The notes beneath the pieces were generated by a model. That model saw only the letters and a program-made list of their open reading frames with translations, was not told where the DNA came from and made no database searches. From positions 62,001-126,000 of the forward strand of contig JAKUPL010000006.1 in NCBI GenBank assembly GCA_022449455.1: a stretch of DNA of 64,000 nt. Reading direction: 5' to 3'. The DNA is from Alcanivorax sp. Its GTDB lineage: Bacteria; Pseudomonadota; Gammaproteobacteria; Pseudomonadales; Alcanivoracaceae. Below are positions 1 through 64,000 of the stretch, in pieces. The first letter of the stretch is position 1. The number at the start of each line of letters is the position of its first letter. Both the position numbers and the translations under genes were made by a program.

Positions 1-1540
1 CCCGCACCCGATGCTCCAGGCTCATGGCCCGTACCCCGTGCACCACCGGAAACAGGCCGCCCTTTTTGATGTCGATGCCCTGGTCCGGCTTTTTCAGGGC
101 GCCGAACCAGTTCAGGGGGGTGGCGAACTTCAGTGACGGCCGGGCGAACCGGGACAGCAGGATCTGGTCGCCGCTGCAGCGCTGGAACAGGGTCTCGCGC
201 AACGCCTCCACCAGTTCCGCCCGGCCGGCCACCGGATGAGCGTCGATCAGAATCGCCAGGTTCATCATCGCCGCGTCATCGCCCTGGCCGGCCCAGCGCG
301 ACACTTTCTCGCGCCAGTCCGACAGCGACCCCACCCATTCCGGGTTCGACACCATGATGTTGCCGGGGCAGCGCGGGTAGCCCAGGGTCAGCAGGGTTTC
401 CGTGAAACGACGCATGTGTTCGTCGCGCTCCGGCCAGTGCGCGGCGTCATCGAGGATCAGGGCGTTGTCCTGGTCGGTCTTGAGAATCTGCTCGCCGCGC
501 CCTTCGCTGCCCAGCACCAGCAGGCAACCGTGTTCCTGATGCGCCTCCGGCACCACGAATTGAAAGGCCTTGCTGATGATGCGGCCGTTGAGCGCGGCCA
601 GCAGATCCATGGCGAAACGCATCTTCACGCCCTGGGCCATCAGCGCCCGCACCAGTTCCGGCAGCCGCGCGCTGGCCAGCGACAGCGCCTGCAGGTTGTC
701 GGCACGCTCCACCTCCAGCCCCACCACGTAGGAGCGGCTGGAGAAAAAGCTGAGCACATCGGTGAGCTCCACCACCCCGACCGGCTTGCGCCCTTCCATG
801 ACCACCACCCGCTCCACCTCATGGCGGGTCATGCTGACCAGCGCGGCGAACAGGTATTCGTCCGGCGGCACCTTGACCAGCCGGAAGGTGGCCAGGGACA
901 GGGCCGGCGAGGCCGGCGTCAGCCCCTCGTCCACCAGCCCCCGCAGCAGATCGGTTTTGGTGATCACGCCGACATGGCCGTCCCGTTCCACCAGCAGGCT
1001 GTCCGCCTGCCGTTCGTTGAGCGCCGCCACCGCCTGCTGCACGGTGCCTCCGGAGGGCAGCACCAGCGGCTCGCGCATGCACTGGTGCACCTTGGCGAGC
1101 ATGAAACCGGCCATGGTGACGCCGCCCTCGCGGCGCTCGGCGAGCAGTCGGTTCTTGCTGGCCAGGCGCTGACGAAAATAGTCGGCGAACGCCGGCTGTT
1201 CATCACAAAGCGTTTTGAACAGAGCGGCGGGAATCAGATAGCAGAGGGTTTCTTCCTCGGTGACGAACCGGTACCGGCTGCGGCCGTTCAGCACGCTGAG
1301 CGCGCCAAACACATCGCCGGCGGTGTAGACCCCGAGGCGACCGGCGTCCGCCGGCAGGGTGGGGTCCAGCTCCAGCACCGCGCCTTTGTGCACCACGTAC
1401 ACGTAGTCGGCGGGCCGGCGTGCTTCCAGCAACACCTGCCCGGCCTCGAAGAAGGCCATTTCCATGGCCGCCTTGAGACGCTCGCGGCGGTCCTCCTCCA
1501 ACAGGGAGAACGGCAGTTGCTCGAAATCCACGTCGATCAT
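1..1540 (-). CDS. Cyclic-nucleotide-binding/CBS/DUF294 nucleotidyltransferase-like protein (partial)
   Basis: About 513 residues are visible; the C-terminus lies beyond the left edge. Residues 1-130 look like a cyclic-nucleotide-binding fold. Residues about 160-285 hold two CBS repeats (each with a V-x-V-V/I-T-K/E-x-D type pattern). From about residue 330 comes a DUF294-type nucleotidyltransferase domain with a G-S-E-G-R-G-E then T-D-Q-D-N-A motif, as in GlnD-like enzymes. The start is the ATG at 1540; an upstream ATG is out of frame. The family normally has roughly 600-640 residues, so about 100 are missing. It follows the symporter pair 1626-3699 on the same strand, an arrangement common for acetate-type symporters, so it probably tunes that transporter or carbon metabolism. 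Domain calls are from motifs; the regulatory role is inferred. Confidence 0.85.
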   Translation of the reverse strand, partial: MIDVDFEQLPFSLLEEDRRERLKAAMEMAFFEAGQVLLEARRPADYVYVVHKGAVLELDPTLPADAGRLGVYTAGDVFGALSVLNGRSRYRFVTEEETLCYLIPAALFKTLCDEQPAFADYFRQRLASKNRLLAERREGGVTMAGFMLAKVHQCMREPLVLPSGGTVQQAVAALNERQADSLLVERDGHVGVITKTDLLRGLVDEGLTPASPALSLATFRLVKVPPDEYLFAALVSMTRHEVERVVVMEGRKPVGVVELTDVLSFFSSRSYVVGLEVERADNLQALSLASARLPELVRALMAQGVKMRFAMDLLAALNGRIISKAFQFVVPEAHQEHGCLLVLGSEGRGEQILKTDQDNALILDDAAHWPERDEHMRRFTETLLTLGYPRCPGNIMVSNPEWVGSLSDWREKVSRWAGQGDDAAMMNLAILIDAHPVAGRAELVEALRETLFQRCSGDQILLSRFARPSLKFATPLNWFGALKKPDQGIDIKKGGLFPVVHGVRAMSLEHRVR

Positions 1541-1565
1541 GGCGATGCACCGGTGTCATAACGGC

Positions 1566-1596
1566 AATCGGGGCGGCGCCACGCGCCACCCCGATT
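1566..1596 (-). terminator. Stable hairpin between symporter and DUF294 genes
   Basis: Two 14-base arms (1566-1579 and 1583-1596) pair with one G-U wobble around a 3-base loop. No clear T-run follows, so it may act as a processing or attenuating hairpin rather than a strong terminator. Confidence 0.45.
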
Positions 1597-1625
1597 TCAG
1601 TTTACTCCGTTTACCGTGGCGGGCG

Positions 1626-3422
<1,797 letters not shown>

Positions 3423-3441
3423 TTTTCCGGTCCTCTTTTTA

Positions 3442-3699
3442 TTACTCTTCGTGGACGTCGAATTTACGATCCAGTTTGTTCATGGAGCGCGCGTACATAA
3501 CGATCAGCGCCAGGAACACATAGATCGAGCCTTGTTGAGCGAACCAGAAGCCCAGCTTGAAACCGAAGAACTGAATGTTGTTGAGCGCATCCGCGAGCAG
3601 GATGCCGCAACCGTAGGACACGACGAACCAGACAACCAGGTAACTCAGAATCAACCGGACATTGGCGGCCCAGTAGGCGCGGGCATTTTCTTCTTTCAT
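3442..3699 (-). CDS. DUF4212 sodium/substrate symporter small subunit
   Basis: An 85-residue protein with two membrane segments (about residues 13-35 and 45-70). The region around A-Y-W-A-A-N-V-R-L near the N-terminus is typical of DUF4212. I chose the ATG at 3699 because GAGGGG lies just upstream; a longer frame from about 3762 has no support. It is the first gene of the unit that continues with the SSS large subunit. In this family the small protein accompanies the transporter in the inner membrane. Confidence 0.9.
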   Translation of the reverse strand: MKEENARAYWAANVRLILSYLVVWFVVSYGCGILLADALNNIQFFGFKLGFWFAQQGSIYVFLALIVMYARSMNKLDRKFDVHEE

Positions 3700-3819
3700 T
3701 GGTCTACCCCTCTGCGTACTGACTGGAAAACTCTTGCGAGTCTTGCCGCAGAGACTAAACAAAGGCGCAAGCGGCCACAGTATGACTTTAGTCGAACGTA
3801 GAGGAGGGGCGGCGCGGGC

Positions 3820-4764
3820 TCAGGCCGGCTGGGCGCCGGCGGCGCGGTACAGGGTAGCGGTCAGAGGGGCAAGACGGGTTTCCCGTTTTACCGACTCCAG
3901 CAGGGGGCCGGCTTCCGGCCAGCGGCGCCGGGAATAGCTCAGCCATTGTTTGGCCCGACCGCACAGCTGCGCGTCGGTGCCGGTGTCGACGATCGCATCG
4001 GCGAACCGGCAAAGCACCGCCAGCACCTCGTCCCACCCCGCCGGCGGGCCACCGCGCACTTCCCGGCACAGCAGCGGGTCGGCCACCGCGCCACGGCCCA
4101 GCATCAGATCGTCACAGCCGCTCTCGCGCTGGCAGCGAAGGGCGTCCTCGCGGGTCCAGATCTCGCCATTGGCGATCACCGGCAGGGCCACCGCCCGGCG
4201 GATGTCGCCGATGCGGTCCCAGTAAGCCGGTGGCCGGTAGCCCTGGCGCTTGGTGCGCCCGTGCACGGTCAGCCAGGCGGCGCCGGCGGCCTGCACGGCA
4301 ACGGCGTTGTCCAGGGCCCGGCCGTCATCGGCATTGCCCAGGCGCATCTTCACCGACACCGGCACCGCCGCCGGCACGGTGGCACGCACGGCGGCGGTGA
4401 CCGCGTGCACCAGCTCCGGTTCGTCCAGCAGCACGGCACCGCCGCGATGGCGGTTCACGGTTTTCGCCGGGCAGCCGAAGTTCAGATCAATGGCCGGCGC
4501 CCCCAGCTCCACCGCCCGCGCCGCGTTGTCCGCCACGCAGGCCGGGTCGGAGCCGAGCAATTGCAGATGCACCGGCGTCCCGGCCAGAGTGCGGGCGCCG
4601 TGGCGCAGCTCCGGGCACCAGCGATAGAAGACGCGCGGCGGCAGCACTTCGCCGCTGACGCGCACGAACTCGCTGACGCACCAGTCGTACCGGGCGGAGG
4701 CGGTGAGGGCCTGGCGGACCCAATAGTCCGCCAGACCCTCCATGGGGGCGAGGATCAGTTTCAT
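3820..4764 (-). CDS. dusC: tRNA-dihydrouridine(16) synthase DusC
   Basis: A 314-residue FMN enzyme that reduces uridine 16 in tRNA D-loops with NADPH. It opens with M-K-L-I-L-A-P-M-E-G, has the catalytic G-C-P-A-K motif with Cys98 at the same position as E. coli DusC, and contains V-H-G-R-T-K and V-I-A-N-G-E-I for FMN and phosphate binding. The F-V-R-V segment near residue 33 and overall length favour DusC over DusA or DusB. The ATG at 4764 matches the family N-terminus; a longer frame to 4905 only runs into the SDR gene. Monocistronic or weakly linked to its neighbours. Confidence 0.94.
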   Translation of the reverse strand: MKLILAPMEGLADYWVRQALTASARYDWCVSEFVRVSGEVLPPRVFYRWCPELRHGARTLAGTPVHLQLLGSDPACVADNAARAVELGAPAIDLNFGCPAKTVNRHRGGAVLLDEPELVHAVTAAVRATVPAAVPVSVKMRLGNADDGRALDNAVAVQAAGAAWLTVHGRTKRQGYRPPAYWDRIGDIRRAVALPVIANGEIWTREDALRCQRESGCDDLMLGRGAVADPLLCREVRGGPPAGWDEVLAVLCRFADAIVDTGTDAQLCGRAKQWLSYSRRRWPEAGPLLESVKRETRLAPLTATLYRAAGAQPA

Positions 4765-4804
4765 GGGCGCGCATTCTAGCACCGCTTCCGGGCAGGGGCC
4801 CGAC

Positions 4805-5659
4805 TCAGGTGTTGAGAATGACACCGCCGTTGACATGGATGGTCTGGCCGGTGATGTAACTGGCGTCATTGCTGGCCAGGTACACATAAGCCGGCGCCAC
4901 CTCACAGGGCTGGCCGGCCCGGTTCATCGGCACCTGCCCACCAAACCGGGCCACCTTCTCGGCGTCGAAACTGGCCGGGATCAGCGGCGTCCAGATCGGC
5001 CCTGGGGCCACCGCGTTGACGCGCACGCCGCGCTCCAGCAAGGCACCGGAAAACGACCGCACCAGCGCCTGCACCGCCCCCTTGGTGGCGGTGTAGTCCA
5101 GCAGGGTGTCGTTGCCCTTGAAGGCATTGATCGACGAGGTGGAAATGATGCTGTCGCCTTCCTCCAGGTGAGGCAGCGCCGCCTTGATCAGGTAGAAATG
5201 GCTGAACACATTGGTGCGGAAGGTACGTTCCAGCTGGTCGTTTTCCAGTTCGGTGATGCGCTTCCAGTCGTACTGTTCGGCGGCATTGAGAACCAGCACG
5301 TTGAGGCCGCCCAACGCCTCCACCGTGCGCCGCACCGACTCTTCACAAAAGTCCGGGTCGCCCACGTCACCGCGCAGGGCCAGGCAACGGCGGCCTTCCT
5401 CGCGGACCAGCCGGGCGGTGTCCTCGGCGTCGGTTTCCTCGTCCAGATAGACCAGCGCGCAGTCCGCGCCCTCGCGGGCAAAATGCAGCGCCACGGCGCG
5501 ACCGATGCCGCTGTCGCCGCCGGTGATCAGCGCCACCCGGCCGGCCAGCTTGTCGGCGCCCCGGTAATCGTCGCGGATGTAGTTCGGTTCCGGGTCCATG
5601 CGGTGTTCCTGGCCCGGCTGGTGCTGTTGATGCTGCGGCGGGAAATGTTCGTCGCTCAT
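4805..5659 (-). CDS. SDR family oxidoreductase (YghA/GSP39-like)
   Basis: A 284-residue NAD(P)-dependent short-chain dehydrogenase. A polar His/Gln-rich N-terminal extension of about 38 residues precedes the Rossmann fold. T-G-G-D-S-G-I-G spans 46-53, N-A-A follows near 125, Ser175/176 precede the catalytic Tyr189-x3-Lys193 pair, and P-G-P-I-W-T-P is typical of the YghA/general stress protein 39 subgroup. The start ATG has AAGGAG upstream. The substrate is unknown; relatives are induced by stress and act on aldehydes or alcohols. Confidence 0.9.
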   Translation of the reverse strand: MSDEHFPPQHQQHQPGQEHRMDPEPNYIRDDYRGADKLAGRVALITGGDSGIGRAVALHFAREGADCALVYLDEETDAEDTARLVREEGRRCLALRGDVGDPDFCEESVRRTVEALGGLNVLVLNAAEQYDWKRITELENDQLERTFRTNVFSHFYLIKAALPHLEEGDSIISTSSINAFKGNDTLLDYTATKGAVQALVRSFSGALLERGVRVNAVAPGPIWTPLIPASFDAEKVARFGGQVPMNRAGQPCEVAPAYVYLASNDASYITGQTIHVNGGVILNT

Positions 5660-5938
5660 GATGCACTCCTTCGTCGTCGACGGGCGGGCCGCGTCCTGCG
5701 GCCACGTATTGCAACGTTCGGAGTCAGTCTAGGAAGGGCGCGGGGCGGACGCCAAGCGCGCAAAGGTAAAACAATGCAGCATTGAGACCCCCGCCGGCAC
5801 CGCAAGCGAAACGCCATAGATATAAGGAGATCAGAGGAAGAAGCCGCTTGCGACGACCCGGCGGGCATTTCACTATAGGTGGCGCGGTGACCCGGCGGAA
5901 GGCCGTGGTTAGACCCTTTTGGAATGAGGAATTTGCCC

Positions 5939-6349
5939 ATGAGTACCCACGACGGCGGCTGCCTGTGCGGCAAGGTGCGTTACCGGATTCACGGCCCTTT
6001 TCACCAGTTTCACCTCTGTCACTGCTCCCGCTGCCGGCGCTTCAGCGGCACCGCCCACGCCGCCAACCTGATGGCCCCCGCGGACAGCCTGGAGTGGCTC
6101 GGCGGCGAGGAGTTGGTGCGGCGTTTCGACCTGCCCGAAGCGAAGGCCTTCGCCCGGGCCTTCTGCGGTGAGTGCGGCAGCATGGTGCCCCACTTGCGCC
6201 GCAGCGGCGACCTGGCGGTGATCCCCGCCGGCGGCCTGGACCAGTCCCCCGATCTGGACCCCAATGACCACATTTTCTGGGAAGACCGGGCCGAATGGTA
6301 CGAGCCCGGTATCGGCGCCAAGAAGTACGCCGGCCCGCCGGGCGGCTGA
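5939..6349 (+). CDS. GFA (glutathione-dependent formaldehyde-activating)/CENP-V family protein
   Basis: A 136-residue zinc protein. The cysteine pattern is G-G-C-L-C-G-K-V-R-Y at the N-terminus, C-H-C-S-R-C-R in the middle and F-C-G-E-C-G-S near residue 80, which together form the two zinc sites of the GFA fold. The ATG at 5939 is preceded by GAGGAA at good spacing; an in-frame ATG at 5924 lacks one. True Gfa activity is disputed for most members, so only the fold is confident. The 279 bases upstream (5660-5938) hold the divergent promoters for this gene and the SDR; no strong motif seen. Confidence 0.88.
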   Translation: MSTHDGGCLCGKVRYRIHGPFHQFHLCHCSRCRRFSGTAHAANLMAPADSLEWLGGEELVRRFDLPEAKAFARAFCGECGSMVPHLRRSGDLAVIPAGGLDQSPDLDPNDHIFWEDRAEWYEPGIGAKKYAGPPGG

Positions 6350-6422
6350 GCCGGGCGCGCCCCCGGATTGACCGCCCCACGGCGCTCCAGTACTGTTGCG
6401 CCGCATTCCGAGAGAGAGACCC

Positions 6423-6659
6423 ATGGCCAGTAAAACCCCGCAGTTGGAAGAAGCCCTGGACAGCCTGGAAGCCCTGGTGGAGCGGATGGAATCCGGTGAC
6501 TTGACCCTGGAAGAATCGCTGGCGGCCTTCGAACAGGGGGTCAAGCTGACCCGCGAATGCCAGCAGGCTCTGACCCGCGCCGAGCAGAAAGTACGCATCC
6601 TGCTCGACCAGGACCCGAACGCGGAGCCCGCGCCGTTCGAAGACCGCGATGAACAGTGA
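6423..6659 (+). CDS. xseB: Exodeoxyribonuclease VII small subunit
   Basis: A 78-residue helical protein, the usual XseB length. It has the family core [16 protein letters not shown][10 protein letters not shown] then F-E-x-G-V-K-L. It forms the multi-copy small subunit of exonuclease VII, which degrades single-stranded DNA with XseA (not in this window). The ATG at 6423 follows GAGAGAG. Its stop overlaps the ispA start by 11 bases, the conserved xseB-ispA-dxs order. Confidence 0.95.
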
Positions 6660-7551
6660 CCCGAACCGGCTCGAGCCGTTCGCCGACGAAGCCCGCGCCC
6701 GGCTCCAGGCGGCGCTCCATCGCCTGCTGCCGGACCCGGCCACCAGCGCCAGCCCTCGCCTCGCCGAGGCGATGCGTTACGCGGCGCTGAACGGGGGCAA
6801 ACGCATCCGTCCGATGCTGGTGTACGCCGCCTGCCGGCTGGCCGGCGGCGAGCCGGAACGGGCCGACGTGGCGGCGGTGGCGGTGGAGGCGATCCACGCC
6901 TACTCCCTGGTCCATGACGACCTGCCCGCCATGGACGACGACGACCTGCGGCGCGGCCAGCCCACCTGCCACCGGGCCTTCGACGAGGCCACCGCGATCC
7001 TCGCCGGCGATACCCTGCACACTCTGGCCTTCGACCTGCTGGCCGGCGCCGGCGACTACTCCGACGCCGCCCGGGTGGCCATGGTGCGGGTGCTGTGCCG
7101 GGCCGCCGGCGGCACCGGCATGGCCGCCGGCCAGATGCTGGACATGGCCGCCCACGGCCGCCTGCAGGACGTGGCCGCCCTGGAACGCATGCACTACCTG
7201 AAGACCGGCCGGCTGATCACCGCCAGCCTGTTGCTCGGCTACCACGCGGCGGAGCGCGCCGACGCCGACCTGGAAGCCGCCCTGATCGCCTTCGGCGACG
7301 CCATCGGCCTGGCCTTCCAGATTCAGGACGACATTCTCGACGTCACCGCCGATACCGATCAGTTGGGCAAGCCCAGCCGCTCCGATGAAAAACACGGTAA
7401 AAGCACCTTCCCGGCCCTGCTCGGCCTGGACGCCAGCCGACAACGGGCCCAGGCCCTGTGCGAGCAGGCCCGCGGCGCCCTGCGGGGCTACGGCGCCGCC
7501 GCCCGGCCTCTGCAACAATTGGCGGACTTTATCGTGCAGCGCACGCACTGA
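6649..7551 (+). CDS. ispA: (2E,6E)-farnesyl diphosphate synthase
   Basis: A 300-residue prenyltransferase that condenses IPP with DMAPP and GPP to make farnesyl diphosphate for quinones, undecaprenol and hopanoid-type lipids. The first Asp-rich motif [10 protein letters not shown] is at 90-99 and the second, F-Q-I-Q-D-D-I-L-D, at 223-231. G-G-K-R-I-R-P at 49-55 binds IPP. Length matches E. coli IspA. It overlaps xseB and precedes dxs, so precursor supply and prenyl extension are co-transcribed. Confidence 0.96.
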
Positions 7552-7635
7552 CGGCGCGGCCACTGACGCACCCCGGCCGTGACCGTTATACTTCGCCCTT
7601 GTCATGCCGCCGCTGACTGATTCAGGCTCGAATCC

Positions 7636-9558
7636 ATGCCAAAGACGTTCACCGACATTCCGTTGACCCGCCCGAACACGCCACTGCTGGACCGCATCGC
7701 GGTGCCGGCGGACCTGCGCCAGCTGCCGGAGGCGCAACTGGAGCGGCTGGCCGACGAATTACGCGCCTATCTGCTGTACGCGGTGGGCCGCAGCGGCGGC
7801 CACTTTGGCGCCGGCCTGGGCGTGGTGGAACTGACCCTGGCGCTGCATTACCTGTTCGAGACACCCCATGACCGGCTGGTGTGGGACGTGGGCCATCAGT
7901 GCTACCCGCACAAGATCCTCACCGGCCGCCGCGACGACCTGCTCAAGGTGCGCCAGCAGGGCGGCCCGTCCGGCTTCCCCAAGCGCGGTGAATCCGAGTA
8001 CGACACCTTCGGCGTGGGCCACTCCTCCACCTCCATCAGCGCCGCCCTGGGCATGGCCCTGGGCGCCGAGAACGCCGGCGAGAAGCGCCGCACGGTGGCG
8101 GTGATCGGCGACGGCGCCATGACCGCCGGCCAGGCCTTCGAGGCGCTCAGCCACGCCGCCCACACCCGCGCCAACCTGCTGGTGGTGCTCAACGACAACA
8201 CCATGTCCATCGGCCACAACGTGGGCGGGCTGGCCAACTACTTCGCCCGCATCTGGGCCTCCAAGACCTACATCGCCCTGCGCGAGGGCGGCAAGAAGGT
8301 GCTCTCCGCCATGCCGGCAGCCTGGGACTTCGTGCGCCGCACCGAGGAAAGCATGAAGAACATGGTGAGCCCGGACATGCTGTTCGAGGCCATCGGCTTC
8401 AACTACATCGGCCCCATCGACGGTCACGATCTGGACGAGCTCACCGCCACCCTGGCCACCATGCGCGACCTGGAAGGCCCGCAGCTGCTGCACGTCTACA
8501 CCACCAAGGGCAAGGGGTTCGGCCCCGCCGAGGCGGACCCGGTGGGTTACCACGCGATCAACAAGATCGAGCCCAAACCCAAGGTGGCGGTGGCCAAGCC
8601 GGCGCCGGCCAAGGGGCCCAAGTACCAGCAGGTGTTCGGCGACTGGCTGTGCGACCTGGCGGAGCGCGATGAGCGCCTGATCGGCATCACCCCGGCCATG
8701 TGCGAAGGCTCCGGCATGGTGGACTTCGCCCGCCGTTTCCCGGACCGCTACCACGATGTGGCGATCTGCGAGCAGCACGCGGTGACCCTGGCCGGCGGCA
8801 TGGCCTGCGAGGGCCGCAAGCCGGTGGTGGCGATCTATTCCACCTTCCTGCAGCGCGCCTACGATCAATTGATCCACGACGTGGCCCTGCAGAACCTGGA
8901 CGTGACCTTCGGCCTGGACCGGGCCGGCCTGGTGGGCGAGGACGGCGCCACCCACGGCGGCGTGTTCGACCTGGCCTATTTGCGCACCGTGCCCAATATG
9001 ATCGTGGCGGCGCCCTCCGACGAGAACGAGTGCCGCCAATTGCTCTACACCGCCTGGCTGCACGACGGCCCGGCGGCGGTGCGCTACCCGCGCGGCACCG
9101 GCCCCGGCGCCGCCATTCAATACGCCATGAACGCCCTGCCGGTGGGCGAGAGCCGCACCCTGCGCCAGGGCAAGGGCCCGGCCGCCCTGCTCGCCTTCGG
9201 CGCACTGGTGCCGGCGGCCCGGGAAGCGGCGGAAAAGCTGGACGCCACCGTCATCGACATGCGTTGGGTAAAACCGCTGGACCGCCAGGCGGTGCTGGAT
9301 GCCGCCGCCCGCCATCGCCTGCTGGTGACCGTGGAAGACCACCAGCGCATGGGCGGCGCCGGCTCGGCGGTGAACGAACTGGTGCTGGAAGAGGGTCTGG
9401 CGGTGCCGGTGCTCAATCTGGGGCTGCCGGATCACTTTATTCACCACGGCAAACGCGACGAGCTGCTGGCCCAGCATGGTCTGGATGCCGCCGGCATCGA
9501 GGCCAGCGTGCGCGAACGCCTCCAGCGTCTGGAGAGCGCCCTGCCCCACCGGGCCTGA
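7636..9558 (+). CDS. dxs: 1-deoxy-D-xylulose-5-phosphate synthase
   Basis: A 640-residue thiamine-diphosphate enzyme that joins pyruvate and glyceraldehyde 3-phosphate, the entry step of the MEP isoprenoid pathway; DXP also feeds thiamine and pyridoxal synthesis. The TPP signature G-D-G-A-M-T starts at residue 158 and G-R-S-G-G-H-F near 52. The pyrimidine-domain E-Q-H-A-V-T motif lies in the second half, and the transketolase C-terminal domain is complete. Full family length. It is convergent with pgpA, with only 21 bases between stops. Confidence 0.97.
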
Positions 9559-9579
9559 GGCCGGGCGCCGCTCCCACGC

Positions 9580-10059
9580 CTACAGCGGCCTGGAAGCGCG
9601 CCGGCGCCAGGCGGCGCGCACCAGCAGCAGCACCGCCAGTGCCAGGGCGCCGGCCACCAGATCGTCCAGGACGATGCCGAGGCCGCCGTTCAGGTGCAGG
9701 TCCACCCAACCCACCGGCCCCGGCTTGAGTACATCGAAAAAACGGAACACGGCGAACCCGGCCAGCCCCCAGGCCAGGTGCCGGGGCACCACCGCCAGGG
9801 CCAGCAACAGCCCGCCCAGTTCATCCCAGACCACCGAACCCGCGTCATGAACGCCCAGCGCTTGGGAGGCCAACCCGCAAAGCGGCACACCGGCCGCCGC
9901 CACCAGCAACACCACCAGCAGATAGCGCGGCCGGGAAAGCCTCGCCAACGGCCACCAGAGCAGCAGAAACAGCAACGAGGCCAGCGTGCCCGGCGCCCAG
10001 GGGGAAAGACCGGCACCCAGGCCCTGGGCCAGTAAGACAAGGATCGAATCAGGCGGCAA
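9580..10059 (-). CDS. pgpA: Phosphatidylglycerophosphatase A
   Basis: A 159-residue inner-membrane phosphatase that makes phosphatidylglycerol from its phosphate. It has about four hydrophobic segments, the N-terminal G-L-S-P-W-A-P-G-T-L motif and V-W-D-E-L-G-G, whose Asp/Glu pair binds metal. F-F-D-V-L-K-P-G-P is also typical. It is the last gene of the rib-nusB-thiL run, 144 bases after thiL, as in many gammaproteobacteria. Confidence 0.94.
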   Translation of the reverse strand: MPPDSILVLLAQGLGAGLSPWAPGTLASLLFLLLWWPLARLSRPRYLLVVLLVAAAGVPLCGLASQALGVHDAGSVVWDELGGLLLALAVVPRHLAWGLAGFAVFRFFDVLKPGPVGWVDLHLNGGLGIVLDDLVAGALALAVLLLVRAAWRRRASRPL

Positions 10060-10203
10060 GTGGGGCTCCTTTCGTGGTGGCCATCGGGGCAGGCATTGCG
10101 GCGAGCATGGGTGCGGACATCGGGGCCGGCGCTGGTGGCGGCGAGACGCCGGGTACGCCCATCACAGCGTGCCGGACGCGGCTGAAGTCAGACTGAACGG
10201 CGC

Positions 10204-11127
10204 CTACGAAAAATGGCGCCAGCCGGGGACGTCGGCGGGGCGCTCGGTGCCGTCCGGGTCGTGCAGGCGCACCGAACCGGGGCCGGTGATGCGACCGATG
10301 GCAACGGTGCCCTCGGGCAGCGGGTCGTCGCCGGGCCAGGTGAACAGCAGCCGGTAGTCGTCGCCGCCGGACAACTGCAGGGCCAGCCGATCGTCCTCAT
10401 CCAGGGCGGCCAGTTCGTCGTTCACCGGCAGAGCGCCGGTGTCGATCACCGCGCCCAGGCCGCCGCTGGCCTTGAGCACATGGCCCAGGTCCTGGAGCAG
10501 GCCGTCGGAGATGTCGATGCAGGCGCCGGCGCGGCCGGCCAGGCGTTGGCCCAGGGTCAGGTCCAGGTCCGGGGCGGCGAAATGACGGGCGCTGGCGCTC
10601 TGCCGTTGGCCCGCCTGCCAGTGACGCAACCCCAACCCGCCCAGGCCGGGCACGCCGCCCACCGCCAGTACCTGCCCCGGCAGGGCGCCGTCCCGGCGCA
10701 GCACCCGCTCGGCGCGCACCGCGCCGGTGGCCTGGATCGCCACGCTCAGCGGGCCCCGGGTCACGTCCCCGCCCACCAGCGCGATACCGGCCCGGTCCGC
10801 CAGCTCGAACATGCCCCGGCTGAAATCGGCCAGCCAGGCTTGCTCCACCTCGGGCAGGGTCAACGACAGCAGAAACCAGAGCGGGCGGGCACCCATGGCG
10901 TACAGATCGGACAGGTTCACCGCCAAACAGCGATGACCGGTCTCGAAGGCGGGCAGATCCTCGGGAAAGTGGCGGCCGGCGATGCTGGTGTCCAAGGTCA
11001 TCACCAGCTGTTCGCCGGCGGGCGGGGCCAGCAGGGCGGCGTCGTCGCCGGGGCCCAGCAGCACGCCGTCGCCGTCCGGGCCACCGGAACGGCGAAAGTA
11101 GCGTTCGATCAGGGAGAATTCGTCCAT
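10204..11127 (-). CDS. thiL: Thiamine-monophosphate kinase
   Basis: A 307-residue ATP-dependent kinase that phosphorylates thiamine monophosphate to thiamine diphosphate. It shows the AIR-synthase-like fold, with G-P-G-D-D-A-A near residue 25, A-V-N-L-S-D-L-Y-A-M-G and V-G-G-D-V-T-R-G for Mg-ATP binding, and C-I-D-I-S-D-G-L. Start ATG at 11127, 18 bases after nusB. No TPP riboswitch was seen upstream; expression appears tied to the rib-nusB operon. Confidence 0.95.
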   Translation of the reverse strand: MDEFSLIERYFRRSGGPDGDGVLLGPGDDAALLAPPAGEQLVMTLDTSIAGRHFPEDLPAFETGHRCLAVNLSDLYAMGARPLWFLLSLTLPEVEQAWLADFSRGMFELADRAGIALVGGDVTRGPLSVAIQATGAVRAERVLRRDGALPGQVLAVGGVPGLGGLGLRHWQAGQRQSASARHFAAPDLDLTLGQRLAGRAGACIDISDGLLQDLGHVLKASGGLGAVIDTGALPVNDELAALDEDDRLALQLSGGDDYRLLFTWPGDDPLPEGTVAIGRITGPGSVRLHDPDGTERPADVPGWRHFS

Positions 11128-11145
11128 GGCCCGCTCCGGGGCAAC

Positions 11146-11643
11146 TCAGGCGTCGCCGCCGTCCCGGTCGCCGCTGTCCTGATCCGCATTGTCCGGTTCA
11201 CGGCGGCGATGGGCGGTTTCCGCGGAGCGCAGGCGCCGCGCCAGCTTGTCGAGCACGCCGTTGACGTACTTGAAGGAATCCTCGGCGCCGAACACCTTGG
11301 CCAGCTCGATGCCTTCGTTGATCACCACCCGGTAGGGCACGTCCAGACGCTCCTTGAGCTCGAAGGCGCCGAGTCGCAGCAGCGCCTTCTCCACCTGGGA
11401 GAGCTCCTCCACGCGGCGGTCCAGAAACGGCCGCAGCGCTTCGTCCAGCTCGCCGACCTGGCCGGGTACACCGTGCAGCAGATCATGGAAGTAGATGCGG
11501 TCCACCTTTTCCATGTCGTTGCTGGCCAGGAACTGCGCCTCGATATCGCTCAGCGCGCTGCCGGCCAGCTGCCACTGGTACAGCGCCTGGAGAGCGTAAC
11601 GGCGCGCCTTGCGGCGCGCGGCGGGGGAAGACGGAACGGTCAT
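11146..11643 (-). CDS. nusB: Transcription antitermination factor NusB
   Basis: A 165-residue all-helical RNA-binding protein that, with NusE (ribosomal S10), recognises boxA in rRNA leaders. [16 protein letters not shown] at the N-terminus is the Arg-rich RNA-binding region; Y-R-V-V-I-N-E-x-I-E-L-A-K is the conserved C-terminal half. An acidic tail of about 20 residues follows. The ATG at 11643 overlaps the ribH stop (TGATG), so the two are translationally coupled. Confidence 0.95.
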
Positions 11644-12113
11644 CAAAGCGCCTTGAGCAGGGAGACCATTTCCAGCGCGGACAGGGCGGCCTCGGCCCCC
11701 TTGTTGCCGGCTTTGGTGCCGCTGCGCTCGATGGCCTGTTCGATGCTGTCCACGGTCAGCACGCCGAACGCCACCGGCACGCCGGAGTCGTTCTGGACCG
11801 CGGCCAGGCCCTTGGCCGCTTCACCGGCCACGTACTCGAAATGGGCGGTGCCGCCACGGATCACCGCGCCCAGCGCCACCACCGCGTCATAGTCGCGCTT
11901 GGCCAGCAGGTTCTTCACCGCCACCGGCAGTTCCCAGGCGCCGGGTACGCGGATGATCTCGATGTCGTCGCGGCTCACCCCATGGCGCACCAGAGCGTCC
12001 ACCGCGCCGGCCAGCAGGGCTTCCACCACGAAGCTGTTGAAACGGGTCACCACCAGGGCGTAACGGCCGCCCACATTGTTCAAAGTGCCTTCGAAGGTCT
12101 TGATGTCGTGCAT
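11643..12113 (-). CDS. ribH: 6,7-dimethyl-8-ribityllumazine synthase
   Basis: A 156-residue enzyme that condenses 5-amino-6-ribitylamino-uracil with 3,4-dihydroxy-2-butanone 4-phosphate, the penultimate step of riboflavin synthesis; members form capsid-like 60-mers or smaller rings. [16 protein letters not shown]-x-T-x-H-F (catalytic His in that stretch) and G-N-K-G-A-E-A-A are all present. It lies between ribB and nusB. Confidence 0.95.
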
Positions 12114-12160
12114 GTCGTGTTTCCTTTGTTGGCCCGCGCGGCGCGCGAGTGCCGTCTCTG

Positions 12161-13270
12161 TCAGCTGTCCGCTTCCACGTATTCGGTAATTTCCAGGCCG
12201 AAGCCGGAGAGCGCATTGAAGCGCATCGGCGAGCTGAGCAGGCGCATCTTGCGCACACCCAGCGCCTTGAGAATCTGCGAGCCGGTACCGATATTGCGGT
12301 AGGCCCGGGATTCGCCCTTGGCTTGCGGAGCGGTGCCTTCGAAGAAGGCGCGCAGCCGGTTGAGGCTGGGCTCGGAATCCTCGTCCTGGCCGAGGATGAT
12401 GACCACGCCGGCATCGGCGCCGGAAAGCGCCTCCAGCACCCGATGCATGTTCCAGCCGGTGCGCCCGTCCAGCTTGGCGCTCATCAAATCGCGCAGCGGG
12501 TCCACCTGATGCACCCGCACCACCACTTCCTTGTCCTCGCTGATCTCGCCTTTCACCAAGGCCACGTGCAGATGGCCGTCCACGGTGTCATTGAACGCCA
12601 CCAGACGGAACTGTCCGTACCAGGTATCCAGCGGATGCTCGGACACCTTTTCGATGGTCTGTTCGTTCAGTGCCCGATACTGAATCAGGTCGGCGATGGT
12701 GCCAATTTTAATGCCGTGTTCCTTGGCGAAGGTTTCCAGATCCGGGCGCCGTGCCATGGAACCGTCCTGGTTCATCACCTCGCAGATCACCCCGGCCGGC
12801 TCGCAACCGGCCATGGTGGCCAGGTCGCAGGCCGCTTCGGTGTGGCCGGCCCGGCGCAACACACCGCCCGGTTCGGCCATCAGCGGGAAGATGTGGCCGG
12901 GCTGAACGATATCCGACGGTTTCGCGTCCCGGGCCACGGCGGCCTGCACGGTGCGCGCCCGGTCGGCGGCGGAAATGCCGGTGGAAACGCCTTCCCGGGC
13001 TTCGATGGAGACCGTGAACTTGGTGCCGAAACCACTGCCGTTGGCACGCACCATCAGCGGCAGGTCAAGCTGCTCGCAGCGCTCCTTCGACATCGGCATG
13101 CAAATCAGACCGCAGGCGTAGCGGGCCATGAAATTGATCGCCTCCGGGGTGACGTGCTCGGCGGCCATCACCAGGTCGCCCTCGTTCTCCCGGTCCTCGT
13201 CGTCCATCAGGATCACCATCTTGCCCTGACGGATATCCTCGATCAGTTCTTCGATACTGTTCAGTTGCAT
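12161..13270 (-). CDS. ribB: 3,4-dihydroxy-2-butanone 4-phosphate synthase with degenerate GTP cyclohydrolase II domain
   Basis: A 369-residue two-domain protein. Residues 1-205 form RibB, with [10 protein letters not shown] in the Mg-binding loop and T-E-A-A-C-D-L-A later. Residues about 210-365 align with RibA, but the zinc-cysteine segment is replaced: V-R-V-H is followed by Q-V-D-P-L-R-D instead of the S-E-C-x-T-G-D-x-x-x-S-x-x-C-D-C pattern. The C-terminal half is therefore unlikely to hydrolyse GTP. This form is widespread in proteobacteria that have a separate ribA. I chose the ATG at 13270 over a TTG at 13294. No FMN riboswitch was recognised upstream. Confidence 0.93.
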
Positions 13271-13301
13271 GTGACTGCCTTTATCCGCGTCCAACCGCCG
13301 G

Positions 13302-13970
13302 TCAGACGCCGTTCAGAAAACCGTGCTCGGCCAGAAACGCCATGGAAATGCCCTGGGAGCCGGCCTGGGCGGCGCGCTCGCCGAGCAGCAACCGCTCCAG
13401 ATAGCGCGCAATAATATCAACTTCCAGATTCACTGGCGTCCCCACCGCCCAATCCTGGATGGTGGTGACCTGCTGGGTGTGGGGAATGATGTTCAGGGAG
13501 AACACCGCGCCGTCCACGCTGTTCACCGTCAGGCTGATGCCGTCCACGGTGATCGAGCCCTTCTGGGCGATATAACGGGCCAGTTCCGCCGGTGCCTCGA
13601 TGTCGATGCGCACCGAGCGCGCGTCCGGGGTCAGGGATCTGACCGTACCGAGCCCGTCCACGTGGCCGCTGACCAGGTGGCCGCCCATGCGGGTGGACGG
13701 CGTCATCGCCTTCTCCAGGTTCACCCGGCTGCCGGCCTTGAGCTGTTTCAGGGAGGTCAGCGACAGGGTCTCACCGGACACATCGGCGCTGAAGGTGTCG
13801 CCGCCGCTCAAGGCGGTGACCGTCAGACAGACGCCGTTGACGGCGATGGAATCGCCCAGCTTGACGTCGCCGAAGTCCAGGTCCGCGCTTTGAATGCGCA
13901 AGGTCACGTCGCCGTTGTCGGGCACCAGCGCCACGATGTGGCCTTGGGCCTCAATGATGCCTGTGAACAT
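13302..13970 (-). CDS. ribE: Riboflavin synthase, alpha subunit
   Basis: A 222-residue protein made of two tandem lumazine-binding domains. The first starts M-F-T-G-I-I-E and has N-G-V-C-L-T-V; the second has G-H-V-D-G and D-G-I-S-L-T-V near residues 100-155. Two lumazine molecules dismutate to riboflavin at domain interfaces of the trimer. First gene of the riboflavin operon; the ATG at 13970 fits the invariant N-terminus. The 220 bases to the divergent MarR gene must hold both promoters. Confidence 0.95.
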   Translation of the reverse strand: MFTGIIEAQGHIVALVPDNGDVTLRIQSADLDFGDVKLGDSIAVNGVCLTVTALSGGDTFSADVSGETLSLTSLKQLKAGSRVNLEKAMTPSTRMGGHLVSGHVDGLGTVRSLTPDARSVRIDIEAPAELARYIAQKGSITVDGISLTVNSVDGAVFSLNIIPHTQQVTTIQDWAVGTPVNLEVDIIARYLERLLLGERAAQAGSQGISMAFLAEHGFLNGV

Positions 13971-14190
13971 GGTCAGCCGCTCCTGCGAAAGCGTGCGGGG
14001 GAGAAAGGGGCGCCTATGATAAACGTCCCGGGGCGGCGGGCCAAATGGGCGATCACGGCGGCGCCCGGGCCGGCGGTTCGACGGCGGATTGAAAAATAGG
14101 CAATATTTGCAAGCCCAGAGACTTGGCGGTCCGCCTGACCGCCCCTGCCGGCGTATCCGCCGGCCACGATCATCGGAGGAAATCCGGGTA

Positions 14191-14694
14191 ATGAAGAAGC
14201 AAGACAGCGCACCCATGAATCCGTTGCCACTGGATTCGGAAACCATGCCGCTTTGGAGCCGGGCCGGTTTTCTGATCCGTCGGCTCAATCAGATCCACTA
14301 CGCCATGTTCCTCAGCGAATGCGAGGAATTCGACCTCACCCCGGTGCAATACGGCGTGCTCACGGAGCTGCGCGAGCATCCGGATATCGACCAGATCTCC
14401 CTGGCCCAGGAAGTAGGCATCGACCGCAGCAACGCCGCCGACATTCTGCGTCGCCTGGAGAAGCGCGGCCTGGTCAGTCGTCACCCCAGCCAGCGGGACC
14501 GCCGCATGAAGCTCAGCCGCCTCACCGAGGAAGGCGAGCGCATTACGCAGCGGATGTACGACAGTATGCGCCGCGCCCAGGACAAGCTGCTGGCACCGCT
14601 GCCGCCGGAAGACCAGAACGCCTTCATCATGATGCTGATGCGTCTGGTGAGCGCCAACAACCACCTGGGCCGCGCCGTGTTTCATCCCACCTGA
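14191..14694 (+). CDS. MarR-family regulator, probable PicR-type repressor of the downstream catabolic island
   Basis: A 167-residue winged-helix regulator. The core spans about residues 40-130: V-Q-Y-G-V-L-T-E-L, then D-R-S-N-A-A-D-I-L-R-R-L-E as recognition helix and D-R-R-M-K-L-S-R-L-T as the wing. The ATG at 14191 has GGAGG upstream. It immediately precedes the deformylase operon, and four TCAG-N4-CTNN sites lie before the island's transcription units. That is the site I recall for PicR, the MarR repressor of picolinate genes in Alcaligenes faecalis. Derepression by picolinate-type ligands is inferred, not shown. Confidence 0.8.
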   Translation: MKKQDSAPMNPLPLDSETMPLWSRAGFLIRRLNQIHYAMFLSECEEFDLTPVQYGVLTELREHPDIDQISLAQEVGIDRSNAADILRRLEKRGLVSRHPSQRDRRMKLSRLTEEGERITQRMYDSMRRAQDKLLAPLPPEDQNAFIMMLMRLVSANNHLGRAVFHPT

Positions 14695-14723
14695 TCCACG
14701 CCGCCTCGTTTTGCCCTTTGGCC

Positions 14724-14753
14724 TTGTCATTTGGGAAGCACACTGACTATTAA
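14724..14753 (+). promoter_or_regulatory. Candidate sigma-70 promoter P1 of the deformylase operon
   Basis: TTGTCA (14724-14729), an 18-base spacer and TATTAA (14748-14753). The MarR-type operator 14735-14746 lies inside the spacer, an arrangement suited to repression. Confidence 0.5.
14735..14746 (-). promoter_or_regulatory. MarR/PicR-type operator O1 (TCAG-N4-CTNN)
   Basis: Read on the minus strand it is TCAG-TGTG-CTTC. It shares GGAAGC-A-x-ACTGA with O2 and the ACTGACTATTAA run with the site at 18305. Confidence 0.65.
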
Positions 14754-14833
14754 TCCAGGAGAAAAGCCCAGTCACCACAAATAAACCTATTAAATACATG
14801 AACTTATAGAAAAAAAGGTCGAAGGCCGCTTCC

Positions 14834-14863
14834 TTGAAATTAGGAAGCATACTGATATATATT
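14834..14863 (+). promoter_or_regulatory. Candidate promoter P2 with operator O2 in its spacer
   Basis: TTGAAA (14834-14839) and TATATT (14858-14863) are 18 bases apart. The minus-strand site TCAG-TATG-CTTC at 14844-14855 lies between them. P2 ends about 33 bases before the deformylase start. Confidence 0.55.
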
Positions 14864-14895
14864 GCGAGAAATCGCAGAATGATCAGGAGCAGCCC

Positions 14896-15714
14896 ATGAC
14901 CGGCACCACTTTTCTGTACGGGCGCCACGTCCACGCCAACGGGATCCGCCAGCACGTGCTGCGTTACGGCGGCCAGGGCCCGACCCTGCTGCTGGTGCCC
15001 GGCATCACCAGCCCGGCGGTGACCTGGGGCTTCGTGGCGGAACGGCTCGGCCGGCACTTCGACACCTGGGTGCTGGACGTGCGCGGCCGTGGTCTGTCGG
15101 AGAGCGGCGAGCATCTGGACTACGGCCTGGATGCCTGCGCCGACGACGTGCTCGCCCTGATCGCCGCCCTGGATATGCACGAAGTGATCCTGGTCGGTCA
15201 CTCCATGGGCGGCCGCCACGGTATCCGCGCCGTGAAACGGGGCGGCGCCGACGGCCGCATCGCCCATCTGATCATGGTGGACCCGCCAGTCTCCGGCCCT
15301 GGCCGTCGGGCCTACCCCAGCGCCTGGCCCTGGTACGAGGATTCCATTCGCGAATGCCAGCAGGGCATCGACGCGGAGCGCATGCGCCACTATTGCGCCA
15401 CCTGGAGCGAAGAGCAGCTGAGCCTGCGCGCCGAATGGCTGCACACCTGCGACCTGCGCGCCATCCGCGCCAGCTACGACGGCTTTCACCAGGACGACGT
15501 GCACGCCGATCTGCCGGCCCTGACCGGCATCCGCACCGGCCTGATGGTGGCCGGCCGCGGCGACGTGATCCTGCCCGAGGACGAAGCGGAGTTGCGCGAG
15601 CAACTGCCGGATTTGCGCATCAGCCGCACTCCGGACGCCGGGCACATGATTCCCTGGGACGATCTGGAAGGTTTCTTCCGCGCCCTCTCCGACTTGCTCG
15701 ATCAGCCGCTTTGA
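14896..15714 (+). CDS. nicD: Alpha/beta hydrolase, probable N-formylmaleamate deformylase
   Basis: A 272-residue cytosolic hydrolase expected to remove formate from N-formylmaleamate, giving maleamate. The nucleophile elbow G-H-S-M-G-G puts Ser103 in place, with Asp129 and His250 (D-A-G-H) as probable triad partners, close to the spacing in NicD of Pseudomonas putida. AGGAG precedes the ATG by about 6 bases. It starts an operon with maleate isomerase, maleamate amidase and a decarboxylase, which is the main reason for this specific substrate. On sequence alone, other small esters or amides remain possible. Confidence 0.75.
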   Translation: MTGTTFLYGRHVHANGIRQHVLRYGGQGPTLLLVPGITSPAVTWGFVAERLGRHFDTWVLDVRGRGLSESGEHLDYGLDACADDVLALIAALDMHEVILVGHSMGGRHGIRAVKRGGADGRIAHLIMVDPPVSGPGRRAYPSAWPWYEDSIRECQQGIDAERMRHYCATWSEEQLSLRAEWLHTCDLRAIRASYDGFHQDDVHADLPALTGIRTGLMVAGRGDVILPEDEAELREQLPDLRISRTPDAGHMIPWDDLEGFFRALSDLLDQPL

Positions 15715-15756
15715 CCGCCCCGGTAAACGGCCTCGTATAAGAAAAGGACCCACGCC

Positions 15757-16530
15757 ATGACCACCTATCGCATCGGACAGATCGTCCCCAGTTCCAACAC
15801 CACCATGGAAACGGAAATCCCCGCCATGCTGCGCGCCCGGGAAAGCCGCTTTCCGGAACGCTTCACTTTCCACTCCAGCCGCATGCGCATGCACAAGGTG
15901 ACGCCGGAGGAACTGAAAGCCATGAATGCCCAGGGCGCGCGCTGCGCCGCCGAGCTGGCCGACGCGCGGGTGGACGTGATGAGCACCGCCTGCCTGGTGG
16001 CGATCATGGCGCAGGGACTGGGCTACCACCGCCAGACCGAGGAAGAGCTGCGCCAGGCGGCCCGGGAAAACCACTGCGAGGCGCCGGTGATGACCTCCGC
16101 CGGCGCGCTGGTCGAAGGGCTGCACATTCTGGGAGCGAAGAAAGTGGCGCTGCTGGCGCCTTACATGAAACCGCTCACCGAAAAGGTAGTCGCCTACATC
16201 GAGCATGAAGGCGTGCAGGTCACTGATTGGCGCTGTTTTGAAATCCCCGACAACCTGGAAGTAGGCCGCCGCGACCCGCTTAAACTGATCGAGGACGTGG
16301 CCGACCTGAAGACCAGTGGCGTGGACGCGGTGGTGCTGTCCGCCTGCGTGCAGATGCCGTCACTGCCGGCGATACAGACCGTGGAGGACGCGCTCGGTAT
16401 TCCGGTGGTGTCCACCGCCGTGTGCACCGTGCGCGGCATGCTCGACCGGCTTGGCCTGGAGCCGGTGGTGCCCGGTGCCGGCGCGCTGCTCAGCGGTCGT
16501 TACCCGACCCCGGAGGCAAAGTCGCCATGA
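15757..16530 (+). CDS. nicE: Maleate cis-trans isomerase
   Basis: A 257-residue Asp/Glu-racemase-fold enzyme that converts maleate to fumarate for the TCA cycle. The N-terminus R-I-G-Q-I-V-P-S-S-N-T-T-M-E-T-E and F-H-S-S-R-M-R-M are diagnostic for maleate isomerases of nicotinate degraders. The two catalytic cysteines are Cys79 (S-T-A-C-L-V) and Cys197 (L-S-A-C-V-Q-M-P-S). Its stop overlaps the next start by ATGA, so translation is coupled to the amidase. Confidence 0.9.
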   Translation: MTTYRIGQIVPSSNTTMETEIPAMLRARESRFPERFTFHSSRMRMHKVTPEELKAMNAQGARCAAELADARVDVMSTACLVAIMAQGLGYHRQTEEELRQAARENHCEAPVMTSAGALVEGLHILGAKKVALLAPYMKPLTEKVVAYIEHEGVQVTDWRCFEIPDNLEVGRRDPLKLIEDVADLKTSGVDAVVLSACVQMPSLPAIQTVEDALGIPVVSTAVCTVRGMLDRLGLEPVVPGAGALLSGRYPTPEAKSP

Positions 16531-17165
16531 GCACCGCCAGCGACAACTACGCCGGCGTCTGGGACACGCGCATCGGTTTCGGCCAGCGCCCGGCGCTCAT
16601 CAGCATCGATTTTATGAAAGCCTACACCAGCGACGGCGCCGACCTGTACGCGCCCGGCGTGGTGGCCGCCCTGCCCCACGCCGCCCGCGCCCTGGCCGCC
16701 GCCCGCGACGCCGGCGTGCCGGTGATTCACACCAACATCCGCTATCAGCCCGGCCGGTTTCTGGACGGCGGCGTCTGGGTAAAAAAAGCGCCGGTGATGA
16801 AAGCCATGGTGGACGGCAACCCGCTGGCGGAATTCTGCGATGAAGTGCGCCCCCTCGACGACGAGCTGGTGATCACCAAGCAATACGCCAGCGCCTTCTT
16901 CGGCACCTCCCTGGCCGCCACTCTCACCGCCCTCGGAGTCGACACCCTGGTGCTGGTGGGTTGTTCCACCAGCGGCTGCATTCGCGCCTCGGCGGTGGAC
17001 GGCCTGCAGCACGGCTTCCGCGTGATGGTATTGCGCGACGGCGTCGGCGATCGGCACCCGGCGCCCCACGAGGCCAATCTGTTCGACATCAACGGCAAGT
17101 ACGGCGACGTGATCGACACCGCCGACTTCCTCGATCATCTCAAGCAAGCGGGAACGACCTCATGA
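16527..17165 (+). CDS. nicF: Maleamate amidohydrolase (isochorismatase-like)
   Basis: A 212-residue cysteine hydrolase of the isochorismatase superfamily, expected to convert maleamate to maleate and ammonia. The triad appears as Asp28 (I-S-I-D-F), Lys118 (V-I-T-K-Q-Y) and Cys151 (C-S-T-S-G-C). N-carbamoylsarcosine amidase is the close alternative, but the position between maleate isomerase and the deformylase operon favours maleamate. Both ends overlap neighbours by the 4-base ATGA. Confidence 0.85.
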   Translation: MSTASDNYAGVWDTRIGFGQRPALISIDFMKAYTSDGADLYAPGVVAALPHAARALAAARDAGVPVIHTNIRYQPGRFLDGGVWVKKAPVMKAMVDGNPLAEFCDEVRPLDDELVITKQYASAFFGTSLAATLTALGVDTLVLVGCSTSGCIRASAVDGLQHGFRVMVLRDGVGDRHPAPHEANLFDINGKYGDVIDTADFLDHLKQAGTTS

Positions 17166-18124
17166 CCACGATCAAGAAAATCGCCCTGGAAGAACATTTC
17201 ATGGCGCCGGGCTTTCAGGAATACACCGCCATGTTCTTCGATAAGATCGAATCGGCGGATCAGCAAGACCTGGCCGCCCGGCTCGACGACTTCGACCAGC
17301 TGCGCCTGGAAGAAATGGATCGCCACGGCATCGAAACCGTGGTGCTGTCCCAGTCCGGCCCGAGCGTGCAGGCGGAAGCCGATACCCAACGGGCGATTCG
17401 TCGTGCCCGGGAAAACAACGACTATCTGGCTGATCGCATCGCCCCCCACGGCGACCGCTACGCCGGCTTCGCCACCCTGGCCATGCAGGACCCGGCCGCC
17501 GCCGCCGATGAACTGGAATACGCGGTGCGCGAGCTGGGCTTCAAGGGGTCACTGGTGAACGGCCACACCAATGGCGTCTATTACGACGACCCGGCCTACG
17601 ACGCCTTCTGGGAACGCATGCAGGACCTGGACGTGCCCCTGTATCTGCACCCGATCAATCCCTGGAAGGAACTGGATTCCATGCGCGGCCACCCGGAACT
17701 GGCCGGCGCCGTGTGGGGCTGGGGCGTGGAAACCGGCACCCATGCTCTGCGGCTGCTGTTCGGCGGCGTCTTTGACCGCTTCCCGAACCTGAAAATCATC
17801 CTTGGCCATATGGGCGAGGGTCTGCCGTTCATGCGCTGGCGCTTCGACAGCCGTTTCCCGGTGTACGCCCAGGGCGTGACCCTGGAGCGGGCGCCGTCCG
17901 AGTATTTCGGCCGCAATATCGTGATCACCACCTCCGGCGTGTGCTCGGCGCCGACCCTGATGGCGGCCATCGGTGAAATGGGCGAGGACGGCGTGCTGTT
18001 CTCCGTGGACTACCCCTACGAATCCACGGAACTGGCCACCCGTTTTATCGACGACGCGCCGATGAGCGACGAAGTGCGCGCCAAGGTGTGCCGCGACAAC
18101 GCCAAGCGGCTTCTGAAACTTTAA
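17162..18124 (+). CDS. picC: Amidohydrolase-family decarboxylase, probable 3,6-dihydroxypicolinate decarboxylase
   Basis: A 320-residue metal-dependent TIM-barrel decarboxylase of the ACMSD/gamma-resorcylate group. It shows I-A-L-E-E-H-F at the start, His163 in Y-L-H-P and His216 in L-G-H-M-G-E-G-L-P, and a C-terminal D-Y-P-Y-E metal/substrate region. These His numbers match those I remember as essential in PicC of Alcaligenes faecalis. In this operon the reaction would be 3,6-dihydroxypicolinate to 2,5-dihydroxypyridine plus CO2. Gamma-resorcylate or 2,3-dihydroxybenzoate decarboxylase are alternatives from sequence alone; the neighbours argue for a pyridine ring. Last gene of the operon, in ATGA overlap with nicF. 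Confidence 0.72.
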   Translation: MTTIKKIALEEHFMAPGFQEYTAMFFDKIESADQQDLAARLDDFDQLRLEEMDRHGIETVVLSQSGPSVQAEADTQRAIRRARENNDYLADRIAPHGDRYAGFATLAMQDPAAAADELEYAVRELGFKGSLVNGHTNGVYYDDPAYDAFWERMQDLDVPLYLHPINPWKELDSMRGHPELAGAVWGWGVETGTHALRLLFGGVFDRFPNLKIILGHMGEGLPFMRWRFDSRFPVYAQGVTLERAPSEYFGRNIVITTSGVCSAPTLMAAIGEMGEDGVLFSVDYPYESTELATRFIDDAPMSDEVRAKVCRDNAKRLLKL

Positions 18125-18304
18125 GCGCAGCCGGGCTGCCGGCACCGCAAAAAGGCGGAAAACCGACCCGCCATATGATTCAAACCGGTGCAATAGCACC
18201 AATAAAGTGCTCTAGTATACAAAAAAGTCGGATATCGGCGGCCCTGGGGGTGGCACAACAATTGCTCTTAACTTTTCTTGGAGCAGTCAGCCTCCGCCAA
18301 TAGG

Positions 18305-18316
18305 TCAGCATACTGA
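18305..18316 (+). promoter_or_regulatory. MarR/PicR-type operator O3 before the TRAP transporter genes
   Basis: TCAG-CATA-CTGA has fully complementary 4-base arms, the best palindrome of the four sites. TATTAA (18318-18323) follows directly, as at O1, but no good -35 box is visible. It lies 82 bases before the transporter start, in a 274-base gap. Confidence 0.7.
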
Positions 18317-18398
18317 CTATTAACAAATGGCGTTCAGGGATGAACCGGAGTCCGACCGCGGACTCCGCCCGAATCGCACTCTGTACAGGTACTGAAAA

Positions 18399-19412
18399 AT
18401 GAAAGCATACGCAGCCATACGCCACGCCCTTCTGCTCGCCACCACCCTGGCTCTCACTCTGCCAGGTCTCGGCCACGCCGCCGCCCGCGTCGGCCACGTG
18501 GAAGCCTCTGGCCAGCCCCTGGACCAGGTGCTTAAACTGAGCGCCAAGCAGATCGCCGAGCGCACCGACGGACGGGTGGAATTCTCCGTGTTCCCCTCCT
18601 CCCAGCTCGGCAACGCCCGCGCCATGACCGAGGCGGTTCAACTGGGCATGCAGGACGCCGTGGTGGTGCCCGCCGCGTTCATCGGCGGCTTCAACCCGCT
18701 GGTGTCGATCCTCGACATCCCCTACCTGATCCCCACCAGCGACGACCAGGCCAACGCCCTGCGCAAGAGCGACTTCGGCCGCGCCCTGCTGGACTCCTTC
18801 AAGGAAAAAGGCTTCGAGGCGGTGGCTCTGTGGCCCGGCGGCTTCAAGCACTTCACCTCCAACAAGAAGCTGGAAGGCATCGACGATTTCAAGGGTCAGA
18901 AATTCCGCATCATGGATTCCCGTGTGCTGCGCGCCCAGTTTGAAGCGGTGGGTGCCCAGGCCATGCCGATTCCGTTCGGTGATGTGTACACCTCCCTGCA
19001 AACCGGCGTGGTGGACGGCCAGGAAAATCCGCTCGATTCCATCGCCCGCATGAAATTCCACGAGGTGCAGAAGTACCTGCTGCTGTCCGCCCACGGCGTG
19101 GTGGAGAACGTGGTGCTGTTCAGCCCGACCTTCTGGGCCGGCCTGTCCGACGAGGACAAGAAAACCGTGCGCCAGGTGTTCGTCGATAACGCCCTGGAAC
19201 TGGCCAAGGTCAAAGGCGAGAACCAGAAGCAGGCCCTGGAAGAGATCAAAGCCGCCGGCCTCACCATCAACGAGCTGGACGACGCCGAACAGCAGGCGCT
19301 GCGTGAAAAAATGTACCCCGCCGCCCGCGATACCTTCCTGGATCAGGCCGACGACAAAGGCCAGACGCTGATCGACCTGTACGAAACCACGTACAGCGAC
19401 ATCACTGAATAA
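18399..19412 (+). CDS. TRAP transporter substrate-binding protein (DctP type)
   Basis: A 337-residue periplasmic protein. A signal peptide covers about residues 1-27 (basic start, hydrophobic stretch, cleavage near G-H-A). The DctP fold is shown by Q-L-G-N-A-R-A-M-T-E-A-V, P-Y-L-I-P, and the conserved Arg region F-R-I-M-D-S followed by P-I-P-F-G-D-V-Y-T-S-L-Q-T-G-V-V-D-G-Q-E-N-P. It binds an organic acid and delivers it to the DctQM permease encoded next. With an island operator upstream, the ligand is probably the pyridine carboxylate or a related acid; that is inference. Confidence 0.92.
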   Translation: MKAYAAIRHALLLATTLALTLPGLGHAAARVGHVEASGQPLDQVLKLSAKQIAERTDGRVEFSVFPSSQLGNARAMTEAVQLGMQDAVVVPAAFIGGFNPLVSILDIPYLIPTSDDQANALRKSDFGRALLDSFKEKGFEAVALWPGGFKHFTSNKKLEGIDDFKGQKFRIMDSRVLRAQFEAVGAQAMPIPFGDVYTSLQTGVVDGQENPLDSIARMKFHEVQKYLLLSAHGVVENVVLFSPTFWAGLSDEDKKTVRQVFVDNALELAKVKGENQKQALEEIKAAGLTINELDDAEQQALREKMYPAARDTFLDQADDKGQTLIDLYETTYSDITE

Positions 19413-19434
19413 CGGCGCGCTGGAGCGGGACGAT

Positions 19435-19947
19435 GTGGACAAAATAATGTGGACGAAACTCTGGAGCGCCCTGGCCGGCGTGGAGCGCGTGTTGCTGGTG
19501 TGTCTGATGCTGGCCCTGCCAATTCTTTACGGCATCAACGTACTGCTGCACAACCTGGCCCCCGGCCTGGCCCGGCACCTGGACGGCGTGGATGAGCTGT
19601 CGCGGTTCATCCTGGTGTGGCTGGTGTGCGTCAGCCTCGGCTACACCATGGACAAAGGCCGCCATGTGTCCATGAACCTGCTGCAGCGCTTTATCGGCGC
19701 CTCGCTACTGGTCTGGATACAGCGCGTTCTGGACCTGATCGGCGCGCTGTTCTGCACCTATATGACCGTGCTCGGCTGGCAGTTCCTGCAGCGCATCATC
19801 GCCACCGGCCAGATCAGCAACACCCTGGACGTGTCCATGGGCTGGCTGTACGCCGCCCTGCCCCTGGGCATGGTGCTGCTGACGCTGCGCTATGTGCGCT
19901 ACGTTCTGTTCCCCACGCACCGGCCGGCGCTCGACAGCACCGACTGA
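19435..19947 (+). CDS. TRAP transporter small permease (DctQ type)
   Basis: A 170-residue membrane protein with four hydrophobic segments and the D-E-L-S-R-F-I-L-V-W-L pattern typical of DctQ. I favour the GTG at 19435 because GGAG sits 9 bases upstream; an ATG at 19447 is possible but has no ribosome site. It lies between DctP and DctM and completes the tripartite system. Confidence 0.88.
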   Translation: MDKIMWTKLWSALAGVERVLLVCLMLALPILYGINVLLHNLAPGLARHLDGVDELSRFILVWLVCVSLGYTMDKGRHVSMNLLQRFIGASLLVWIQRVLDLIGALFCTYMTVLGWQFLQRIIATGQISNTLDVSMGWLYAALPLGMVLLTLRYVRYVLFPTHRPALDSTD

Positions 19948-19971
19948 CGCCCGACGGCCAAGGATTCCTTC

Positions 19972-21252
19972 ATGAAGTCTGTTCTGATCACCGTCGTCGC
20001 CGTGGCCCTGTTCGTGGCCGGCGCGGAAATTTTTCTGGTGCTGGGCGTGTCCGGGCTGGTGGGCAAGCACCTGTTCCTGGAAAACCTGCCGGACATCGTC
20101 ATGGTCCAGAAGATGATCGGCGGCATCAATCAATCCACCTTGCTGGCGATTCCGCTGTTTGTGTTCGCCGCCGAACTGATGGCGCGCGGCAGCATCGCCG
20201 CGCGGCTGACCGGCATGGTCGAAGCGTTTATCGGCCACCGCCGCGGCGGCCTCAGCCACACCACCACCGGCGCCTGTTTCGCGTTCGGTGCGGTGAGCGG
20301 ATCGGCGCCGGCCACCGTGGCCGGCCTGGGCAAGATTCTGTTTCCGCGACTGATCGCCACCGGCGCCAGCCGCTCTTTCGCGGTGGGGCTGATCGTCGCC
20401 ACCGCGGAAATTTCCCTGCTGGTGCCGCCCAGTATCACCCTGATCATCTACGGCTGGCTCACCGGCACCTCAATCATCGACCTGTTCGCCGCCGGCCTGG
20501 CGGTAGGCACCGTACTGGCCGCCGCCTTTACCGTTTACGTGCACCTGAAGAGCCGCAAGGAAGCATCGCAGCTCGGCGAAAAAGCCACCCGCGAACAACG
20601 CTGCAAAGCGGTGAAAGCGGCACTGCTGCCCATCGGTATGCCGATCATTATTCTCGGCGGCATCTACAGTGGCCTGTTCACCACCACCGAGGCCGCCGCC
20701 GTGGCCGCGCTCTACGCCCTGCTGGTGGAGACCCTGATCACCCGGGCGCTAAGCTGGAAAGGCGTGGCGCAGGTGGCCGAGTCCTCGGCGCTGATCACCA
20801 CCACGCTGTTCATCATTCTCGCGGTGGGCAGCTTCGCCAGCTATCTGGTTACCGTGGCCGGCGTGCCGGCGGCGATCGGCGCCTTTATCGCTGGCGCCGA
20901 CATCAGCGCGCTGCAGTTTTTGCTGATCGTCAATGTGGTGTTTCTGATCGCCGGCATGTTCATGGACCCGGTGTCCATGCAGATCGTGCTGGTGCCCGTG
21001 CTCGCGCCGGTGGCCATGGCCCTGGGCGTGGACCCGGTGCAGTTCGGCATCATCGTGGTCCTGAACGTGGCCATCGGCACCATCACGCCGCCGTTCGGCC
21101 TGGATCTGTTCGTCGCCTCCAGTGCGCTGCGCGTGCCGGTCACGGAGATCATCTCCGGTGTGTGGCCGTTCCTGCTCGTTAACCTGACGGTGTTGCTGCT
21201 GGTTACCCTGTTTCCGTCCGTTTCCACCTTCCTGCCCGGCCTGCTCAATTAA
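19972..21252 (+). CDS. TRAP transporter large permease (DctM type)
   Basis: A 426-residue inner-membrane permease with about 12 hydrophobic segments. F-A-A-E-L-M-A-R-G near residue 60, G-A-V-S-G-S-A-P-A-T-V-A in the first half and F-M-D-P-V-S-M-Q-I-V-L-V-P in the second are DctM marks. It uses the sodium gradient to import the DctP ligand. AAGGA precedes the ATG. The oxygenase unit starts 72 bases downstream behind its own operator. Confidence 0.93.
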   Translation: MKSVLITVVAVALFVAGAEIFLVLGVSGLVGKHLFLENLPDIVMVQKMIGGINQSTLLAIPLFVFAAELMARGSIAARLTGMVEAFIGHRRGGLSHTTTGACFAFGAVSGSAPATVAGLGKILFPRLIATGASRSFAVGLIVATAEISLLVPPSITLIIYGWLTGTSIIDLFAAGLAVGTVLAAAFTVYVHLKSRKEASQLGEKATREQRCKAVKAALLPIGMPIIILGGIYSGLFTTTEAAAVAALYALLVETLITRALSWKGVAQVAESSALITTTLFIILAVGSFASYLVTVAGVPAAIGAFIAGADISALQFLLIVNVVFLIAGMFMDPVSMQIVLVPVLAPVAMALGVDPVQFGIIVVLNVAIGTITPPFGLDLFVASSALRVPVTEIISGVWPFLLVNLTVLLLVTLFPSVSTFLPGLLN

Positions 21253-21290
21253 AGACCTTGGTGGGGAGGTGGATTTTTTTGTACTATTAG

Positions 21291-21302
21291 GAAGTATACT
21301 GA
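21291..21302 (-). promoter_or_regulatory. MarR/PicR-type operator O4 before the Rieske hydroxylase genes
   Basis: The minus strand reads TCAG-TATA-CTTC. The plus-strand context AGGAAGTATACTGAT and ATTGCGAG repeats that of O2 almost exactly. A weak TTGTAC-N18-TTAAAT promoter (21279-21308) would place the site in the spacer again. Confidence 0.65.
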
Positions 21303-21324
21303 TTAAATTGCGAGGTTGATCACC

Positions 21325-24177
21325 ATGGCCTGGACTCCAGTGAAGGGCGCCGACGCACTGTCCCCGGACGGCGGCGTCATGGCCGTCACCATCGACAAAG
21401 TCGCGGTGGCGCTCTACCGGTTCGGCGAGGACTATCTGGCCACTGGCAATATCTGCACCCACCAGTACGCGCTGCTCAGCGACGGCTTCGTGGAGGACGG
21501 CTGCGTGGAATGCCCCCTGCATCAGGCGGTGTTCGACGTGCGCACCGGTAAAGCCCTGTCCGGCCCGGTGAGCAAGGATCTGGAGACCTACGCGGTGAAG
21601 GTGGAAGACGGCCAGGTGTTCGTGGACGTGACCCGCCCCGCCGAGATCAGCGAGGCGCCCGCCGACAACCGCATCGCCATGGCCGAGGAACGCGACGGGC
21701 GATGTTTCGCCATCGTCGGCGGCGGCCAGGCCGCGGCCAGCGCCGCCCGTGCCCTGCGCGACGCCGGCTTTACCGGCACCGTGAAACTGTTTGCGCGCGA
21801 GCAGGCGCTGCCCTACGAGCGCCCGCCGCTGTCCAAGGCGATCCTGCTGGGCGAAGCCCCGCTGCACGGCCCGACCCTGCTGGACGCGCCGACGGCGCAA
21901 CAGCTGAACATCGAGCTGCACCTGGGTGTGACCGTGACCGCCATCGACGTGGAACGAAAAACACTGACCGCCAGCGACGGCGAAACCCACGCCTACGACC
22001 AACTGCTGCTGGCCACCGGCGCCTCGCCGAGACCACTGCCGATCCCGGGGGCCGACCTGTCCGCGGTGCATAGCCTGCGCACCCTGGAAGACGCCATCGC
22101 CTTCAAACGCGCCCTGCAACCCGGTCGCCATATCGCCATTATCGGCAGCGGCTTTATCGGCCTGGAGGTGGCCTCCGCCGCCCGCCAACGGGGCTGCGAA
22201 GTGACCCTCGTGGAGGCCGCGCCGCGCATCTGCAGCCGGGCGCTGCATCCGATGGCGGCGCTGCGCGTGCACAAGCTGGCCGAACGGAACGGCGTGCGCA
22301 TCCTCACCGATGTGCAGACCACCGCTTTTGAAGCCGCCGACGGCGGCGTGGCCCTCAAACTGAATAACGGCGACACCCTCCAGGCGGACAGCGTCCTGGT
22401 CGGCATCGGCGTGATTCCGGAAACCGCCCTGGCGGAGAGCCTGGGCCTGGAAATCGAAAACGGCATCGTGGTGGACCGTTTCGGCCGCACCGGCCTGGAG
22501 GGCGTATTCGCCGCCGGCGATGCCGCCGTCACCCGTCGCGACGACGGCACCCTGCTGCGGCTGGAATCCTGGCAAAACGCCCAGGAACAGGCCGCCGCCG
22601 CCGCCCGCACCATGGCTGGCCAGGACACCGCCCACGACGCCGTACCCTGGTTCTGGAGCGACCAGTTCGCGCACAACATCCAGATGCTGGGCCTGCCCAC
22701 GGCGGACGACCAGATGGTCGCCAAGCCCGGCTCGAACGGTGCCGAAACGCTGTACTTTCACAATGGCGAGCGCCTCACCGGGGTGATCGCCTTCAACGAT
22801 CCCGGCGCCATCCGCCGGGGTCGCGAATGGCTGCGCCGGGGCCTGTCCGTGGACGCCCTGAACCGCCTTCTGGAAAACACCGCCGGCGCCGCCGGTGATG
22901 CCCGACTGCCCGCCCCACTCCGGAGAGGAACGATGAGCGATCTGTCCAACTACTACGTCTGGCCCCGGGAAGGTCTGACCCGCGTGCCGGACTGGGTGTA
23001 CACCGACCCCTACATTTTCGAACTGGAAGTGGAACGCATCTTCCACGGCCCGACCTGGAATTACGTGGCCCTGGAAGTGGAAATCCCCAACGCCGGCGAT
23101 TTCAAGCAGAGCAACGTGGGCCCGACGCCGGTGGTGGTCAGCCGCGACGAAGACGGCGACATCAACGTGTTCGTCAACCGCTGCTCGCACCGGGCCGCCC
23201 AGTTCTGCCGCGACCTGCGCGGCAATACCGAAGAATTCGTCTGCCCCTACCACCAGTGGTCCTACGATCTGAAGGGCAACCTGGCCGGCGTACCGTTCCG
23301 GCGCGGCGTGGACGGCAAGGGCGGCATGCCCAAGGACTTCAAGACCTGTGACCATGGCCCCACCAAGCTCAAGGTCACCACCCGCCACGGCGTGGTGTTC
23401 GCGTCCTTCGATCACGACATGAAACCGCTGGAGGACTATCTGGGCCCGGACATGCTGCGTGAATTCGACGCCACCTTCGACGGCCGCGAACTGAAGCTGC
23501 TGGGCTACTACCGCAATTCCCTGCCCGGCAACTGGAAGCTGTACCACGAAAACCTGAAGGACCCCTACCACGCCACCCTGCTGCACACCTTCCTGGTGAG
23601 CTTCGGGTTGCTGGTGGCCGGCAACAAGTCGCAGATGATCTGCGACGAGACCGGCCTGCACGGTGCCATGGCGTCGGCGAAAAGCGACGGCGGCACCGTG
23701 AGCGAGGAAAACCAGAAGGAGATGCGCGCCTACCGCCCGGAGTTCCAGCTGGAGCGGGAGGACATGCTCAACTTCATTCCCGAATTCGACTCGGAGTGGA
23801 GCGTGACCATGCTCACCGTCTGGCCGAACCTGATCGTTCAACGGGAAATGAACACCCTGGGCGTGCGCCAGATCGTACCCAGCGGCCCCGACGAGTTCGT
23901 GATGAACTGGACCATGTTCGGCTTCGCCGACGACGACGAGGAAATGACCCGCCACCGTCTGCGCCAGGGCAACCTGATGGGCCCGGCCGGCTTCCTCGGC
24001 CTGGAGGACAACGAAGCGATCAAGTTCGTCCAGGACGGCATGAAGCGCACCCAGCCTGGCGAACATCTGGTGGCGCTGGATCCGGACACCCCCGCCGGCA
24101 CCGCCGACACGCTGATCTCTGAATCCGCCATCCGCGCCATGTACCAGAGCTGGCGCCAGGCCCTGGACATCGAATAA
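21325..24177 (+). CDS. Fused Rieske ferredoxin / FAD-NAD reductase / Rieske oxygenase alpha subunit
   Basis: One 950-residue frame carries three parts. Residues 1-105 are a Rieske ferredoxin (Cys44, His46, Cys63, His66). Residues about 115-525 are a BphA4-type reductase, with an FAD dinucleotide fold near 130 and an NAD fold near 272. Residues 537-950 are an oxygenase alpha subunit, with Rieske ligands Cys620, His622, Cys640, His643, bridging Asp746 and iron ligands His749 and His754. An internal ATG at 22933 has GGAGAGG upstream, so free alpha subunit (22933-24177, 414 residues) may also be made. The alpha part resembles salicylate 5-hydroxylase/anthranilate dioxygenase types; here I infer 6-hydroxypicolinate 3-hydroxylation. 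The ATG at 21325 follows GAGG. Confidence 0.85.
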   Translation: MAWTPVKGADALSPDGGVMAVTIDKVAVALYRFGEDYLATGNICTHQYALLSDGFVEDGCVECPLHQAVFDVRTGKALSGPVSKDLETYAVKVEDGQVFVDVTRPAEISEAPADNRIAMAEERDGRCFAIVGGGQAAASAARALRDAGFTGTVKLFAREQALPYERPPLSKAILLGEAPLHGPTLLDAPTAQQLNIELHLGVTVTAIDVERKTLTASDGETHAYDQLLLATGASPRPLPIPGADLSAVHSLRTLEDAIAFKRALQPGRHIAIIGSGFIGLEVASAARQRGCEVTLVEAAPRICSRALHPMAALRVHKLAERNGVRILTDVQTTAFEAADGGVALKLNNGDTLQADSVLVGIGVIPETALAESLGLEIENGIVVDRFGRTGLEGVFAAGDAAVTRRDDGTLLRLESWQNAQEQAAAAARTMAGQDTAHDAVPWFWSDQFAHNIQMLGLPTADDQMVAKPGSNGAETLYFHNGERLTGVIAFNDPGAIRRGREWLRRGLSVDALNRLLENTAGAAGDARLPAPLRRGTMSDLSNYYVWPREGLTRVPDWVYTDPYIFELEVERIFHGPTWNYVALEVEIPNAGDFKQSNVGPTPVVVSRDEDGDINVFVNRCSHRAAQFCRDLRGNTEEFVCPYHQWSYDLKGNLAGVPFRRGVDGKGGMPKDFKTCDHGPTKLKVTTRHGVVFASFDHDMKPLEDYLGPDMLREFDATFDGRELKLLGYYRNSLPGNWKLYHENLKDPYHATLLHTFLVSFGLLVAGNKSQMICDETGLHGAMASAKSDGGTVSEENQKEMRAYRPEFQLEREDMLNFIPEFDSEWSVTMLTVWPNLIVQREMNTLGVRQIVPSGPDEFVMNWTMFGFADDDEEMTRHRLRQGNLMGPAGFLGLEDNEAIKFVQDGMKRTQPGEHLVALDPDTPAGTADTLISESAIRAMYQSWRQALDIE

Positions 24178-24188
24178 GGGAGACGTTT

Positions 24189-24701
24189 ATGGAAGCCATC
24201 AAGAAAGACCAAGCCGCTCCCGGGCTCGATCAGGGACAACTGGTGCACGCCATCGAGCGCTTCAACACCGACTACTGCCGCGCCCTGGACGACGGGCGCC
24301 TGCACGACTGGGTGGAGTTCTTCACCGAGGACGCCTACTACGTGGTGTCCGGCCGGGAGAACCACACCGCCAATCTGCCGGTGGGCCTGGTCTATTGCGA
24401 AGGCAAGGGCATGCTCAAGGACCGCGCCCTGGCGATCCTGGAGACCTCCATGTTCGCGCCGCGCTACCTGCGCCACTTCGTCACCAACACCTACGCCGAG
24501 CCCCAGGACGACGGCACCATCGTCGCCGGCGCCAACTATATGCTCACCCAGGTACTGATGGACCAGCCCACCGCCACCCTGCACCAGGTAGGCTGCTACC
24601 TGGACCGCTTCGTGTTCGAAAACGGCGAACTGAAGCTCCAGGAACGGCGGGCCATCTACGACAACCTTTTGCTGAACAATGACCTGGTGTATCCCGTGTA
24701 A
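24189..24701 (+). CDS. Rieske non-heme iron oxygenase, beta subunit
   Basis: A 170-residue protein of the NTF2-like fold. Y-C-R-A-L-D-D-G-R-L-x-D-W-V-E-F-F-T-E-D-A-Y-Y and R-Y-L-R-H-F-V-T-N are typical of ring-hydroxylating oxygenase small subunits, which are structural partners in an alpha3beta3 hexamer. The gene lies 11 bases after the alpha-containing fusion with GGGAG upstream, and a strong terminator follows. Confidence 0.93.
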   Translation: MEAIKKDQAAPGLDQGQLVHAIERFNTDYCRALDDGRLHDWVEFFTEDAYYVVSGRENHTANLPVGLVYCEGKGMLKDRALAILETSMFAPRYLRHFVTNTYAEPQDDGTIVAGANYMLTQVLMDQPTATLHQVGCYLDRFVFENGELKLQERRAIYDNLLLNNDLVYPV

Positions 24702-24708
24702 CCCTCTC

Positions 24709-24736
24709 GGCGCGCCCCGGTGGCGCGCCTTTTTTA
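24709..24736 (+). terminator. Rho-independent terminator after the oxygenase operon
   Basis: Perfect 8-base stem GGCGCGCC / GGCGCGCC (24709-24716, 24722-24729), 5-base loop, then a run of T. Confidence 0.9.
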
Positions 24737-24767
24737 TTCTCTAACGCCACTTTATTCTCTAACGCCA
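24733..24767 (+). repeat. 17-bp tandem direct repeat
   Basis: TTTATTCTCTAACGCCA occurs at 24733-24749 and again at 24751-24767. It overlaps the T-run of the terminator and ends just before the next gene's ribosome site. The first 12 bases recur at 31412-31423. Confidence 0.8.
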
Positions 24768-24778
24768 TGGAGAGGGTC

Positions 24779-25681
24779 ATGTCCAACCTGACCGGCACCG
24801 GCAAGGCCGGACTGGCCGCCTTCGGCTGCCTGCTTTTGGTGGGCACTTTCCTCGGCCTGTCTCTGATCCTGGCCAAGCTGGCGGATCAGGCCGGCGCGCC
24901 CCGGCTCACCTTTCTGATGGTGGGCATCGGCGGCGCCGGCCTGATCCTGATCGGCCTCACCGCCCTGGCCCGCCAGCCCATGCCGATCAACCGGCGCACT
25001 CTGGAATACGGCCTGGTCTCCGGCTTTCTGCTGGCGGCGCCCACCGCCCTGGGCTTTCTGGCGGTGCGCCATGTGGGCGCCGGCTACCTGTCCATGAGCT
25101 TCGCCTTCCCGGTGCTGTTTACCTGGATCATCGCCACCGTGATGCGGCTGGAAAAGGTGCGGCTGCTGCGGCTCACCGGCGTCGCCCTGGGGCTCGCCGG
25201 GGGGCTGCTGCTGGCTGCCGCCAAGGCCGGCAACGCCAGCGCGTCGCCGGGCTGGGCGCTGCTGGTGCTGGCCATGCCGATGATGCTGGCCGCCGGCAAT
25301 GTGTACCGCTCGCTGCGCTGGCCGGCCAATACCTCGCCCCTGTTTCTCGCCGGCCTGATGGAAATCGGCGCCGCTCTGATGCTGATGCCCTGTGTGCTGC
25401 TGCTGGAACCCGGCCGCGGTGGCGAGCTGCTGGCCACCCGCGACACCGTGCGGTTGCTGTGGATCGAAGTGGGCGTGTTCGCGGTGCTGTATTCGTTCTA
25501 TTTCGTGCTGCAGAAAATGGCCGGCCCGGTGTACCTGAGCCAGATCGGTACCGTGGCCGCCCTGGTCGGCACCCTGATCGCCATTCTCGCCCTGGGCGAA
25601 GCGCCGCCGCCGTTCCTGGGGCTGGCGGTATTGCTGGTGGCCGGCGGCACCTTGCTGTTTCATCGCGGCGCGCGAAGCTGA
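24779..25681 (+). CDS. EamA/DMT-family transporter
   Basis: A 300-residue inner-membrane protein with ten hydrophobic segments in two repeated EamA halves (about 10-140 and 155-295), the usual drug/metabolite exporter architecture. The second half ends L-G-E-A-P-P-P-F-L-G, typical of the family. I chose the ATG at 24779, which has GGAG 7 bases upstream, over one at 24767. It sits behind the oxygenase terminator, so it is probably independent of the catabolic island. Substrate unknown. Confidence 0.88.
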   Translation: MSNLTGTGKAGLAAFGCLLLVGTFLGLSLILAKLADQAGAPRLTFLMVGIGGAGLILIGLTALARQPMPINRRTLEYGLVSGFLLAAPTALGFLAVRHVGAGYLSMSFAFPVLFTWIIATVMRLEKVRLLRLTGVALGLAGGLLLAAAKAGNASASPGWALLVLAMPMMLAAGNVYRSLRWPANTSPLFLAGLMEIGAALMLMPCVLLLEPGRGGELLATRDTVRLLWIEVGVFAVLYSFYFVLQKMAGPVYLSQIGTVAALVGTLIAILALGEAPPPFLGLAVLLVAGGTLLFHRGARS

Positions 25682-25788
25682 CCGGCGGGTTCCGACGTCA
25701 AATCCGGCAAAATTTCTGCGAAAAAAGCGAAACACCGGTCGAGTCCGGCGCCCGTCAATGGTACAAACCGGCTATCGAAGACAAAGAG

Positions 25789-26217
25789 ATGGCCATGCGC
25801 GAAGAAAGAGACGTCTGGTACGGCACCCCCTCCCAGGTGGTCAACCTGGGCACCTTCATTGTGTGCGGGCTGCTGTTTTTTCTGGTGATTCCGCTGTTTA
25901 TCGCCCTGTGGCGCTGGCTGGAGGTGAAGTACACCAAGTACGAACTCACCACCCAGCGGCTGCGCACCCGTTACGGGGTGCTCAACCGAAAGACCAACGA
26001 ACTGGAACTGTACCGGGTCCGCGACTACCAGCTTGAAGAACCCTTCTTCCTGCGTCTGTTCTCGCTGGGCAACGTGATCCTGCGCACCTCTGATCGCACC
26101 AGCCCGGTGGTCACCATAAAAGCCATCGAGAACGGCGAGGAGCTGCGCGAGAAACTGCGCCAGTACGTGGAAGAGTGCCGCACCGCCAAAGGCGTGCGCG
26201 AGTTCGACGTGGAATAG
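25789..26217 (+). CDS. Bacterial PH-domain (bPH2) membrane protein
   Basis: A 142-residue protein with one long hydrophobic region (about 18-45) followed by a bPH2 domain: Y-E-L-T-T-Q-R-L-R-T-R-Y-G-V-L-N-R then L-E-L-Y-R-V-R-D-Y and V-I-L-R-T-S-D. Such YdbT/YvbH-like proteins are poorly characterised and may organise membranes. The start is ATG at 25789 or 25795. A 66-residue membrane protein follows 8 bases later, probably co-transcribed. Confidence 0.82.
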   Translation: MAMREERDVWYGTPSQVVNLGTFIVCGLLFFLVIPLFIALWRWLEVKYTKYELTTQRLRTRYGVLNRKTNELELYRVRDYQLEEPFFLRLFSLGNVILRTSDRTSPVVTIKAIENGEELREKLRQYVEECRTAKGVREFDVE

Positions 26218-26225
26218 GGATCGCC

Positions 26226-26426
26226 ATGACCACCTTCGACATTATTCTGCTGATCGTCGGCCTGGCGCTGCTGATCCTGGGCGCGGTATCCGGCATCGCC
26301 CTGTTCGCCCGCGCCATCAAACTCTCCGACAAATTCGGCGACGAAACCAACATCGGCACCCTCTGGGGCCTGTTCTTTCTCGGCCTCGCCGCCGGCCTGC
26401 TGATGATCTGGATCGCCCTCCCCTAG
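26226..26426 (+). CDS. Small two-segment membrane protein
   Basis: A 66-residue protein with hydrophobic segments at about 4-27 and 44-65 and a short charged loop (K-L-S-D-K-F-G-D-E-T). AGGGA lies before the ATG. No family recognised. It follows the bPH2 gene closely, and a MITE-like repeat begins 3 bases after its stop. Confidence 0.7.
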   Translation: MTTFDIILLIVGLALLILGAVSGIALFARAIKLSDKFGDETNIGTLWGLFFLGLAAGLLMIWIALP

Positions 26427-26428
26427 AC

Positions 26429-26664
26429 GGGGTCGGACCTCGGCTACTTATTGATTTATAAATGCTTTTCCGATTCTTAAGAGGGTTCTGGACCCTTAGA
26501 CCGTGTATAGGGGGCCGGAAAAATGGCGTTTAAGAAAGCAGCCAGGAGCGGATGTCGGCTAAAGTACCGATTCGCTCCCCCAAAATAGCCTTTCAAGGCA
26601 GAAACTGCGGGCCAACCAAGGCGTCAACCTCTGTTAGATCAAAGGGTTGCCGAGGTCCGACCCC
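26429..26664. mobile_element. MITE-like repeat element, copy 1 (236 bp)
   Basis: The ends are a perfect 15-bp inverted repeat: GGGGTCGGACCTCGG at 26429-26443 and its complement at 26650-26664, extending imperfectly inward to about 30 bases. It has no coding capacity and is more AT-rich than its neighbours. It aligns along its length with 29785-30017, including a shared TACTTATTGATTTATAA. The type is inferred; it could be a non-autonomous relative of a REP/RAYT-type transposon. Confidence 0.75.
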
Positions 26665-26686
26665 ACCAAACAAGGCATGGCCAACC

Positions 26687-27547
26687 ATGAACATTACCCC
26701 TTTTCAGGCGCTGGCCTGCCCGTTGGATGGCGAGCCGCTGCGGCAAGGTGACCGCATCTGGCACTGCGCCGGTGGGCACAGTTTCGATATCGCCCGCCAG
26801 GGCTACGTCCACCTGCTGCCCGTGCAGCTCAAGCGTTCACGGGACCCGGGCGACAGTACGGAAATGGTGGCGGCCCGTCAGCGTTTTCTCGCCGCGGGTC
26901 ATTATCGGCCGATTGCCGAAGCGGTGAGCCACGCGGCGCTGGCCGGTCTATCCGCCGATGCGACGGCTCACTGTCTCGATGCCGGTTGCGGCGAGGGCCA
27001 TTACCTGCGTGAGCTGGCCCGTTTCGCCGATGGAACGCCGCCCCTGGCGTTACTCGGGGTGGATATTTCCAAACCCGCGGTGCTGGCCGCCGCGAAACAG
27101 GATAAACGCGCCCGCTGGGTCGTGGGCAGCAACGCCAGGTTGCCCGTGCTATCGGCGACGCTCGACCGGCTGCTGTGCCTGTTCGGCTTTCCCATGTACG
27201 ACGAGTTTGCCCGCGCGCTCAAGGCCGGCGGCTTGCTGTTGCAAGTCGATGCCGGGCCCGATCATTTGCGTGAGCTGCGCGAGATCATCTATCCGACACT
27301 AAAGCCTGAGCGCGCGGGCAACCCGGAAACGCCGCCGGGCTTTACCCTGCTGGGGACCGAGACGATCCGCTATCCGCTCAAGCTGGCCGGCGCGCAACCC
27401 ATCGCCGACCTATTAACCATGACACCGCATCTCTACCGCGCCAGTGCCGAAGGCCGGGCGCGAGCGGCGGCGCTTGAAACGCTCAACGTCACCGTGGATG
27501 TACGCCTGATGCGATTCGAGCGTGACATTGATAATGGCCTTGGTTGA
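26687..27547 (+). CDS. rlmA: 23S rRNA (guanine-745-N1)-methyltransferase
   Basis: A 286-residue SAM-dependent enzyme that methylates G745 of 23S rRNA. The N-terminal zinc region is followed by Y-V-H-L-L-P-V-Q-L-K-R-S-R-D-P-G-D, which is diagnostic, and the SAM motif D-A-G-C-G-E-G-H-Y. The second of the four usual zinc ligands is an Asp (C-P-L-D rather than C-P-x-C), while the later Cys and His are kept. The ATG at 26687 matches the family start. Its 3' end overlaps the convergent azoreductase-like gene by 59 bases. Confidence 0.9.
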   Translation: MNITPFQALACPLDGEPLRQGDRIWHCAGGHSFDIARQGYVHLLPVQLKRSRDPGDSTEMVAARQRFLAAGHYRPIAEAVSHAALAGLSADATAHCLDAGCGEGHYLRELARFADGTPPLALLGVDISKPAVLAAAKQDKRARWVVGSNARLPVLSATLDRLLCLFGFPMYDEFARALKAGGLLLQVDAGPDHLRELREIIYPTLKPERAGNPETPPGFTLLGTETIRYPLKLAGAQPIADLLTMTPHLYRASAEGRARAAALETLNVTVDVRLMRFERDIDNGLG

Positions 27548-28226
27548 GCGCATCGCCCGCCGATTGCAGACGGGCCACCAGGTTCTCCACCTCCGACAAG
27601 GCATCGCGGATGGAGCGCTGTAACCGTTTGCCGCCTTCTTCCTGATACTCAATGGCCACTTCGTGGGTATTCTCGATGCCCATGAACGTCATCGCCGTGC
27701 GCACGCTGTCTTCCAGAAAATTCATGTGCGCCATGGGGCCGCCGGCGCTCTGCCCGTGGCCGCCCCGGGACGCCAGAATCACCGCGTGACGAGGGCGATC
27801 CGCAAGCAGCGGCACGAAGGGCTCCTCGGTGTTCTCCGCATCGAAACTCACGGTGCGCTCCAGGCGCACGATCTGGTCGATCCAGGCCTTGAAGGCCGCC
27901 GGATAACTGAAGTTATAGAGCGGCACGCCCAACACCAGCACATCCGCGGCGATCACCTCGTCCACCAGGGTATCGCTCTCCGCCAGGGCCGCCGCCATGC
28001 GCGCGGAACGGCTCTCCGTGGGCGTGAACGCGGCTTCGATCCAGTCCACCGTCAGCAGCGACGGCGGCCGCGCCCCCAGATCCCGGCGCGTCACCGGGTC
28101 CTCCGGGCGGGCGGCCTTCCACTGCTCGATGAAATGATGGCTGAGGCGGCGGCTCAGGGAGCCGTGCTCATGGGTACCGGCCCGCCCAGGGCGGGGGCTG
28201 GCGTCGAGATGCAGCAAACGGGTCAT
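27489..28226 (-). CDS. FMN-dependent NADH-azoreductase-like protein (flavodoxin-like fold)
   Basis: A 245-residue protein of the AzoR/NQO family. L-H-L-D-A-S-P-R-P at the N-terminus is the FMN phosphate loop; V-P-L-Y-N-F-S-Y-P-A-A-F-K-A-W-I-D near 105-120 and S-R-G-G near 155 line the flavin site. It likely reduces quinones or azo/nitroaromatic compounds with NAD(P)H. It is about 40 residues longer than E. coli AzoR, and its tail is encoded antisense to rlmA. A LysR gene diverges upstream and probably controls it. Confidence 0.85.
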   Translation of the reverse strand: MTRLLHLDASPRPGRAGTHEHGSLSRRLSHHFIEQWKAARPEDPVTRRDLGARPPSLLTVDWIEAAFTPTESRSARMAAALAESDTLVDEVIAADVLVLGVPLYNFSYPAAFKAWIDQIVRLERTVSFDAENTEEPFVPLLADRPRHAVILASRGGHGQSAGGPMAHMNFLEDSVRTAMTFMGIENTHEVAIEYQEEGGKRLQRSIRDALSEVENLVARLQSAGDALNQGHYQCHARIASGVHPR

Positions 28227-28373
28227 CGGTTCTCTCCTTGGTTCGGGTTGTTGCTGAGTGAAACTGCCTCACCCATGCTTGACACCCGCACCATGAAACC
28301 CGACGCTCATTTCGGCGACAAACGACCTTTTTTTGCCGGAACGGCAAAATAAAATTCACCCATCAGGATCGAG

Positions 28374-29258
28374 ATGACCGCCCGAAAACTGCCCTCTCTC
28401 TCCGCCCTGCGCGCCTTCGAGGCAGCGGCCCGACACCGCAGCGCCAAACGCGCCGCCGAGGAACTGTCGGTAACGCCCACCGCCATCAGCCACCAGATCC
28501 GCCAGTTGGAAGAACAACTCGGCCTGGCTCTGTTCATCCGCAAGCCCCGCCAACTGGAACTGACGGTGCAGGGCCGGGAACTGCTGGCCACCGCCAGCGA
28601 CGCCTTCGACGCCCTGGCGGACACCGTGGCGCGCCTGCGCCCGGCGCCGGAACAACACACCGTCACCCTTTCCACCATCCCGGCGGTGGCGGCGCGCTGG
28701 CTGCTGCCGCGGGTCTGCGAACTGCGCGACGCCCACCCGGACCTGAACCTCAATCTGCAGATATCCCATCACCTGGTGCCCCTGGACGGCGTGGCCGCGG
28801 ACCTGGCGATCCGCTACGGCGCCGGCCACTGGCCCGGCCTGCGAGCGGAGAAGCTGTTCGACAACACCTTCGTGCCCGCCTGCAGCCCGACCCTGGGCGT
28901 GCGCACCCATGAGGACCTGCCCCTCGCCACCTTGATCCACTACGAACCCCCCAACCACAAAGGCGCCCTGCTCAGCTGGCCGGCCTGGCAAAAGCTCGCC
29001 CGGGTGCCCGGCCTGGACATCAGCAAGGGACTGGTCTTTTCCGACGAAACCCACACCATCGCCGCCGCCCTGGGCGGCCAGGGCATCGCGCTGATGAGCC
29101 GCACCCTGATCGCCGAGGAACTGGCCGACGGCCGGCTGGTGGAACCCTTCGGCCCGGAACTGCCCGGCGAGCCCTTCCACCTGGTCTGCCCGCCGGAACG
29201 GCTCAAGGAACCGGCCATCCAGGCGGTGCGGGATTGGGTGCTGGGTCTGCACCGCTGA
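28374..29258 (+). CDS. LysR-family regulator (GcvA-like)
   Basis: A 294-residue regulator with the winged HTH at about residues 8-66 (L-S-A-L-R-A-F-E-A-A-A-R-H and T-A-I-S-H-Q-I-R-Q-L-E). The effector domain contains D-L-A-I-R-Y-G, the GcvA subgroup mark. AGGA precedes the ATG. It diverges from the azoreductase-like gene with 147 bases between, which suggests it regulates that gene. Confidence 0.88.
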   Translation: MTARKLPSLSALRAFEAAARHRSAKRAAEELSVTPTAISHQIRQLEEQLGLALFIRKPRQLELTVQGRELLATASDAFDALADTVARLRPAPEQHTVTLSTIPAVAARWLLPRVCELRDAHPDLNLNLQISHHLVPLDGVAADLAIRYGAGHWPGLRAEKLFDNTFVPACSPTLGVRTHEDLPLATLIHYEPPNHKGALLSWPAWQKLARVPGLDISKGLVFSDETHTIAAALGGQGIALMSRTLIAEELADGRLVEPFGPELPGEPFHLVCPPERLKEPAIQAVRDWVLGLHR

Positions 29259-29271
29259 AGCAAAACACCCG

Positions 29272-29598
29272 TTATGCAGTTCTGGGCCCTAAAAGAATGA
29301 CACCGGCGCCGACCAAACAGATCCCGGCCCCCAGCAGATCCCAGCGATCCGGCGCCCGGTGCTCCACGACCCACAGCCAGAGCAGCGACATCACGATGTA
29401 GACCCCGCCATAGGCGGCATAAGCACGACCGGCGTAATCGGTGTCCACCAGGCTGAGCAGCCAAGCGAACAGCGCCAGACTCAGCAGGCCCGGCACCAGC
29501 CACAGCGGCGACTTCTCCAGCCGCCACCAGGCCCACACGGAGAAACAACCGGCGATCTCCGCCAGGGCGGCGGCGACATACAAGAAGGGCGTGATCAC
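29272..29598 (-). CDS. ynfA: YnfA/UPF0060 family membrane protein
   Basis: A 108-residue four-helix membrane protein with the family signature A-L-A-E-I-A-G-C-F and [13 protein letters not shown] chose the GTG at 29598: it gives exactly the length of E. coli YnfA and overlaps the stop of the upstream small gene as GTGA. A TTG at 29619 would add 7 residues. The function is uncertain; some relatives act as small exporters. Confidence 0.85.
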
Positions 29599-29720
29599 GA
29601 GTGCAAGGTCAATGTACAAAGATCACCGTGCTCATAGGCATCAAGACGGGCTTCCGCCTCTTCCGCCCAAAGATCGTCCAGCGCCTGATTGATAATGTCC
29701 TCGGTTGAACTCATCGCCAT
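29595..29720 (-). CDS. Small antitoxin-like protein (addiction-module family, truncated)
   Basis: A 41-residue frame. [19 protein letters not shown] resembles the C-terminal part of addiction-module antitoxins of the TIGR02574 type, which usually have 70-80 residues and a RelE partner next to them; none is here. Its stop overlaps the ynfA GTG by 4 bases, so it may now serve to couple ynfA translation. The start is uncertain (29714, 29720 or 29744). Confidence 0.5.
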
Positions 29721-29784
29721 ACACCGCGTTGCAAGACTTCTCATACAGAGTAGCCACGGACAGCGGCGCAGACCAGATCTCACC

Positions 29785-30017
29785 GGGGTCGGACCACAGT
29801 TACTTATTGATTTATAAGTGCCTTCCCGGCTTTTAAGCGGCTTTTTTGTCCTTAAACCGCCGATATGGGGCCCGAAAGCGGCGATTAAGAAAACAACGCG
29901 AAATGGATGCCCCTAGAAGCACGGATTTGCCGCCAAAAGCAGCCCTATAAGGCAAAAAAAACGGCCTATCGGGGCATCGATATTCATTAAATCAAGGGGT
30001 TGGCGAGGTCCGACCCC
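29785..30017. mobile_element. MITE-like repeat element, copy 2 (233 bp)
   Basis: It starts GGGGTCGGACC at 29785 and ends with the complement at 30007-30017. Its body aligns with copy 1, including TTACTTATTGATTTATAA and the AAATCAA-GGG right shoulder, with scattered substitutions. Non-coding. It lies between the small antitoxin-like gene and the 3' end of paaK. Confidence 0.75.
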
Positions 30018-30086
30018 GCCCCCGGAGGGGCCGGCCGGCGCCGGGCGGCGCGGCCGGTAGCGCGGTGAGCGCGCGTTGGGACGTGA

Positions 30087-31400
30087 TTATTTGGGGCGGT
30101 TGTCGAAGACGTGTTTGGCTTTGCCTTCGGAGCGGGCCAGGGTGCCGGGGGCGGCCAGGTCCACTTTGGTGCTGATGCCGATGTGGGTTTTGACCCGGTG
30201 CTGCAGCTCCTTGACCACTTCCACGGTGAGAGTCTCGGCCTGGAGCGCGGCTTCCGGTTTCAGCTCCACGCGCACGGTGACGTGATCCAGGTTGCCTTCC
30301 TTTTCCACGTGAATCTCGTAGTGCGGGGCCAGGGCCTCGATCTTGAGAATCTGCTCTTCCACCTGGGTGGGGAACACGTTCACGCCGCGGATGATCAGCA
30401 TGTCGTCGCTGCGGCCGGTGATCTTGTCGATGCGGCGCATGGGGCGGGCCTGGCCGGGCAGCAGCCGGGTCAGGTCGCGGGTGCGGTAGCGGATGATCGG
30501 CAGCGCTTCCTTGCTGAGCGAGGTGAATACCAGCTCGCCGTATTCGCCGTCGGGCAGCACTTCGCCGGTTTCCGGGTTGATGATCTCCGGATAGAAGTGG
30601 TCTTCCCAGATGGTCGGGCCGTCCTTGGTTTCGATGCATTCCATGCCGACGCCGGGGCCCATCACTTCGGAGAGGCCGTAGATGTCCAGGGCATGGATGC
30701 CGAGACGCGCCTCCAGCTCCTCGCGCATGGTCTGGGTCCAGGGCTCGGCGCCGAAGATGCCCACCCGCAGGCTGGAGGCTTTCGGGTCCAGGCCCTGGCG
30801 CTCCATCTCATCGGCGATGTTGAGCATGTAGGAGGGCGTGACCATGATGATGTCCGGCTTGAAGTCGTTGATCAGCTGGACTTGTTTCTCGGTCTGTCCG
30901 CCGGACATGGGGATCACGGTGCAACCCAGACGCTCGGCGCCGTAGTGAGCCCCCAGGCCGCCGGTGAACAGGCCGTAGCCGTAGGCCACGTGCACCTTGT
31001 CACCGGCATGGCCGCCGCCGGCGCGGATCGAGCGCGCCATCACGTCGGACCACACGTCGATGTCATTCTGGGTGTAGGCCACCACAGTGGGTTTGCCGGT
31101 GGTGCCGCTGGAGGCGTGCACGCGCACCACGTCGCGCATGGGCACCGCCACCATGCCGAACGGGTAGTTGTCGCGCAGGTCGTTCTTCACCGTGAACGGG
31201 AAGTGCCGCAGGTCGTCCAGGCTGCGCAGATCGTAAGGGTGCACGCCGGCGTCATCGAAGCTCTTCCGATAGAAGGGCACGTTGTTGTAAGCGTGGGTGA
31301 GGCTCCAGCGCATGCGATCGAGCTGCAGTTCGCGGAGCTGGGCGACGTCGCTCATCTCCACCGAGTCGAAACGGTTCTCAAGGTTGAATGGCATATCCAT
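30087..31400 (-). CDS. paaK: Phenylacetate-CoA ligase
   Basis: A 437-residue AMP-forming ligase that activates phenylacetate with CoA and ATP, the first step of aerobic phenylacetate degradation. The P-loop S-S-G-T-T-G-K-P-T is at 97-105; D-I-Y-G-L-S-E-V-M-G-P-G-V and Y-R-T-R-D-L-T follow, with the mobile C-terminal domain from about 330. Normal PaaK length. It is the last gene of the paaG-I-J-K run, with 55 bases and a strong hairpin after paaJ. Confidence 0.95.
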   Translation of the reverse strand: MDMPFNLENRFDSVEMSDVAQLRELQLDRMRWSLTHAYNNVPFYRKSFDDAGVHPYDLRSLDDLRHFPFTVKNDLRDNYPFGMVAVPMRDVVRVHASSGTTGKPTVVAYTQNDIDVWSDVMARSIRAGGGHAGDKVHVAYGYGLFTGGLGAHYGAERLGCTVIPMSGGQTEKQVQLINDFKPDIIMVTPSYMLNIADEMERQGLDPKASSLRVGIFGAEPWTQTMREELEARLGIHALDIYGLSEVMGPGVGMECIETKDGPTIWEDHFYPEIINPETGEVLPDGEYGELVFTSLSKEALPIIRYRTRDLTRLLPGQARPMRRIDKITGRSDDMLIIRGVNVFPTQVEEQILKIEALAPHYEIHVEKEGNLDHVTVRVELKPEAALQAETLTVEVVKELQHRVKTHIGISTKVDLAAPGTLARSEGKAKHVFDNRPK

Positions 31401-31425
31401 CTCCGCCTCTCTTTATTCTCTAATG

Positions 31426-31446
31426 GCCGGGCGCGCCGCGCCCGGC
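31426..31446. repeat. Perfect GC-rich hairpin between paaJ and paaK
   Basis: GCCGGGCGCG and its complement are separated by one base. There is no T-run on the minus strand, so it may stabilise mRNA ends or lower paaK expression. Confidence 0.5.
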
Positions 31447-31455
31447 TGCGTTGCT

Positions 31456-32660
<1,205 letters not shown>

Positions 32661-32664
<4 letters not shown>

Positions 32665-33122
32665 GCGTCGCCCTCCTGTTCATGAATCACCGGGCCACGG
32701 ATTTTGTAGGACTTGCCGCGGAACAGGGCGACCAGCTCACCATCGCCGTTGGTGACGCGCACGTCGTAAACGCCGGTGCGCCCTTTACGAGTCTGCTCCC
32801 GGGCGTCGGCAGTGAGGGTGTCGCCCAGCTTGCCTGGCGCCACGTATTCAATGGAGCAGCCGGAGGCCACGGTGGCTTCGTTATAGGAATTACAGGCGAA
32901 GGCGAAGGCCGAATCCGCCAGCGTGAAGATATAGCCACCGTGGCAGGAGTCGTGCCCCTGAATCATGGTCTCGGTGATCGGCATGGTGAGCACGGCGCGG
33001 CCGGGCGCCACGCTCTGCACTTGCATGTTCAGGGCCTGGCTGGCGCGGTCACGGGCAAACATGGCGTCGGCGCATTGCCGCGCCAGGGCGCCGGCATCCA
33101 CCGTGGCGGAGGATTCGGGCAT
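32661..33122 (-). CDS. paaI: Hydroxyphenylacetyl-CoA thioesterase
   Basis: A 153-residue hotdog-fold thioesterase. H-D-S-C-H-G-G-Y-I-F-T-L-A-D-S-A-F-A is the signature, with the catalytic Asp in that helix. It rescues CoA from dead-end acyl-CoAs in the phenylacetate pathway. GGGAGAG precedes the ATG; the stop overlaps paaJ. Confidence 0.94.
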
Positions 33123-33190
33123 GGTACTGCTCTCCCTGGGGACCCCGGCGCCAGAACCGCCAAGGCCCCTCTGCGTATGTATTTATTGAC

Positions 33191-33991
33191 TTATTGGCCC
33201 GAGAATTTCGGGCTGCGTTTTTCCATGAAGGCGGCGACACCTTCGCGGTAATCGGCGGTGCGGCCGGCCTGACGCTGCAGGTCGCGCTCCAGGTCGAGCT
33301 GGGTGTCCAGGTCGTTGGTGCCGCTTTCGTTGAGCGCCTGCTTGATCAGCGCCAGCCCACGGGTGGGCTGGGTGGCAAGATGGGCGGCCAGGCTGACGGC
33401 GGTGTCACGCAGGGCCTCGTCGTCCACCACTTGCCAGATCAGGCCCCAGGCCTCGGCCTGCTCGGCGCTGAGCTTATCGCCCAACATGGCCAGACCCTTG
33501 GCGCGGGCCAGCCCCACCTGGCGGGGCAGCTGCCAGGTGCCACCGGAATCCGGCACCAGCCCGATCTTGGCGAACGCCTGGGTAAAGCTGGCGGAGCGCG
33601 CCGCCAGCACGATGTCGCAGGCCAGGGCGATATTGGCGCCGGCGCCGGCGGCCACGCCGTTGACCGCGCACACCACCGGCACCGGCAGGGCGGTCAGGGT
33701 GCGAATCAGCGGGTTGTAATAGGTTTCGATGGAATAGCCCAGGTCCGGCATGTCGGCGCCGGGCGCCACGTTGCGGTCGGACAGATCCTGGCCCGCGCAG
33801 AAGCCGCGGCCGTTGCCAGTGAGCAGCAAGGCCCGGCAGTCGCCGGCCTCCACCGCCGTCTGCACTTCGGTGAGTGCCTGGCGCACCTCCTGGTGCATGG
33901 CTTCGTTGAAACTGTTGAGGCGATCCGGCCGATTGAGAACCAGAGTGGCCACGCCGTCGCGAAGCGAAAATTCGAGGGTGTCGTAGGCCAT
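33191..33991 (-). CDS. paaG: 2-(1,2-epoxy-1,2-dihydrophenyl)acetyl-CoA isomerase
   Basis: A 266-residue crotonase-fold enzyme that converts ring-1,2-epoxyphenylacetyl-CoA to the oxepin. G-R-G-F-C-A-G-Q-D-L-S-D-R-N supplies one oxyanion-hole amide, and A-K-I-G-L-V-P-D-S-G-G-T-W-Q-L-P-R is typical of PaaG. I chose the ATG at 33991 over frames reaching 34105. It is the first gene of the paaGIJK unit and diverges from paaY across 291 bases. Confidence 0.94.
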   Translation of the reverse strand: MAYDTLEFSLRDGVATLVLNRPDRLNSFNEAMHQEVRQALTEVQTAVEAGDCRALLLTGNGRGFCAGQDLSDRNVAPGADMPDLGYSIETYYNPLIRTLTALPVPVVCAVNGVAAGAGANIALACDIVLAARSASFTQAFAKIGLVPDSGGTWQLPRQVGLARAKGLAMLGDKLSAEQAEAWGLIWQVVDDEALRDTAVSLAAHLATQPTRGLALIKQALNESGTNDLDTQLDLERDLQRQAGRTADYREGVAAFMEKRSPKFSGQ

Positions 33992-34074
33992 GGTGCGTCT
34001 CTTATCTCTCGTGACAGATGACGTGTGAGGAGTTTCCGAGCATAGCTCAAACATGACACCAGTCAATACATAAG

Positions 34075-34092
34075 ACACATATTCGTGTATCG
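34075..34092 (+). promoter_or_regulatory. Candidate PaaX site in the paaG-paaY gap
   Basis: ACACATATTCGTGTATCG contains ATTCGTGT, close to the core of the PaaX consensus remembered from E. coli. The same 8-mer occurs at 36120-36127 upstream of the ABC transporter. An ATGACAC motif lies nearby at 34053-34059. Confidence 0.45.
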
Positions 34093-34282
34093 CATTTGCG
34101 ATCAAAAGGATTCCATCGCCATCTTTTTTGGGAATTTTTTTATTTTAAAACAATTACTTGTAACAACGCCCTCGCCCCACCCCTTCATGTTACACGATTA
34201 GTCCTTTGATCGAGCATTACAGGTCATGTAGCTTATTCGGCCTACCTTTACGGCCCCGGCCCCGCTTTCCTGGAGACCCGCC

Positions 34283-34885
34283 ATGCCCTGTTATCAGCTT
34301 GAAGGCATCACCCCGGTGGTGCACCCGGACGCCTATGTGGACCCCACCGCGGTCCTGATCGGCGACGTGATCGTCGGCCCGGACTGTTACGTGGGCCCCT
34401 GCGCCAGCCTGCGCGGCGACTTCGGCCGCCTGATCCTGGAACGCGGCGCCAACTTGCAGGACACCTGCGTGATGCACGGCTTCCCCGGCACCGACACCAT
34501 CGTCGAGGAAGACGGCCACATCGGCCACGGCGCGGTGCTGCATGGCTGCCGCATCGGCCGCAACGCGATGGTGGGGATGAACGCGGTGATCCTGGACTAC
34601 GCGGAAATCGGCGAATCCTCCATCGTCGCCGCCGGCGCCCTGGTCAAGGGCCGCTTCACCTGCCCGCCGCGCTCCATGGTGATCGGCGCCCCGGCGGTGG
34701 TGAAACGCGAACTCAGCGAGGAAGAAGTGCGCTGGAAATACGAGGGAACCCTGGAATACCAGGAGCTGGCGCGTCGCTACCAGCGGGCGATGAAGCTCTG
34801 CGACCCGCTCACCGAGCAGGAAGCGGACCGCCCCCGCATGCAGACCAACAAGATCGCGCCGAAAGGCGAGGAAGCGGCGGGGTAG
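34283..34885 (+). CDS. paaY: Phenylacetate degradation protein PaaY (gamma-carbonic-anhydrase-like thioesterase)
   Basis: A 200-residue left-handed beta-helix protein with hexapeptide repeats (I-G-D-V-I-V-G-P-D-C-Y-V-G, then G-H-G-A-V-L-H-G-C-R-I-G-R-N-A-M-V-G-M). The metal-binding His residues lie in H-G-F-P, G-H-I-G-H-G and L-H-G. PaaY hydrolyses inhibitory 2-hydroxycyclohepta-1,4,6-triene-1-formyl-CoA. It diverges from paaG and is convergent with the repressor paaX. Confidence 0.92.
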   Translation: MPCYQLEGITPVVHPDAYVDPTAVLIGDVIVGPDCYVGPCASLRGDFGRLILERGANLQDTCVMHGFPGTDTIVEEDGHIGHGAVLHGCRIGRNAMVGMNAVILDYAEIGESSIVAAGALVKGRFTCPPRSMVIGAPAVVKRELSEEEVRWKYEGTLEYQELARRYQRAMKLCDPLTEQEADRPRMQTNKIAPKGEEAAG

Positions 34886-34928
34886 CAAGCTGCAACAAGG
34901 TGGCGATGGGGCCGTGCCGGTCAATGGC

Positions 34929-35107
34929 CAGTTGAAAGTTCAAAGTGAAAAGTTGAAAGGCCGTGGCCGCGCGGCTTTCCCGCGGCCTTCGGCCGGTTAG
35001 GGGCTTGCGGCTTGAAGCTTGTGGCTGCCGCTCTTCCCCGCGGGCACGGCTTTTCAGCCCCCACAACCCAACCCGCGTTTCAACTTTTCACTTTGAACTT
35101 TCAACTG
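34929..35107. repeat. Element bounded by a 30-bp perfect inverted repeat
   Basis: Bases 34929-34958 (starting CAGTTGAAAGTT) are exactly complementary to 35078-35107; pairing stops sharply at both ends of the arms. The 119 bases between are GC-rich, with GGCTTGCGGCTTGAAGCTTG-type sequence and no ORF. It fills the paaY-paaX convergent gap and ends 3 bases before the paaX stop. It could be a palindromic mobile repeat or a bidirectional terminator. Confidence 0.8.
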
Positions 35108-35110
35108 CCC

Positions 35111-36037
35111 CTATTCCAGCCCACCGAAACGCTGATAGAACCCGTCGCCGGCTTCCGGCAGCGGGCCCTGGGCGGTTTCCGCGTGCTGGCTGACCCAGGT
35201 TTCCGCGCCCTGGCCGGTGAGCCGGTAGAGGTTGCGGGCCAGCTGCCGGGCAGCGCGCCCCTCCCAATCGGCGGGCAGCAGTTCATCGGGCAGCAGCGGA
35301 TCGCGCAGCAGCAGCTTCCGGTATTCGTGAATCAGCAGGGTGCGCGCCAGAAAGCACTCCCGGGGCGGCAGGGTCCGCTCCTTGCGCATCTGATTCCACA
35401 GCGGCCGGAACTGATCGAGAAAGCCCCGATAGCCCTCGGCCAGGTGATCCAGATTCCAGGCTTCGCGTACCAGACGGCGCAGGGGCCGGGTGGCGAATTG
35501 ATCCACGGTATCGGTCTGGAACAGAATGACGTCGTCCAGAGCGCCCAGCTCCTGAAGGGAGGCGTTCAGTTCGGCGCGGTCCACGCCCGGGTGCGCCAGC
35601 ACCGTGGGCGCGAAGGCGCCAAAGCCCATCCACTCCAGTTCCTGGCGCACGTCCCGGCGACGGTCGGCGTCCAGTTGATTGAGGATCACCAGGGTCCAGG
35701 CGCCATCCCAGGCCGGCTGACCACCGGAGTACACGCGCTTGAAGGCTTTTTCGAAGCGCCGCCGACCGGCGCCGGTGAGGCCGTAATAACTGCGCCGGCC
35801 GACCTTCTCGGCGATCAGCCAGCCCTCGCGGGTGAGCCGGAACACGGAGGTGCGCACCAGGCGCTGGTTAACGCCCATGGGGGCCAGCAATTCGATCAGG
35901 CTGCCCAGCCAGACGGTGCCCCCGCGGGGCACGATCGCATCACCGAACACGGTGATAATCAGCGAGCCGGTGCGCAGCGGACGGCGCTGCTGAAAGCGTT
36001 TGATCAGCGTTTCCAGATGCTCGGACTGCAGGTCCAA
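35111..36037 (-). CDS. paaX: Phenylacetate degradation repressor PaaX
   Basis: A 308-residue GntR-like repressor released by phenylacetyl-CoA. R-P-L-R-T-G-S-L-I-I-T-V-F-G-D-A-I-V-P-R-G-G near residue 20 begins the winged-helix domain, and V-R-T-S-V-F-R-L is the recognition region; the PaaX dimerisation/effector domain follows. The start appears to be TTG at 36037, with AGGGG and TAGGG just upstream and an in-frame stop 5 codons before. It diverges from the ABC transporter operon. Confidence 0.93.
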   Translation of the reverse strand: MDLQSEHLETLIKRFQQRRPLRTGSLIITVFGDAIVPRGGTVWLGSLIELLAPMGVNQRLVRTSVFRLTREGWLIAEKVGRRSYYGLTGAGRRRFEKAFKRVYSGGQPAWDGAWTLVILNQLDADRRRDVRQELEWMGFGAFAPTVLAHPGVDRAELNASLQELGALDDVILFQTDTVDQFATRPLRRLVREAWNLDHLAEGYRGFLDQFRPLWNQMRKERTLPPRECFLARTLLIHEYRKLLLRDPLLPDELLPADWEGRAARQLARNLYRLTGQGAETWVSQHAETAQGPLPEAGDGFYQRFGGLE

Positions 36038-36104
36038 AACCCTATCCCCTTATGCGCCAACGGGCCCTCGAAAAGATTCGACATACTACCAAACGGCCCC
36101 TCTA

Positions 36105-36127
36105 TATGACACAAACAACACACGAAT
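36105..36127. promoter_or_regulatory. Candidate PaaX operator, distal
   Basis: TATGACACAAACAACAC (36105-36121) runs into ACACGAAT (36120-36127), the complement of ATTCGTGT found near paaG. It is one of two related 17-mers 63 bp apart. Confidence 0.45.
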
Positions 36128-36167
36128 TCCACGCTAAATCGGGCACTTGGCGGCATAGGTCCACTTT

Positions 36168-36184
36168 TATGACACATTAAACAC
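36168..36184. promoter_or_regulatory. Candidate PaaX operator, proximal
   Basis: TATGACACATTAAACAC matches the distal copy at 14 of 17 positions and ends 4 bases before the -35 box at 36189. Confidence 0.45.
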
Positions 36185-36188
36185 CTTA

Positions 36189-36217
36189 TTGACTTGCATG
36201 GCGTATCGCTTTATACC
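36189..36217 (+). promoter_or_regulatory. Sigma-70-type promoter of the branched-chain-type ABC operon
   Basis: TTGACT (36189-36194), 17-base spacer, TATACC (36212-36217). Good match and spacing, about 77 bases before the coding start. Confidence 0.6.
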
Positions 36218-36294
36218 TGTGCCTATCGTCGGGCCCGGATGGGACATCGGAGGCCCGCCATAAGAACAACTGGCATACGTTTAAAGGTGCGATA

Positions 36295-37452
36295 ATGAAA
36301 AGAATGCTGAAACAGCTGGCCGCCGGCGCGGTCACCGCTCTCGGTCTGACCCTGGCCACCGTGCCGGCCCAGGCCGCCGATACCATCCGAATCGGTTCCT
36401 TCCTTTCTGTTACCGGACCGGCCTCCTTCCTGGGCGATCCGGAATTGAAAACCCTGGAACTCTACATCGACAAAATCAACGGCAGCGGTGGCGTGCTGGG
36501 CAAGAAGCTGGAGTTGATCCACTACGACGACGCCGGTGACGCCTCCAAGGCCCGTACCTTCGCCAACCGCCTGCTGCGCCAGGACCGGGTCGATCTGATC
36601 GTGGGCGGCTCCACCACCGGCGCCACCATGGCGGCGGTGCCGCTGATCCAACAGGCCGGCGTGCCGTTCATCTCCCTGGCCGGCGCCGAGACCATCACCA
36701 CACCGGTGAGAAAGTGGGTGTTCAAGACCCCGCAGTCCGACCGCCAAGCCGCGCGCCGGATCCTGATGGACATGAAGGACCGTGGCTTCACCAAGATCGG
36801 CCTGATTTCCGGCACCGGCGGCTTCGGCGCGTCCGGCCGCAACGTGACCAAGGAAGAGGCCGGCAACTTCGACATTGAGATCGTCGCCGACGAGACCTAC
36901 AACCCGAAGGACACCGACACCACCGCCCAGCTTACCCGTATCCGCAACACCGACGGCGTGCAGGCGATCCTGAATTTCGACTTCGGCCAGGGCCCGGCCA
37001 TCGTGACCCGCAACTACGCGCAGCTGGGCATCGAGATCCCCTTCTATCAGTCCCACGGCGTGGCCTCCGACAGCTTCCTGGAGCTGGCCGGTGACGCCGC
37101 CGAAGGCCTGCGCCTGCCCGCCTCCGCGCTGCTGGTGGCGGACAAGCTGCCGAAGTCCGACCCGCAGCACGACGTACTGAACCGCTATAAGAGCGACTAC
37201 GAAAGCCACTACAACGAGTCGGTATCCACCTTCGGCGCCTACGCCTACGACGGCCTGCAACTGGCGGTCCAGGCTCTGATGAAGGCTGGCGGCACCGATA
37301 AAGCCAAGGTGCGCGACGCCCTCGAGAACATCGACGGCGCCGTGGGCGTGACCGGCACCTACCGCATGAGCGCCGAGGACCATATGGGCCTCACCGCCGA
37401 ATCCTTCCGCATTCTCGAGGTGAAGGACGGCGGCTGGGCGCTGACGGAATAA
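36295..37452 (+). CDS. Branched-chain-type ABC transporter substrate-binding protein
   Basis: A 385-residue periplasmic protein with a signal peptide (about residues 1-28, cleavage after A-Q-A) and a LivJ-type type I binding fold: I-G-S-F-L-S-V-T-G-P-A-S-F-L-G, L-I-V-G-G-S-T-T-G-A-T and Y-D-G-L-Q-L-A. This branch often binds aromatic or aliphatic acids rather than amino acids. Beside paaX, with shared operator-like sequence, phenylacetate is a reasonable ligand; this is inferred. A hairpin separates it from the permease genes. Confidence 0.9.
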   Translation: MKRMLKQLAAGAVTALGLTLATVPAQAADTIRIGSFLSVTGPASFLGDPELKTLELYIDKINGSGGVLGKKLELIHYDDAGDASKARTFANRLLRQDRVDLIVGGSTTGATMAAVPLIQQAGVPFISLAGAETITTPVRKWVFKTPQSDRQAARRILMDMKDRGFTKIGLISGTGGFGASGRNVTKEEAGNFDIEIVADETYNPKDTDTTAQLTRIRNTDGVQAILNFDFGQGPAIVTRNYAQLGIEIPFYQSHGVASDSFLELAGDAAEGLRLPASALLVADKLPKSDPQHDVLNRYKSDYESHYNESVSTFGAYAYDGLQLAVQALMKAGGTDKAKVRDALENIDGAVGVTGTYRMSAEDHMGLTAESFRILEVKDGGWALTE

Positions 37453-37464
37453 GTCCTCACGCCT

Positions 37465-37491
37465 GATCGCGGCGGCGCCGCCGCCGCGATC
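37465..37491 (+). terminator. Attenuator-like hairpin after the binding-protein gene
   Basis: A perfect 12-base stem (37465-37476 / 37480-37491) with a 3-base loop and no T-run. Such hairpins often stabilise or boost binding-protein mRNA relative to permease genes. Confidence 0.5.
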
Positions 37492-37529
37492 TTCCCCGCC
37501 CTTCCCCCACGACCTTCCCGGGCAGAATC

Positions 37530-38405
37530 ATGTTCAGCGAGTTTTTCCAGTTCACCTTCTCGGGGGTCACCCTGGGCGCCATCTACGCGTTGGTGGCCCT
37601 GGGTTTCACCCTGATCTACAACGCCAGCCATGTGATCAACTTCGCCCAGGGCGAATTCCTGATGATCGGCGGCATGGGCACCGTGGTCCTGATGGACGCC
37701 GGCGTGCCGATCTATTTCGCCATTCCCCTGGCCATCGCCATGGCCGGCGTGGCCGGCATCCTGCTGCACCGCCTGGCCATCGCCCCGGCCAAGAACGCCG
37801 ACGTGGTCACGCTGATCATCATCACCATCGGCGCGTCCATTTTTCTGCGCGGGCTGGCGCAGGTGTTCTGGGGCAAGGAATACCACGCCCTGCCGAATTT
37901 CAGCGCCACCGAATCAATCAACCTGGGCGGCGCCATTCTGCTTACCCAGAGCCTGTGGATTCTGGGCATCGCCGCCGTGCTGGTCACCGCGCTGGGGCTG
38001 TTTTTTACCCGCACCGCCCTGGGCAAGGCGCTGCTGGCCACCTCCATGAACAAGGAGGCGGCCAGCCTGATGGGGATTAAAACCGGCGCCATTCTGATGA
38101 TGGCGTTTGGCATCTCCGCGGTGATCGGCGCCGCCGCCGGCGTGATCGTGGCGCCCATCACTCTGACCTCCTACGACATCGGCATCATGCTCGGCCTCAA
38201 AGGCTTTATCGCCGCCGCCATCGGCGGGCTGGGCAGCAGCACCGGCGCCATTCTCGGCGGCCTGTTGCTGGGCCTGGCCGAGGCCTACACCGCTGGCTAC
38301 ATCTCGTCGGACTACAAGGACGCGGTGCCCTTCGTGATTATCCTGGCGATTTTGTTCTTCCTGCCCAACGGTCTGCTGGGCAGCCGCGCCGTGGAGCGAG
38401 TGTAA
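37530..38405 (+). CDS. livH: Branched-chain-type ABC transporter permease LivH
   Basis: A 291-residue inner-membrane permease with about eight segments. A-I-Y-A-L-V-A-L-G-F-T-L-I-Y, H-V-I-N-F-A-Q-G-E-F and G-G-L-G-S-S-T-G-A-I-L-G-G are LivH marks. Its stop overlaps the livM start (TAATG), so the permeases are coupled. Confidence 0.92.
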   Translation: MFSEFFQFTFSGVTLGAIYALVALGFTLIYNASHVINFAQGEFLMIGGMGTVVLMDAGVPIYFAIPLAIAMAGVAGILLHRLAIAPAKNADVVTLIIITIGASIFLRGLAQVFWGKEYHALPNFSATESINLGGAILLTQSLWILGIAAVLVTALGLFFTRTALGKALLATSMNKEAASLMGIKTGAILMMAFGISAVIGAAAGVIVAPITLTSYDIGIMLGLKGFIAAAIGGLGSSTGAILGGLLLGLAEAYTAGYISSDYKDAVPFVIILAILFFLPNGLLGSRAVERV

Positions 38406-39411
38406 TGAGCGAAGCGATTCCGCAAAGCCCGTCCCGGGTCCGCGCCACCGCCAAATGGCCGGGGCTGACGGTGCTCGCCGTGGTGCTGCTGGTGCTGCCG
38501 TTTCTGGCCGGCAACGACTACCACTACGACCTGATGATCAAGATCGCCCTGACCGCCGGCGTGGCGGTGGGGCTCAATCTGCTGGTGGGCTACGCCGGCC
38601 AGATCAGCCTGGGCCACGCGGCGTTCTACGCCGCCGGCGCCTACGGCAGTGCCCTGCTGGTGCAACAATTCGAGCTTACCCCGGTGCCGGCCATGGTGCT
38701 GGCCGCGGCGGGCGTGGCCGTGCTCGCCTGGCTGGTGGGCAAACCGATCCTGCACCTGAAGGGCCACTATCTGTCCATGGCCACCCTGGGCCTGGGCGTG
38801 ATCGCCGCCATCGTCATTAACAACGAGGACCAGCTCACCGGCGGGCCGGACGGCCTGCCGGTGGCGCCGCTGAGCCTGTTCGGCCATGAACTCAGCGTGT
38901 TCGGCAGCTACGACCTGTTCGGTGTCGCCATTACCGGCACCCAGGTGTGGTACGGCATCGCCGCCGGCTTCCTGTTTCTGTCGGTGCTGTTCGCGCTCAA
39001 CCTGATCGACTCGCCCCTGGGCCGCGCCCTGCGCGCCCTGCACGGCTCGGAAATCGCCGCCCAGGTGGCCGGCGTGGACACCGGCAAATTCAAGCTGCGC
39101 GTGTTCGTGATCTCCGCCGTCTACGCCAGCCTGGCGGGCAGCCTGTACGGCTACTACGGCGGCTTCATCACCCCTAACATCGCCTCGTTCACCCACTCCA
39201 TCGAACTGATCACCATCGTCGTGCTGGGCGGCATGGCGTCCACCTACGGCGTGATCCTGGGCACCGTGATCCTGCTGCTGATTCCGCAGTTTCTGACCGG
39301 CTTCCAGGAGCTGGAGATGGTGCTGTTCGGCGCCATCCTGATGGTGGTGATGATCTTCATGCCGCGCGGCCTGGTGCCGACCATCGCCCGCCGCTTCCAG
39401 AAGGAGGCCTC

Positions 39412-39415
<4 letters not shown>
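38405..39415 (+). CDS. livM: Branched-chain-type ABC transporter permease LivM
   Basis: A 336-residue inner-membrane permease. G-L-N-L-L-V-G-Y-A-G-Q-I-S-L-G-H-A-A-F is the LivM signature, and G-G-M-A-S-T-Y-G-V-I-L-G-T lies near the C-terminus. A 20-residue polar N-terminus precedes the first segment. It ends in ATGA overlap with livG. Confidence 0.92.
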
Positions 39416-40193
<778 letters not shown>

Positions 40194-40197
<4 letters not shown>

Positions 40198-41012
40198 TCA
40201 CCACCGTGACCGCCGACCCGCAGACCCAGCAACGGGCGCGCCCGACCGACGACCCGCGGCCCGCCGGCGAGCGCGCGGACGGCACCGACGCCGCCCGTGG
40301 CACACCGCTGCTGGATCTGAAGGGTATCCGCACCGGCTATGGCCGCATCGAGGCCCTGCACGGCCTGGACGTGGCCATTCACCCTGGCGAAACCGTGGCC
40401 CTGGTGGGCGCCAACGGCGCCGGCAAGTCCACCCTGCTCAAGGTGATCTCCGGCCTGCAGCCGCTCACCGGTGGCACCGTGACCTTCGATGGCGAGAACC
40501 TGAACCGGCGCAAGGCCGCCGACCGCGTCCACCGCGGCATCGTCCAGGTGCCGGAGGGCCGCCAGGTGTTCGCCGGTCTGTCCGTGGAGGACAACCTGAT
40601 GCTGGGCGCCTTCAGCCGGCGCCGGGACAAGGGCGTGGCCGACGACCTGGAAGCCATGTACCGGCGCTTCCCGATCCTCAAGGAAAAGCGCCGCCTGCAC
40701 GCCGGCAATCTGTCCGGCGGCCAGCAGCAGATGCTGGCCATGGGCCGCGCGCTGATGGCGAAACCGCGCCTGCTGTTGCTGGACGAACCGAGCATGGGCC
40801 TGGCGCCGCTGATCATCGAGGAGATCTTCGGCATCATCACCGAGCTGAAACGCGAGGGCATCACCATCTTCGTGGTCGAACAGAACGCCTCGGAAGCCCT
40901 GGCCATCGCCGACCGGGGTTATGTGCTGGAGACCGGCGACATCGTCGCCACCGGCAGCGGCGAAACCCTGCTCAACGACGACAGCGTCAAGGCCGCCTAC
41001 CTGGGCGGCTGA
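40194..41012 (+). CDS. livF: Branched-chain-type ABC transporter ATP-binding protein LivF
   Basis: A 272-residue ATPase with Walker A G-A-N-G-A-G-K-S-T, signature L-S-G-G-Q-Q-Q-M-L-A-M-G-R-A-L and Walker B L-L-L-L-D-E-P-S-M-G-L-A-P. An N-terminal tail of about 38 polar residues (rich in Arg, Asp, Thr) is unusual for LivF, which normally starts near L-L-D-L-K. The ATG at 40194 is supported by the ATGA overlap, so the tail seems real. Convergent with pycR. Confidence 0.92.
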
Positions 41013-41039
41013 CCCGCCGCCCGGCCGCCCCTACACCGA

Positions 41040-41939
41040 TCAAGACGCGGTCAGCGCCCTGAAAAACGCCTCCGCCACCGGAGTAAGCTGCCGGGCGCGG
41101 GGGTGCACCACGCACCAGGAGCGCTTCAGGGGCAGCCCCTCCACGATCAGCGTCACCAGCCGGCCGGCTTCCAGGTCGTCGGCGCAGGCTTCCCGGGGCA
41201 GCACCGCCAGCCCCAGGCCGGCGCGCACGCCGGCTTTGATGGCTTCCAGGGAGCCCAGTTGCTGGCAGCGGCGCGGGCGCAGCCCACGGCTTTGGAACAG
41301 CGCCTCGAACACACGGCGGCTGCCGGAGCCGGGCTCGCGGACCAGCAGCGGAAACTCCAGAAAGCGGTTCAGGGACACATCCCCCACTCCGGCCAGCGGA
41401 TGGTCCGGCGGCGCCACCGCCACCAGCCGGTTTTGCCGGAACGGCACGAAGCTCAGGCGCCGGTCGTCCGGCACCAGCCCCATGATGGTCAGGTCGTAGC
41501 GATCCTCGCGCAGGCTTTTCAGGGCCTCGCCGTGGTTCATCACCTTCATGCGAACCTCCACCTCCGCATGGTGCCGGCAGAAAGCGGCGATCTGGTCGGG
41601 CATGAAGTACTGGGCGCTGGTCTCCACCGCCAGGGTCAGGGTGCCCTGCATCACCCCACGCAGTTCCGCCAGCTCCATTTCCGCCTGCCCCAGGCGCTGC
41701 ATCAGATCCTGGCCGGCGCGCCGCATGGCCTGGCCCGCCGGTGTCAGCGACAGCCGGCGACCCAGGTAATCGAACAGGGGCTCGCCGATCAGATCCTCCA
41801 GATTGCGCACCTGGGCGCTCACCGCCGGCTGGGTCAGGGCCAGTTCCTCGGCGGCGCGGGAATAGCTCTCCTGCTGGCACACGGTCAGGAAAATGCGCAA
41901 CTGGCGCAGGGTCAGGCGGCTGAGGTAGGCGGTACTCAT
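41040..41939 (-). CDS. pycR: LysR-family regulator PycR
   Basis: A 299-residue LysR protein with the HTH at about 8-67 (L-R-Q-L-R-I-F-L-T-V-C and P-A-V-S-A-Q-V-R-N-L-E) and a CysB/CbbR-like effector domain. It diverges from pycA-pycB, the arrangement of Pseudomonas PycR, so it is named by context. The 151-base divergent gap contains a perfect palindrome (41977-41990) as a candidate binding site. Confidence 0.85.
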   Translation of the reverse strand: MSTAYLSRLTLRQLRIFLTVCQQESYSRAAEELALTQPAVSAQVRNLEDLIGEPLFDYLGRRLSLTPAGQAMRRAGQDLMQRLGQAEMELAELRGVMQGTLTLAVETSAQYFMPDQIAAFCRHHAEVEVRMKVMNHGEALKSLREDRYDLTIMGLVPDDRRLSFVPFRQNRLVAVAPPDHPLAGVGDVSLNRFLEFPLLVREPGSGSRRVFEALFQSRGLRPRRCQQLGSLEAIKAGVRAGLGLAVLPREACADDLEAGRLVTLIVEGLPLKRSWCVVHPRARQLTPVAEAFFRALTAS

Positions 41940-41976
41940 AGGATCAATAAATCAGGGCCAGAAGGTAAGCGTGCAC

Positions 41977-41990
41977 TTACTTATAAGTAA
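41977..41990. promoter_or_regulatory. Candidate PycR binding palindrome
   Basis: TTACTTATAAGTAA is a perfect 14-bp palindrome in the AT-rich pycR-pycA gap. Confidence 0.45.
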
Positions 41991-42090
41991 TTGGTTATGT
42001 TGTGACATAGTAATATCAATTTCTTTATCCCGCCATTTTCCCGGTACCGTGCGGTCACTGACGCCCCCAGGGGCCCTCGGGAGACGCAGC

Positions 42091-43509
42091 ATGCCGATAA
42101 GAAAAATCCTCATCGCCAACCGCGGCGAGATCGCGGTGCGCATCGTGCGCGCCTGCGCCGAGCTGGGCATCCGCTCGGTGGCGGTGTTCACCGAGCCGGA
42201 CCGCTACGCCCTGCACGTAAAGCGCGCCGACGAAGCCTACAGCCTGGGCGACGACCCGCTCGCCGGCTATCTGAACCCGCACCATATCGTCAATATGGCG
42301 GTGCAAACCGGCTGCGACGCCCTGCACCCCGGCTACGGCTTTCTCTCCGAGAACGCGGAGTTGGCCGAGATCTGCGCCCAGCGCGGCGTGACCTTTATCG
42401 GGCCCTCGGCGGAGGTGATCCGGCGCATGGGCGACAAGACTCGCGCCCGCCAGGCGATGATCGAGGCCGGCGTGCCGGTGACGCCGGGCTCGGAGAACAA
42501 CCTGAGCGGCCTGGACGAAGCCCGCGCCGAAGCCGAACGGGTCGGCTACCCGGTGATGCTCAAGGCCACCTCCGGCGGCGGCGGTCGCGGCATCCGCCGC
42601 TGCGACAACGAGGACGAGCTGGCGCGCAACTACGAACGGGTGGTCTCGGAAGCCACCAAGGCGTTCGGCAGCGCCGATGTGTTCCTGGAAAAATGCATCG
42701 TCGACCCGCGCCATATCGAAGTGCAGATCCTCGCCGACGACCACGGCAATACCATCCACCTGTTCGAGCGCGACTGCTCGATCCAGCGCCGCAATCAGAA
42801 ACTGATTGAGATCGCGCCTTCCCCGCAGCTCACCCCGGAGCAGCGTACCTACGTGGGCGATCTGGCGGTGCGCGCCGCCGAGGCGGTGGGCTACACCAAT
42901 GCCGGCACCGTGGAATTTCTGTTCACCGGCAACCAGGTGTTTTTCATGGAGATGAACACCCGGGTGCAGGTGGAGCACACCATCACCGAGCAGATCACCG
43001 GCGTGGACATCGTGCGCGAACAGATCCGCATCGCCGCCGGGGAACAACTTGCCTACCGGCAAAGCGACGTGCGCCATCAGGGCTTCGCGTTGCAGTTCCG
43101 GATCAACGCGGAAGACCCGAAGAACAACTTTCTGCCCAGCTTCGGCCGCATCAGCCGCTATTACGCGCCGGGCGGCCCGGGGGTGCGGGTGGATACCGCC
43201 ATCTACACCGGCTACACCATCCCGCCGCACTTCGATTCCATGTGCCTGAAGCTGATTGCCTGGAGCCTGACCTGGGAGGACGCGCTGGAGCGGGCCAAGC
43301 GGGCGATCAACGACATGCGCCTGCAAGGGGTGAAAACCACCGCCCCCTATTACCTGAAGATTCTCGACGATCCCGGTTTCCGTAGCGGCCAGTTCGACAC
43401 CAGCTACGTGGACACCCACCCGGAACAGCTCGACTACTCCGAGAAGACCAAACCCGAAGAAATCGCGCTGGCCATCGCCACCGCGATTGCCGCTCATACC
43501 GGGCTTTAA
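42091..43509 (+). CDS. pycA: Pyruvate carboxylase subunit A (biotin carboxylase)
   Basis: A 472-residue ATP-grasp enzyme that carboxylates biotin on PycB. It starts I-R-K-I-L-I-A-N-R-G-E-I-A, has the Gly-rich lid K-A-T-S-G-G-G-G-R-G near residue 160 and E-M-N-T-R-V-Q-V-E-H near 290. AccC is similar, but pairing with a carboxyltransferase-biotin protein and pycR makes pyruvate carboxylase the better call. GGGAG precedes the ATG at 42091. Confidence 0.92.
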   Translation: MPIRKILIANRGEIAVRIVRACAELGIRSVAVFTEPDRYALHVKRADEAYSLGDDPLAGYLNPHHIVNMAVQTGCDALHPGYGFLSENAELAEICAQRGVTFIGPSAEVIRRMGDKTRARQAMIEAGVPVTPGSENNLSGLDEARAEAERVGYPVMLKATSGGGGRGIRRCDNEDELARNYERVVSEATKAFGSADVFLEKCIVDPRHIEVQILADDHGNTIHLFERDCSIQRRNQKLIEIAPSPQLTPEQRTYVGDLAVRAAEAVGYTNAGTVEFLFTGNQVFFMEMNTRVQVEHTITEQITGVDIVREQIRIAAGEQLAYRQSDVRHQGFALQFRINAEDPKNNFLPSFGRISRYYAPGGPGVRVDTAIYTGYTIPPHFDSMCLKLIAWSLTWEDALERAKRAINDMRLQGVKTTAPYYLKILDDPGFRSGQFDTSYVDTHPEQLDYSEKTKPEEIALAIATAIAAHTGL

Positions 43510-43525
43510 GCGCAGGAGATTCGCC

Positions 43526-45346
43526 ATGAATACCAACGCGAAAAACAGCAAGAAAATCGAAGTCACCGACGTGGTCCTGCGCGACGGTCACCAATCCCTG
43601 ATCGCCACGCGCCTGCGCACCGAGGACATGTTGCCGATCTGCGAACAACTGGACGCGGCCGGCTTCTGGTCCCTGGAGGTGTGGGGCGGCGCCACCTTCG
43701 ACGCCTGCGTGCGGTTTCTCAAGGAAGACCCTTGGGAACGGCTGCGGCAACTGCGCCAGGCACTGCCCAACAGCCGCCTGCAAATGCTGCTGCGCGGCCA
43801 GAACCTGCTCGGCTACCGCCACTACGGCGACGACGTGGTGGACGCCTTCGTGGAACGCGCCGCCGCCAACGGCATCGACGTATTCCGGGTGTTCGACGCC
43901 ATGAACGACCCGCGCAACCTGGAAACCGCCCTGCGCGCGGTGAAGGCCAACGGCAAGCACGCCCAGGGTACGCTCTGCTACACCACCGGCCCGGTGCACA
44001 CCCCGGAGCGTTTCGTGGCTCTCGCCCGGCGCCTCGCCGACATGGGCAGTGACTCCATCGCCATCAAGGACATGGCCGGCCTGCTGACCCCTTATGCCAC
44101 CGGTGAACTGGTGGCCGCCCTCAAGGACGCGGTGGACCTGCCCCTGTTCCTGCATTCGCACAACACCTCCGGGCTGGCGCCGATGTGCCAGCTGAAGGCC
44201 ATCGAGAACGGCGTGGACCACATCGATACGGCCATGTCGCCGTTCGCCGGCGACACCAGCCACCCAGCCACGGAGTCCATGGTGGCGGCCCTGAAAGGCA
44301 CGCCTTACGACACCGGGCTCGATCTGGAGAAGCTGCAGCCGATCGCCGACTACTTCCGCGAGGTGCGCAAGAAGTACCATCAGTTTGAAAGCGACTACAC
44401 CCGCGAGGACATCGGTGTGCAGGTCAACCAGGTGCCCGGCGGTATGATGTCCAACCTGGCCAACCAGCTGAAGGAACAGGGCGCCCTGGACAAGATCGAC
44501 CAGGTGTTCGCGGAAATCCCCCGGGTGCGCCAGGACCTGGGTTACCCGCCACTGGTCACGCCCACCTCGCAGATCGTCGGCACCCAGGCGGTGATGAACG
44601 TGCTCGCCGGCGAGCGCTACAAGACCATCACCAACGAAGTGAAGCGTTATTTGCTGGGCCACTACGGCGCCGCGCCGGCGCCGGTGGACACCACCCTGCA
44701 ACGGCGCGCCGTGGGCAACGAGGAGGTCATCGACCAGCGCCCGGCGGACCTGCTGCCCCGGGAACTGGACAAGCTGCGCCGGGACATCGGCGAGCTGGCC
44801 GGCAACGAGGAGGACGTGCTCACCTTCGCCATGTTCCCGGACATCGGCCGTGCCTTCCTGGAAGAACGCGCCGCCGGCACCCTCAAGCCCGAGCCGCTGC
44901 TGCCGCCGGACAGCGGCCAGGCGGCCGCCGAAGTGGCCGGCCAGCCCACCGAGTTCATGATCGACGTGCACGGCGAAACCTATCAGGTGGCGATCACCGG
45001 GGTGGGCCTGAAGGGCAGCGACAAGCGCCGCTTCTTCCTGACCCTGGACGGCATGCCCGAGGAAGTGATCTTCGAGCCGCTCAACGCCTACCAGAAAGGC
45101 GACGGGGAAGGCGGCCGCAAGCAGGCCGGCGGCCCCGGCGACGTGACCACCAACATGCCCGGCAACATCGTCGATGTGCTGGTGGCGGAAGGCGACGAAG
45201 TGAAAGCCGGCCAACCGGTGCTGGTGATCGAAGCAATGAAAATGGAATCCGAGGTACAGGCCCCCAGCGGCGGCACCGTGCAGGGCATCTTCGTCGCCAA
45301 GGGCGACCGGGTGACCCCCGGGGAAGTATTGATCGAAGTGCGCTGA
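43526..45346 (+). CDS. pycB: Pyruvate carboxylase subunit B (carboxyltransferase plus biotin carrier)
   Basis: A 606-residue protein. Residues about 10-290 are the HMGL-like carboxyltransferase barrel (V-V-L-R-D-G-H-Q-S-L; D-M-A-G-L-L-T-P, with metal-binding H-S-H-N-T-S). A PYC/OADA domain follows, and a biotinyl domain ends the protein with E-A-M-K-M-E, biotin on Lys572. It makes oxaloacetate from pyruvate to refill the TCA cycle. Oxaloacetate decarboxylase alpha is the close alternative, but the membrane beta and gamma subunits are absent. Confidence 0.92.
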   Translation: MNTNAKNSKKIEVTDVVLRDGHQSLIATRLRTEDMLPICEQLDAAGFWSLEVWGGATFDACVRFLKEDPWERLRQLRQALPNSRLQMLLRGQNLLGYRHYGDDVVDAFVERAAANGIDVFRVFDAMNDPRNLETALRAVKANGKHAQGTLCYTTGPVHTPERFVALARRLADMGSDSIAIKDMAGLLTPYATGELVAALKDAVDLPLFLHSHNTSGLAPMCQLKAIENGVDHIDTAMSPFAGDTSHPATESMVAALKGTPYDTGLDLEKLQPIADYFREVRKKYHQFESDYTREDIGVQVNQVPGGMMSNLANQLKEQGALDKIDQVFAEIPRVRQDLGYPPLVTPTSQIVGTQAVMNVLAGERYKTITNEVKRYLLGHYGAAPAPVDTTLQRRAVGNEEVIDQRPADLLPRELDKLRRDIGELAGNEEDVLTFAMFPDIGRAFLEERAAGTLKPEPLLPPDSGQAAAEVAGQPTEFMIDVHGETYQVAITGVGLKGSDKRRFFLTLDGMPEEVIFEPLNAYQKGDGEGGRKQAGGPGDVTTNMPGNIVDVLVAEGDEVKAGQPVLVIEAMKMESEVQAPSGGTVQGIFVAKGDRVTPGEVLIEVR

Positions 45347-45373
45347 TTCTTTCCCTTACGGGAACGACTCCAC

Positions 45374-45397
45374 CGGCGCCCGCCCGGGCGCCGTTTT
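45374..45397 (+). terminator. Terminator-like hairpin 1 after pycB
   Basis: CGGCGCCCG and its complement around 2 bases, then TTTT. Confidence 0.7.
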
Positions 45398-45400
45398 CAC

Positions 45401-45437
45401 CGCCGCGACGTTTGCCTTAACCGTCGCGGCGTTTTTT
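45401..45437 (+). terminator. Rho-independent terminator 2 after pycB
   Basis: 10-base perfect stem (45401-45410 / 45422-45431), 11-base loop, then six T. The T-run reaches the stop codon of the convergent DUF3592 gene. Confidence 0.85.
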
Positions 45438-46132
45438 CAGGATTCTTTCAGGAACGGCAGCTCCACGTGGTAGCGGCGCGGATCATCCGGTGCCACCCAC
45501 ACGGTGAGCGGTTGATTACCGAGCATCGGGCCCGGGTCGGCCCACAGCGCATCACTGCGAAACAGATGGGTCTCGCCACTCGCCGGGTCCCGCCATTGGC
45601 ACACGATCCGGTAAGGATGGCGATGGTTGATACTGATGGAATGATCCAGCACCACCTCCACCGGCTCGGCGGCCACCTTCCGGCCATGCTTGCGCAACCA
45701 GGCCACCTTGCGCGCCTTCCATCTCGGCCACAGCAGCAGGCCGCCGCCGACAAGGCACAGAATCACGCCCAATACGCCGGCGATCAACGGCGCGCCCCAT
45801 TGCGAAAAGAAACCTTGAAGACGAGCATCCTCGCTGTGCCCCGGTGCGTACAGCACCTCCACCCGCTCGCCCACATCATAGGCTGGCGGGCGGCTGCTCA
45901 TATTGGGCACGAACACCACGCTCCGACCATCCCGATCCCGAAAATGCACCTTGGGGCTGTACAGCACGCTCCCTTCACTGTCCCGCTTGGGCACCAGATC
46001 GGTGACCACGCCGGCGGCGGTCACCGCGGTCTCCAGAAAGCGCGCGCTGTTCCAGGCGGCGGTGCCGCCGCCGGCCAATGCCAGCACGCCGAACGCGAGC
46101 AGCCCGGCGCCCGCCACGGTGGTTACTTTCAT
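45437..46132 (-). CDS. DUF3592 domain membrane protein
   Basis: A 231-residue protein with hydrophobic segments at about 5-27 and 112-135. The part between holds the DUF3592 pattern (V-T-D-L-V-P-K-R-D-S-E-G-S-V-L-Y-S-P-K-V-H-F, Y-D-V-G-E-R-V-E-V-L-Y), and a second similar beta-rich segment follows the second helix. Function unknown in general. Stand-alone gene, convergent with pycB. Confidence 0.82.
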   Translation of the reverse strand: MKVTTVAGAGLLAFGVLALAGGGTAAWNSARFLETAVTAAGVVTDLVPKRDSEGSVLYSPKVHFRDRDGRSVVFVPNMSSRPPAYDVGERVEVLYAPGHSEDARLQGFFSQWGAPLIAGVLGVILCLVGGGLLLWPRWKARKVAWLRKHGRKVAAEPVEVVLDHSISINHRHPYRIVCQWRDPASGETHLFRSDALWADPGPMLGNQPLTVWVAPDDPRRYHVELPFLKES

Positions 46133-46355
46133 ACGGAATGCTCTCCCCGATTCATGCCTTGTTTCGTATCGTTGCCCTGGTGGTTCGAGCGCGGCACCTT
46201 ACCGGCTTACCCCGCGGGATGCCGAGCGGCAACGCACGAAAACGCGCCGTAAAGCAGGACCCGGAATCCACGGCAAAGAAAGTGCCACCGGTGTGTCACA
46301 CGGTTCCACTACTCTCCCGCGCTGATCCTTTACGCAGAAGCCATGGGAGCCGACC

Positions 46356-48185
46356 GTGCCTTTCCAACTCCGTTTTTCCGCCCTAGCCGTCACCGGTTTG
46401 TCACTTTTCCTCGCCGCCTGCGGTGGCGATGATGACCACCATGGCGATGCCTCCGACGCCGCCAAACCACTGAACCTGCAGGTGCTTTACACCAACGACC
46501 ATCACTCTTACTTCGAAGGCCAGAGCTTCGACCTGAACCTGGACTACGACGCCAACCAGCCTGGCGGCGAAACCGTACGCCTGAGCCTCGGCGGCTTCCC
46601 CCGCATCATCACCGCCATGAACGACTACCGGGACGACCACACCCTGGTGCTCAACAACGGCGAGCTGAACGGCACCCTCTATTTCAGCCTGTTCAAGGGC
46701 GAGGTGGACTTCAAGGTATTCAATACCCTGGGCCTGGACGCCTACCAGCTCGGCAACCATGAGTTCGACGAAGGCGAAGCACATCTGCGCGACCTGCTGG
46801 AAACCGCCAACTTCCCGGTGATCACCGGCAACATCCGTCCCACCGTGGACAGCCCGCTGTTCAACAGCGACATCAAGCCCTACGTGGTCAAGGAAATCGA
46901 CGGCGAGAAGGTGGCCGTGATCGGCGTGCTGAAAGTGGAGAAAACCCGGGAATCCTCGCTGGTCACCGACGCGGTGGAATTCGACGACGAAATCCTGTCC
47001 GTGCGCGACCACATCTATGCGCTGAAGGATCAGGGCATCAACAAGTTCATCGTGCTCAGCCACCTGGGCTATGAGTTCGATCAAGTGCTCGCCGAAAATG
47101 TGCGCGACATCGACGTGATCATCGGCGGCGACACCCACAACGTACTGGACTCCACTGGCGAACTGGCCGCCATGGGCCTGGAGGTGGACGGCGACTACCC
47201 CACCGTGGTTCAGGACCCGGACGGCAAGCCGGTGTACATCGTGCAGGCCTGGGAATACGCCAAGGGTCTCGGGCGGCTGAACATCGACTTCGACGCGGAT
47301 GGCGTGGTCACCGACATCGACGGCAACATGGAACTGCTGGTGGGCGGGCCCTACCAGGTGCAGGACGCCGGCGGCGCCTGGGTCACCGCCGACGCGGACC
47401 AGACCGCCCGCATCAACGGCGTGATCGACGATCTCACCACCATCCGCACCGCCGAGGAATCCCAGCAAATCCTGGACATCCTGGCGCCCTATAAAGAGCA
47501 GATGGAAAGCTTCAAGCAGGAAACCCTGGGCCAGGTCACCGAGCCGATGCCCTTCGAGCGCATCCCGGCGCCGTTCAACGCCGGCGACACGCCCACCGGC
47601 AGCTACGCCGCCTGGGTGGTGGCCGACGCCTTCCTGAAGTATCTGCCCAAGGCCGACGTGGCGATCCAGAACGCCGGCGGCGTGCGCGCGCCACTGAACG
47701 ACGGCACCTTCACCGTGGCCAACGCTTACGACATCCTGCCGTTCTCCAACACCGTGGTCACCATCGATATGACCGGCGCCGAGATCGTCAAGGTGCTTAA
47801 CGAAGGCCTGGACTACGCCCAGGGCATCTCCGCCTCCACCGGCGCCTTCCCCTACTCCGCCGGCCTGCGCTACGACGTGACGCTGGGCGCCCCGGAAGGC
47901 ACCGGCATCGAGAACGTGGAAGTGCGCGACGACAACGGCAACTGGGCGCCCATCGTGGAAAGCGAAACCTACTCGGTGGCCACCAACTCCTTCACCGGCC
48001 AGGGCAAGGACGGCTACGTCACCTTCGGTGAGGTGCAGGCGGCAAACCCGGACGCCTTCGAAAACTCCAACGTCACCTACGTGGTGCCCCTGCTGGAGTA
48101 CTTCCGCGAAGAACTGCCCGATCAGACCCTGCCGGCGCTGGACCCGAACCAGTACAGCCTCAAGTCCGTCACCGACCTGCGCTAG
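46356..48185 (+). CDS. 5'-nucleotidase/metallophosphoesterase lipoprotein
   Basis: A 609-residue exported protein. Residues 1-22 are a lipoprotein signal (L-A-A-C, lipid on Cys22). The metallophosphatase domain (about 35-340) has T-N-D-H-H-S, G-N-H-E-F-D-E-G and S-H-L-G-Y-E. The 5'-nucleotidase C-terminal domain (about 380-580) has N-A-G-G-V-R-A-P and the substrate-stacking region. It probably scavenges nucleosides and phosphate from extracellular nucleotides. Upstream 46133-46355 holds only the divergent promoters. Confidence 0.9.
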   Translation: MPFQLRFSALAVTGLSLFLAACGGDDDHHGDASDAAKPLNLQVLYTNDHHSYFEGQSFDLNLDYDANQPGGETVRLSLGGFPRIITAMNDYRDDHTLVLNNGELNGTLYFSLFKGEVDFKVFNTLGLDAYQLGNHEFDEGEAHLRDLLETANFPVITGNIRPTVDSPLFNSDIKPYVVKEIDGEKVAVIGVLKVEKTRESSLVTDAVEFDDEILSVRDHIYALKDQGINKFIVLSHLGYEFDQVLAENVRDIDVIIGGDTHNVLDSTGELAAMGLEVDGDYPTVVQDPDGKPVYIVQAWEYAKGLGRLNIDFDADGVVTDIDGNMELLVGGPYQVQDAGGAWVTADADQTARINGVIDDLTTIRTAEESQQILDILAPYKEQMESFKQETLGQVTEPMPFERIPAPFNAGDTPTGSYAAWVVADAFLKYLPKADVAIQNAGGVRAPLNDGTFTVANAYDILPFSNTVVTIDMTGAEIVKVLNEGLDYAQGISASTGAFPYSAGLRYDVTLGAPEGTGIENVEVRDDNGNWAPIVESETYSVATNSFTGQGKDGYVTFGEVQAANPDAFENSNVTYVVPLLEYFREELPDQTLPALDPNQYSLKSVTDLR

Positions 48186-48197
48186 TCGCCGGAACGA

Positions 48198-49574
48198 TCA
48201 AGCCGGGCGGATATTTCCGCCCGGCTTTTTCTTTCTGAACAGCATGGCAAGCGCCGCCAACAGAACCATGGGCCCCGTTGAGCCACCACCACCGCCCCCC
48301 GAATCGACGGTTTTATCCAGCAGCGTGCCGATACGTGCCTTGAGAACCGGACCGCTGTCTTCATCGTCCTGCTCATACCAAAGCACCATGGCGGTATCGT
48401 CCGCCAGCGCCACCTTGGTCAATGCGGAGCTTTCGAACAGCCCGGCTTCGCTTTGCGCGATCACCGTCGGGTTGTCACGAACGGCCCGATGACCGTAGAC
48501 CACCGTGGCATAACGCTCGCGGGCGCCATCGTCACGACTGTGCGTCCACGCCAGGATGGCGCTGTCGCCGGCGCCCGCATCCAGGTCCATCCGATCCGTG
48601 GACGATTCAAACGCGGTACCGCCGACCCGGGCCGAACCCGCCGCCGTGCCGTCCGCGCGCCAGCGCTGTATATGCTGGCTGTAGACCAGCTGCTGACCAT
48701 CGTCTTCGCTTTGTAGCCAGGCGCCCAGGTAGCCGCCGTTCGCGGTGGCGTCCAGGCTCACCGAGCCCTGGTACAGGCCATCGGCATCGTGGGCGTTGTT
48801 GTCGAAGCGGAAGTCGCCGTCGCCGAGGCTATAGCCGGCCAGGTCATAACGGTGAGCCAACAACACCGTGCCCTGCTCCTCTTGTTGGGACCAGACCGCC
48901 ATTCCCGAGCTTTCCTGGAGAGCCACGGCCAGAGGTATTTCCGGGCCGGGCGCGCGCCTGAAAGCAAGGGGAGCACTTATCCCCATGCCGTCCTGACCGA
49001 ACACCTGCACCACATACTGAGTGATAGGCCACTGCAACATGCTCAGTGAGAACAAACCCTGCTCGTTCATCGCCACATCAAGATAGCAGTTACTGCCACC
49101 AGCGGCATGCTCGGACAATCCGCTGGACGAGGCGGTGCCATCGCTGTTGATCAATTGGAACAGAACGGAGGTTCGACATTCCGACGTTCCTCCGTTGTTA
49201 CCGCTATTCCAAACCACGACACTATTACCGGCGGGGCTGGCGGCGATAACCGGATCAGAGAGGTTGGGATAGTTCTCAGTTTCGAAGGTCTCGCTTATGA
49301 CCAAGGCATCGCCCAGAGGCTCGCCATTCTGATCGAAGCGGGCGACCCGCAAGGACTCGGTCTGGTCGGCGGCATTACGCTCCAGCCAGGTCACCGCGAA
49401 GTGGTTGTCCGGCAGCGCCGCCACATCGAAGCCCACGAACCGCACACCCGCGTCAGCGGCGTACAGATTGATCGGCTCTCCGTCGTCCAGCACCGAGGCC
49501 GCGCTCACGCCCGCGACGAAAGCGGCACCGACACCGATCACCAAAGGAAAAACCCGAAAACCGTTCCGCGCCAT
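48198..49574 (-). CDS. Secreted protein with C-terminal GlyGly-CTERM sorting signal
   Basis: A 458-residue protein with an N-terminal signal peptide (about 1-26) and a C-terminus consisting of a Gly-rich stretch (D-S-G-G-G-G-G-G-S-T-G-P), a hydrophobic helix and R-K-K-K. That layout is the GlyGly-CTERM tag processed by rhombosortase and exported by type II secretion. The body looks beta-rich, with repeated W-x-(S/N) and D-x-N-G-x segments suggesting a propeller-like fold. No catalytic motif seen. GGAGGG precedes the ATG at 49574. Function unknown. Confidence 0.78.
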   Translation of the reverse strand: MARNGFRVFPLVIGVGAAFVAGVSAASVLDDGEPINLYAADAGVRFVGFDVAALPDNHFAVTWLERNAADQTESLRVARFDQNGEPLGDALVISETFETENYPNLSDPVIAASPAGNSVVVWNSGNNGGTSECRTSVLFQLINSDGTASSSGLSEHAAGGSNCYLDVAMNEQGLFSLSMLQWPITQYVVQVFGQDGMGISAPLAFRRAPGPEIPLAVALQESSGMAVWSQQEEQGTVLLAHRYDLAGYSLGDGDFRFDNNAHDADGLYQGSVSLDATANGGYLGAWLQSEDDGQQLVYSQHIQRWRADGTAAGSARVGGTAFESSTDRMDLDAGAGDSAILAWTHSRDDGARERYATVVYGHRAVRDNPTVIAQSEAGLFESSALTKVALADDTAMVLWYEQDDEDSGPVLKARIGTLLDKTVDSGGGGGGSTGPMVLLAALAMLFRKKKPGGNIRPA

Positions 49575-49685
49575 AAGGCGTCCCTCCCTGAAAATCAGAC
49601 TCCAATGAATGGGCGGTCGCCTCTGAACGGGCGACCTGCATCCGTTTGAATCTAGCACAGACCGGCTAACAGTACCCCGGCACCC

Positions 49686-49720
49686 GCGACAATGACCGAG
49701 CCGGACCCGGTCATTGTCGC
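49686..49720. terminator. 13-bp perfect hairpin at the 3' end of the small membrane-protein gene
   Basis: Arms 49686-49698 and 49708-49720 with a 9-base loop. The right arm touches the stop codon of the gene at 49720-49917. No T-run. Confidence 0.5.
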
Positions 49721-49917
49721 TAGCCGAAGTACCCGTGGGCTTCGGCCTGGGCGGACAGCCAGGCGCCCAGGCCCACGCCCTGGTCGCCGAACTGCTGATA
49801 CAGCCAGCCGGTGCGCTCTTCCGCCCGCGCCGGCTGGTCCCAGCGGGACGCCCCCAGAAGCAGAGCGGCGGCGCCCACCACCATCAGGCCCAGCCCGCGG
49901 CCCAACGATGCGATCAT
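49720..49917 (-). CDS. Small membrane-anchored hypothetical protein
   Basis: A 65-residue protein with one N-terminal hydrophobic segment (about 6-24) followed by a polar tail (R-T-G-W-L-Y-Q-Q-F-G). AGGAG lies 12 bases before the ATG. No family recognised; an isolated gene bounded downstream by a hairpin. Confidence 0.6.
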   Translation of the reverse strand: MIASLGRGLGLMVVGAAALLLGASRWDQPARAEERTGWLYQQFGDQGVGLGAWLSAQAEAHGYFG

Positions 49918-50086
49918 CCTTGGTGTCTCCTGAATCGGCCGGTCAAACTAGCGGAGCCAGCCGGCGCACGCAATCCAAGCCACCGAGGTTCGTGAAGCCG
50001 CCCGCAACCCGGCGCGAGCGGGTATGATGAGGTCGGGCGGTAATGCTGCCTGACCGAACAACAACGATAACGAAAGAGGGAGAGCC

Positions 50087-51964
50087 ATGACTTTCTTCAA
50101 ACGACTGCTGCCGGCGATCGGCCTGGCGGCCCTGGTGGGGTGCCAGCACGCACCGCCGGTTGAACCGGCGGACGCCATCTGGCTGAACGGACCGATCATC
50201 ACCATCGACGACGCGCACCCGGACGCCGAAGCCGTGGCGGTGCGCGACGGGCGCATCGTCGCCGTGGGCAAGCGCAAGGCGGTGTTGCGCTACCAGGGCG
50301 AGACCACCGTCATGCACGACCTGCAAGGCCGCGCCCTGCTGCCCGGCTTCGTGGACGCCCACGGCCATGTGTTCTTCGTCGGCTTCCAGGCGATGAGCGC
50401 CAACCTGCTGCCGCCGCCGGACGGCGGCGTCACCGATGTGGCGTCCATGGTCGACACACTGAAAACCTTCTCAAAGGACTCCGTGCTGCGCGAACAGTTC
50501 GGCCTGATCTACGGCTTCGGCTACGACGATTCGCAACTGACCGAACAACGCCATCCCACCCGGGAAGAGCTGGACCGGGTGAGCACCGATCAGCCGGTGC
50601 TGGTGATTCATCAGTCCGCCCACTTCGGCGTGGTCAACAGCGCCGGTCTTAAGCAACTGGGCATCACCGCCGACAGCGACAACCCCAAGGGCGGCGTGAT
50701 CGGCAAGGACCCGGCCACCGGCGAACCCAACGGCCTGCTGGAGGAGAACGCCTTCTTCATGGCCCTGGGCAAGCTGTTCCCGAAAATGAACCCGCGGCAA
50801 GCCATCGCCATGCTGCGGGAGGGCGAGAAGCTCTACACGCGCTACGGCTACACCACGCTGCAGGACGGCCGCAGCGCGCCGATGCACGTAAAGATCGCCG
50901 AAGCGGCGGCCAATGCCGGAGCCCTGCGGGCGGACATCGTCTCCTACCCGGACATTCTCAACCCGGGCGTGGCGGACCTGATGGTGCCGCCGTTCTATCA
51001 CAACGTGGAGAGCACGCCGCAATACCACAATCACTTCCGCATCGGCGGCATCAAGCTGACCCTGGACGGCTCCCCCCAGGGCAAGACCGCCTGGCTCACC
51101 GAACCCTACTACCAGCCGCCGGAAGGCAAGGGCGCGGACTACGCCGGCTACGGCGTGGTGGACGACGACAAGGTGGTGGAGGTCTACACCCAGGCCCTGG
51201 AGAACCGCTGGCAAACGCTGACCCACGCCAACGGCGACCGGGCCATCGACCAGACGATCATGGGCTGGCGGGAAGCGGAGGCGCGGGTGCCCGGCGTGGA
51301 CGTGCGCCCGGTGCTGATCCACGGCCAGACCCTGCGCAAGGACCAGATTCCGGCACTGCAGGAGCTGGGCATCTTCCCGTCCCTGTTCCCCATGCACACG
51401 TTCTACTGGGGCGACTGGCACCGGGATTCCGTGCTCGGCCCGGAGCGGGCGGAAAACATCTCCCCCACCGGCTGGCTGCGCGAGCGGGACATGCGCTTCA
51501 CCACCCACCACGACGCCCCGGTGGCGCTGCCGGATTCCATGCGCGTGCTCGACGCGACCGTGAACCGCACCACCCGCAGCGGCCGGGTGCTCGGCGAGAA
51601 CCAGAAAGTGGACGTGATGACGGCGCTGAAAGCGATGACCCTGTGGTCCGCCTGGCAGCACTTCGAGGAAGACCGCAAAGGCTCCATCGAAGTGGGCAAA
51701 CTGGCGGACTTCGTGGTGCTCTCGGACAACCCGCTGACCGTGCCGCCGGCCACGCTGATCGACCTGCACGTGGAAGAAACCATCAAGGAAGGCGCAAACA
51801 TTTACCACCGCGCCGCCGACGATAGCGCTGGCGCGCCGCCGGCCCTGGGCCTGGCGCCGGCCCTGGCCGCTCATGCTCATGAACATGACCACTACGGCGG
51901 TGACGGCTGCTTCGCGCCGGGCCTGGAGGTGATCTTCCACCGCCTCACCGGCACGCCGCACTAA
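50087..51964 (+). CDS. YtcJ-like metal-dependent amidohydrolase lipoprotein
   Basis: A 625-residue protein. The lipobox L-V-G-C puts lipid on Cys19, so it is anchored in the outer membrane or periplasm. The amidohydrolase family 3 barrel shows F-V-D-A-H-G-H (metal His pair) near residue 90, H-A-N-G-D-R-A-I-D and a late T-T-H-H-D-A-P-V. A His-rich tail (H-A-H-E-H-D-H) near the C-terminus may bind metal. Substrate unknown; such enzymes hydrolyse amides or esters. Confidence 0.88.
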   Translation: MTFFKRLLPAIGLAALVGCQHAPPVEPADAIWLNGPIITIDDAHPDAEAVAVRDGRIVAVGKRKAVLRYQGETTVMHDLQGRALLPGFVDAHGHVFFVGFQAMSANLLPPPDGGVTDVASMVDTLKTFSKDSVLREQFGLIYGFGYDDSQLTEQRHPTREELDRVSTDQPVLVIHQSAHFGVVNSAGLKQLGITADSDNPKGGVIGKDPATGEPNGLLEENAFFMALGKLFPKMNPRQAIAMLREGEKLYTRYGYTTLQDGRSAPMHVKIAEAAANAGALRADIVSYPDILNPGVADLMVPPFYHNVESTPQYHNHFRIGGIKLTLDGSPQGKTAWLTEPYYQPPEGKGADYAGYGVVDDDKVVEVYTQALENRWQTLTHANGDRAIDQTIMGWREAEARVPGVDVRPVLIHGQTLRKDQIPALQELGIFPSLFPMHTFYWGDWHRDSVLGPERAENISPTGWLRERDMRFTTHHDAPVALPDSMRVLDATVNRTTRSGRVLGENQKVDVMTALKAMTLWSAWQHFEEDRKGSIEVGKLADFVVLSDNPLTVPPATLIDLHVEETIKEGANIYHRAADDSAGAPPALGLAPALAAHAHEHDHYGGDGCFAPGLEVIFHRLTGTPH

Positions 51965-52028
51965 ACGATCGCAATACTGAAATCAGGTCCCCGCTTCGGT
52001 GGGGACCTTTCGTGAAGGAGAGAGCACC

Positions 52029-52646
52029 ATGAAACTCTGGGGACGCGCCAACTCCACCAACGTGCGCAAGGCGCGCTGGTGCGCGGCGGAACTCAACCTG
52101 AACCCGGAACTCATTGAAGTCGGCGGCGCCTTTGGCGGCGTGGACACGCCGGAATACCGGGCCATGAACCCCAACGGCCTGGTGCCCTGCCTGGAGGACG
52201 ACGGGCTGGTGCTGTGGGAATCCAACACCATCGTGCGCTACCTGGCCCGCCGCTATGGCCAGCCGCCGTTCACGCCCGAGGGCATCGAGGCCTGGGCCGA
52301 GGCGGAAAAATGGATGGACTGGGCGGCGATTTCGTTCGCCGAGCCGTTCAAGCAGCTGTTTCTCAATCGGGTGCGCCGCCCGCCGGAGGAACGGGATGAC
52401 GCCGCCATGGAGCAGGGCCGGCAGGTGTGCGAAAAGCTGATGCGCATCGCCGATGACGCCCTCCGTCACCGGCCGTTTCTGGCCGGTGACACCCTCACCG
52501 TGGCCGATCTCCCTTTGGGGTGTTTTGCCTACGCCTGGTTGTCCATGCCCATCGAGCGCCCGGACCTGCCCCACCTGGCCGCTTGGTATCAGCGCCTGAC
52601 CGAACGGCCGGCCTTCCAGACCGCGGTGATGACGCCGCTGACCTGA
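52029..52646 (+). CDS. Glutathione S-transferase family protein
   Basis: A 205-residue protein. The thioredoxin-like N-terminal domain begins M-K-L-W-G-R-A-N-S-T-N-V-R-K, with Ser9 a likely catalytic residue, then G-L-V-P-C-L and W-E-S-N-T-I-V-R-Y-L for glutathione binding; a helical C-terminal domain follows (A-D-L-P-L-G-C-F). AAGGAG precedes the ATG at 52029. It follows the amidohydrolase by 64 bases; the physiological substrate cannot be told. Confidence 0.9.
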   Translation: MKLWGRANSTNVRKARWCAAELNLNPELIEVGGAFGGVDTPEYRAMNPNGLVPCLEDDGLVLWESNTIVRYLARRYGQPPFTPEGIEAWAEAEKWMDWAAISFAEPFKQLFLNRVRRPPEERDDAAMEQGRQVCEKLMRIADDALRHRPFLAGDTLTVADLPLGCFAYAWLSMPIERPDLPHLAAWYQRLTERPAFQTAVMTPLT

Positions 52647-52746
52647 GTACGGTGTTACAGATGGCGGAAGCCGCCGGTCACGGACCAGCCGCGCCCCGCC
52701 ACAACGCCAGGGCGGGCCCGGGGTCAGGCGGGTCCGCGCCGGGCCG

Positions 52747-54468
52747 TTACTCCTGCGCGCACTCGAACGAGGCCGCTTCCATCGGGTCGCCGCCGTCGAT
52801 ATAGCGCGGCCAGGCCGGATAGTCGCACAGCGGCCGGGTGCGGCCCGGTGCGCCCACGGTGTCCGTGGTCACCTGATTCTCCGGCGCGGTGCCGTCTTCC
52901 ACCCAGTCCTCCAGCGCGGTCAACGAATCCCAGGTGGCGTTGAAGCTGAGGCTGGCCGCGTGGCCGAAGCCCGCCACTTCATAGAAGCGCACGAACGAAT
53001 CCACTTTTTCCGCGCCCATCTGATTCAGCAGCCGGCCGTAGTACATCTCGGTGGCACGGGTGCTCACCAGCACGTCGGACATACCGTGGGCCAGCAGCAG
53101 CTTGCCGCCGCGCGCCTCGAACGCGGAAATATTGGTGCCCGCGTTCAGGCCCACGCTCAGCTCGCTGATGCGCTGCGCGTACTGGGGCGCCGGATTGATC
53201 GGGTCCAGGTTGTAGGAGTTGAAGGAGGCGTCCCGGGCCACGGAGTACTTCACCCACTGATCCACCAGCACGCTCAGGTAGGGCGCGTACTGCGGCATGT
53301 TCGGAAACACCGGCGCGGTGTAACCGAAGTTCAGGAAGGTGATGGTGTTGCCTACCGGGGTGCTGGTGTCGATGCCCAGATCCGCGCCCCACACGTTGGA
53401 GCCCGGGTAGCCGGTCTCTCCGCTGGCCAGCGGAAAGTTGAAGGTCACGCCCTGGTCCATGGTTTTCAGGGCGTTGATCTGCGCGTCGGACAAACAGCTG
53501 TCGCCGTCGTCACCACCGCCGGGGCAGCGCAGCGGATTACCGTTCACCATGGCCGTGGACGGATCGAAGATCGCATTGCACTGGCGCTGGTCATTGATCA
53601 GCTCGTCCGCCAGCCCGTCCAGCTCGTCGCAGGCTTCCAGGGCCGCGTCCAGCAGCAACTGCCGCTTGGCGAAACTCGGGTAGGCGCCGGGCTGGGACAG
53701 GGCGCGGCTGTAATGCTGGCCGGCCAGCAGCGCTTCCGCGTCGTTCCAGGCCGGGTACCAGGCGATGGCCCCGTCCCAATCGTCCGGCCAGCGCTGGATG
53801 CTGGTCAGCGCCTCGCGGCCGCCGGTGGAACCGCCGGCGAAATAGCTGTGCGCCGGCGCGCTGCCGTAACGCTTGTTGATGATGAACATGGAAGCATCGC
53901 GGGTTTTCTTCAGCGCATCGCCGGCGAAGTTGTCCACCGCCTCGTCATTCAACCCCCAGCGGCCGTCCTGGGACCCGAGCGCATTGGCCTGGTGCCCGGA
54001 GTCGCTGGCGAAGGTGGCGTAGCCGCGCGCCACCGGCAGCGGCTGGTCCACCGCACCCTGGGCGATATTGCCGGTGATATTGGGGATGGAACCGTTGAAA
54101 CCGCCGCCGCCGAACATCAGCGCTTTCTTGTTCCAGTCGGCGGGCAACGCCACCTTGAACAAAATGTCCGGCGCCGCCGGGTCCACCGGCGCGATGCGCC
54201 CCTCCACCAGGCAGTGCTCCGGCAACGCCGCCGCGCCGCTGCCGCTGGCGGCCACCACCGTGGCCGCCGTCACCTCACCGCCGGAGGTCGCCAGCGCGAA
54301 CGCATCGGCGGGAATCGCCAGCCCGGGCAACTGCTCGCAGCTCAAGGATTGGGGTTGGGGTTGTTCGACGTCATCGTGGTCGCTATCGCCACCGCAGCCC
54401 ACCAGGGCCAGGGCGGACAAACCGCACAGAGTGATGCCCAGCCGTTGCAGGCCGTTTGTTGTTTTCAT
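52747..54468 (-). CDS. Tannase/feruloyl-esterase family lipoprotein
   Basis: A 573-residue exported esterase. The lipobox L-V-G-C gives lipid on Cys25. The alpha/beta hydrolase nucleophile G-G-S-T-G-G has Ser214; a C-terminal G-H-A is the likely catalytic His region, and several Cys pairs (including C-D-E-L-D-G-L-A-D...C) match tannase disulfides and the calcium-binding loop. Likely releases hydroxy-aromatic acids from plant- or algal-derived esters; the substrate is inferred from family. Confidence 0.88.
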   Translation of the reverse strand: MKTTNGLQRLGITLCGLSALALVGCGGDSDHDDVEQPQPQSLSCEQLPGLAIPADAFALATSGGEVTAATVVAASGSGAAALPEHCLVEGRIAPVDPAAPDILFKVALPADWNKKALMFGGGGFNGSIPNITGNIAQGAVDQPLPVARGYATFASDSGHQANALGSQDGRWGLNDEAVDNFAGDALKKTRDASMFIINKRYGSAPAHSYFAGGSTGGREALTSIQRWPDDWDGAIAWYPAWNDAEALLAGQHYSRALSQPGAYPSFAKRQLLLDAALEACDELDGLADELINDQRQCNAIFDPSTAMVNGNPLRCPGGGDDGDSCLSDAQINALKTMDQGVTFNFPLASGETGYPGSNVWGADLGIDTSTPVGNTITFLNFGYTAPVFPNMPQYAPYLSVLVDQWVKYSVARDASFNSYNLDPINPAPQYAQRISELSVGLNAGTNISAFEARGGKLLLAHGMSDVLVSTRATEMYYGRLLNQMGAEKVDSFVRFYEVAGFGHAASLSFNATWDSLTALEDWVEDGTAPENQVTTDTVGAPGRTRPLCDYPAWPRYIDGGDPMEAASFECAQE

Positions 54469-54514
54469 GATGCTCTCCCGGTGTTGTCGTTATTGGTCGG
54501 GTTGTCTGTCTTGG

Positions 54515-54539
54515 CACCGTGCCCGGCGCGGGCACGGTG
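54515..54539. repeat. Perfect hairpin in the 5' leader of the tannase-like gene
   Basis: CACCGTGCCCG and its complement around 3 bases, 47 bases before the coding start. Possible leader structure. Confidence 0.45.
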
Positions 54540-54625
54540 TTCTGGCATCATAGGACGGCCGGCGACTATATTCACTCGAACGTTAGTGAATAAACATAAA
54601 GGTGCTTTTCGGCTATCGCCCTTTG

Positions 54626-55219
54626 TTACACACCAGGCATCGCCACGAACCCCGGCAACGCCTTGATGCGCTCGATCCAGGCGCGGATGGCCGGGTACGG
54701 CTCCAGGCTCACGCCGCCTTCCCAGCCCAGGGCGATGTAAGGAAACACCGCGCACTCGGCCAGGGTCGGCCGGCCCAGGGCCAGCCAGCGATGCTCGCTC
54801 AGGTACCGCTCGATCAGCGGCAACACCTGGTCGCTCACCGCCAGGGCCCGCGCCTTATCCAGCGGGTAACCGAACTTGTCGATCAGCCTCGCCGCGTTGG
54901 GGCCCGCGTGGATCTCGTTGGCGGCAGTGGAGAGCCACTGCATCACCTCGCCCTGATGGGCCGGGCTGTCCGGCCACCATTGATGGCCGCCGTACCGGCG
55001 CGCCAGATAAACCAGGATCGCCTGGAAATCGCGCAACACGACATCGCCGTCCTCCAGCACCGGCACCTGGGCCCAGGGGTTCAGATCGATGAACGGCGAT
55101 TGCTTGTGCTCGCCGGCGGCCAGATCCACCGGCACGCGTTCCAGCTCGATGCCCACCAGAGCGGCGAACAGGCGCACCTTGTAGCAATTACCGGACAATT
55201 CCATATCGTACAGTTTCAT
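54626..55219 (-). CDS. Glutathione S-transferase family protein
   Basis: A 197-residue two-domain protein that opens M-K-L-Y-D-M-E-L-S-G-N-C-Y-K-V-R-L, with L-N-P-W-A-Q-V-P-V-L-E-D and D-F-Q-A-I-L-V-Y-L-A for glutathione binding. A Ser or Cys at residue 9-12 may be catalytic. It lies 11 bases after the VOC gene on the same strand, so the two are probably one unit for detoxifying an electrophile. Confidence 0.88.
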   Translation of the reverse strand: MKLYDMELSGNCYKVRLFAALVGIELERVPVDLAAGEHKQSPFIDLNPWAQVPVLEDGDVVLRDFQAILVYLARRYGGHQWWPDSPAHQGEVMQWLSTAANEIHAGPNAARLIDKFGYPLDKARALAVSDQVLPLIERYLSEHRWLALGRPTLAECAVFPYIALGWEGGVSLEPYPAIRAWIERIKALPGFVAMPGV

Positions 55220-55230
55220 GGCGAGACTCC

Positions 55231-55647
55231 TTATTCGGTTTCCGGAAGCAGCTGGTTGAACTCCAGCACGTTGCGATCCGGGTCGCGGATAAACAGGGTG
55301 ATGCGGCGCGGGCCCAGGCGATGGATGCCCTCGGTGATCTCGATGCCCGCCTGATCCAGCCACTCCTTCAAGGCATACAGGTCGTCCACCACGAACGCCG
55401 GATGGGTCACGCCCGGCAGCTTCACCGGCTCGTCCAGCAGCACGTTGCGGCCATGGGGCAACCGCGTGCCGTTGAAAATCAGATTGATGCGCACACCACC
55501 CGGCGTCTCCATTTCGTTGGCCTCGAACCGCTCGAAGCGGCGCACCTCCGTGAACCCGAGCTGCTCGTAGAACGCCACCGCCTCCTGGCGATCACTGACG
55601 CGGATGCCCACGTGGTCGTACTCACGAATGGGCTGCGGCTGTTTCAT
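55231..55647 (-). CDS. VOC (glyoxalase/bleomycin-resistance) family protein
   Basis: A 138-residue protein with two beta-alpha-beta-beta-beta modules. D-H-V-G-I-R-V-S-D near residue 11 and D-P-D-R-N-V-L-E-F near 125 give the metal His and Glu. Upstream gene of the VOC-GST pair; a LysR gene diverges 116 bases away and may control both. Confidence 0.87.
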   Translation of the reverse strand: MKQPQPIREYDHVGIRVSDRQEAVAFYEQLGFTEVRRFERFEANEMETPGGVRINLIFNGTRLPHGRNVLLDEPVKLPGVTHPAFVVDDLYALKEWLDQAGIEITEGIHRLGPRRITLFIRDPDRNVLEFNQLLPETE

Positions 55648-55763
55648 CACTGGCTCCCTCTGTGAAACGGAAGCCCAGTACACGCCGTTCTTTGATTTCA
55701 ATAAATGGCGCCAACCTGTTAGCTTTATTCAGCTTTTCGCAACGATGGAGCCGCGCGCCTCCC

Positions 55764-56669
55764 ATGGACAAACTCAAAGCCATGAGCACCTTCGTCGCCA
55801 TCGTCGACCAGGGCAGCCTCTCCGCCGCCGGCGGCAAACTGGACCGCTCCCCCGCCGCCATCGTCCGCACCCTCGCCGGCCTGGAACACCATCTTGGCGT
55901 GCGCCTGCTCAACCGCAGCACCCGCCGCCTCGCCCTCACCGACGAAGGCCGCGACTACCTGCAACACTGCCGGCAGATCCTCGCCGATATACACGCCGCC
56001 GAAACCCGCCTCGACAGCCACCGCAGCGAACCCGCCGGCACCCTCTCCATCACCGCCCCGGTGATGTTCGGCCACCTCCACCTCACCCCCCTGCTCAACC
56101 AGTGGCTCAAACAACACCCGCACATGCGCGCCGAACTCACCCTCCTCGACCGCGTCACCGACCTGCTCGAAGAAGGCTTCGACCTCGCCCTGCGCATCGG
56201 CCACCTCGCCGACAGCACCCTCATCGCCCGCCCCCTCGGCCACACCGGCTACGTCCTCTGCGCCAGCCCCGACCTCCTAGAACGCGGCCAACCCCAACAC
56301 CCCAAAGACCTCGCCCACTGGCCCACCGTCTGCTTCGCCCCCGCCGGCAGCACCTGGCGCTTCCAGGTGGACGGCAAACCCTGGCCCCAACGCATCGACC
56401 CACTCATCCGCGCCAACCAGGTCGACACCCAACTCGCCGCCGCCCGCGACGGCCTCGGCCTCTGCCGCGTGCTCAGCTACCAGGCCCAACAGGACTTCGA
56501 ACGCGGCACCCTGATGCCAGTGCTCACCGCCTACAACCCGCCGCCCATGCCCGTGCAGTTCGTGTTTCCGCACAGCCGTTTGCTCTCGCCGCGGGTGCGG
56601 CATTTTATCGAGGCGGTGGAGGGGGCGTTGAAGGAGCGGTTGGCGGGGGCGGCCGGGGATGAGGGTTAG
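55764..56669 (+). CDS. LysR-family regulator with atypical codon use
   Basis: A 301-residue regulator with HTH at about 4-62 (M-S-T-F-V-A-I-V-D-Q-G-S-L-S-A-A and S-P-A-A-I-V-R-T-L-A-G-L-E) and an effector domain of the CrgA/DmlR subgroup. I chose the ATG at 55764, which fits the family start. Leucine is mostly CTC, against CTG in the neighbours, and C-ending codons are unusually frequent. That points to another mutational history or recent acquisition. It diverges from the VOC-GST pair, and its stop overlaps a PIN-toxin remnant on the other strand. Confidence 0.88.
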   Translation: MDKLKAMSTFVAIVDQGSLSAAGGKLDRSPAAIVRTLAGLEHHLGVRLLNRSTRRLALTDEGRDYLQHCRQILADIHAAETRLDSHRSEPAGTLSITAPVMFGHLHLTPLLNQWLKQHPHMRAELTLLDRVTDLLEEGFDLALRIGHLADSTLIARPLGHTGYVLCASPDLLERGQPQHPKDLAHWPTVCFAPAGSTWRFQVDGKPWPQRIDPLIRANQVDTQLAAARDGLGLCRVLSYQAQQDFERGTLMPVLTAYNPPPMPVQFVFPHSRLLSPRVRHFIEAVEGALKERLAGAAGDEG

Positions 56670-56743
56670 CGCGGGGCGGGAAGTGCCACGATCGTGAGGT
56701 CATCGCTCAGACGTGCGAAATCATCCACGTTGACCGTGACGAA
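56666..56743 (-). pseudogene. C-terminal stub of a PIN-domain (VapC-like) toxin
   Basis: The frame ending TAA at 56666 encodes F-V-T-V-N-V-D-D-F-A-R-L-S-D-D-L-T-I-V-A, the usual end of PIN toxins, and is closed upstream by a TGA. Only about 25 codons survive, directly downstream of, and overlapping the end of, the small antitoxin-like gene. Confidence 0.65.
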
Positions 56744-56957
56744 TCAGCTCTAGATCGCGAGCGGCTTGCTCATAGATCCTGCGATACGCTTCATCGCTGA
56801 CGGTACGGCGCTCCAAAGGAAGAGTGGTTTTAACCAGCGACTCTTCTTCCTTGCCCGCTGGGTACTTCGCCGTCTCCTCGCGAACACTCATAGCACCGCT
56901 CGTACCAGCGGCTTTCGCACACTCTTGCCAATCTTCAGGGCTCAGTATCGTTGCCAT
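56721..56957 (-). CDS. Orphan antitoxin-like protein
   Basis: A 78-residue, charged, mainly helical protein. A strong AGGAGGTG ribosome site lies upstream. I recognise no family by sequence, but a PIN-toxin stub follows immediately, so it is probably the antitoxin of a VapBC-type pair whose toxin was deleted; its own C-terminus may be rearranged by the same deletion. Confidence 0.6.
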   Translation of the reverse strand: MATILSPEDWQECAKAAGTSGAMSVREETAKYPAGKEEESLVKTTLPLERRTVSDEAYRRIYEQAARDLELIRHGQRG

Positions 56958-57040
56958 CGTGAAGCACCTCCTAAGCAGACCGTCAGCCTATCACACCCCC
57001 TAAGTAGAGCTGCAGACCTGAGTAACCACACACTCACACC

Positions 57041-57145
57041 AAACGCTAAAGCCGCCGCCCGGCAAGGCAGCGGCGCGGGCGACTTGGGCCGGCGACATAA
57101 CTGGCCATGGAGTGGGACGCCGGACGAGTTCGGCGTTAAAGCCTC
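57041..57145 (-). pseudogene. Deleted symE-like gene fragment
   Basis: This stretch encodes S-S-G-V-P-L-H-G-Q-L-C-R-R-P-K, close to S-S-G-V-P-L-H-V-Q-L-S-R-P-P-K of the intact SymE at 62016-62309. The next DNA, a GCCGCC hairpin at 57051-57074, matches the terminator after the intact gene, so the middle and end of the coding region are missing. No start or complete frame remains. The rest of 56958-57210 shows nothing else. Confidence 0.65.
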
Positions 57146-57210
57146 GGTGGATGCACCGGGGCTTCTCGCTTTCTGTGTTCTGAGCCGTTCAACCTGATTC
57201 CTGCCAGTCG

Positions 57211-57630
57211 TCAACCTCGCAGGCGCAACCGCACCGAAGCCTCGACATCGCGGGCCACCCGAATCATCGCGGCCACCAGCGATTCGTCAACTTCCAGATG
57301 GCCTTCGTACTCAGCCAGATTGCGTCTCCGGTGTGCCTGGTCCAGCACCCGCCACTGAGCGTTCGGCAAATCCGCCGTGTGCTTGAGACATAGAAAGACC
57401 AGATAGCGGCTTTCCGAGCGGTAGCCCTGCAAGCGAAGGGCGGTAAGCGCCAGGGCATGGGCCGCGTTGTAAGCCAGATCGAAACGGCTCTCCAGGCTCA
57501 GGCTTTCCTGCTCGGCGTCGGCCAGTCGGCTCTGGCCGGAGAGGAACAGGCCGTTGAGTTCGGCCTCGGCGGGCGGTTCAGGTTTGAGCTGGCCGGTGCA
57601 GGCCAGATTCTCCAGAGGATCGGAAGTCAT
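57211..57630 (-). CDS. HEPN-domain protein (toxin of a HEPN/MNT pair)
   Basis: A 139-residue helical protein. Y-N-A-A-H-A-L-A-L-T-A-L-R-L-Q-G-Y-R-S lies in the first half, and the R-R-R-N-L-A-E-Y stretch sits where HEPN proteins carry their R-N-x-x-x-H/Y RNase motif. It overlaps the upstream nucleotidyltransferase gene by 53 bases, the usual layout for this toxin-antitoxin class. I use the ATG at 57630. RNase activity is likely but not certain, since the strict R-x4-6-H spacing is not seen. Confidence 0.75.
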   Translation of the reverse strand: MTSDPLENLACTGQLKPEPPAEAELNGLFLSGQSRLADAEQESLSLESRFDLAYNAAHALALTALRLQGYRSESRYLVFLCLKHTADLPNAQWRVLDQAHRRRNLAEYEGHLEVDESLVAAMIRVARDVEASVRLRLRG

Positions 57631-58240
57631 CGGGTAAGCGTCCTTGCAACAGTATGGTGTCCCCCGAAAGCACCTTATGCAGGAACGGATTGCCGTCCCG
57701 CAGCCGCTTCTCGAACTCCGCGTTGGTGTACAACGTCGGATTGATCGGCCGCCCCAAGGCGCTCTCCACATCGACCAGCATCCCGTAGGCCGATTCAAGA
57801 GTCAGGGTATCGGACACCAGCAGCAGGTCAATATCGCTCGCCGCCGTCGCCCCGCCCTTCGCCACCGAGCCGTAGACCAGCGCCAGATCAATGGCCTCCG
57901 GAGAGGCTGCCAGCGCCCCCCGCAGCGGTTCGACCAAGCCCACCGTCTTGCGGATCAGAGCCACCAGCTCGGCATGGATCGGCGATTCCGGATTGGCCTG
58001 GTAGTGCTTCTGGTTGCCCACCCGAAACACCCGGACCAGCCCACTATCGGCCAGCTTCTTCAGCTCCCGCTGCACCCCGCCGGACCCCATGCCCAGCAGG
58101 CCGATCACCTCGGCGCCGAAGAAGCTCCGCTCCGGCTGGCCGAACAGCAGCCCCAGCACCCGCTGCTGGGTGCTGGAGAACAAGGCGTCGGCCAGGGAGA
58201 GGCGGCCGGGACGGGTTTCGATACCGTGATTTATACCCAT
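57578..58240 (-). CDS. Winged-helix plus MNT nucleotidyltransferase antitoxin
   Basis: A 220-residue protein. Residues 12-80 form a winged helix (ArsR-like: L-L-G-M-G-S-G-G-V-Q-R-E-L-K-K-L-A-D-S-G-L-V). Residues 115-205 are a minimal nucleotidyltransferase with G-S-V-A-K-G-G at 124-130 and D-I-D at 136-138. In this class the MNT protein blocks the HEPN toxin, in studied cases by adding nucleotides to it. The start codon lies inside a palindrome (58234-58248), suggesting autoregulation through the winged helix. Confidence 0.82.
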   Translation of the reverse strand: MGINHGIETRPGRLSLADALFSSTQQRVLGLLFGQPERSFFGAEVIGLLGMGSGGVQRELKKLADSGLVRVFRVGNQKHYQANPESPIHAELVALIRKTVGLVEPLRGALAASPEAIDLALVYGSVAKGGATAASDIDLLLVSDTLTLESAYGMLVDVESALGRPINPTLYTNAEFEKRLRDGNPFLHKVLSGDTILLQGRLPDDFRSSGESGLHRPAQT

Positions 58241-58248
58241 AATGGGTA
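58234..58248. promoter_or_regulatory. Palindrome over the MNT start codon
   Basis: TACCCAT-A-ATGGGTA, perfect 7-base arms. Related half-sites follow at 58256-58268 (ACCCA...TGAGT) and 58285-58297 (ACTCA...TGAGT). Candidate operator of the HEPN/MNT pair. Confidence 0.55.
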
Positions 58249-58337
58249 ACTATAAACCCAATATGAGTATTCTGATATGGGAAAACTCATATTGAGTCCC
58301 CAGAACCCCAAACTGGGTACCCAGCCAACAACAGCGC

Positions 58338-58559
58338 TCAAACACCGCCCCGCCTACTTCCAGTACAAAGGACAATCGGCTCACGCTCGGTCGCCTCGGT
58401 ATCGTGCGCCACCTCCGCCCGCAGCCAATAACCACGGGACAGGCCGAAGAAACGACACAGCCGCAGATCCGTATCCGCGGTGATGGCGCACTTGCCGGCG
58501 ACGATATCGCCGATGTGCTGCGCAGGTACGCCGATTTCCTTGGCGAGGCGATTATTGCG
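58338..58559 (-). pseudogene. N-terminally truncated higA-like antitoxin
   Basis: The frame N-N-R-L-A-K-E-I-G-V-P-A-Q-H-I then G-K-C-A-I-T-A-D-T-D-L-R-L-C-R-F-F-G matches the HTH of HigA antitoxins. The first ~20 residues (the usual H-P-G-E-I-L-x-E-E-F-L) and a start codon are missing, and no toxin lies beside it. Confidence 0.65.
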
Positions 58560-58644
58560 GAAGAGACACAAATTATTGCTTACCCAATAGCGATATCGTA
58601 AAAGGGATAAAAACAACACTGACAAGGAGAAGTTGGGGGATGTT

Positions 58645-59454
58645 ATGGCTACTCGAAGGGCCAATATTCTTATTCTGTGCAAGACCTACCCATCACCGAG
58701 CAAGCGATACGCTGAAACATCCTGCGTGGCCGGCATGGAAGAGACCGGGCGCCTGATCCGGCTTTATCCCGTTCCTTTCCGGTTTCTTACCGAGGAGCAG
58801 AAATTCAGAAAATGGCAATGGATCAACGCAAGGATCGAAAAGGCCAGGGACGATCATCGCCCGGAAAGTCATCGCATCTACGTCGACGACCTGGAGCGTC
58901 AAGAGCCGCTTTCTACACGGCAAGGCTGGCTAGAACGCCGGCAAGCGATACAATCAATCCCTATCTTTAGCAGCTTCGATGATCTGGAGCGCGCCCGAGT
59001 AGAACAAGACATCTCGCTCGGCTTACTCCGCCCCAAGAAATTGGTGGAGTTGGAAATTAACCCCACCAAGGAAAAGGACTGGACCCAGGAGGAGCTGGAT
59101 AAATTGATGCAGCTCCAGAAACAAGGTGAGCTTTTTCAAGAGACCCGAAGCAGCGTTCGTGTTCTCCAGAAGATCCCCTTTGATTTTCATTACCACTACG
59201 AGTGCGAAACCCCGGCGGGACCACAAATTTATAAGAACAAAATCGTGGACTGGGAAGTCTGCGCCCTGTATCGAAAACTCATCGCGCAACACGGGCCGCA
59301 AGGCTGGCAAGCACCGTTCCGGGATAAGTTAATGCGCCAATTGGGTGAAACCGACTTGCTCTTTCTAATGGGCAACATGCACCGGCACAGGCATCAGTGG
59401 CTGATCGTCAGCCTGATCTATCCACCTAAAGAGCCGCAGCAGGCTCTTTTCTGA
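58645..59454 (+). CDS. Conserved-looking hypothetical protein
   Basis: A 269-residue soluble protein without signal or membrane segments. The N-terminus is the most distinctive part (L-C-K-T-Y-P-S-P-S-K-R-Y-A-E-T-S-C-V-A-G), followed by R-L-I-R-L-Y-P-V-P-F-R and a region rich in charged helices; near the C-terminus are H-R-H-R-H-Q-W-L-I-V-S. I recognise no family. The start is ATG at 58645 behind GGGGGA. It is convergent with the DUF488 gene and overlaps it by 29 bases. Lower GC than the core genes, so probably acquired. Confidence 0.75.
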   Translation: MATRRANILILCKTYPSPSKRYAETSCVAGMEETGRLIRLYPVPFRFLTEEQKFRKWQWINARIEKARDDHRPESHRIYVDDLERQEPLSTRQGWLERRQAIQSIPIFSSFDDLERARVEQDISLGLLRPKKLVELEINPTKEKDWTQEELDKLMQLQKQGELFQETRSSVRVLQKIPFDFHYHYECETPAGPQIYKNKIVDWEVCALYRKLIAQHGPQGWQAPFRDKLMRQLGETDLLFLMGNMHRHRHQWLIVSLIYPPKEPQQALF

Positions 59455-59887
59455 TCGACAGATGATCGATAGTGAGGCGAGGCTGAATCTTCTGGCTCGC
59501 CTCTGCCACCAGGCGACGATGGCAGAAAGTGGCGTCCGCCTCGAAACAGATCAGGCAGGAATACGTAGCACGCGACTGATCCACCACCTGATTCAGGGCT
59601 GTCTCCTGACTCTGGATGTAACGCAGAAAGTCCTTCTCATACCTGGACCAGTCGCCATCAAGCTTGTATTGCTCCCGGATCGGCTTGGGGCACCCAAGCT
59701 CCCGGATATGGCGGTAGGCGATACCGGCCTCAGCCAGCTTCTCGGAGAAAGCCGTCTTAGAAAAGCCCCGCTTACGGGAAATCGGATACTGGCGCACATC
59801 AATGATCTGGTCGACACCGGCCTCTCTGAGGCCCTGCACGAAGGCCTCGATATCAACGCCTTCATAACCGGCGGTGTAGAGCAACAT
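59426..59887 (-). CDS. DUF488 domain protein
   Basis: A 153-residue protein. L-Y-T-A-G-Y-E-G at the start, I-D-V-R-Q-Y-P-I-S-R-K-R-G-F-S in the middle and L-I-C-F-E-A-D-A-T-F-C-H-R at the end are the hallmarks of DUF488. The two Cys and the His near the C-terminus are conserved in the family and may form an active site. Function unknown; DUF488 genes recur in mobile and defence islands. The ATG at 59887 follows AGG at 8 bases. Confidence 0.88.
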   Translation of the reverse strand: MLLYTAGYEGVDIEAFVQGLREAGVDQIIDVRQYPISRKRGFSKTAFSEKLAEAGIAYRHIRELGCPKPIREQYKLDGDWSRYEKDFLRYIQSQETALNQVVDQSRATYSCLICFEADATFCHRRLVAEASQKIQPRLTIDHLSIRKEPAAAL

Positions 59888-60026
59888 AGTATTTACCTGC
59901 GAAATGACAGCACTTCTGGCAGAGCATTGTCCATGGGCCAACAGCTCCTGTCCATGTCCGATCTCTTACCCCGCAAGCCGCCTGATATTAACGCTCACAA
60001 GCCGGGGAGCCGAGACTATGCGAAGT

Positions 60027-60851
60027 TTACGAGGCACCCTCAGCAGCTTTTGCAATCTGTACCAGACGGGCATTAAAGCTCACCGCATCCTTGGCGTAAT
60101 GGGCCCGCCGATGGCAGTTCGGGCACAGCGCAATCACGTTCTCGGGGTGGTCCGGCCCACCATCGGCCACACGGTGAAGATGGTGGCACTCAAGATAAGG
60201 ACCTTGTGACGAGGAAAACGGCGCCGGCTGGGCACAGCCCTCGCAATAGCCTTTGGCACGCCCCAATGCATAGCGTCGAATAGCCTCCGCCCGGTAGTAG
60301 GCAACTCGCATTCGAGTTTGTGGCTCGACAGTGCTAACGGCCTTCGGGAGCGCCGCATCCCGAAGCTGCGCCAGCGAATAGCGCTTCAGCCTATCTGTAT
60401 CGCCAGGGTCGTAGAGCGGCCGAGCCTCCCGCACCGGCGAGGAAGGAGGCGACGAATTCACATCGAGATGGAACACCAAGGCCTGACGCAGCTCACCATC
60501 CCGGTCAGGCCGCTCTTCCTGGTGGTAACCAATACAGTCCGCCTGCCCGATATAACGAACGTACCCACGGCGCGTGTATTCGAAGAGGTGCAACGTCTTG
60601 CCATCTTGCTGATGATGGGCAATGGCACGATTACCAGCAGTAAGCGCCATACCCCCGACTTGCCCCGCCCCGGTGTAGAAGAAGACGCCCTCTTTGAACT
60701 CGTCCGTGTACCCGTGCCGACCGCCGGTCTCTGAGACAAACAGGAACACAGAGGGCGCGTTCTTTGGTGTGGAGATACCGCCCTGCTGCTGCCCGCCATA
60801 CACCTCATGAATCTGCGAACGGCGGTGATACTCCTTCCCCACTTCAAACAC
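60027..60851 (-). CDS. HNH endonuclease with N-terminal SRA-like domain (McrA-type)
   Basis: A 274-residue nuclease. The N-terminal part has G-G-Q-Q-Q-G-G-I-S-T-P and F-Y-T-G-A-G-Q-V-G, which I associate with the modified-DNA-binding (SRA-like) domain of McrA-type enzymes. The C-terminal HNH domain has C-E-G-C, E-C-H-H-L-H, a mid Asn and C-P-N-C-H-R-R. Likely a modification-dependent restriction enzyme acting against phage or foreign DNA. I chose the GTG at 60851, with GGGGA 6 bases upstream; a TTG at 60869 would add 6 residues. Confidence 0.8.
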   Translation of the reverse strand: MFEVGKEYHRRSQIHEVYGGQQQGGISTPKNAPSVFLFVSETGGRHGYTDEFKEGVFFYTGAGQVGGMALTAGNRAIAHHQQDGKTLHLFEYTRRGYVRYIGQADCIGYHQEERPDRDGELRQALVFHLDVNSSPPSSPVREARPLYDPGDTDRLKRYSLAQLRDAALPKAVSTVEPQTRMRVAYYRAEAIRRYALGRAKGYCEGCAQPAPFSSSQGPYLECHHLHRVADGGPDHPENVIALCPNCHRRAHYAKDAVSFNARLVQIAKAAEGAS

Positions 60852-61084
60852 AGTGCTTCCCCAAGCCAATCGGACTGCCTAGACGCGCAGGCCAAAGCCA
60901 GAGCGTCGACGATTATTGTTCGCCAGGGATCATAACGGGTATGCGCTCTTGGTTGCAGCCTCGCAAGGGGAAGAAATCAAGGGATCGATGAACAGATCTA
61001 AGGGTACAGAGTGACAGGAGAGCGTTAAAACGGCCGTAAAGCGAGGCGGGTATCTGAGCGACCCTTCACTGGCGCTTAGGGGAA

Positions 61085-61106
61085 GGCGGCCACGAAGTGG
61101 CCAGCC
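61085..61106 (-). terminator. Hairpin downstream of higA
   Basis: GGCCAC / GTGGCC with a 3-base loop, extended by GGC/GCC with one bulge. Weak T content, so only a possible terminator. Confidence 0.4.
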
Positions 61107-61131
61107 TCCTCCGTTCAGGTCTGTATGAGCT

Positions 61132-61449
61132 TCAAGCCGCGACTAATGAACGGGCCACACTGACCTTGGCCGCCAGCGTTTCGCTGTGCTTGGCCAGCCA
61201 CATGTCGTTGAGTAGCTGCAAGTTGAGCCAGAACTCCGGCGTGGTGCCCAGTACTTTAGCCAGCAAAAAAGCCGTTTCGGCGGTGACACCTCGGCGGTTA
61301 CCACAGAGCTCGTTAACCGTTTTCCGACCCACGCCCATTGCCTTAGCAAGTTCGCCTTGGGTAATCCCCAAGGGTTCAAGAAACTCTTCTTTGAGCATCA
61401 AACCAACACTCGTGGGTTGATGCGCCGGAATCCTCAATGCTTCAGCCAT
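61132..61449 (-). CDS. higA: HigA-family antitoxin
   Basis: A 105-residue XRE-type antitoxin. L-K-E-E-F-L-E-P-L-G-I-T-Q-G-E-L-A-K-A-M-G then N-R-R-G-V-T-A-E-T-A-F-L-L-A is the family HTH; F-W-L-N-L-Q closes the core. It neutralises the HigB RNase and represses the pair. GAGG lies upstream of the ATG at 61449. It sits 19 bases after higB, the usual toxin-first order. Confidence 0.92.
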   Translation of the reverse strand: MAEALRIPAHQPTSVGLMLKEEFLEPLGITQGELAKAMGVGRKTVNELCGNRRGVTAETAFLLAKVLGTTPEFWLNLQLLNDMWLAKHSETLAAKVSVARSLVAA

Positions 61450-61468
61450 AACGCACCTCATTTTCTCA

Positions 61469-61759
61469 TTACCGGTAGGTATGTGGGTCCAGATAGAGAC
61501 CTCGGGCCTCACCATGGTCCCACTGAAAGACCAGCCGGTATTGCTTGTTGACTCTGATTGAACACCATCCCTTCAACTTACCGCTCAAGTGCTCAAACTT
61601 ATTGCCGGGAGGAACCATAAGATCCTTCTCTCCCTCTGCGGCATGGATGATTTGAAGCTTTCGCCTTAACGCACTCTCTATGTGGCTGGGAATATGCCGT
61701 GTTGATTGACCACCAAAGTAATAGTCATCCAACCACTGATCTCTGAACTCATTGATCAC
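61469..61759 (-). CDS. higB: HigB-family RelE-like toxin
   Basis: A 96-residue ribosome-dependent mRNA interferase. The typical parts are F-R-D-Q-W-L-D-D-Y-Y, I-P-S-H-I-E-S-A-L-R-R-K-L-Q-I-I, L-M-V-P-P-G-N-K-F-E-H-L-S-G and the C-terminal Y-R-L-V-F-Q-W. The start appears to be GTG at 61759, with no strong ribosome site, as is common for toxins. First gene of the pair. Confidence 0.92.
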   Translation of the reverse strand: MINEFRDQWLDDYYFGGQSTRHIPSHIESALRRKLQIIHAAEGEKDLMVPPGNKFEHLSGKLKGWCSIRVNKQYRLVFQWDHGEARGLYLDPHTYR

Positions 61760-61980
61760 GACGAATTGTACCCTGTGTCGATATACGTTACAAGCCAGGA
61801 TACCCGTTGCCTATGGGCCGATCCCTGGCTCCCCCAGTTCGCATCCTATTGTTTTTGATCGCCTTTATTGGTGGCAGCAGTAAAGCCAGACCAATGTCCT
61901 TACCCACCCCAGCAGAACATACTGGCCGGTAAACGCAACCCTCGAAGGAGGACGCCCTACGACCACAAGCTTGCTGGAAA

Positions 61981-62004
61981 GCCGCCGCCCACCAAGGCGG
62001 CGGC
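61981..62004 (-). terminator. Terminator hairpin of symE
   Basis: GCCGCCGCC / GGCGGCGGC with a 6-base loop, then TTT on the minus strand, 12 bases after the symE stop. A similar hairpin lies at 57051-57074 beside the symE remnant. Confidence 0.6.
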
Positions 62005-62015
62005 GTGGGCAGCGG

Positions 62016-62309
62016 TCAGGGGCCAGAAGGCTCTGGTGCCGCCGAGATCACCAGGCGGCCTTCGCTGACTTCCACCTCCAGCGGCGTGCCGATGGCGAAG
62101 CCGGCCTCGGCGAGCCAGTAGCCCTTCACGTGGACCCAGGGCACAGGCGGCTTGGGTGGGCGGCTTAGCTGGACGTGGAGCGGGACGCCGGATGAGTAGT
62201 ACTGCCCAGGGTGGACCTTGAGGTGGCGGATATAGGGAAATTCGCGGTTGGCTTTGGGGGTTTCGCTTTTACCCACGCGGGCGCGTGGCTTATGATTGCG
62301 AGCAGCCAT
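62016..62309 (-). CDS. SymE-family toxin-like protein
   Basis: A 97-residue protein. It has a basic N-terminus, then Y-I-R-H-L-K-V-H, Y-S-S-G-V-P-L-H-V-Q-L, V-K-G-Y-W-L-x-x-A-G-F and I-G-T-P-L-E-V-E-V, the AbrB-like SymE toxin core. E. coli SymE is an SOS-induced toxin controlled by the antisense RNA SymR. A strong AGGAGAG site and a long leader hairpin (62341-62372) precede it; no LexA box was recognised. A deleted second copy lies at 57041. Confidence 0.82.
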   Translation of the reverse strand: MAARNHKPRARVGKSETPKANREFPYIRHLKVHPGQYYSSGVPLHVQLSRPPKPPVPWVHVKGYWLAEAGFAIGTPLEVEVSEGRLVISAAPEPSGP

Positions 62310-62340
62310 GATGGACTCTCCTACAGTCTGTTATGGTTAG

Positions 62341-62372
62341 CTGCCTTCGGGTGTTGCCGCACCCGGAGGCAG
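62341..62372 (-). promoter_or_regulatory. Leader hairpin upstream of symE
   Basis: Arms 62341-62353 and 62360-62372 pair over 13 bases with one G-U, with a 6-base loop, 31 bases before the symE ATG. It could be part of an RNA control element, possibly antisense-RNA based as in SymR; inferred. Confidence 0.45.
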
Positions 62373-62529
62373 TGCTTCTTAAATTAAGCCTCAGGAACAC
62401 CCAAGTCAACCGACCTATTTACTTCCCTTTTCTTTTTTATCTACAAAAACGGAGTTAAAATTCAAACAAAATCATTAAAGAAACTCCGCGATCCGCACTC
62501 CACTGTAGGCATTGAGTATTATTGCAAGC

Positions 62530-62545
62530 TTATACTTAAGTATAA
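62530..62545. promoter_or_regulatory. 16-bp palindrome upstream of the right-edge toxin-antitoxin pair
   Basis: TTATACTTAAGTATAA is perfectly palindromic, and ATACTTAAG recurs at 62558-62566. The surrounding 62373-62700 is AT-rich and holds no gene that I can support. Candidate autoregulatory operator. Confidence 0.5.
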
Positions 62546-62700
62546 TAAAAACGATGAATACTTAAGACGGCAGTCATATGGGCGCTTCTGAAGCGCGATT
62601 ATTCCTGGACGAGTCTGTTTTCGACTTATTCAATTTTGAAATATAAATGCTTGACGCTATACTGGAAATTATCATCGCGCTTTGCCAGGATCTAAACCGG

Positions 62701-63039
62701 ATGGAAATTGCATTTTCTAATAAAAAATTGCGCGAAATTTGCAATAACGAATGCTTTGCCGCGACACATTTAGGTCCACATTTAGCCGCCACCATACAGA
62801 AAAGGATTGCCGATCTGGCAGCAGCTCGGCGAGCTAGCGATCTTTTCTTCATGCCATGGATTTCAACTGTCACAGCGGCTGAATACGGTGCTATTATTCT
62901 AGTTGATCTAGACGACCAAGGAACTTTGGTCTGCGAGCCTCATACCCGTGTAAGGAAGCCGCTCTCACCCGCTAGCGACGATATCGATTGGGACGCAATT
63001 TCACGTATTAAGATACTGGAAATAAGGGGGCCAAAATGA
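62701..63039 (+). CDS. RelE/HigB-like toxin (killer family)
   Basis: A 112-residue protein. M-E-I-A-F-S-N-K-K-L-R-E-I-C-N and I-Q-K-R-I-A-D-L-A-A-A-R are typical of the short RelE-fold killer toxins, and the C-terminal D-I-D-W-D-A-I-S-R-I-K-I-L-E-I recurs in that group. AGGA precedes the ATG at 62701; I reject the upstream in-frame codon at 62647. Its stop overlaps the next start by ATGA. AT-rich codons mark it as acquired. Confidence 0.8.
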   Translation: MEIAFSNKKLREICNNECFAATHLGPHLAATIQKRIADLAAARRASDLFFMPWISTVTAAEYGAIILVDLDDQGTLVCEPHTRVRKPLSPASDDIDWDAISRIKILEIRGPK

Positions 63040-64000
63040 GGAATGCTTCTGAATTCAGGCCGGACTGGGCTAGCCCTCCCGGCGCCACTATAAGCGATCT
63101 AATGGCCACTTTTAGTTGGACGAGGTCGGACTTTGCTGATCGTCTTGGTGAGACAACCTTGCTGGTAGAAGAGCTCATTTCAGGTAGAGCTCTTCTGACA
63201 GATGAACTCGCTAGCAAGCTGGCCTATGTGTTTAGCTCTTCTTCCGATTTTTGGTTGTCGAGAGAAAACCAATATAGAGCGTCTCTTGCCAATATTGAGG
63301 AAATTCGGGAATGGCTCTCTGCGCTACCCGAAACCTATATGCAGAGGCGGGGTATCATTCGGAAGGGAAAGCATTTATCTGAAAGAGCATCTATACTTCT
63401 TGACTTTTTTGGCTCCTCATCTGTCGATGAGTGGAAGGTTGAGCACTCCGGAAAAAACCGGCTCGCAGCGTTTCGTACTTCACCGAAGTTAGAGTCGGAT
63501 GAAGGAGCCACTTTAGTTTGGCTTCGCCAGGGAGAGCATGCGGCGGATGAAATTGATTGTTCTAAATGGAACTTGAGAGGATTTGAATCCTCTCTCAAAA
63601 ATATCAGGAATCTGACATTAGAAAAAAATCCTGGGATATTTATCCCAAAATTGCAAAAGATTTGCGCTGACAATGGGGTGATAGTTTCAATCATTAGGAC
63701 CCCTCCGGGCTGTCGAGCCAGTGGTTCTGCGAGGTTTCTTTCTAATGGCAATCCGCAAATTTTGCTCAGCTTCAGACATCTATCGGATGACCACTTTTGG
63801 TTTACTTTTTTCCATGAGGCTGCGCATCTCATTCTTCATAGCGAGTCTGGCTTGTTTTTGGATGGGCTTGATAATGAAACGCGTGACAGGAAGGAGATTG
63901 AGGCAAATGCCTATGCCTCTGACCTGCTGATTCCCGAAGAGTTTTTACAAGAACTCGAAAGCCTTCCTTTAACGTATCGGCCCGTTATGAGATTTGCTCG
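63036..64000 (+). CDS. HigA-like HTH protein fused to an ImmA/IrrE metallopeptidase (partial)
   Basis: At least 321 residues, running off the right edge without a stop. Residues about 15-80 are an XRE/HigA-like HTH (G-A-T-I-S-D-L-M, D-F-A-D-R-L-G, F-W-L-S-R-E-N-Q-Y). From about 200 comes an ImmA/IrrE protease domain with the zinc motif H-E-A-A-H at 260-264 and E-I-E-A-N-A-Y-A-S-D-L-L-I-P supplying the third ligand. Coupled to the toxin by ATGA overlap, it is probably its antitoxin and repressor; the protease part may cleave it or a partner on stress. Codons are far more AT-rich than the host. Confidence 0.85.
   Translation, partial: MRNASEFRPDWASPPGATISDLMATFSWTRSDFADRLGETTLLVEELISGRALLTDELASKLAYVFSSSSDFWLSRENQYRASLANIEEIREWLSALPETYMQRRGIIRKGKHLSERASILLDFFGSSSVDEWKVEHSGKNRLAAFRTSPKLESDEGATLVWLRQGEHAADEIDCSKWNLRGFESSLKNIRNLTLEKNPGIFIPKLQKICADNGVIVSIIRTPPGCRASGSARFLSNGNPQILLSFRHLSDDHFWFTFFHEAAHLILHSESGLFLDGLDNETRDRKEIEANAYASDLLIPEEFLQELESLPLTYRPVMRFA

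Follow-up and report, generated by a model that had tools for sequence, protein, structure and literature searches.

Gene content of the island

The window, by which we mean the whole 64-kb stretch of DNA analysed, carries at positions 14191-24701 a run of genes on the forward (+) strand, where every gene named in a preliminary description of the locus was recovered, with the residues claimed for three of the products in place. A picR-like regulator of the MarR family (14191..14694; PF01047, 1.8e-15), 55% identical to a MarR gene of a Caballeronia cluster (L055), precedes genes for a predicted N-formylmaleamate deformylase of the PicE/NicD type (14896..15714; Ser103/Asp129/His250), a maleate cis-trans isomerase of the PicG/NicE type (15757..16530; PDB 4fq7, 1.3e-88; Cys79/Cys197), an isochorismatase-family amidase (16527..17165; PF00857, 3.6e-39) and a PicC-like protein, the putative 3,6-dihydroxypicolinate decarboxylase (17162..18124; PF04909, 2e-44; His163/His216). 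These are followed by a TRAP importer made up of the substrate-binding protein DctP (18399..19412; PF03480, 4.6e-81), the small permease DctQ (19435..19947; PF04290, 2.9e-20) and the large permease DctM (19972..21252; PF06808, 6.3e-99), and by the genes of a Rieske oxygenase, the last of which codes for its beta subunit (24189..24701; PF00866, 2.2e-12; AndAd model 4.2e-34, under its cut-off). As had been remarked in the preliminary description, both the gene order and the TRAP importer set the island apart from the described pic cluster.

The deformylase matched PDB entry 4l0c ('Deformylase'), which we take to be N-formylmaleamate deformylase, with E=2.8e-93, the runner-up reaching 3.8e-12. 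The amidase scored higher against the N-carbamoylsarcosine amidases 26st and 1nba (5e-44) than against 4l07 and 3ot4 (3-4e-34), presumably maleamate amidases; its name, a probable maleamate amidase (PicF/NicF-like), therefore leans partly on gene context. The three enzymes of the lower route of the pic pathway (deformylase, amidase and isomerase) thus all seem to be encoded in the island, the amidase being the least certain of them.

A fused Rieske oxygenase gene and its putative internal start

The Rieske hydroxylase of the preliminary description is present and was under-described, since its fusion had been overlooked. Positions 21325-24177 (+) form a single open frame of 950 codons (950 aa) with no stop, in which Pfam and NCBIfam models delimit a Rieske ferredoxin (residues ~1-108), a BphA4-type FAD/NAD ferredoxin reductase (~126-520) and a Rieske alpha subunit (537-950), the beta gene being separate. 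We propose this product as PicB, a 6-hydroxypicolinate 3-hydroxylase. Its nearest solved alpha is that of salicylate 5-hydroxylase (7c8z, 3e-125). The cofactor-binding motifs are invariant in 11 out of 11 aligned fusions, among them C620/H622/C640/H643 (CxH...CxxH) and H749/H754/D895, which we take to be the cluster site and the two-His-one-Asp iron ligands of the alpha part; with the beta gene they place the enzyme in the alpha-beta Rieske type. Ferredoxin, reductase and alpha share one frame likewise in the relatives L105 and L145, which puts the redox partners within the alpha chain. Because a separate beta gene follows the fusion, the term 'self-sufficient' is limited here to self-contained electron transfer. 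An AlphaFold model of the fusion (40 sequences including unfused parts; mean pLDDT 79.8, pTM 0.53) predicts well folded parts connected by stretches of low confidence (109-120 and 521-542), the relative placement of the domains being uncertain; confidence is low also in the ferredoxin (45-54) and in the alpha part (746-766 and 909-931). Foldseek matched parts of the model to putidaredoxin reductase and to the alphas of terephthalate dioxygenase and salicylate 5-hydroxylase, with no plain match to the ferredoxin part among the 50 rows listed, and none of the 60 PDB chains listed spans both reductase and alpha in its best-matching stretch.

Relatives were collected by scanning genome contigs with an alignment of six decarboxylase rows; out of 426 relatives the best 80 were kept, and four plasmid loci were added. 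In the resulting 84 loci, reductase and alpha share one open frame in 12, the alpha is unfused in 43 and no scored alpha occurs in 29, a class that includes L098 and L142 because their alpha matches are split. The 12 fused loci come from Bradyrhizobium, Paracoccus, Poseidonocella, Arenibacterium, Mangrovicoccus and Pacificispira and from two bins, one of them alphaproteobacterial and the other labelled Mesoflavibacter. Five of these 12 carry a related TRAP importer as well (46-49% identity in DctP). The Mesoflavibacter bin (Bacteroidota; L129) holds a pic-type cluster whose alpha groups with those of an alphaproteobacterial family, and its label is probably wrong. In the Cupriavidus basilensis OR16 cluster (L098) the matches of both alpha and reductase are split over frames in a frameshift-like manner and are not scorable as fused or unfused.

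The fusion was also sought in draws of genomes at three ranks, all of them including G680. The phylum draw gave matches in 16 of 398 genomes: three of the 17 places showed at least 71% identity, all in long frames, and the other 14 showed at most 51%, none in long frames. Matches were obtained in 39 of 385 genomes of the G680 class, where the six places at ≥71% all lay in long frames and none was fused among the places listed at ≤64%. Within the G680 genus, taken as Bradyrhizobium because its members have alphas identical to those from named Bradyrhizobium, 16 of 195 genomes matched and all 16 had the long frame (949-1010 aa over the three draws). Two frames considered as remote fusions, one of 816 aa in G929 and one of 647 aa in G640, were rejected, since by tblastn their alphas are joined to neither a ferredoxin nor a reductase domain. 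When 107 alpha rows were pooled, some duplicate loci included, the alpha was fused to the reductase in 37/37 at ≥69.98% identity and in 0/70 at ≤67.4%; the alpha tree contains four pairs of identical fused rows, so that the 37 fused loci represent fewer species. Both Rieske motifs are visible in 29 of the 37, and in the other eight the sequence stretch ends before the ferredoxin motif, the frames reported by the search tool being 962-994 aa.

Quick trees without bootstrap were built for both parts of the protein. Among 88 alphas (19 of the 107 were left out, i.e. 15 near-duplicates chosen by eye, seven of them fused, and the four remotest rows, L186-L189) the 30 fused ones form one clade with an SH-aLRT of 99, which takes one change as against 25.2 in shuffles; among 66 reductases (15 of 81 left out) the fused ones again form one clade (97), with one change against 22 in shuffles. 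The simplest reading of these trees would be a single ancient fusion event, retained since. The source genus belongs to another class of the same phylum than the nearest fused relatives, presumably the Gammaproteobacteria, and this difference in class suggests that the fused system moved by transfer between classes. Measured to the closest row from another genus, the path is 1.65 changes per site for the reductase and 0.42 for the alpha, which suggests a roughly fourfold higher rate of evolution in the reductase part of the fusion.

Most fused genes have an ATG or GTG with a Shine-Dalgarno-like site at the start of the alpha part, which in the island is the putative ribosome-binding site GGAGAGG with the ATG at 22933 (22922..22935, +). 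We compared the junction with control windows of equal size taken from other parts of the frame: out of the 37 loci, 34 fell at or below the 25th percentile (the island fusion at 8%), as did 11 out of 12 lineages (90% identity, median), and 19 loci exceeded all their control windows. The junction window was set after the junctions had been inspected, and related lineages enter the combined p of ~1e-12 as if they were independent. In a single-codon comparison 15 of 16 loci reached the 0.3-13% percentiles, the island fusion standing at 6% and L129 at 77%. No good internal start and no low percentile were found in L129, L194 and L220; given these three and the shared ancestry of the lineages, the signal could be an inherited remnant. 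Nonetheless, the retention of an internal start with a Shine-Dalgarno-like site means that the fused gene may yield both the fusion and a free alpha, and dual translation from one gene is what these signals probably reflect.

The same signals can be read in another way, namely that the cell makes no use of the fusion: the internal start would be the sole source of alpha, with the missing stop a by-product of translational coupling, or a protease would cut the chain. The presence of the internal start in most fused loci speaks for this, as does the deposited Paracoccus annotation, whose alpha begins at such a start and whose table, self-declared incomplete, lists no gene for the ferredoxin-reductase part. 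However, a ribosome translating the reductase encounters no stop ahead of the alpha, the frame is open in all 37 loci despite the strong divergence of the reductase and varying linker lengths, and three loci do without a good internal start. We therefore consider it unlikely that the fusion goes unused, and favour translation of both the fused chain and the free alpha.

Partner loci, operator-like sites and the proposed route

Neither a 2,5-dihydroxypyridine dioxygenase (NicX/PicD) nor a picolinate dehydrogenase (PicA) gene was found in the island (14191-24701). The preliminary proposal that the island converts a hydroxypicolinate to fumarate hence does not hold for the island alone, which is incomplete without NicX; this ring-cleaving enzyme is encoded on two other contigs. 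A search with the NicX of a Variovorax cluster retrieved homologs at C25:42800 and C3:41392, matching the solved 2,5-dihydroxypyridine dioxygenase (PDB) at 6e-116 and 9e-94, respectively. The C25 copy adjoins another deformylase. The C3 copy is an orphan, with no other match to the compared pathway proteins within the surrounding 20 kb, and shares 87% identity with the NicX of a Paracoccus seriniphilus cluster; the two NicX types are 45-49% identical to each other. Ring cleavage by some other island enzyme had been considered and was dropped, own NicX copies having been found. The Pfam family Peptidase_M29, used as a NicX proxy, gave no match in the source genome and was the wrong proxy, because both own copies (L084:9195-10223 and L034:7789-8832) match no Pfam family at 0.001 despite solved structures for the family; the C3 and Variovorax NicX proteins have no NCBIfam match.

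Candidates for PicA1-3, i.e. the large, FAD and 2Fe-2S subunits, lie on contig C67, where the picA-like large subunit (C67:167146-169467) is 57% identical to the molybdenum hydroxylase large subunit of the Variovorax cluster and belongs to a one-strand run dctQ-dctM-dctP-picA (large, FAD, and 2Fe-2S with a CoxG domain), dctP having been recognised by eye. In this region (C67:163719-171480; L083) an operator-like palindrome precedes a single run made up of a second TRAP importer and the picA-like genes, and the 2Fe-2S subunit (L083:13319-14482) bears a C-terminal CoxG/polyketide-cyclase-like domain. Of 13 genomes of the genus that were searched, five (G000, G020, G021, G022 and G024) contain the picA-like gene (56-57%), and these five are also the ones with the C3-type NicX and with the island deformylase at 77-100%. 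Thus, the pic genes are spread over three or more contigs and do not form a single cluster. Contiguity is a matter of arrangement and not a requirement for the pathway.

Two further deformylase loci, at C25:43858 (L034) and C53:4721 (L035), are ~62% identical to the island deformylase. In their relatives (L041, L042, L044 and L046-L048) one type is accompanied by ABC-importer-like genes, as judged by eye, and the other stands beside genes for a TctC-type receptor and for a protein of flavin monooxygenase type (L041). These loci perhaps serve nicotinate-type routes, and the genome may hold three lower pathways for 2,5-dihydroxypyridine.

Four similar palindromic sites, putative MarR operators, precede the transcription units of the island on the + strand: A (14736..14750), with no mismatch to AAGYAYACTGAYTAT; B (14845..14859), with three mismatches to the long pattern and an intact ten-base core; C (18306..18320), the inverted repeat TCAGCATACTGA; and D (21292..21306), the last two being pattern matches. 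At ≤3 mismatches the 64-kb stretch contains six matches against 1.34 expected, with one of 100 shuffles as high, and at ≤2 mismatches the whole genome contains 13 sites against six for the reversed pattern; as the pattern was built from the sites themselves, these figures are descriptive and not independent tests. The only site outside the island with a single mismatch precedes the dctQMP-picA run. Independent support for the operator-like character of the sites comes from the conservation of the core across genomes: site A keeps its position and site B its intact core in G020, G021, G022 and G024; G020, G022 and G024 have a perfect ten-base core at all four island positions, as has G021 at the three that its contig covers, and a perfect core precedes picA in five out of five genomes. 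In the 600 bases upstream of the orphan nicX, none of the five genomes has a perfect core, and two have a one-mismatch core. The pic genes of Alcaligenes faecalis are reportedly under MarR control, and a MarR repressor acting on these palindromes would link the island with the picA-like locus.

That the locus belongs to a picolinate-type pathway, as the preliminary description had put forward, is supported by the decarboxylase tree, by its linkage with the oxygenase, the molybdenum hydroxylase and NicX in relatives, and by the own picA-like and nicX genes. Decarboxylase and alpha occur together in 55 loci. Of these, as far as the examined stretches reach, 52 also have NicX and 50 a molybdenum hydroxylase large subunit (>300 bits), the latter in 8/12 fused and 42/43 unfused loci; the large subunits of L100, L106, L117 and L143 are just 33-36% identical to the Paracoccus one. 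In the excerpt of PMC10142695 that covers the pic route, picolinate is converted to 6-hydroxypicolinate by PicA, to 3,6-dihydroxypicolinate by PicB and to 2,5-dihydroxypyridine by PicC, and PicD, E, F and G lead on to fumarate. By analogy, the molybdenum dehydrogenase coded on C67 would make 6-hydroxypicolinate from picolinate, the island Rieske enzyme would hydroxylate it to 3,6-dihydroxypicolinate, PicC would release 2,5-dihydroxypyridine, a NicX from elsewhere (the orphan C3 or the C25 copy) would open the ring, and the island deformylase, amidase and isomerase would complete the route to fumarate. We consider it likely, on the strength of gene content and comparison, that this is a pic-type picolinate island with partner loci elsewhere, linked to them through MarR and equipped with a self-contained Rieske chain, and probably also with free alpha. 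The pathway is of a known kind; the gene arrangement is scattered.

With salicylate 5-hydroxylase as the nearest solved alpha, another hydroxypicolinate is possible as substrate. The Rieske enzyme could act on 3-hydroxypicolinate, the pyridine analogue of salicylate, and place a hydroxyl group para to the 3-OH, a geometry that would fit and would give the same 3,6-dihydroxypicolinate. Such a route would, however, have no need for the molybdenum hydroxylase, whose large subunit accompanies the system in most fused and nearly all unfused loci and whose own-genome counterpart lies behind an operator-like site; moreover, the published pathway, in the excerpt of PMC10142695, passes through 6-hydroxypicolinate. 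This link to picA ranks 3-hydroxypicolinate, in our view a rather improbable substrate, behind 6-hydroxypicolinate.

The decarboxylase bears on the nature of the ring. Its best PDB matches are gamma-resorcylate decarboxylase (4.9e-77) and dihydroxybenzoate decarboxylases, and none of the 48 PDB rows listed names a dihydroxypicolinate enzyme, so that it might be taken for a dihydroxybenzoate decarboxylase of an island serving a benzene acid. The tree (10 loci left out) places it instead in a pic-linked clade of 58 rows (SH-aLRT 100), with Bordetella sp. and other pic-type clusters of Alcaligenaceae and outside which two annotated gamma-resorcylate decarboxylases fall, and the neighbouring deformylase and amidase require a product from a nitrogen ring; a benzene acid is thus very improbable. 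The preliminary description had asked for the position of this enzyme relative to PicC: it lies within the pic-linked clade and apart from the gamma-resorcylate enzymes, a placement made among rows other than the two characterised PicC sequences. The names PicC and PicB rest on linkage, gene order and two histidines, the trees being without characterised PicC or PicB sequences; clade and conserved His163 and His216 point to the enzyme of the PicC step. The excerpt of PMC10142695 gives the essential residues of Bordetella bronchiseptica PicC the same numbers and describes that enzyme as active on 3,6-dihydroxypicolinate, with no activity on gentisate or 2,3-dihydroxybenzoate. In the tree of the decarboxylase the rows from fused loci do not group together as a single clade (four changes), which indicates that the cluster genes have mixed, partly separate histories.

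The proposed fused enzyme among known systems

As a gene architecture the fused oxygenase is well supported. That it is an artefact of assembly or sequencing has a negligible probability: errors of such kind can erase stops, no support for one was found, and the fusion is open in 4/4 genomes of the source genus with a complete gene (the G021 contig ends first) and in separate assemblies from several families.

The pic clusters of A. faecalis JQ135 and B. bronchiseptica RB50, as presented in the excerpt of PMC10142695, resemble the island in PicR (MarR), PicB, PicC, PicE, PicF, PicG and the intermediates. They differ from it in that the published picB1-B4 are four genes and the PicB proposed here is fused; from gene order we infer that PicB1-B4 correspond to this Rieske system. 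They differ also in that our genes occupy at least three places, with nicX and the picA-like genes on other contigs, the latter accompanied by a TRAP importer of their own. According to the same excerpt picG of A. faecalis likewise stands apart from the pic cluster. The salicylate 5-hydroxylase NagGH (PDB 7c8z) shares the alpha plus beta make-up of the oxygenase, whereas NagG is an alpha on its own, NagAa and NagAb being separate from it (Sphingobium record); a NagG-annotated alpha is 47.6% identical to ours and unfused, in a nag operon, and the island alpha belongs to a pic-linked clade of a tree that was built without NagG. The best NCBIfam models for alpha, ferredoxin and beta are those of anthranilate 1,2-dioxygenase (AndAc, AndAb and AndAd), all under their curated cut-offs, and AndAa matches the reductase behind HcaD-type models, also under its cut-off; the AndAaAbAcAd models describe separate proteins, whereas the ferredoxin, reductase and alpha of the island lie in one chain. 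One chain with its redox partners is also the idea behind the self-sufficient P450s CYP102 and CYP116B, which are a different enzyme class; the island enzyme is moreover expected to have a separate beta subunit.

Electrons would pass from NADH over FAD and ferredoxin to the Rieske alpha inside one polypeptide, and free alpha from the internal start would join the fusion in mixed alpha-beta hexamers with one or more tethered reductase-ferredoxin modules. According to an extract of an August 2025 review (PMC12445004), self-sufficient Rieske oxygenase systems had yet to be identified; the review also reports attenuated activity and coupling for engineered fusions. Titles and abstract starts in the open literature, as distinct from subscription papers and preprints, reported no natural self-sufficient Rieske oxygenase either, which is not proof of novelty. 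The chances seem evenly balanced that we are looking at the first natural self-sufficient Rieske lineage, descended from an ancient fusion, in which an internal ribosome-binding site would set the ratio of fusion to bare alpha and mixed alpha3beta3 hexamers would carry tethered reductases.

Rieske oxygenases are sought as catalysts, and separate redox partners hamper their use. Many natural candidates for self-contained Rieske enzymes are presented here, some of them in culturable genera, and the gain from fusion is directly measurable because unfused sister enzymes with the same proposed reaction serve as controls. For the biology of the pathway itself, this case suggests that a catabolic route can be scattered over the genome and yet be partly held together by one operator.
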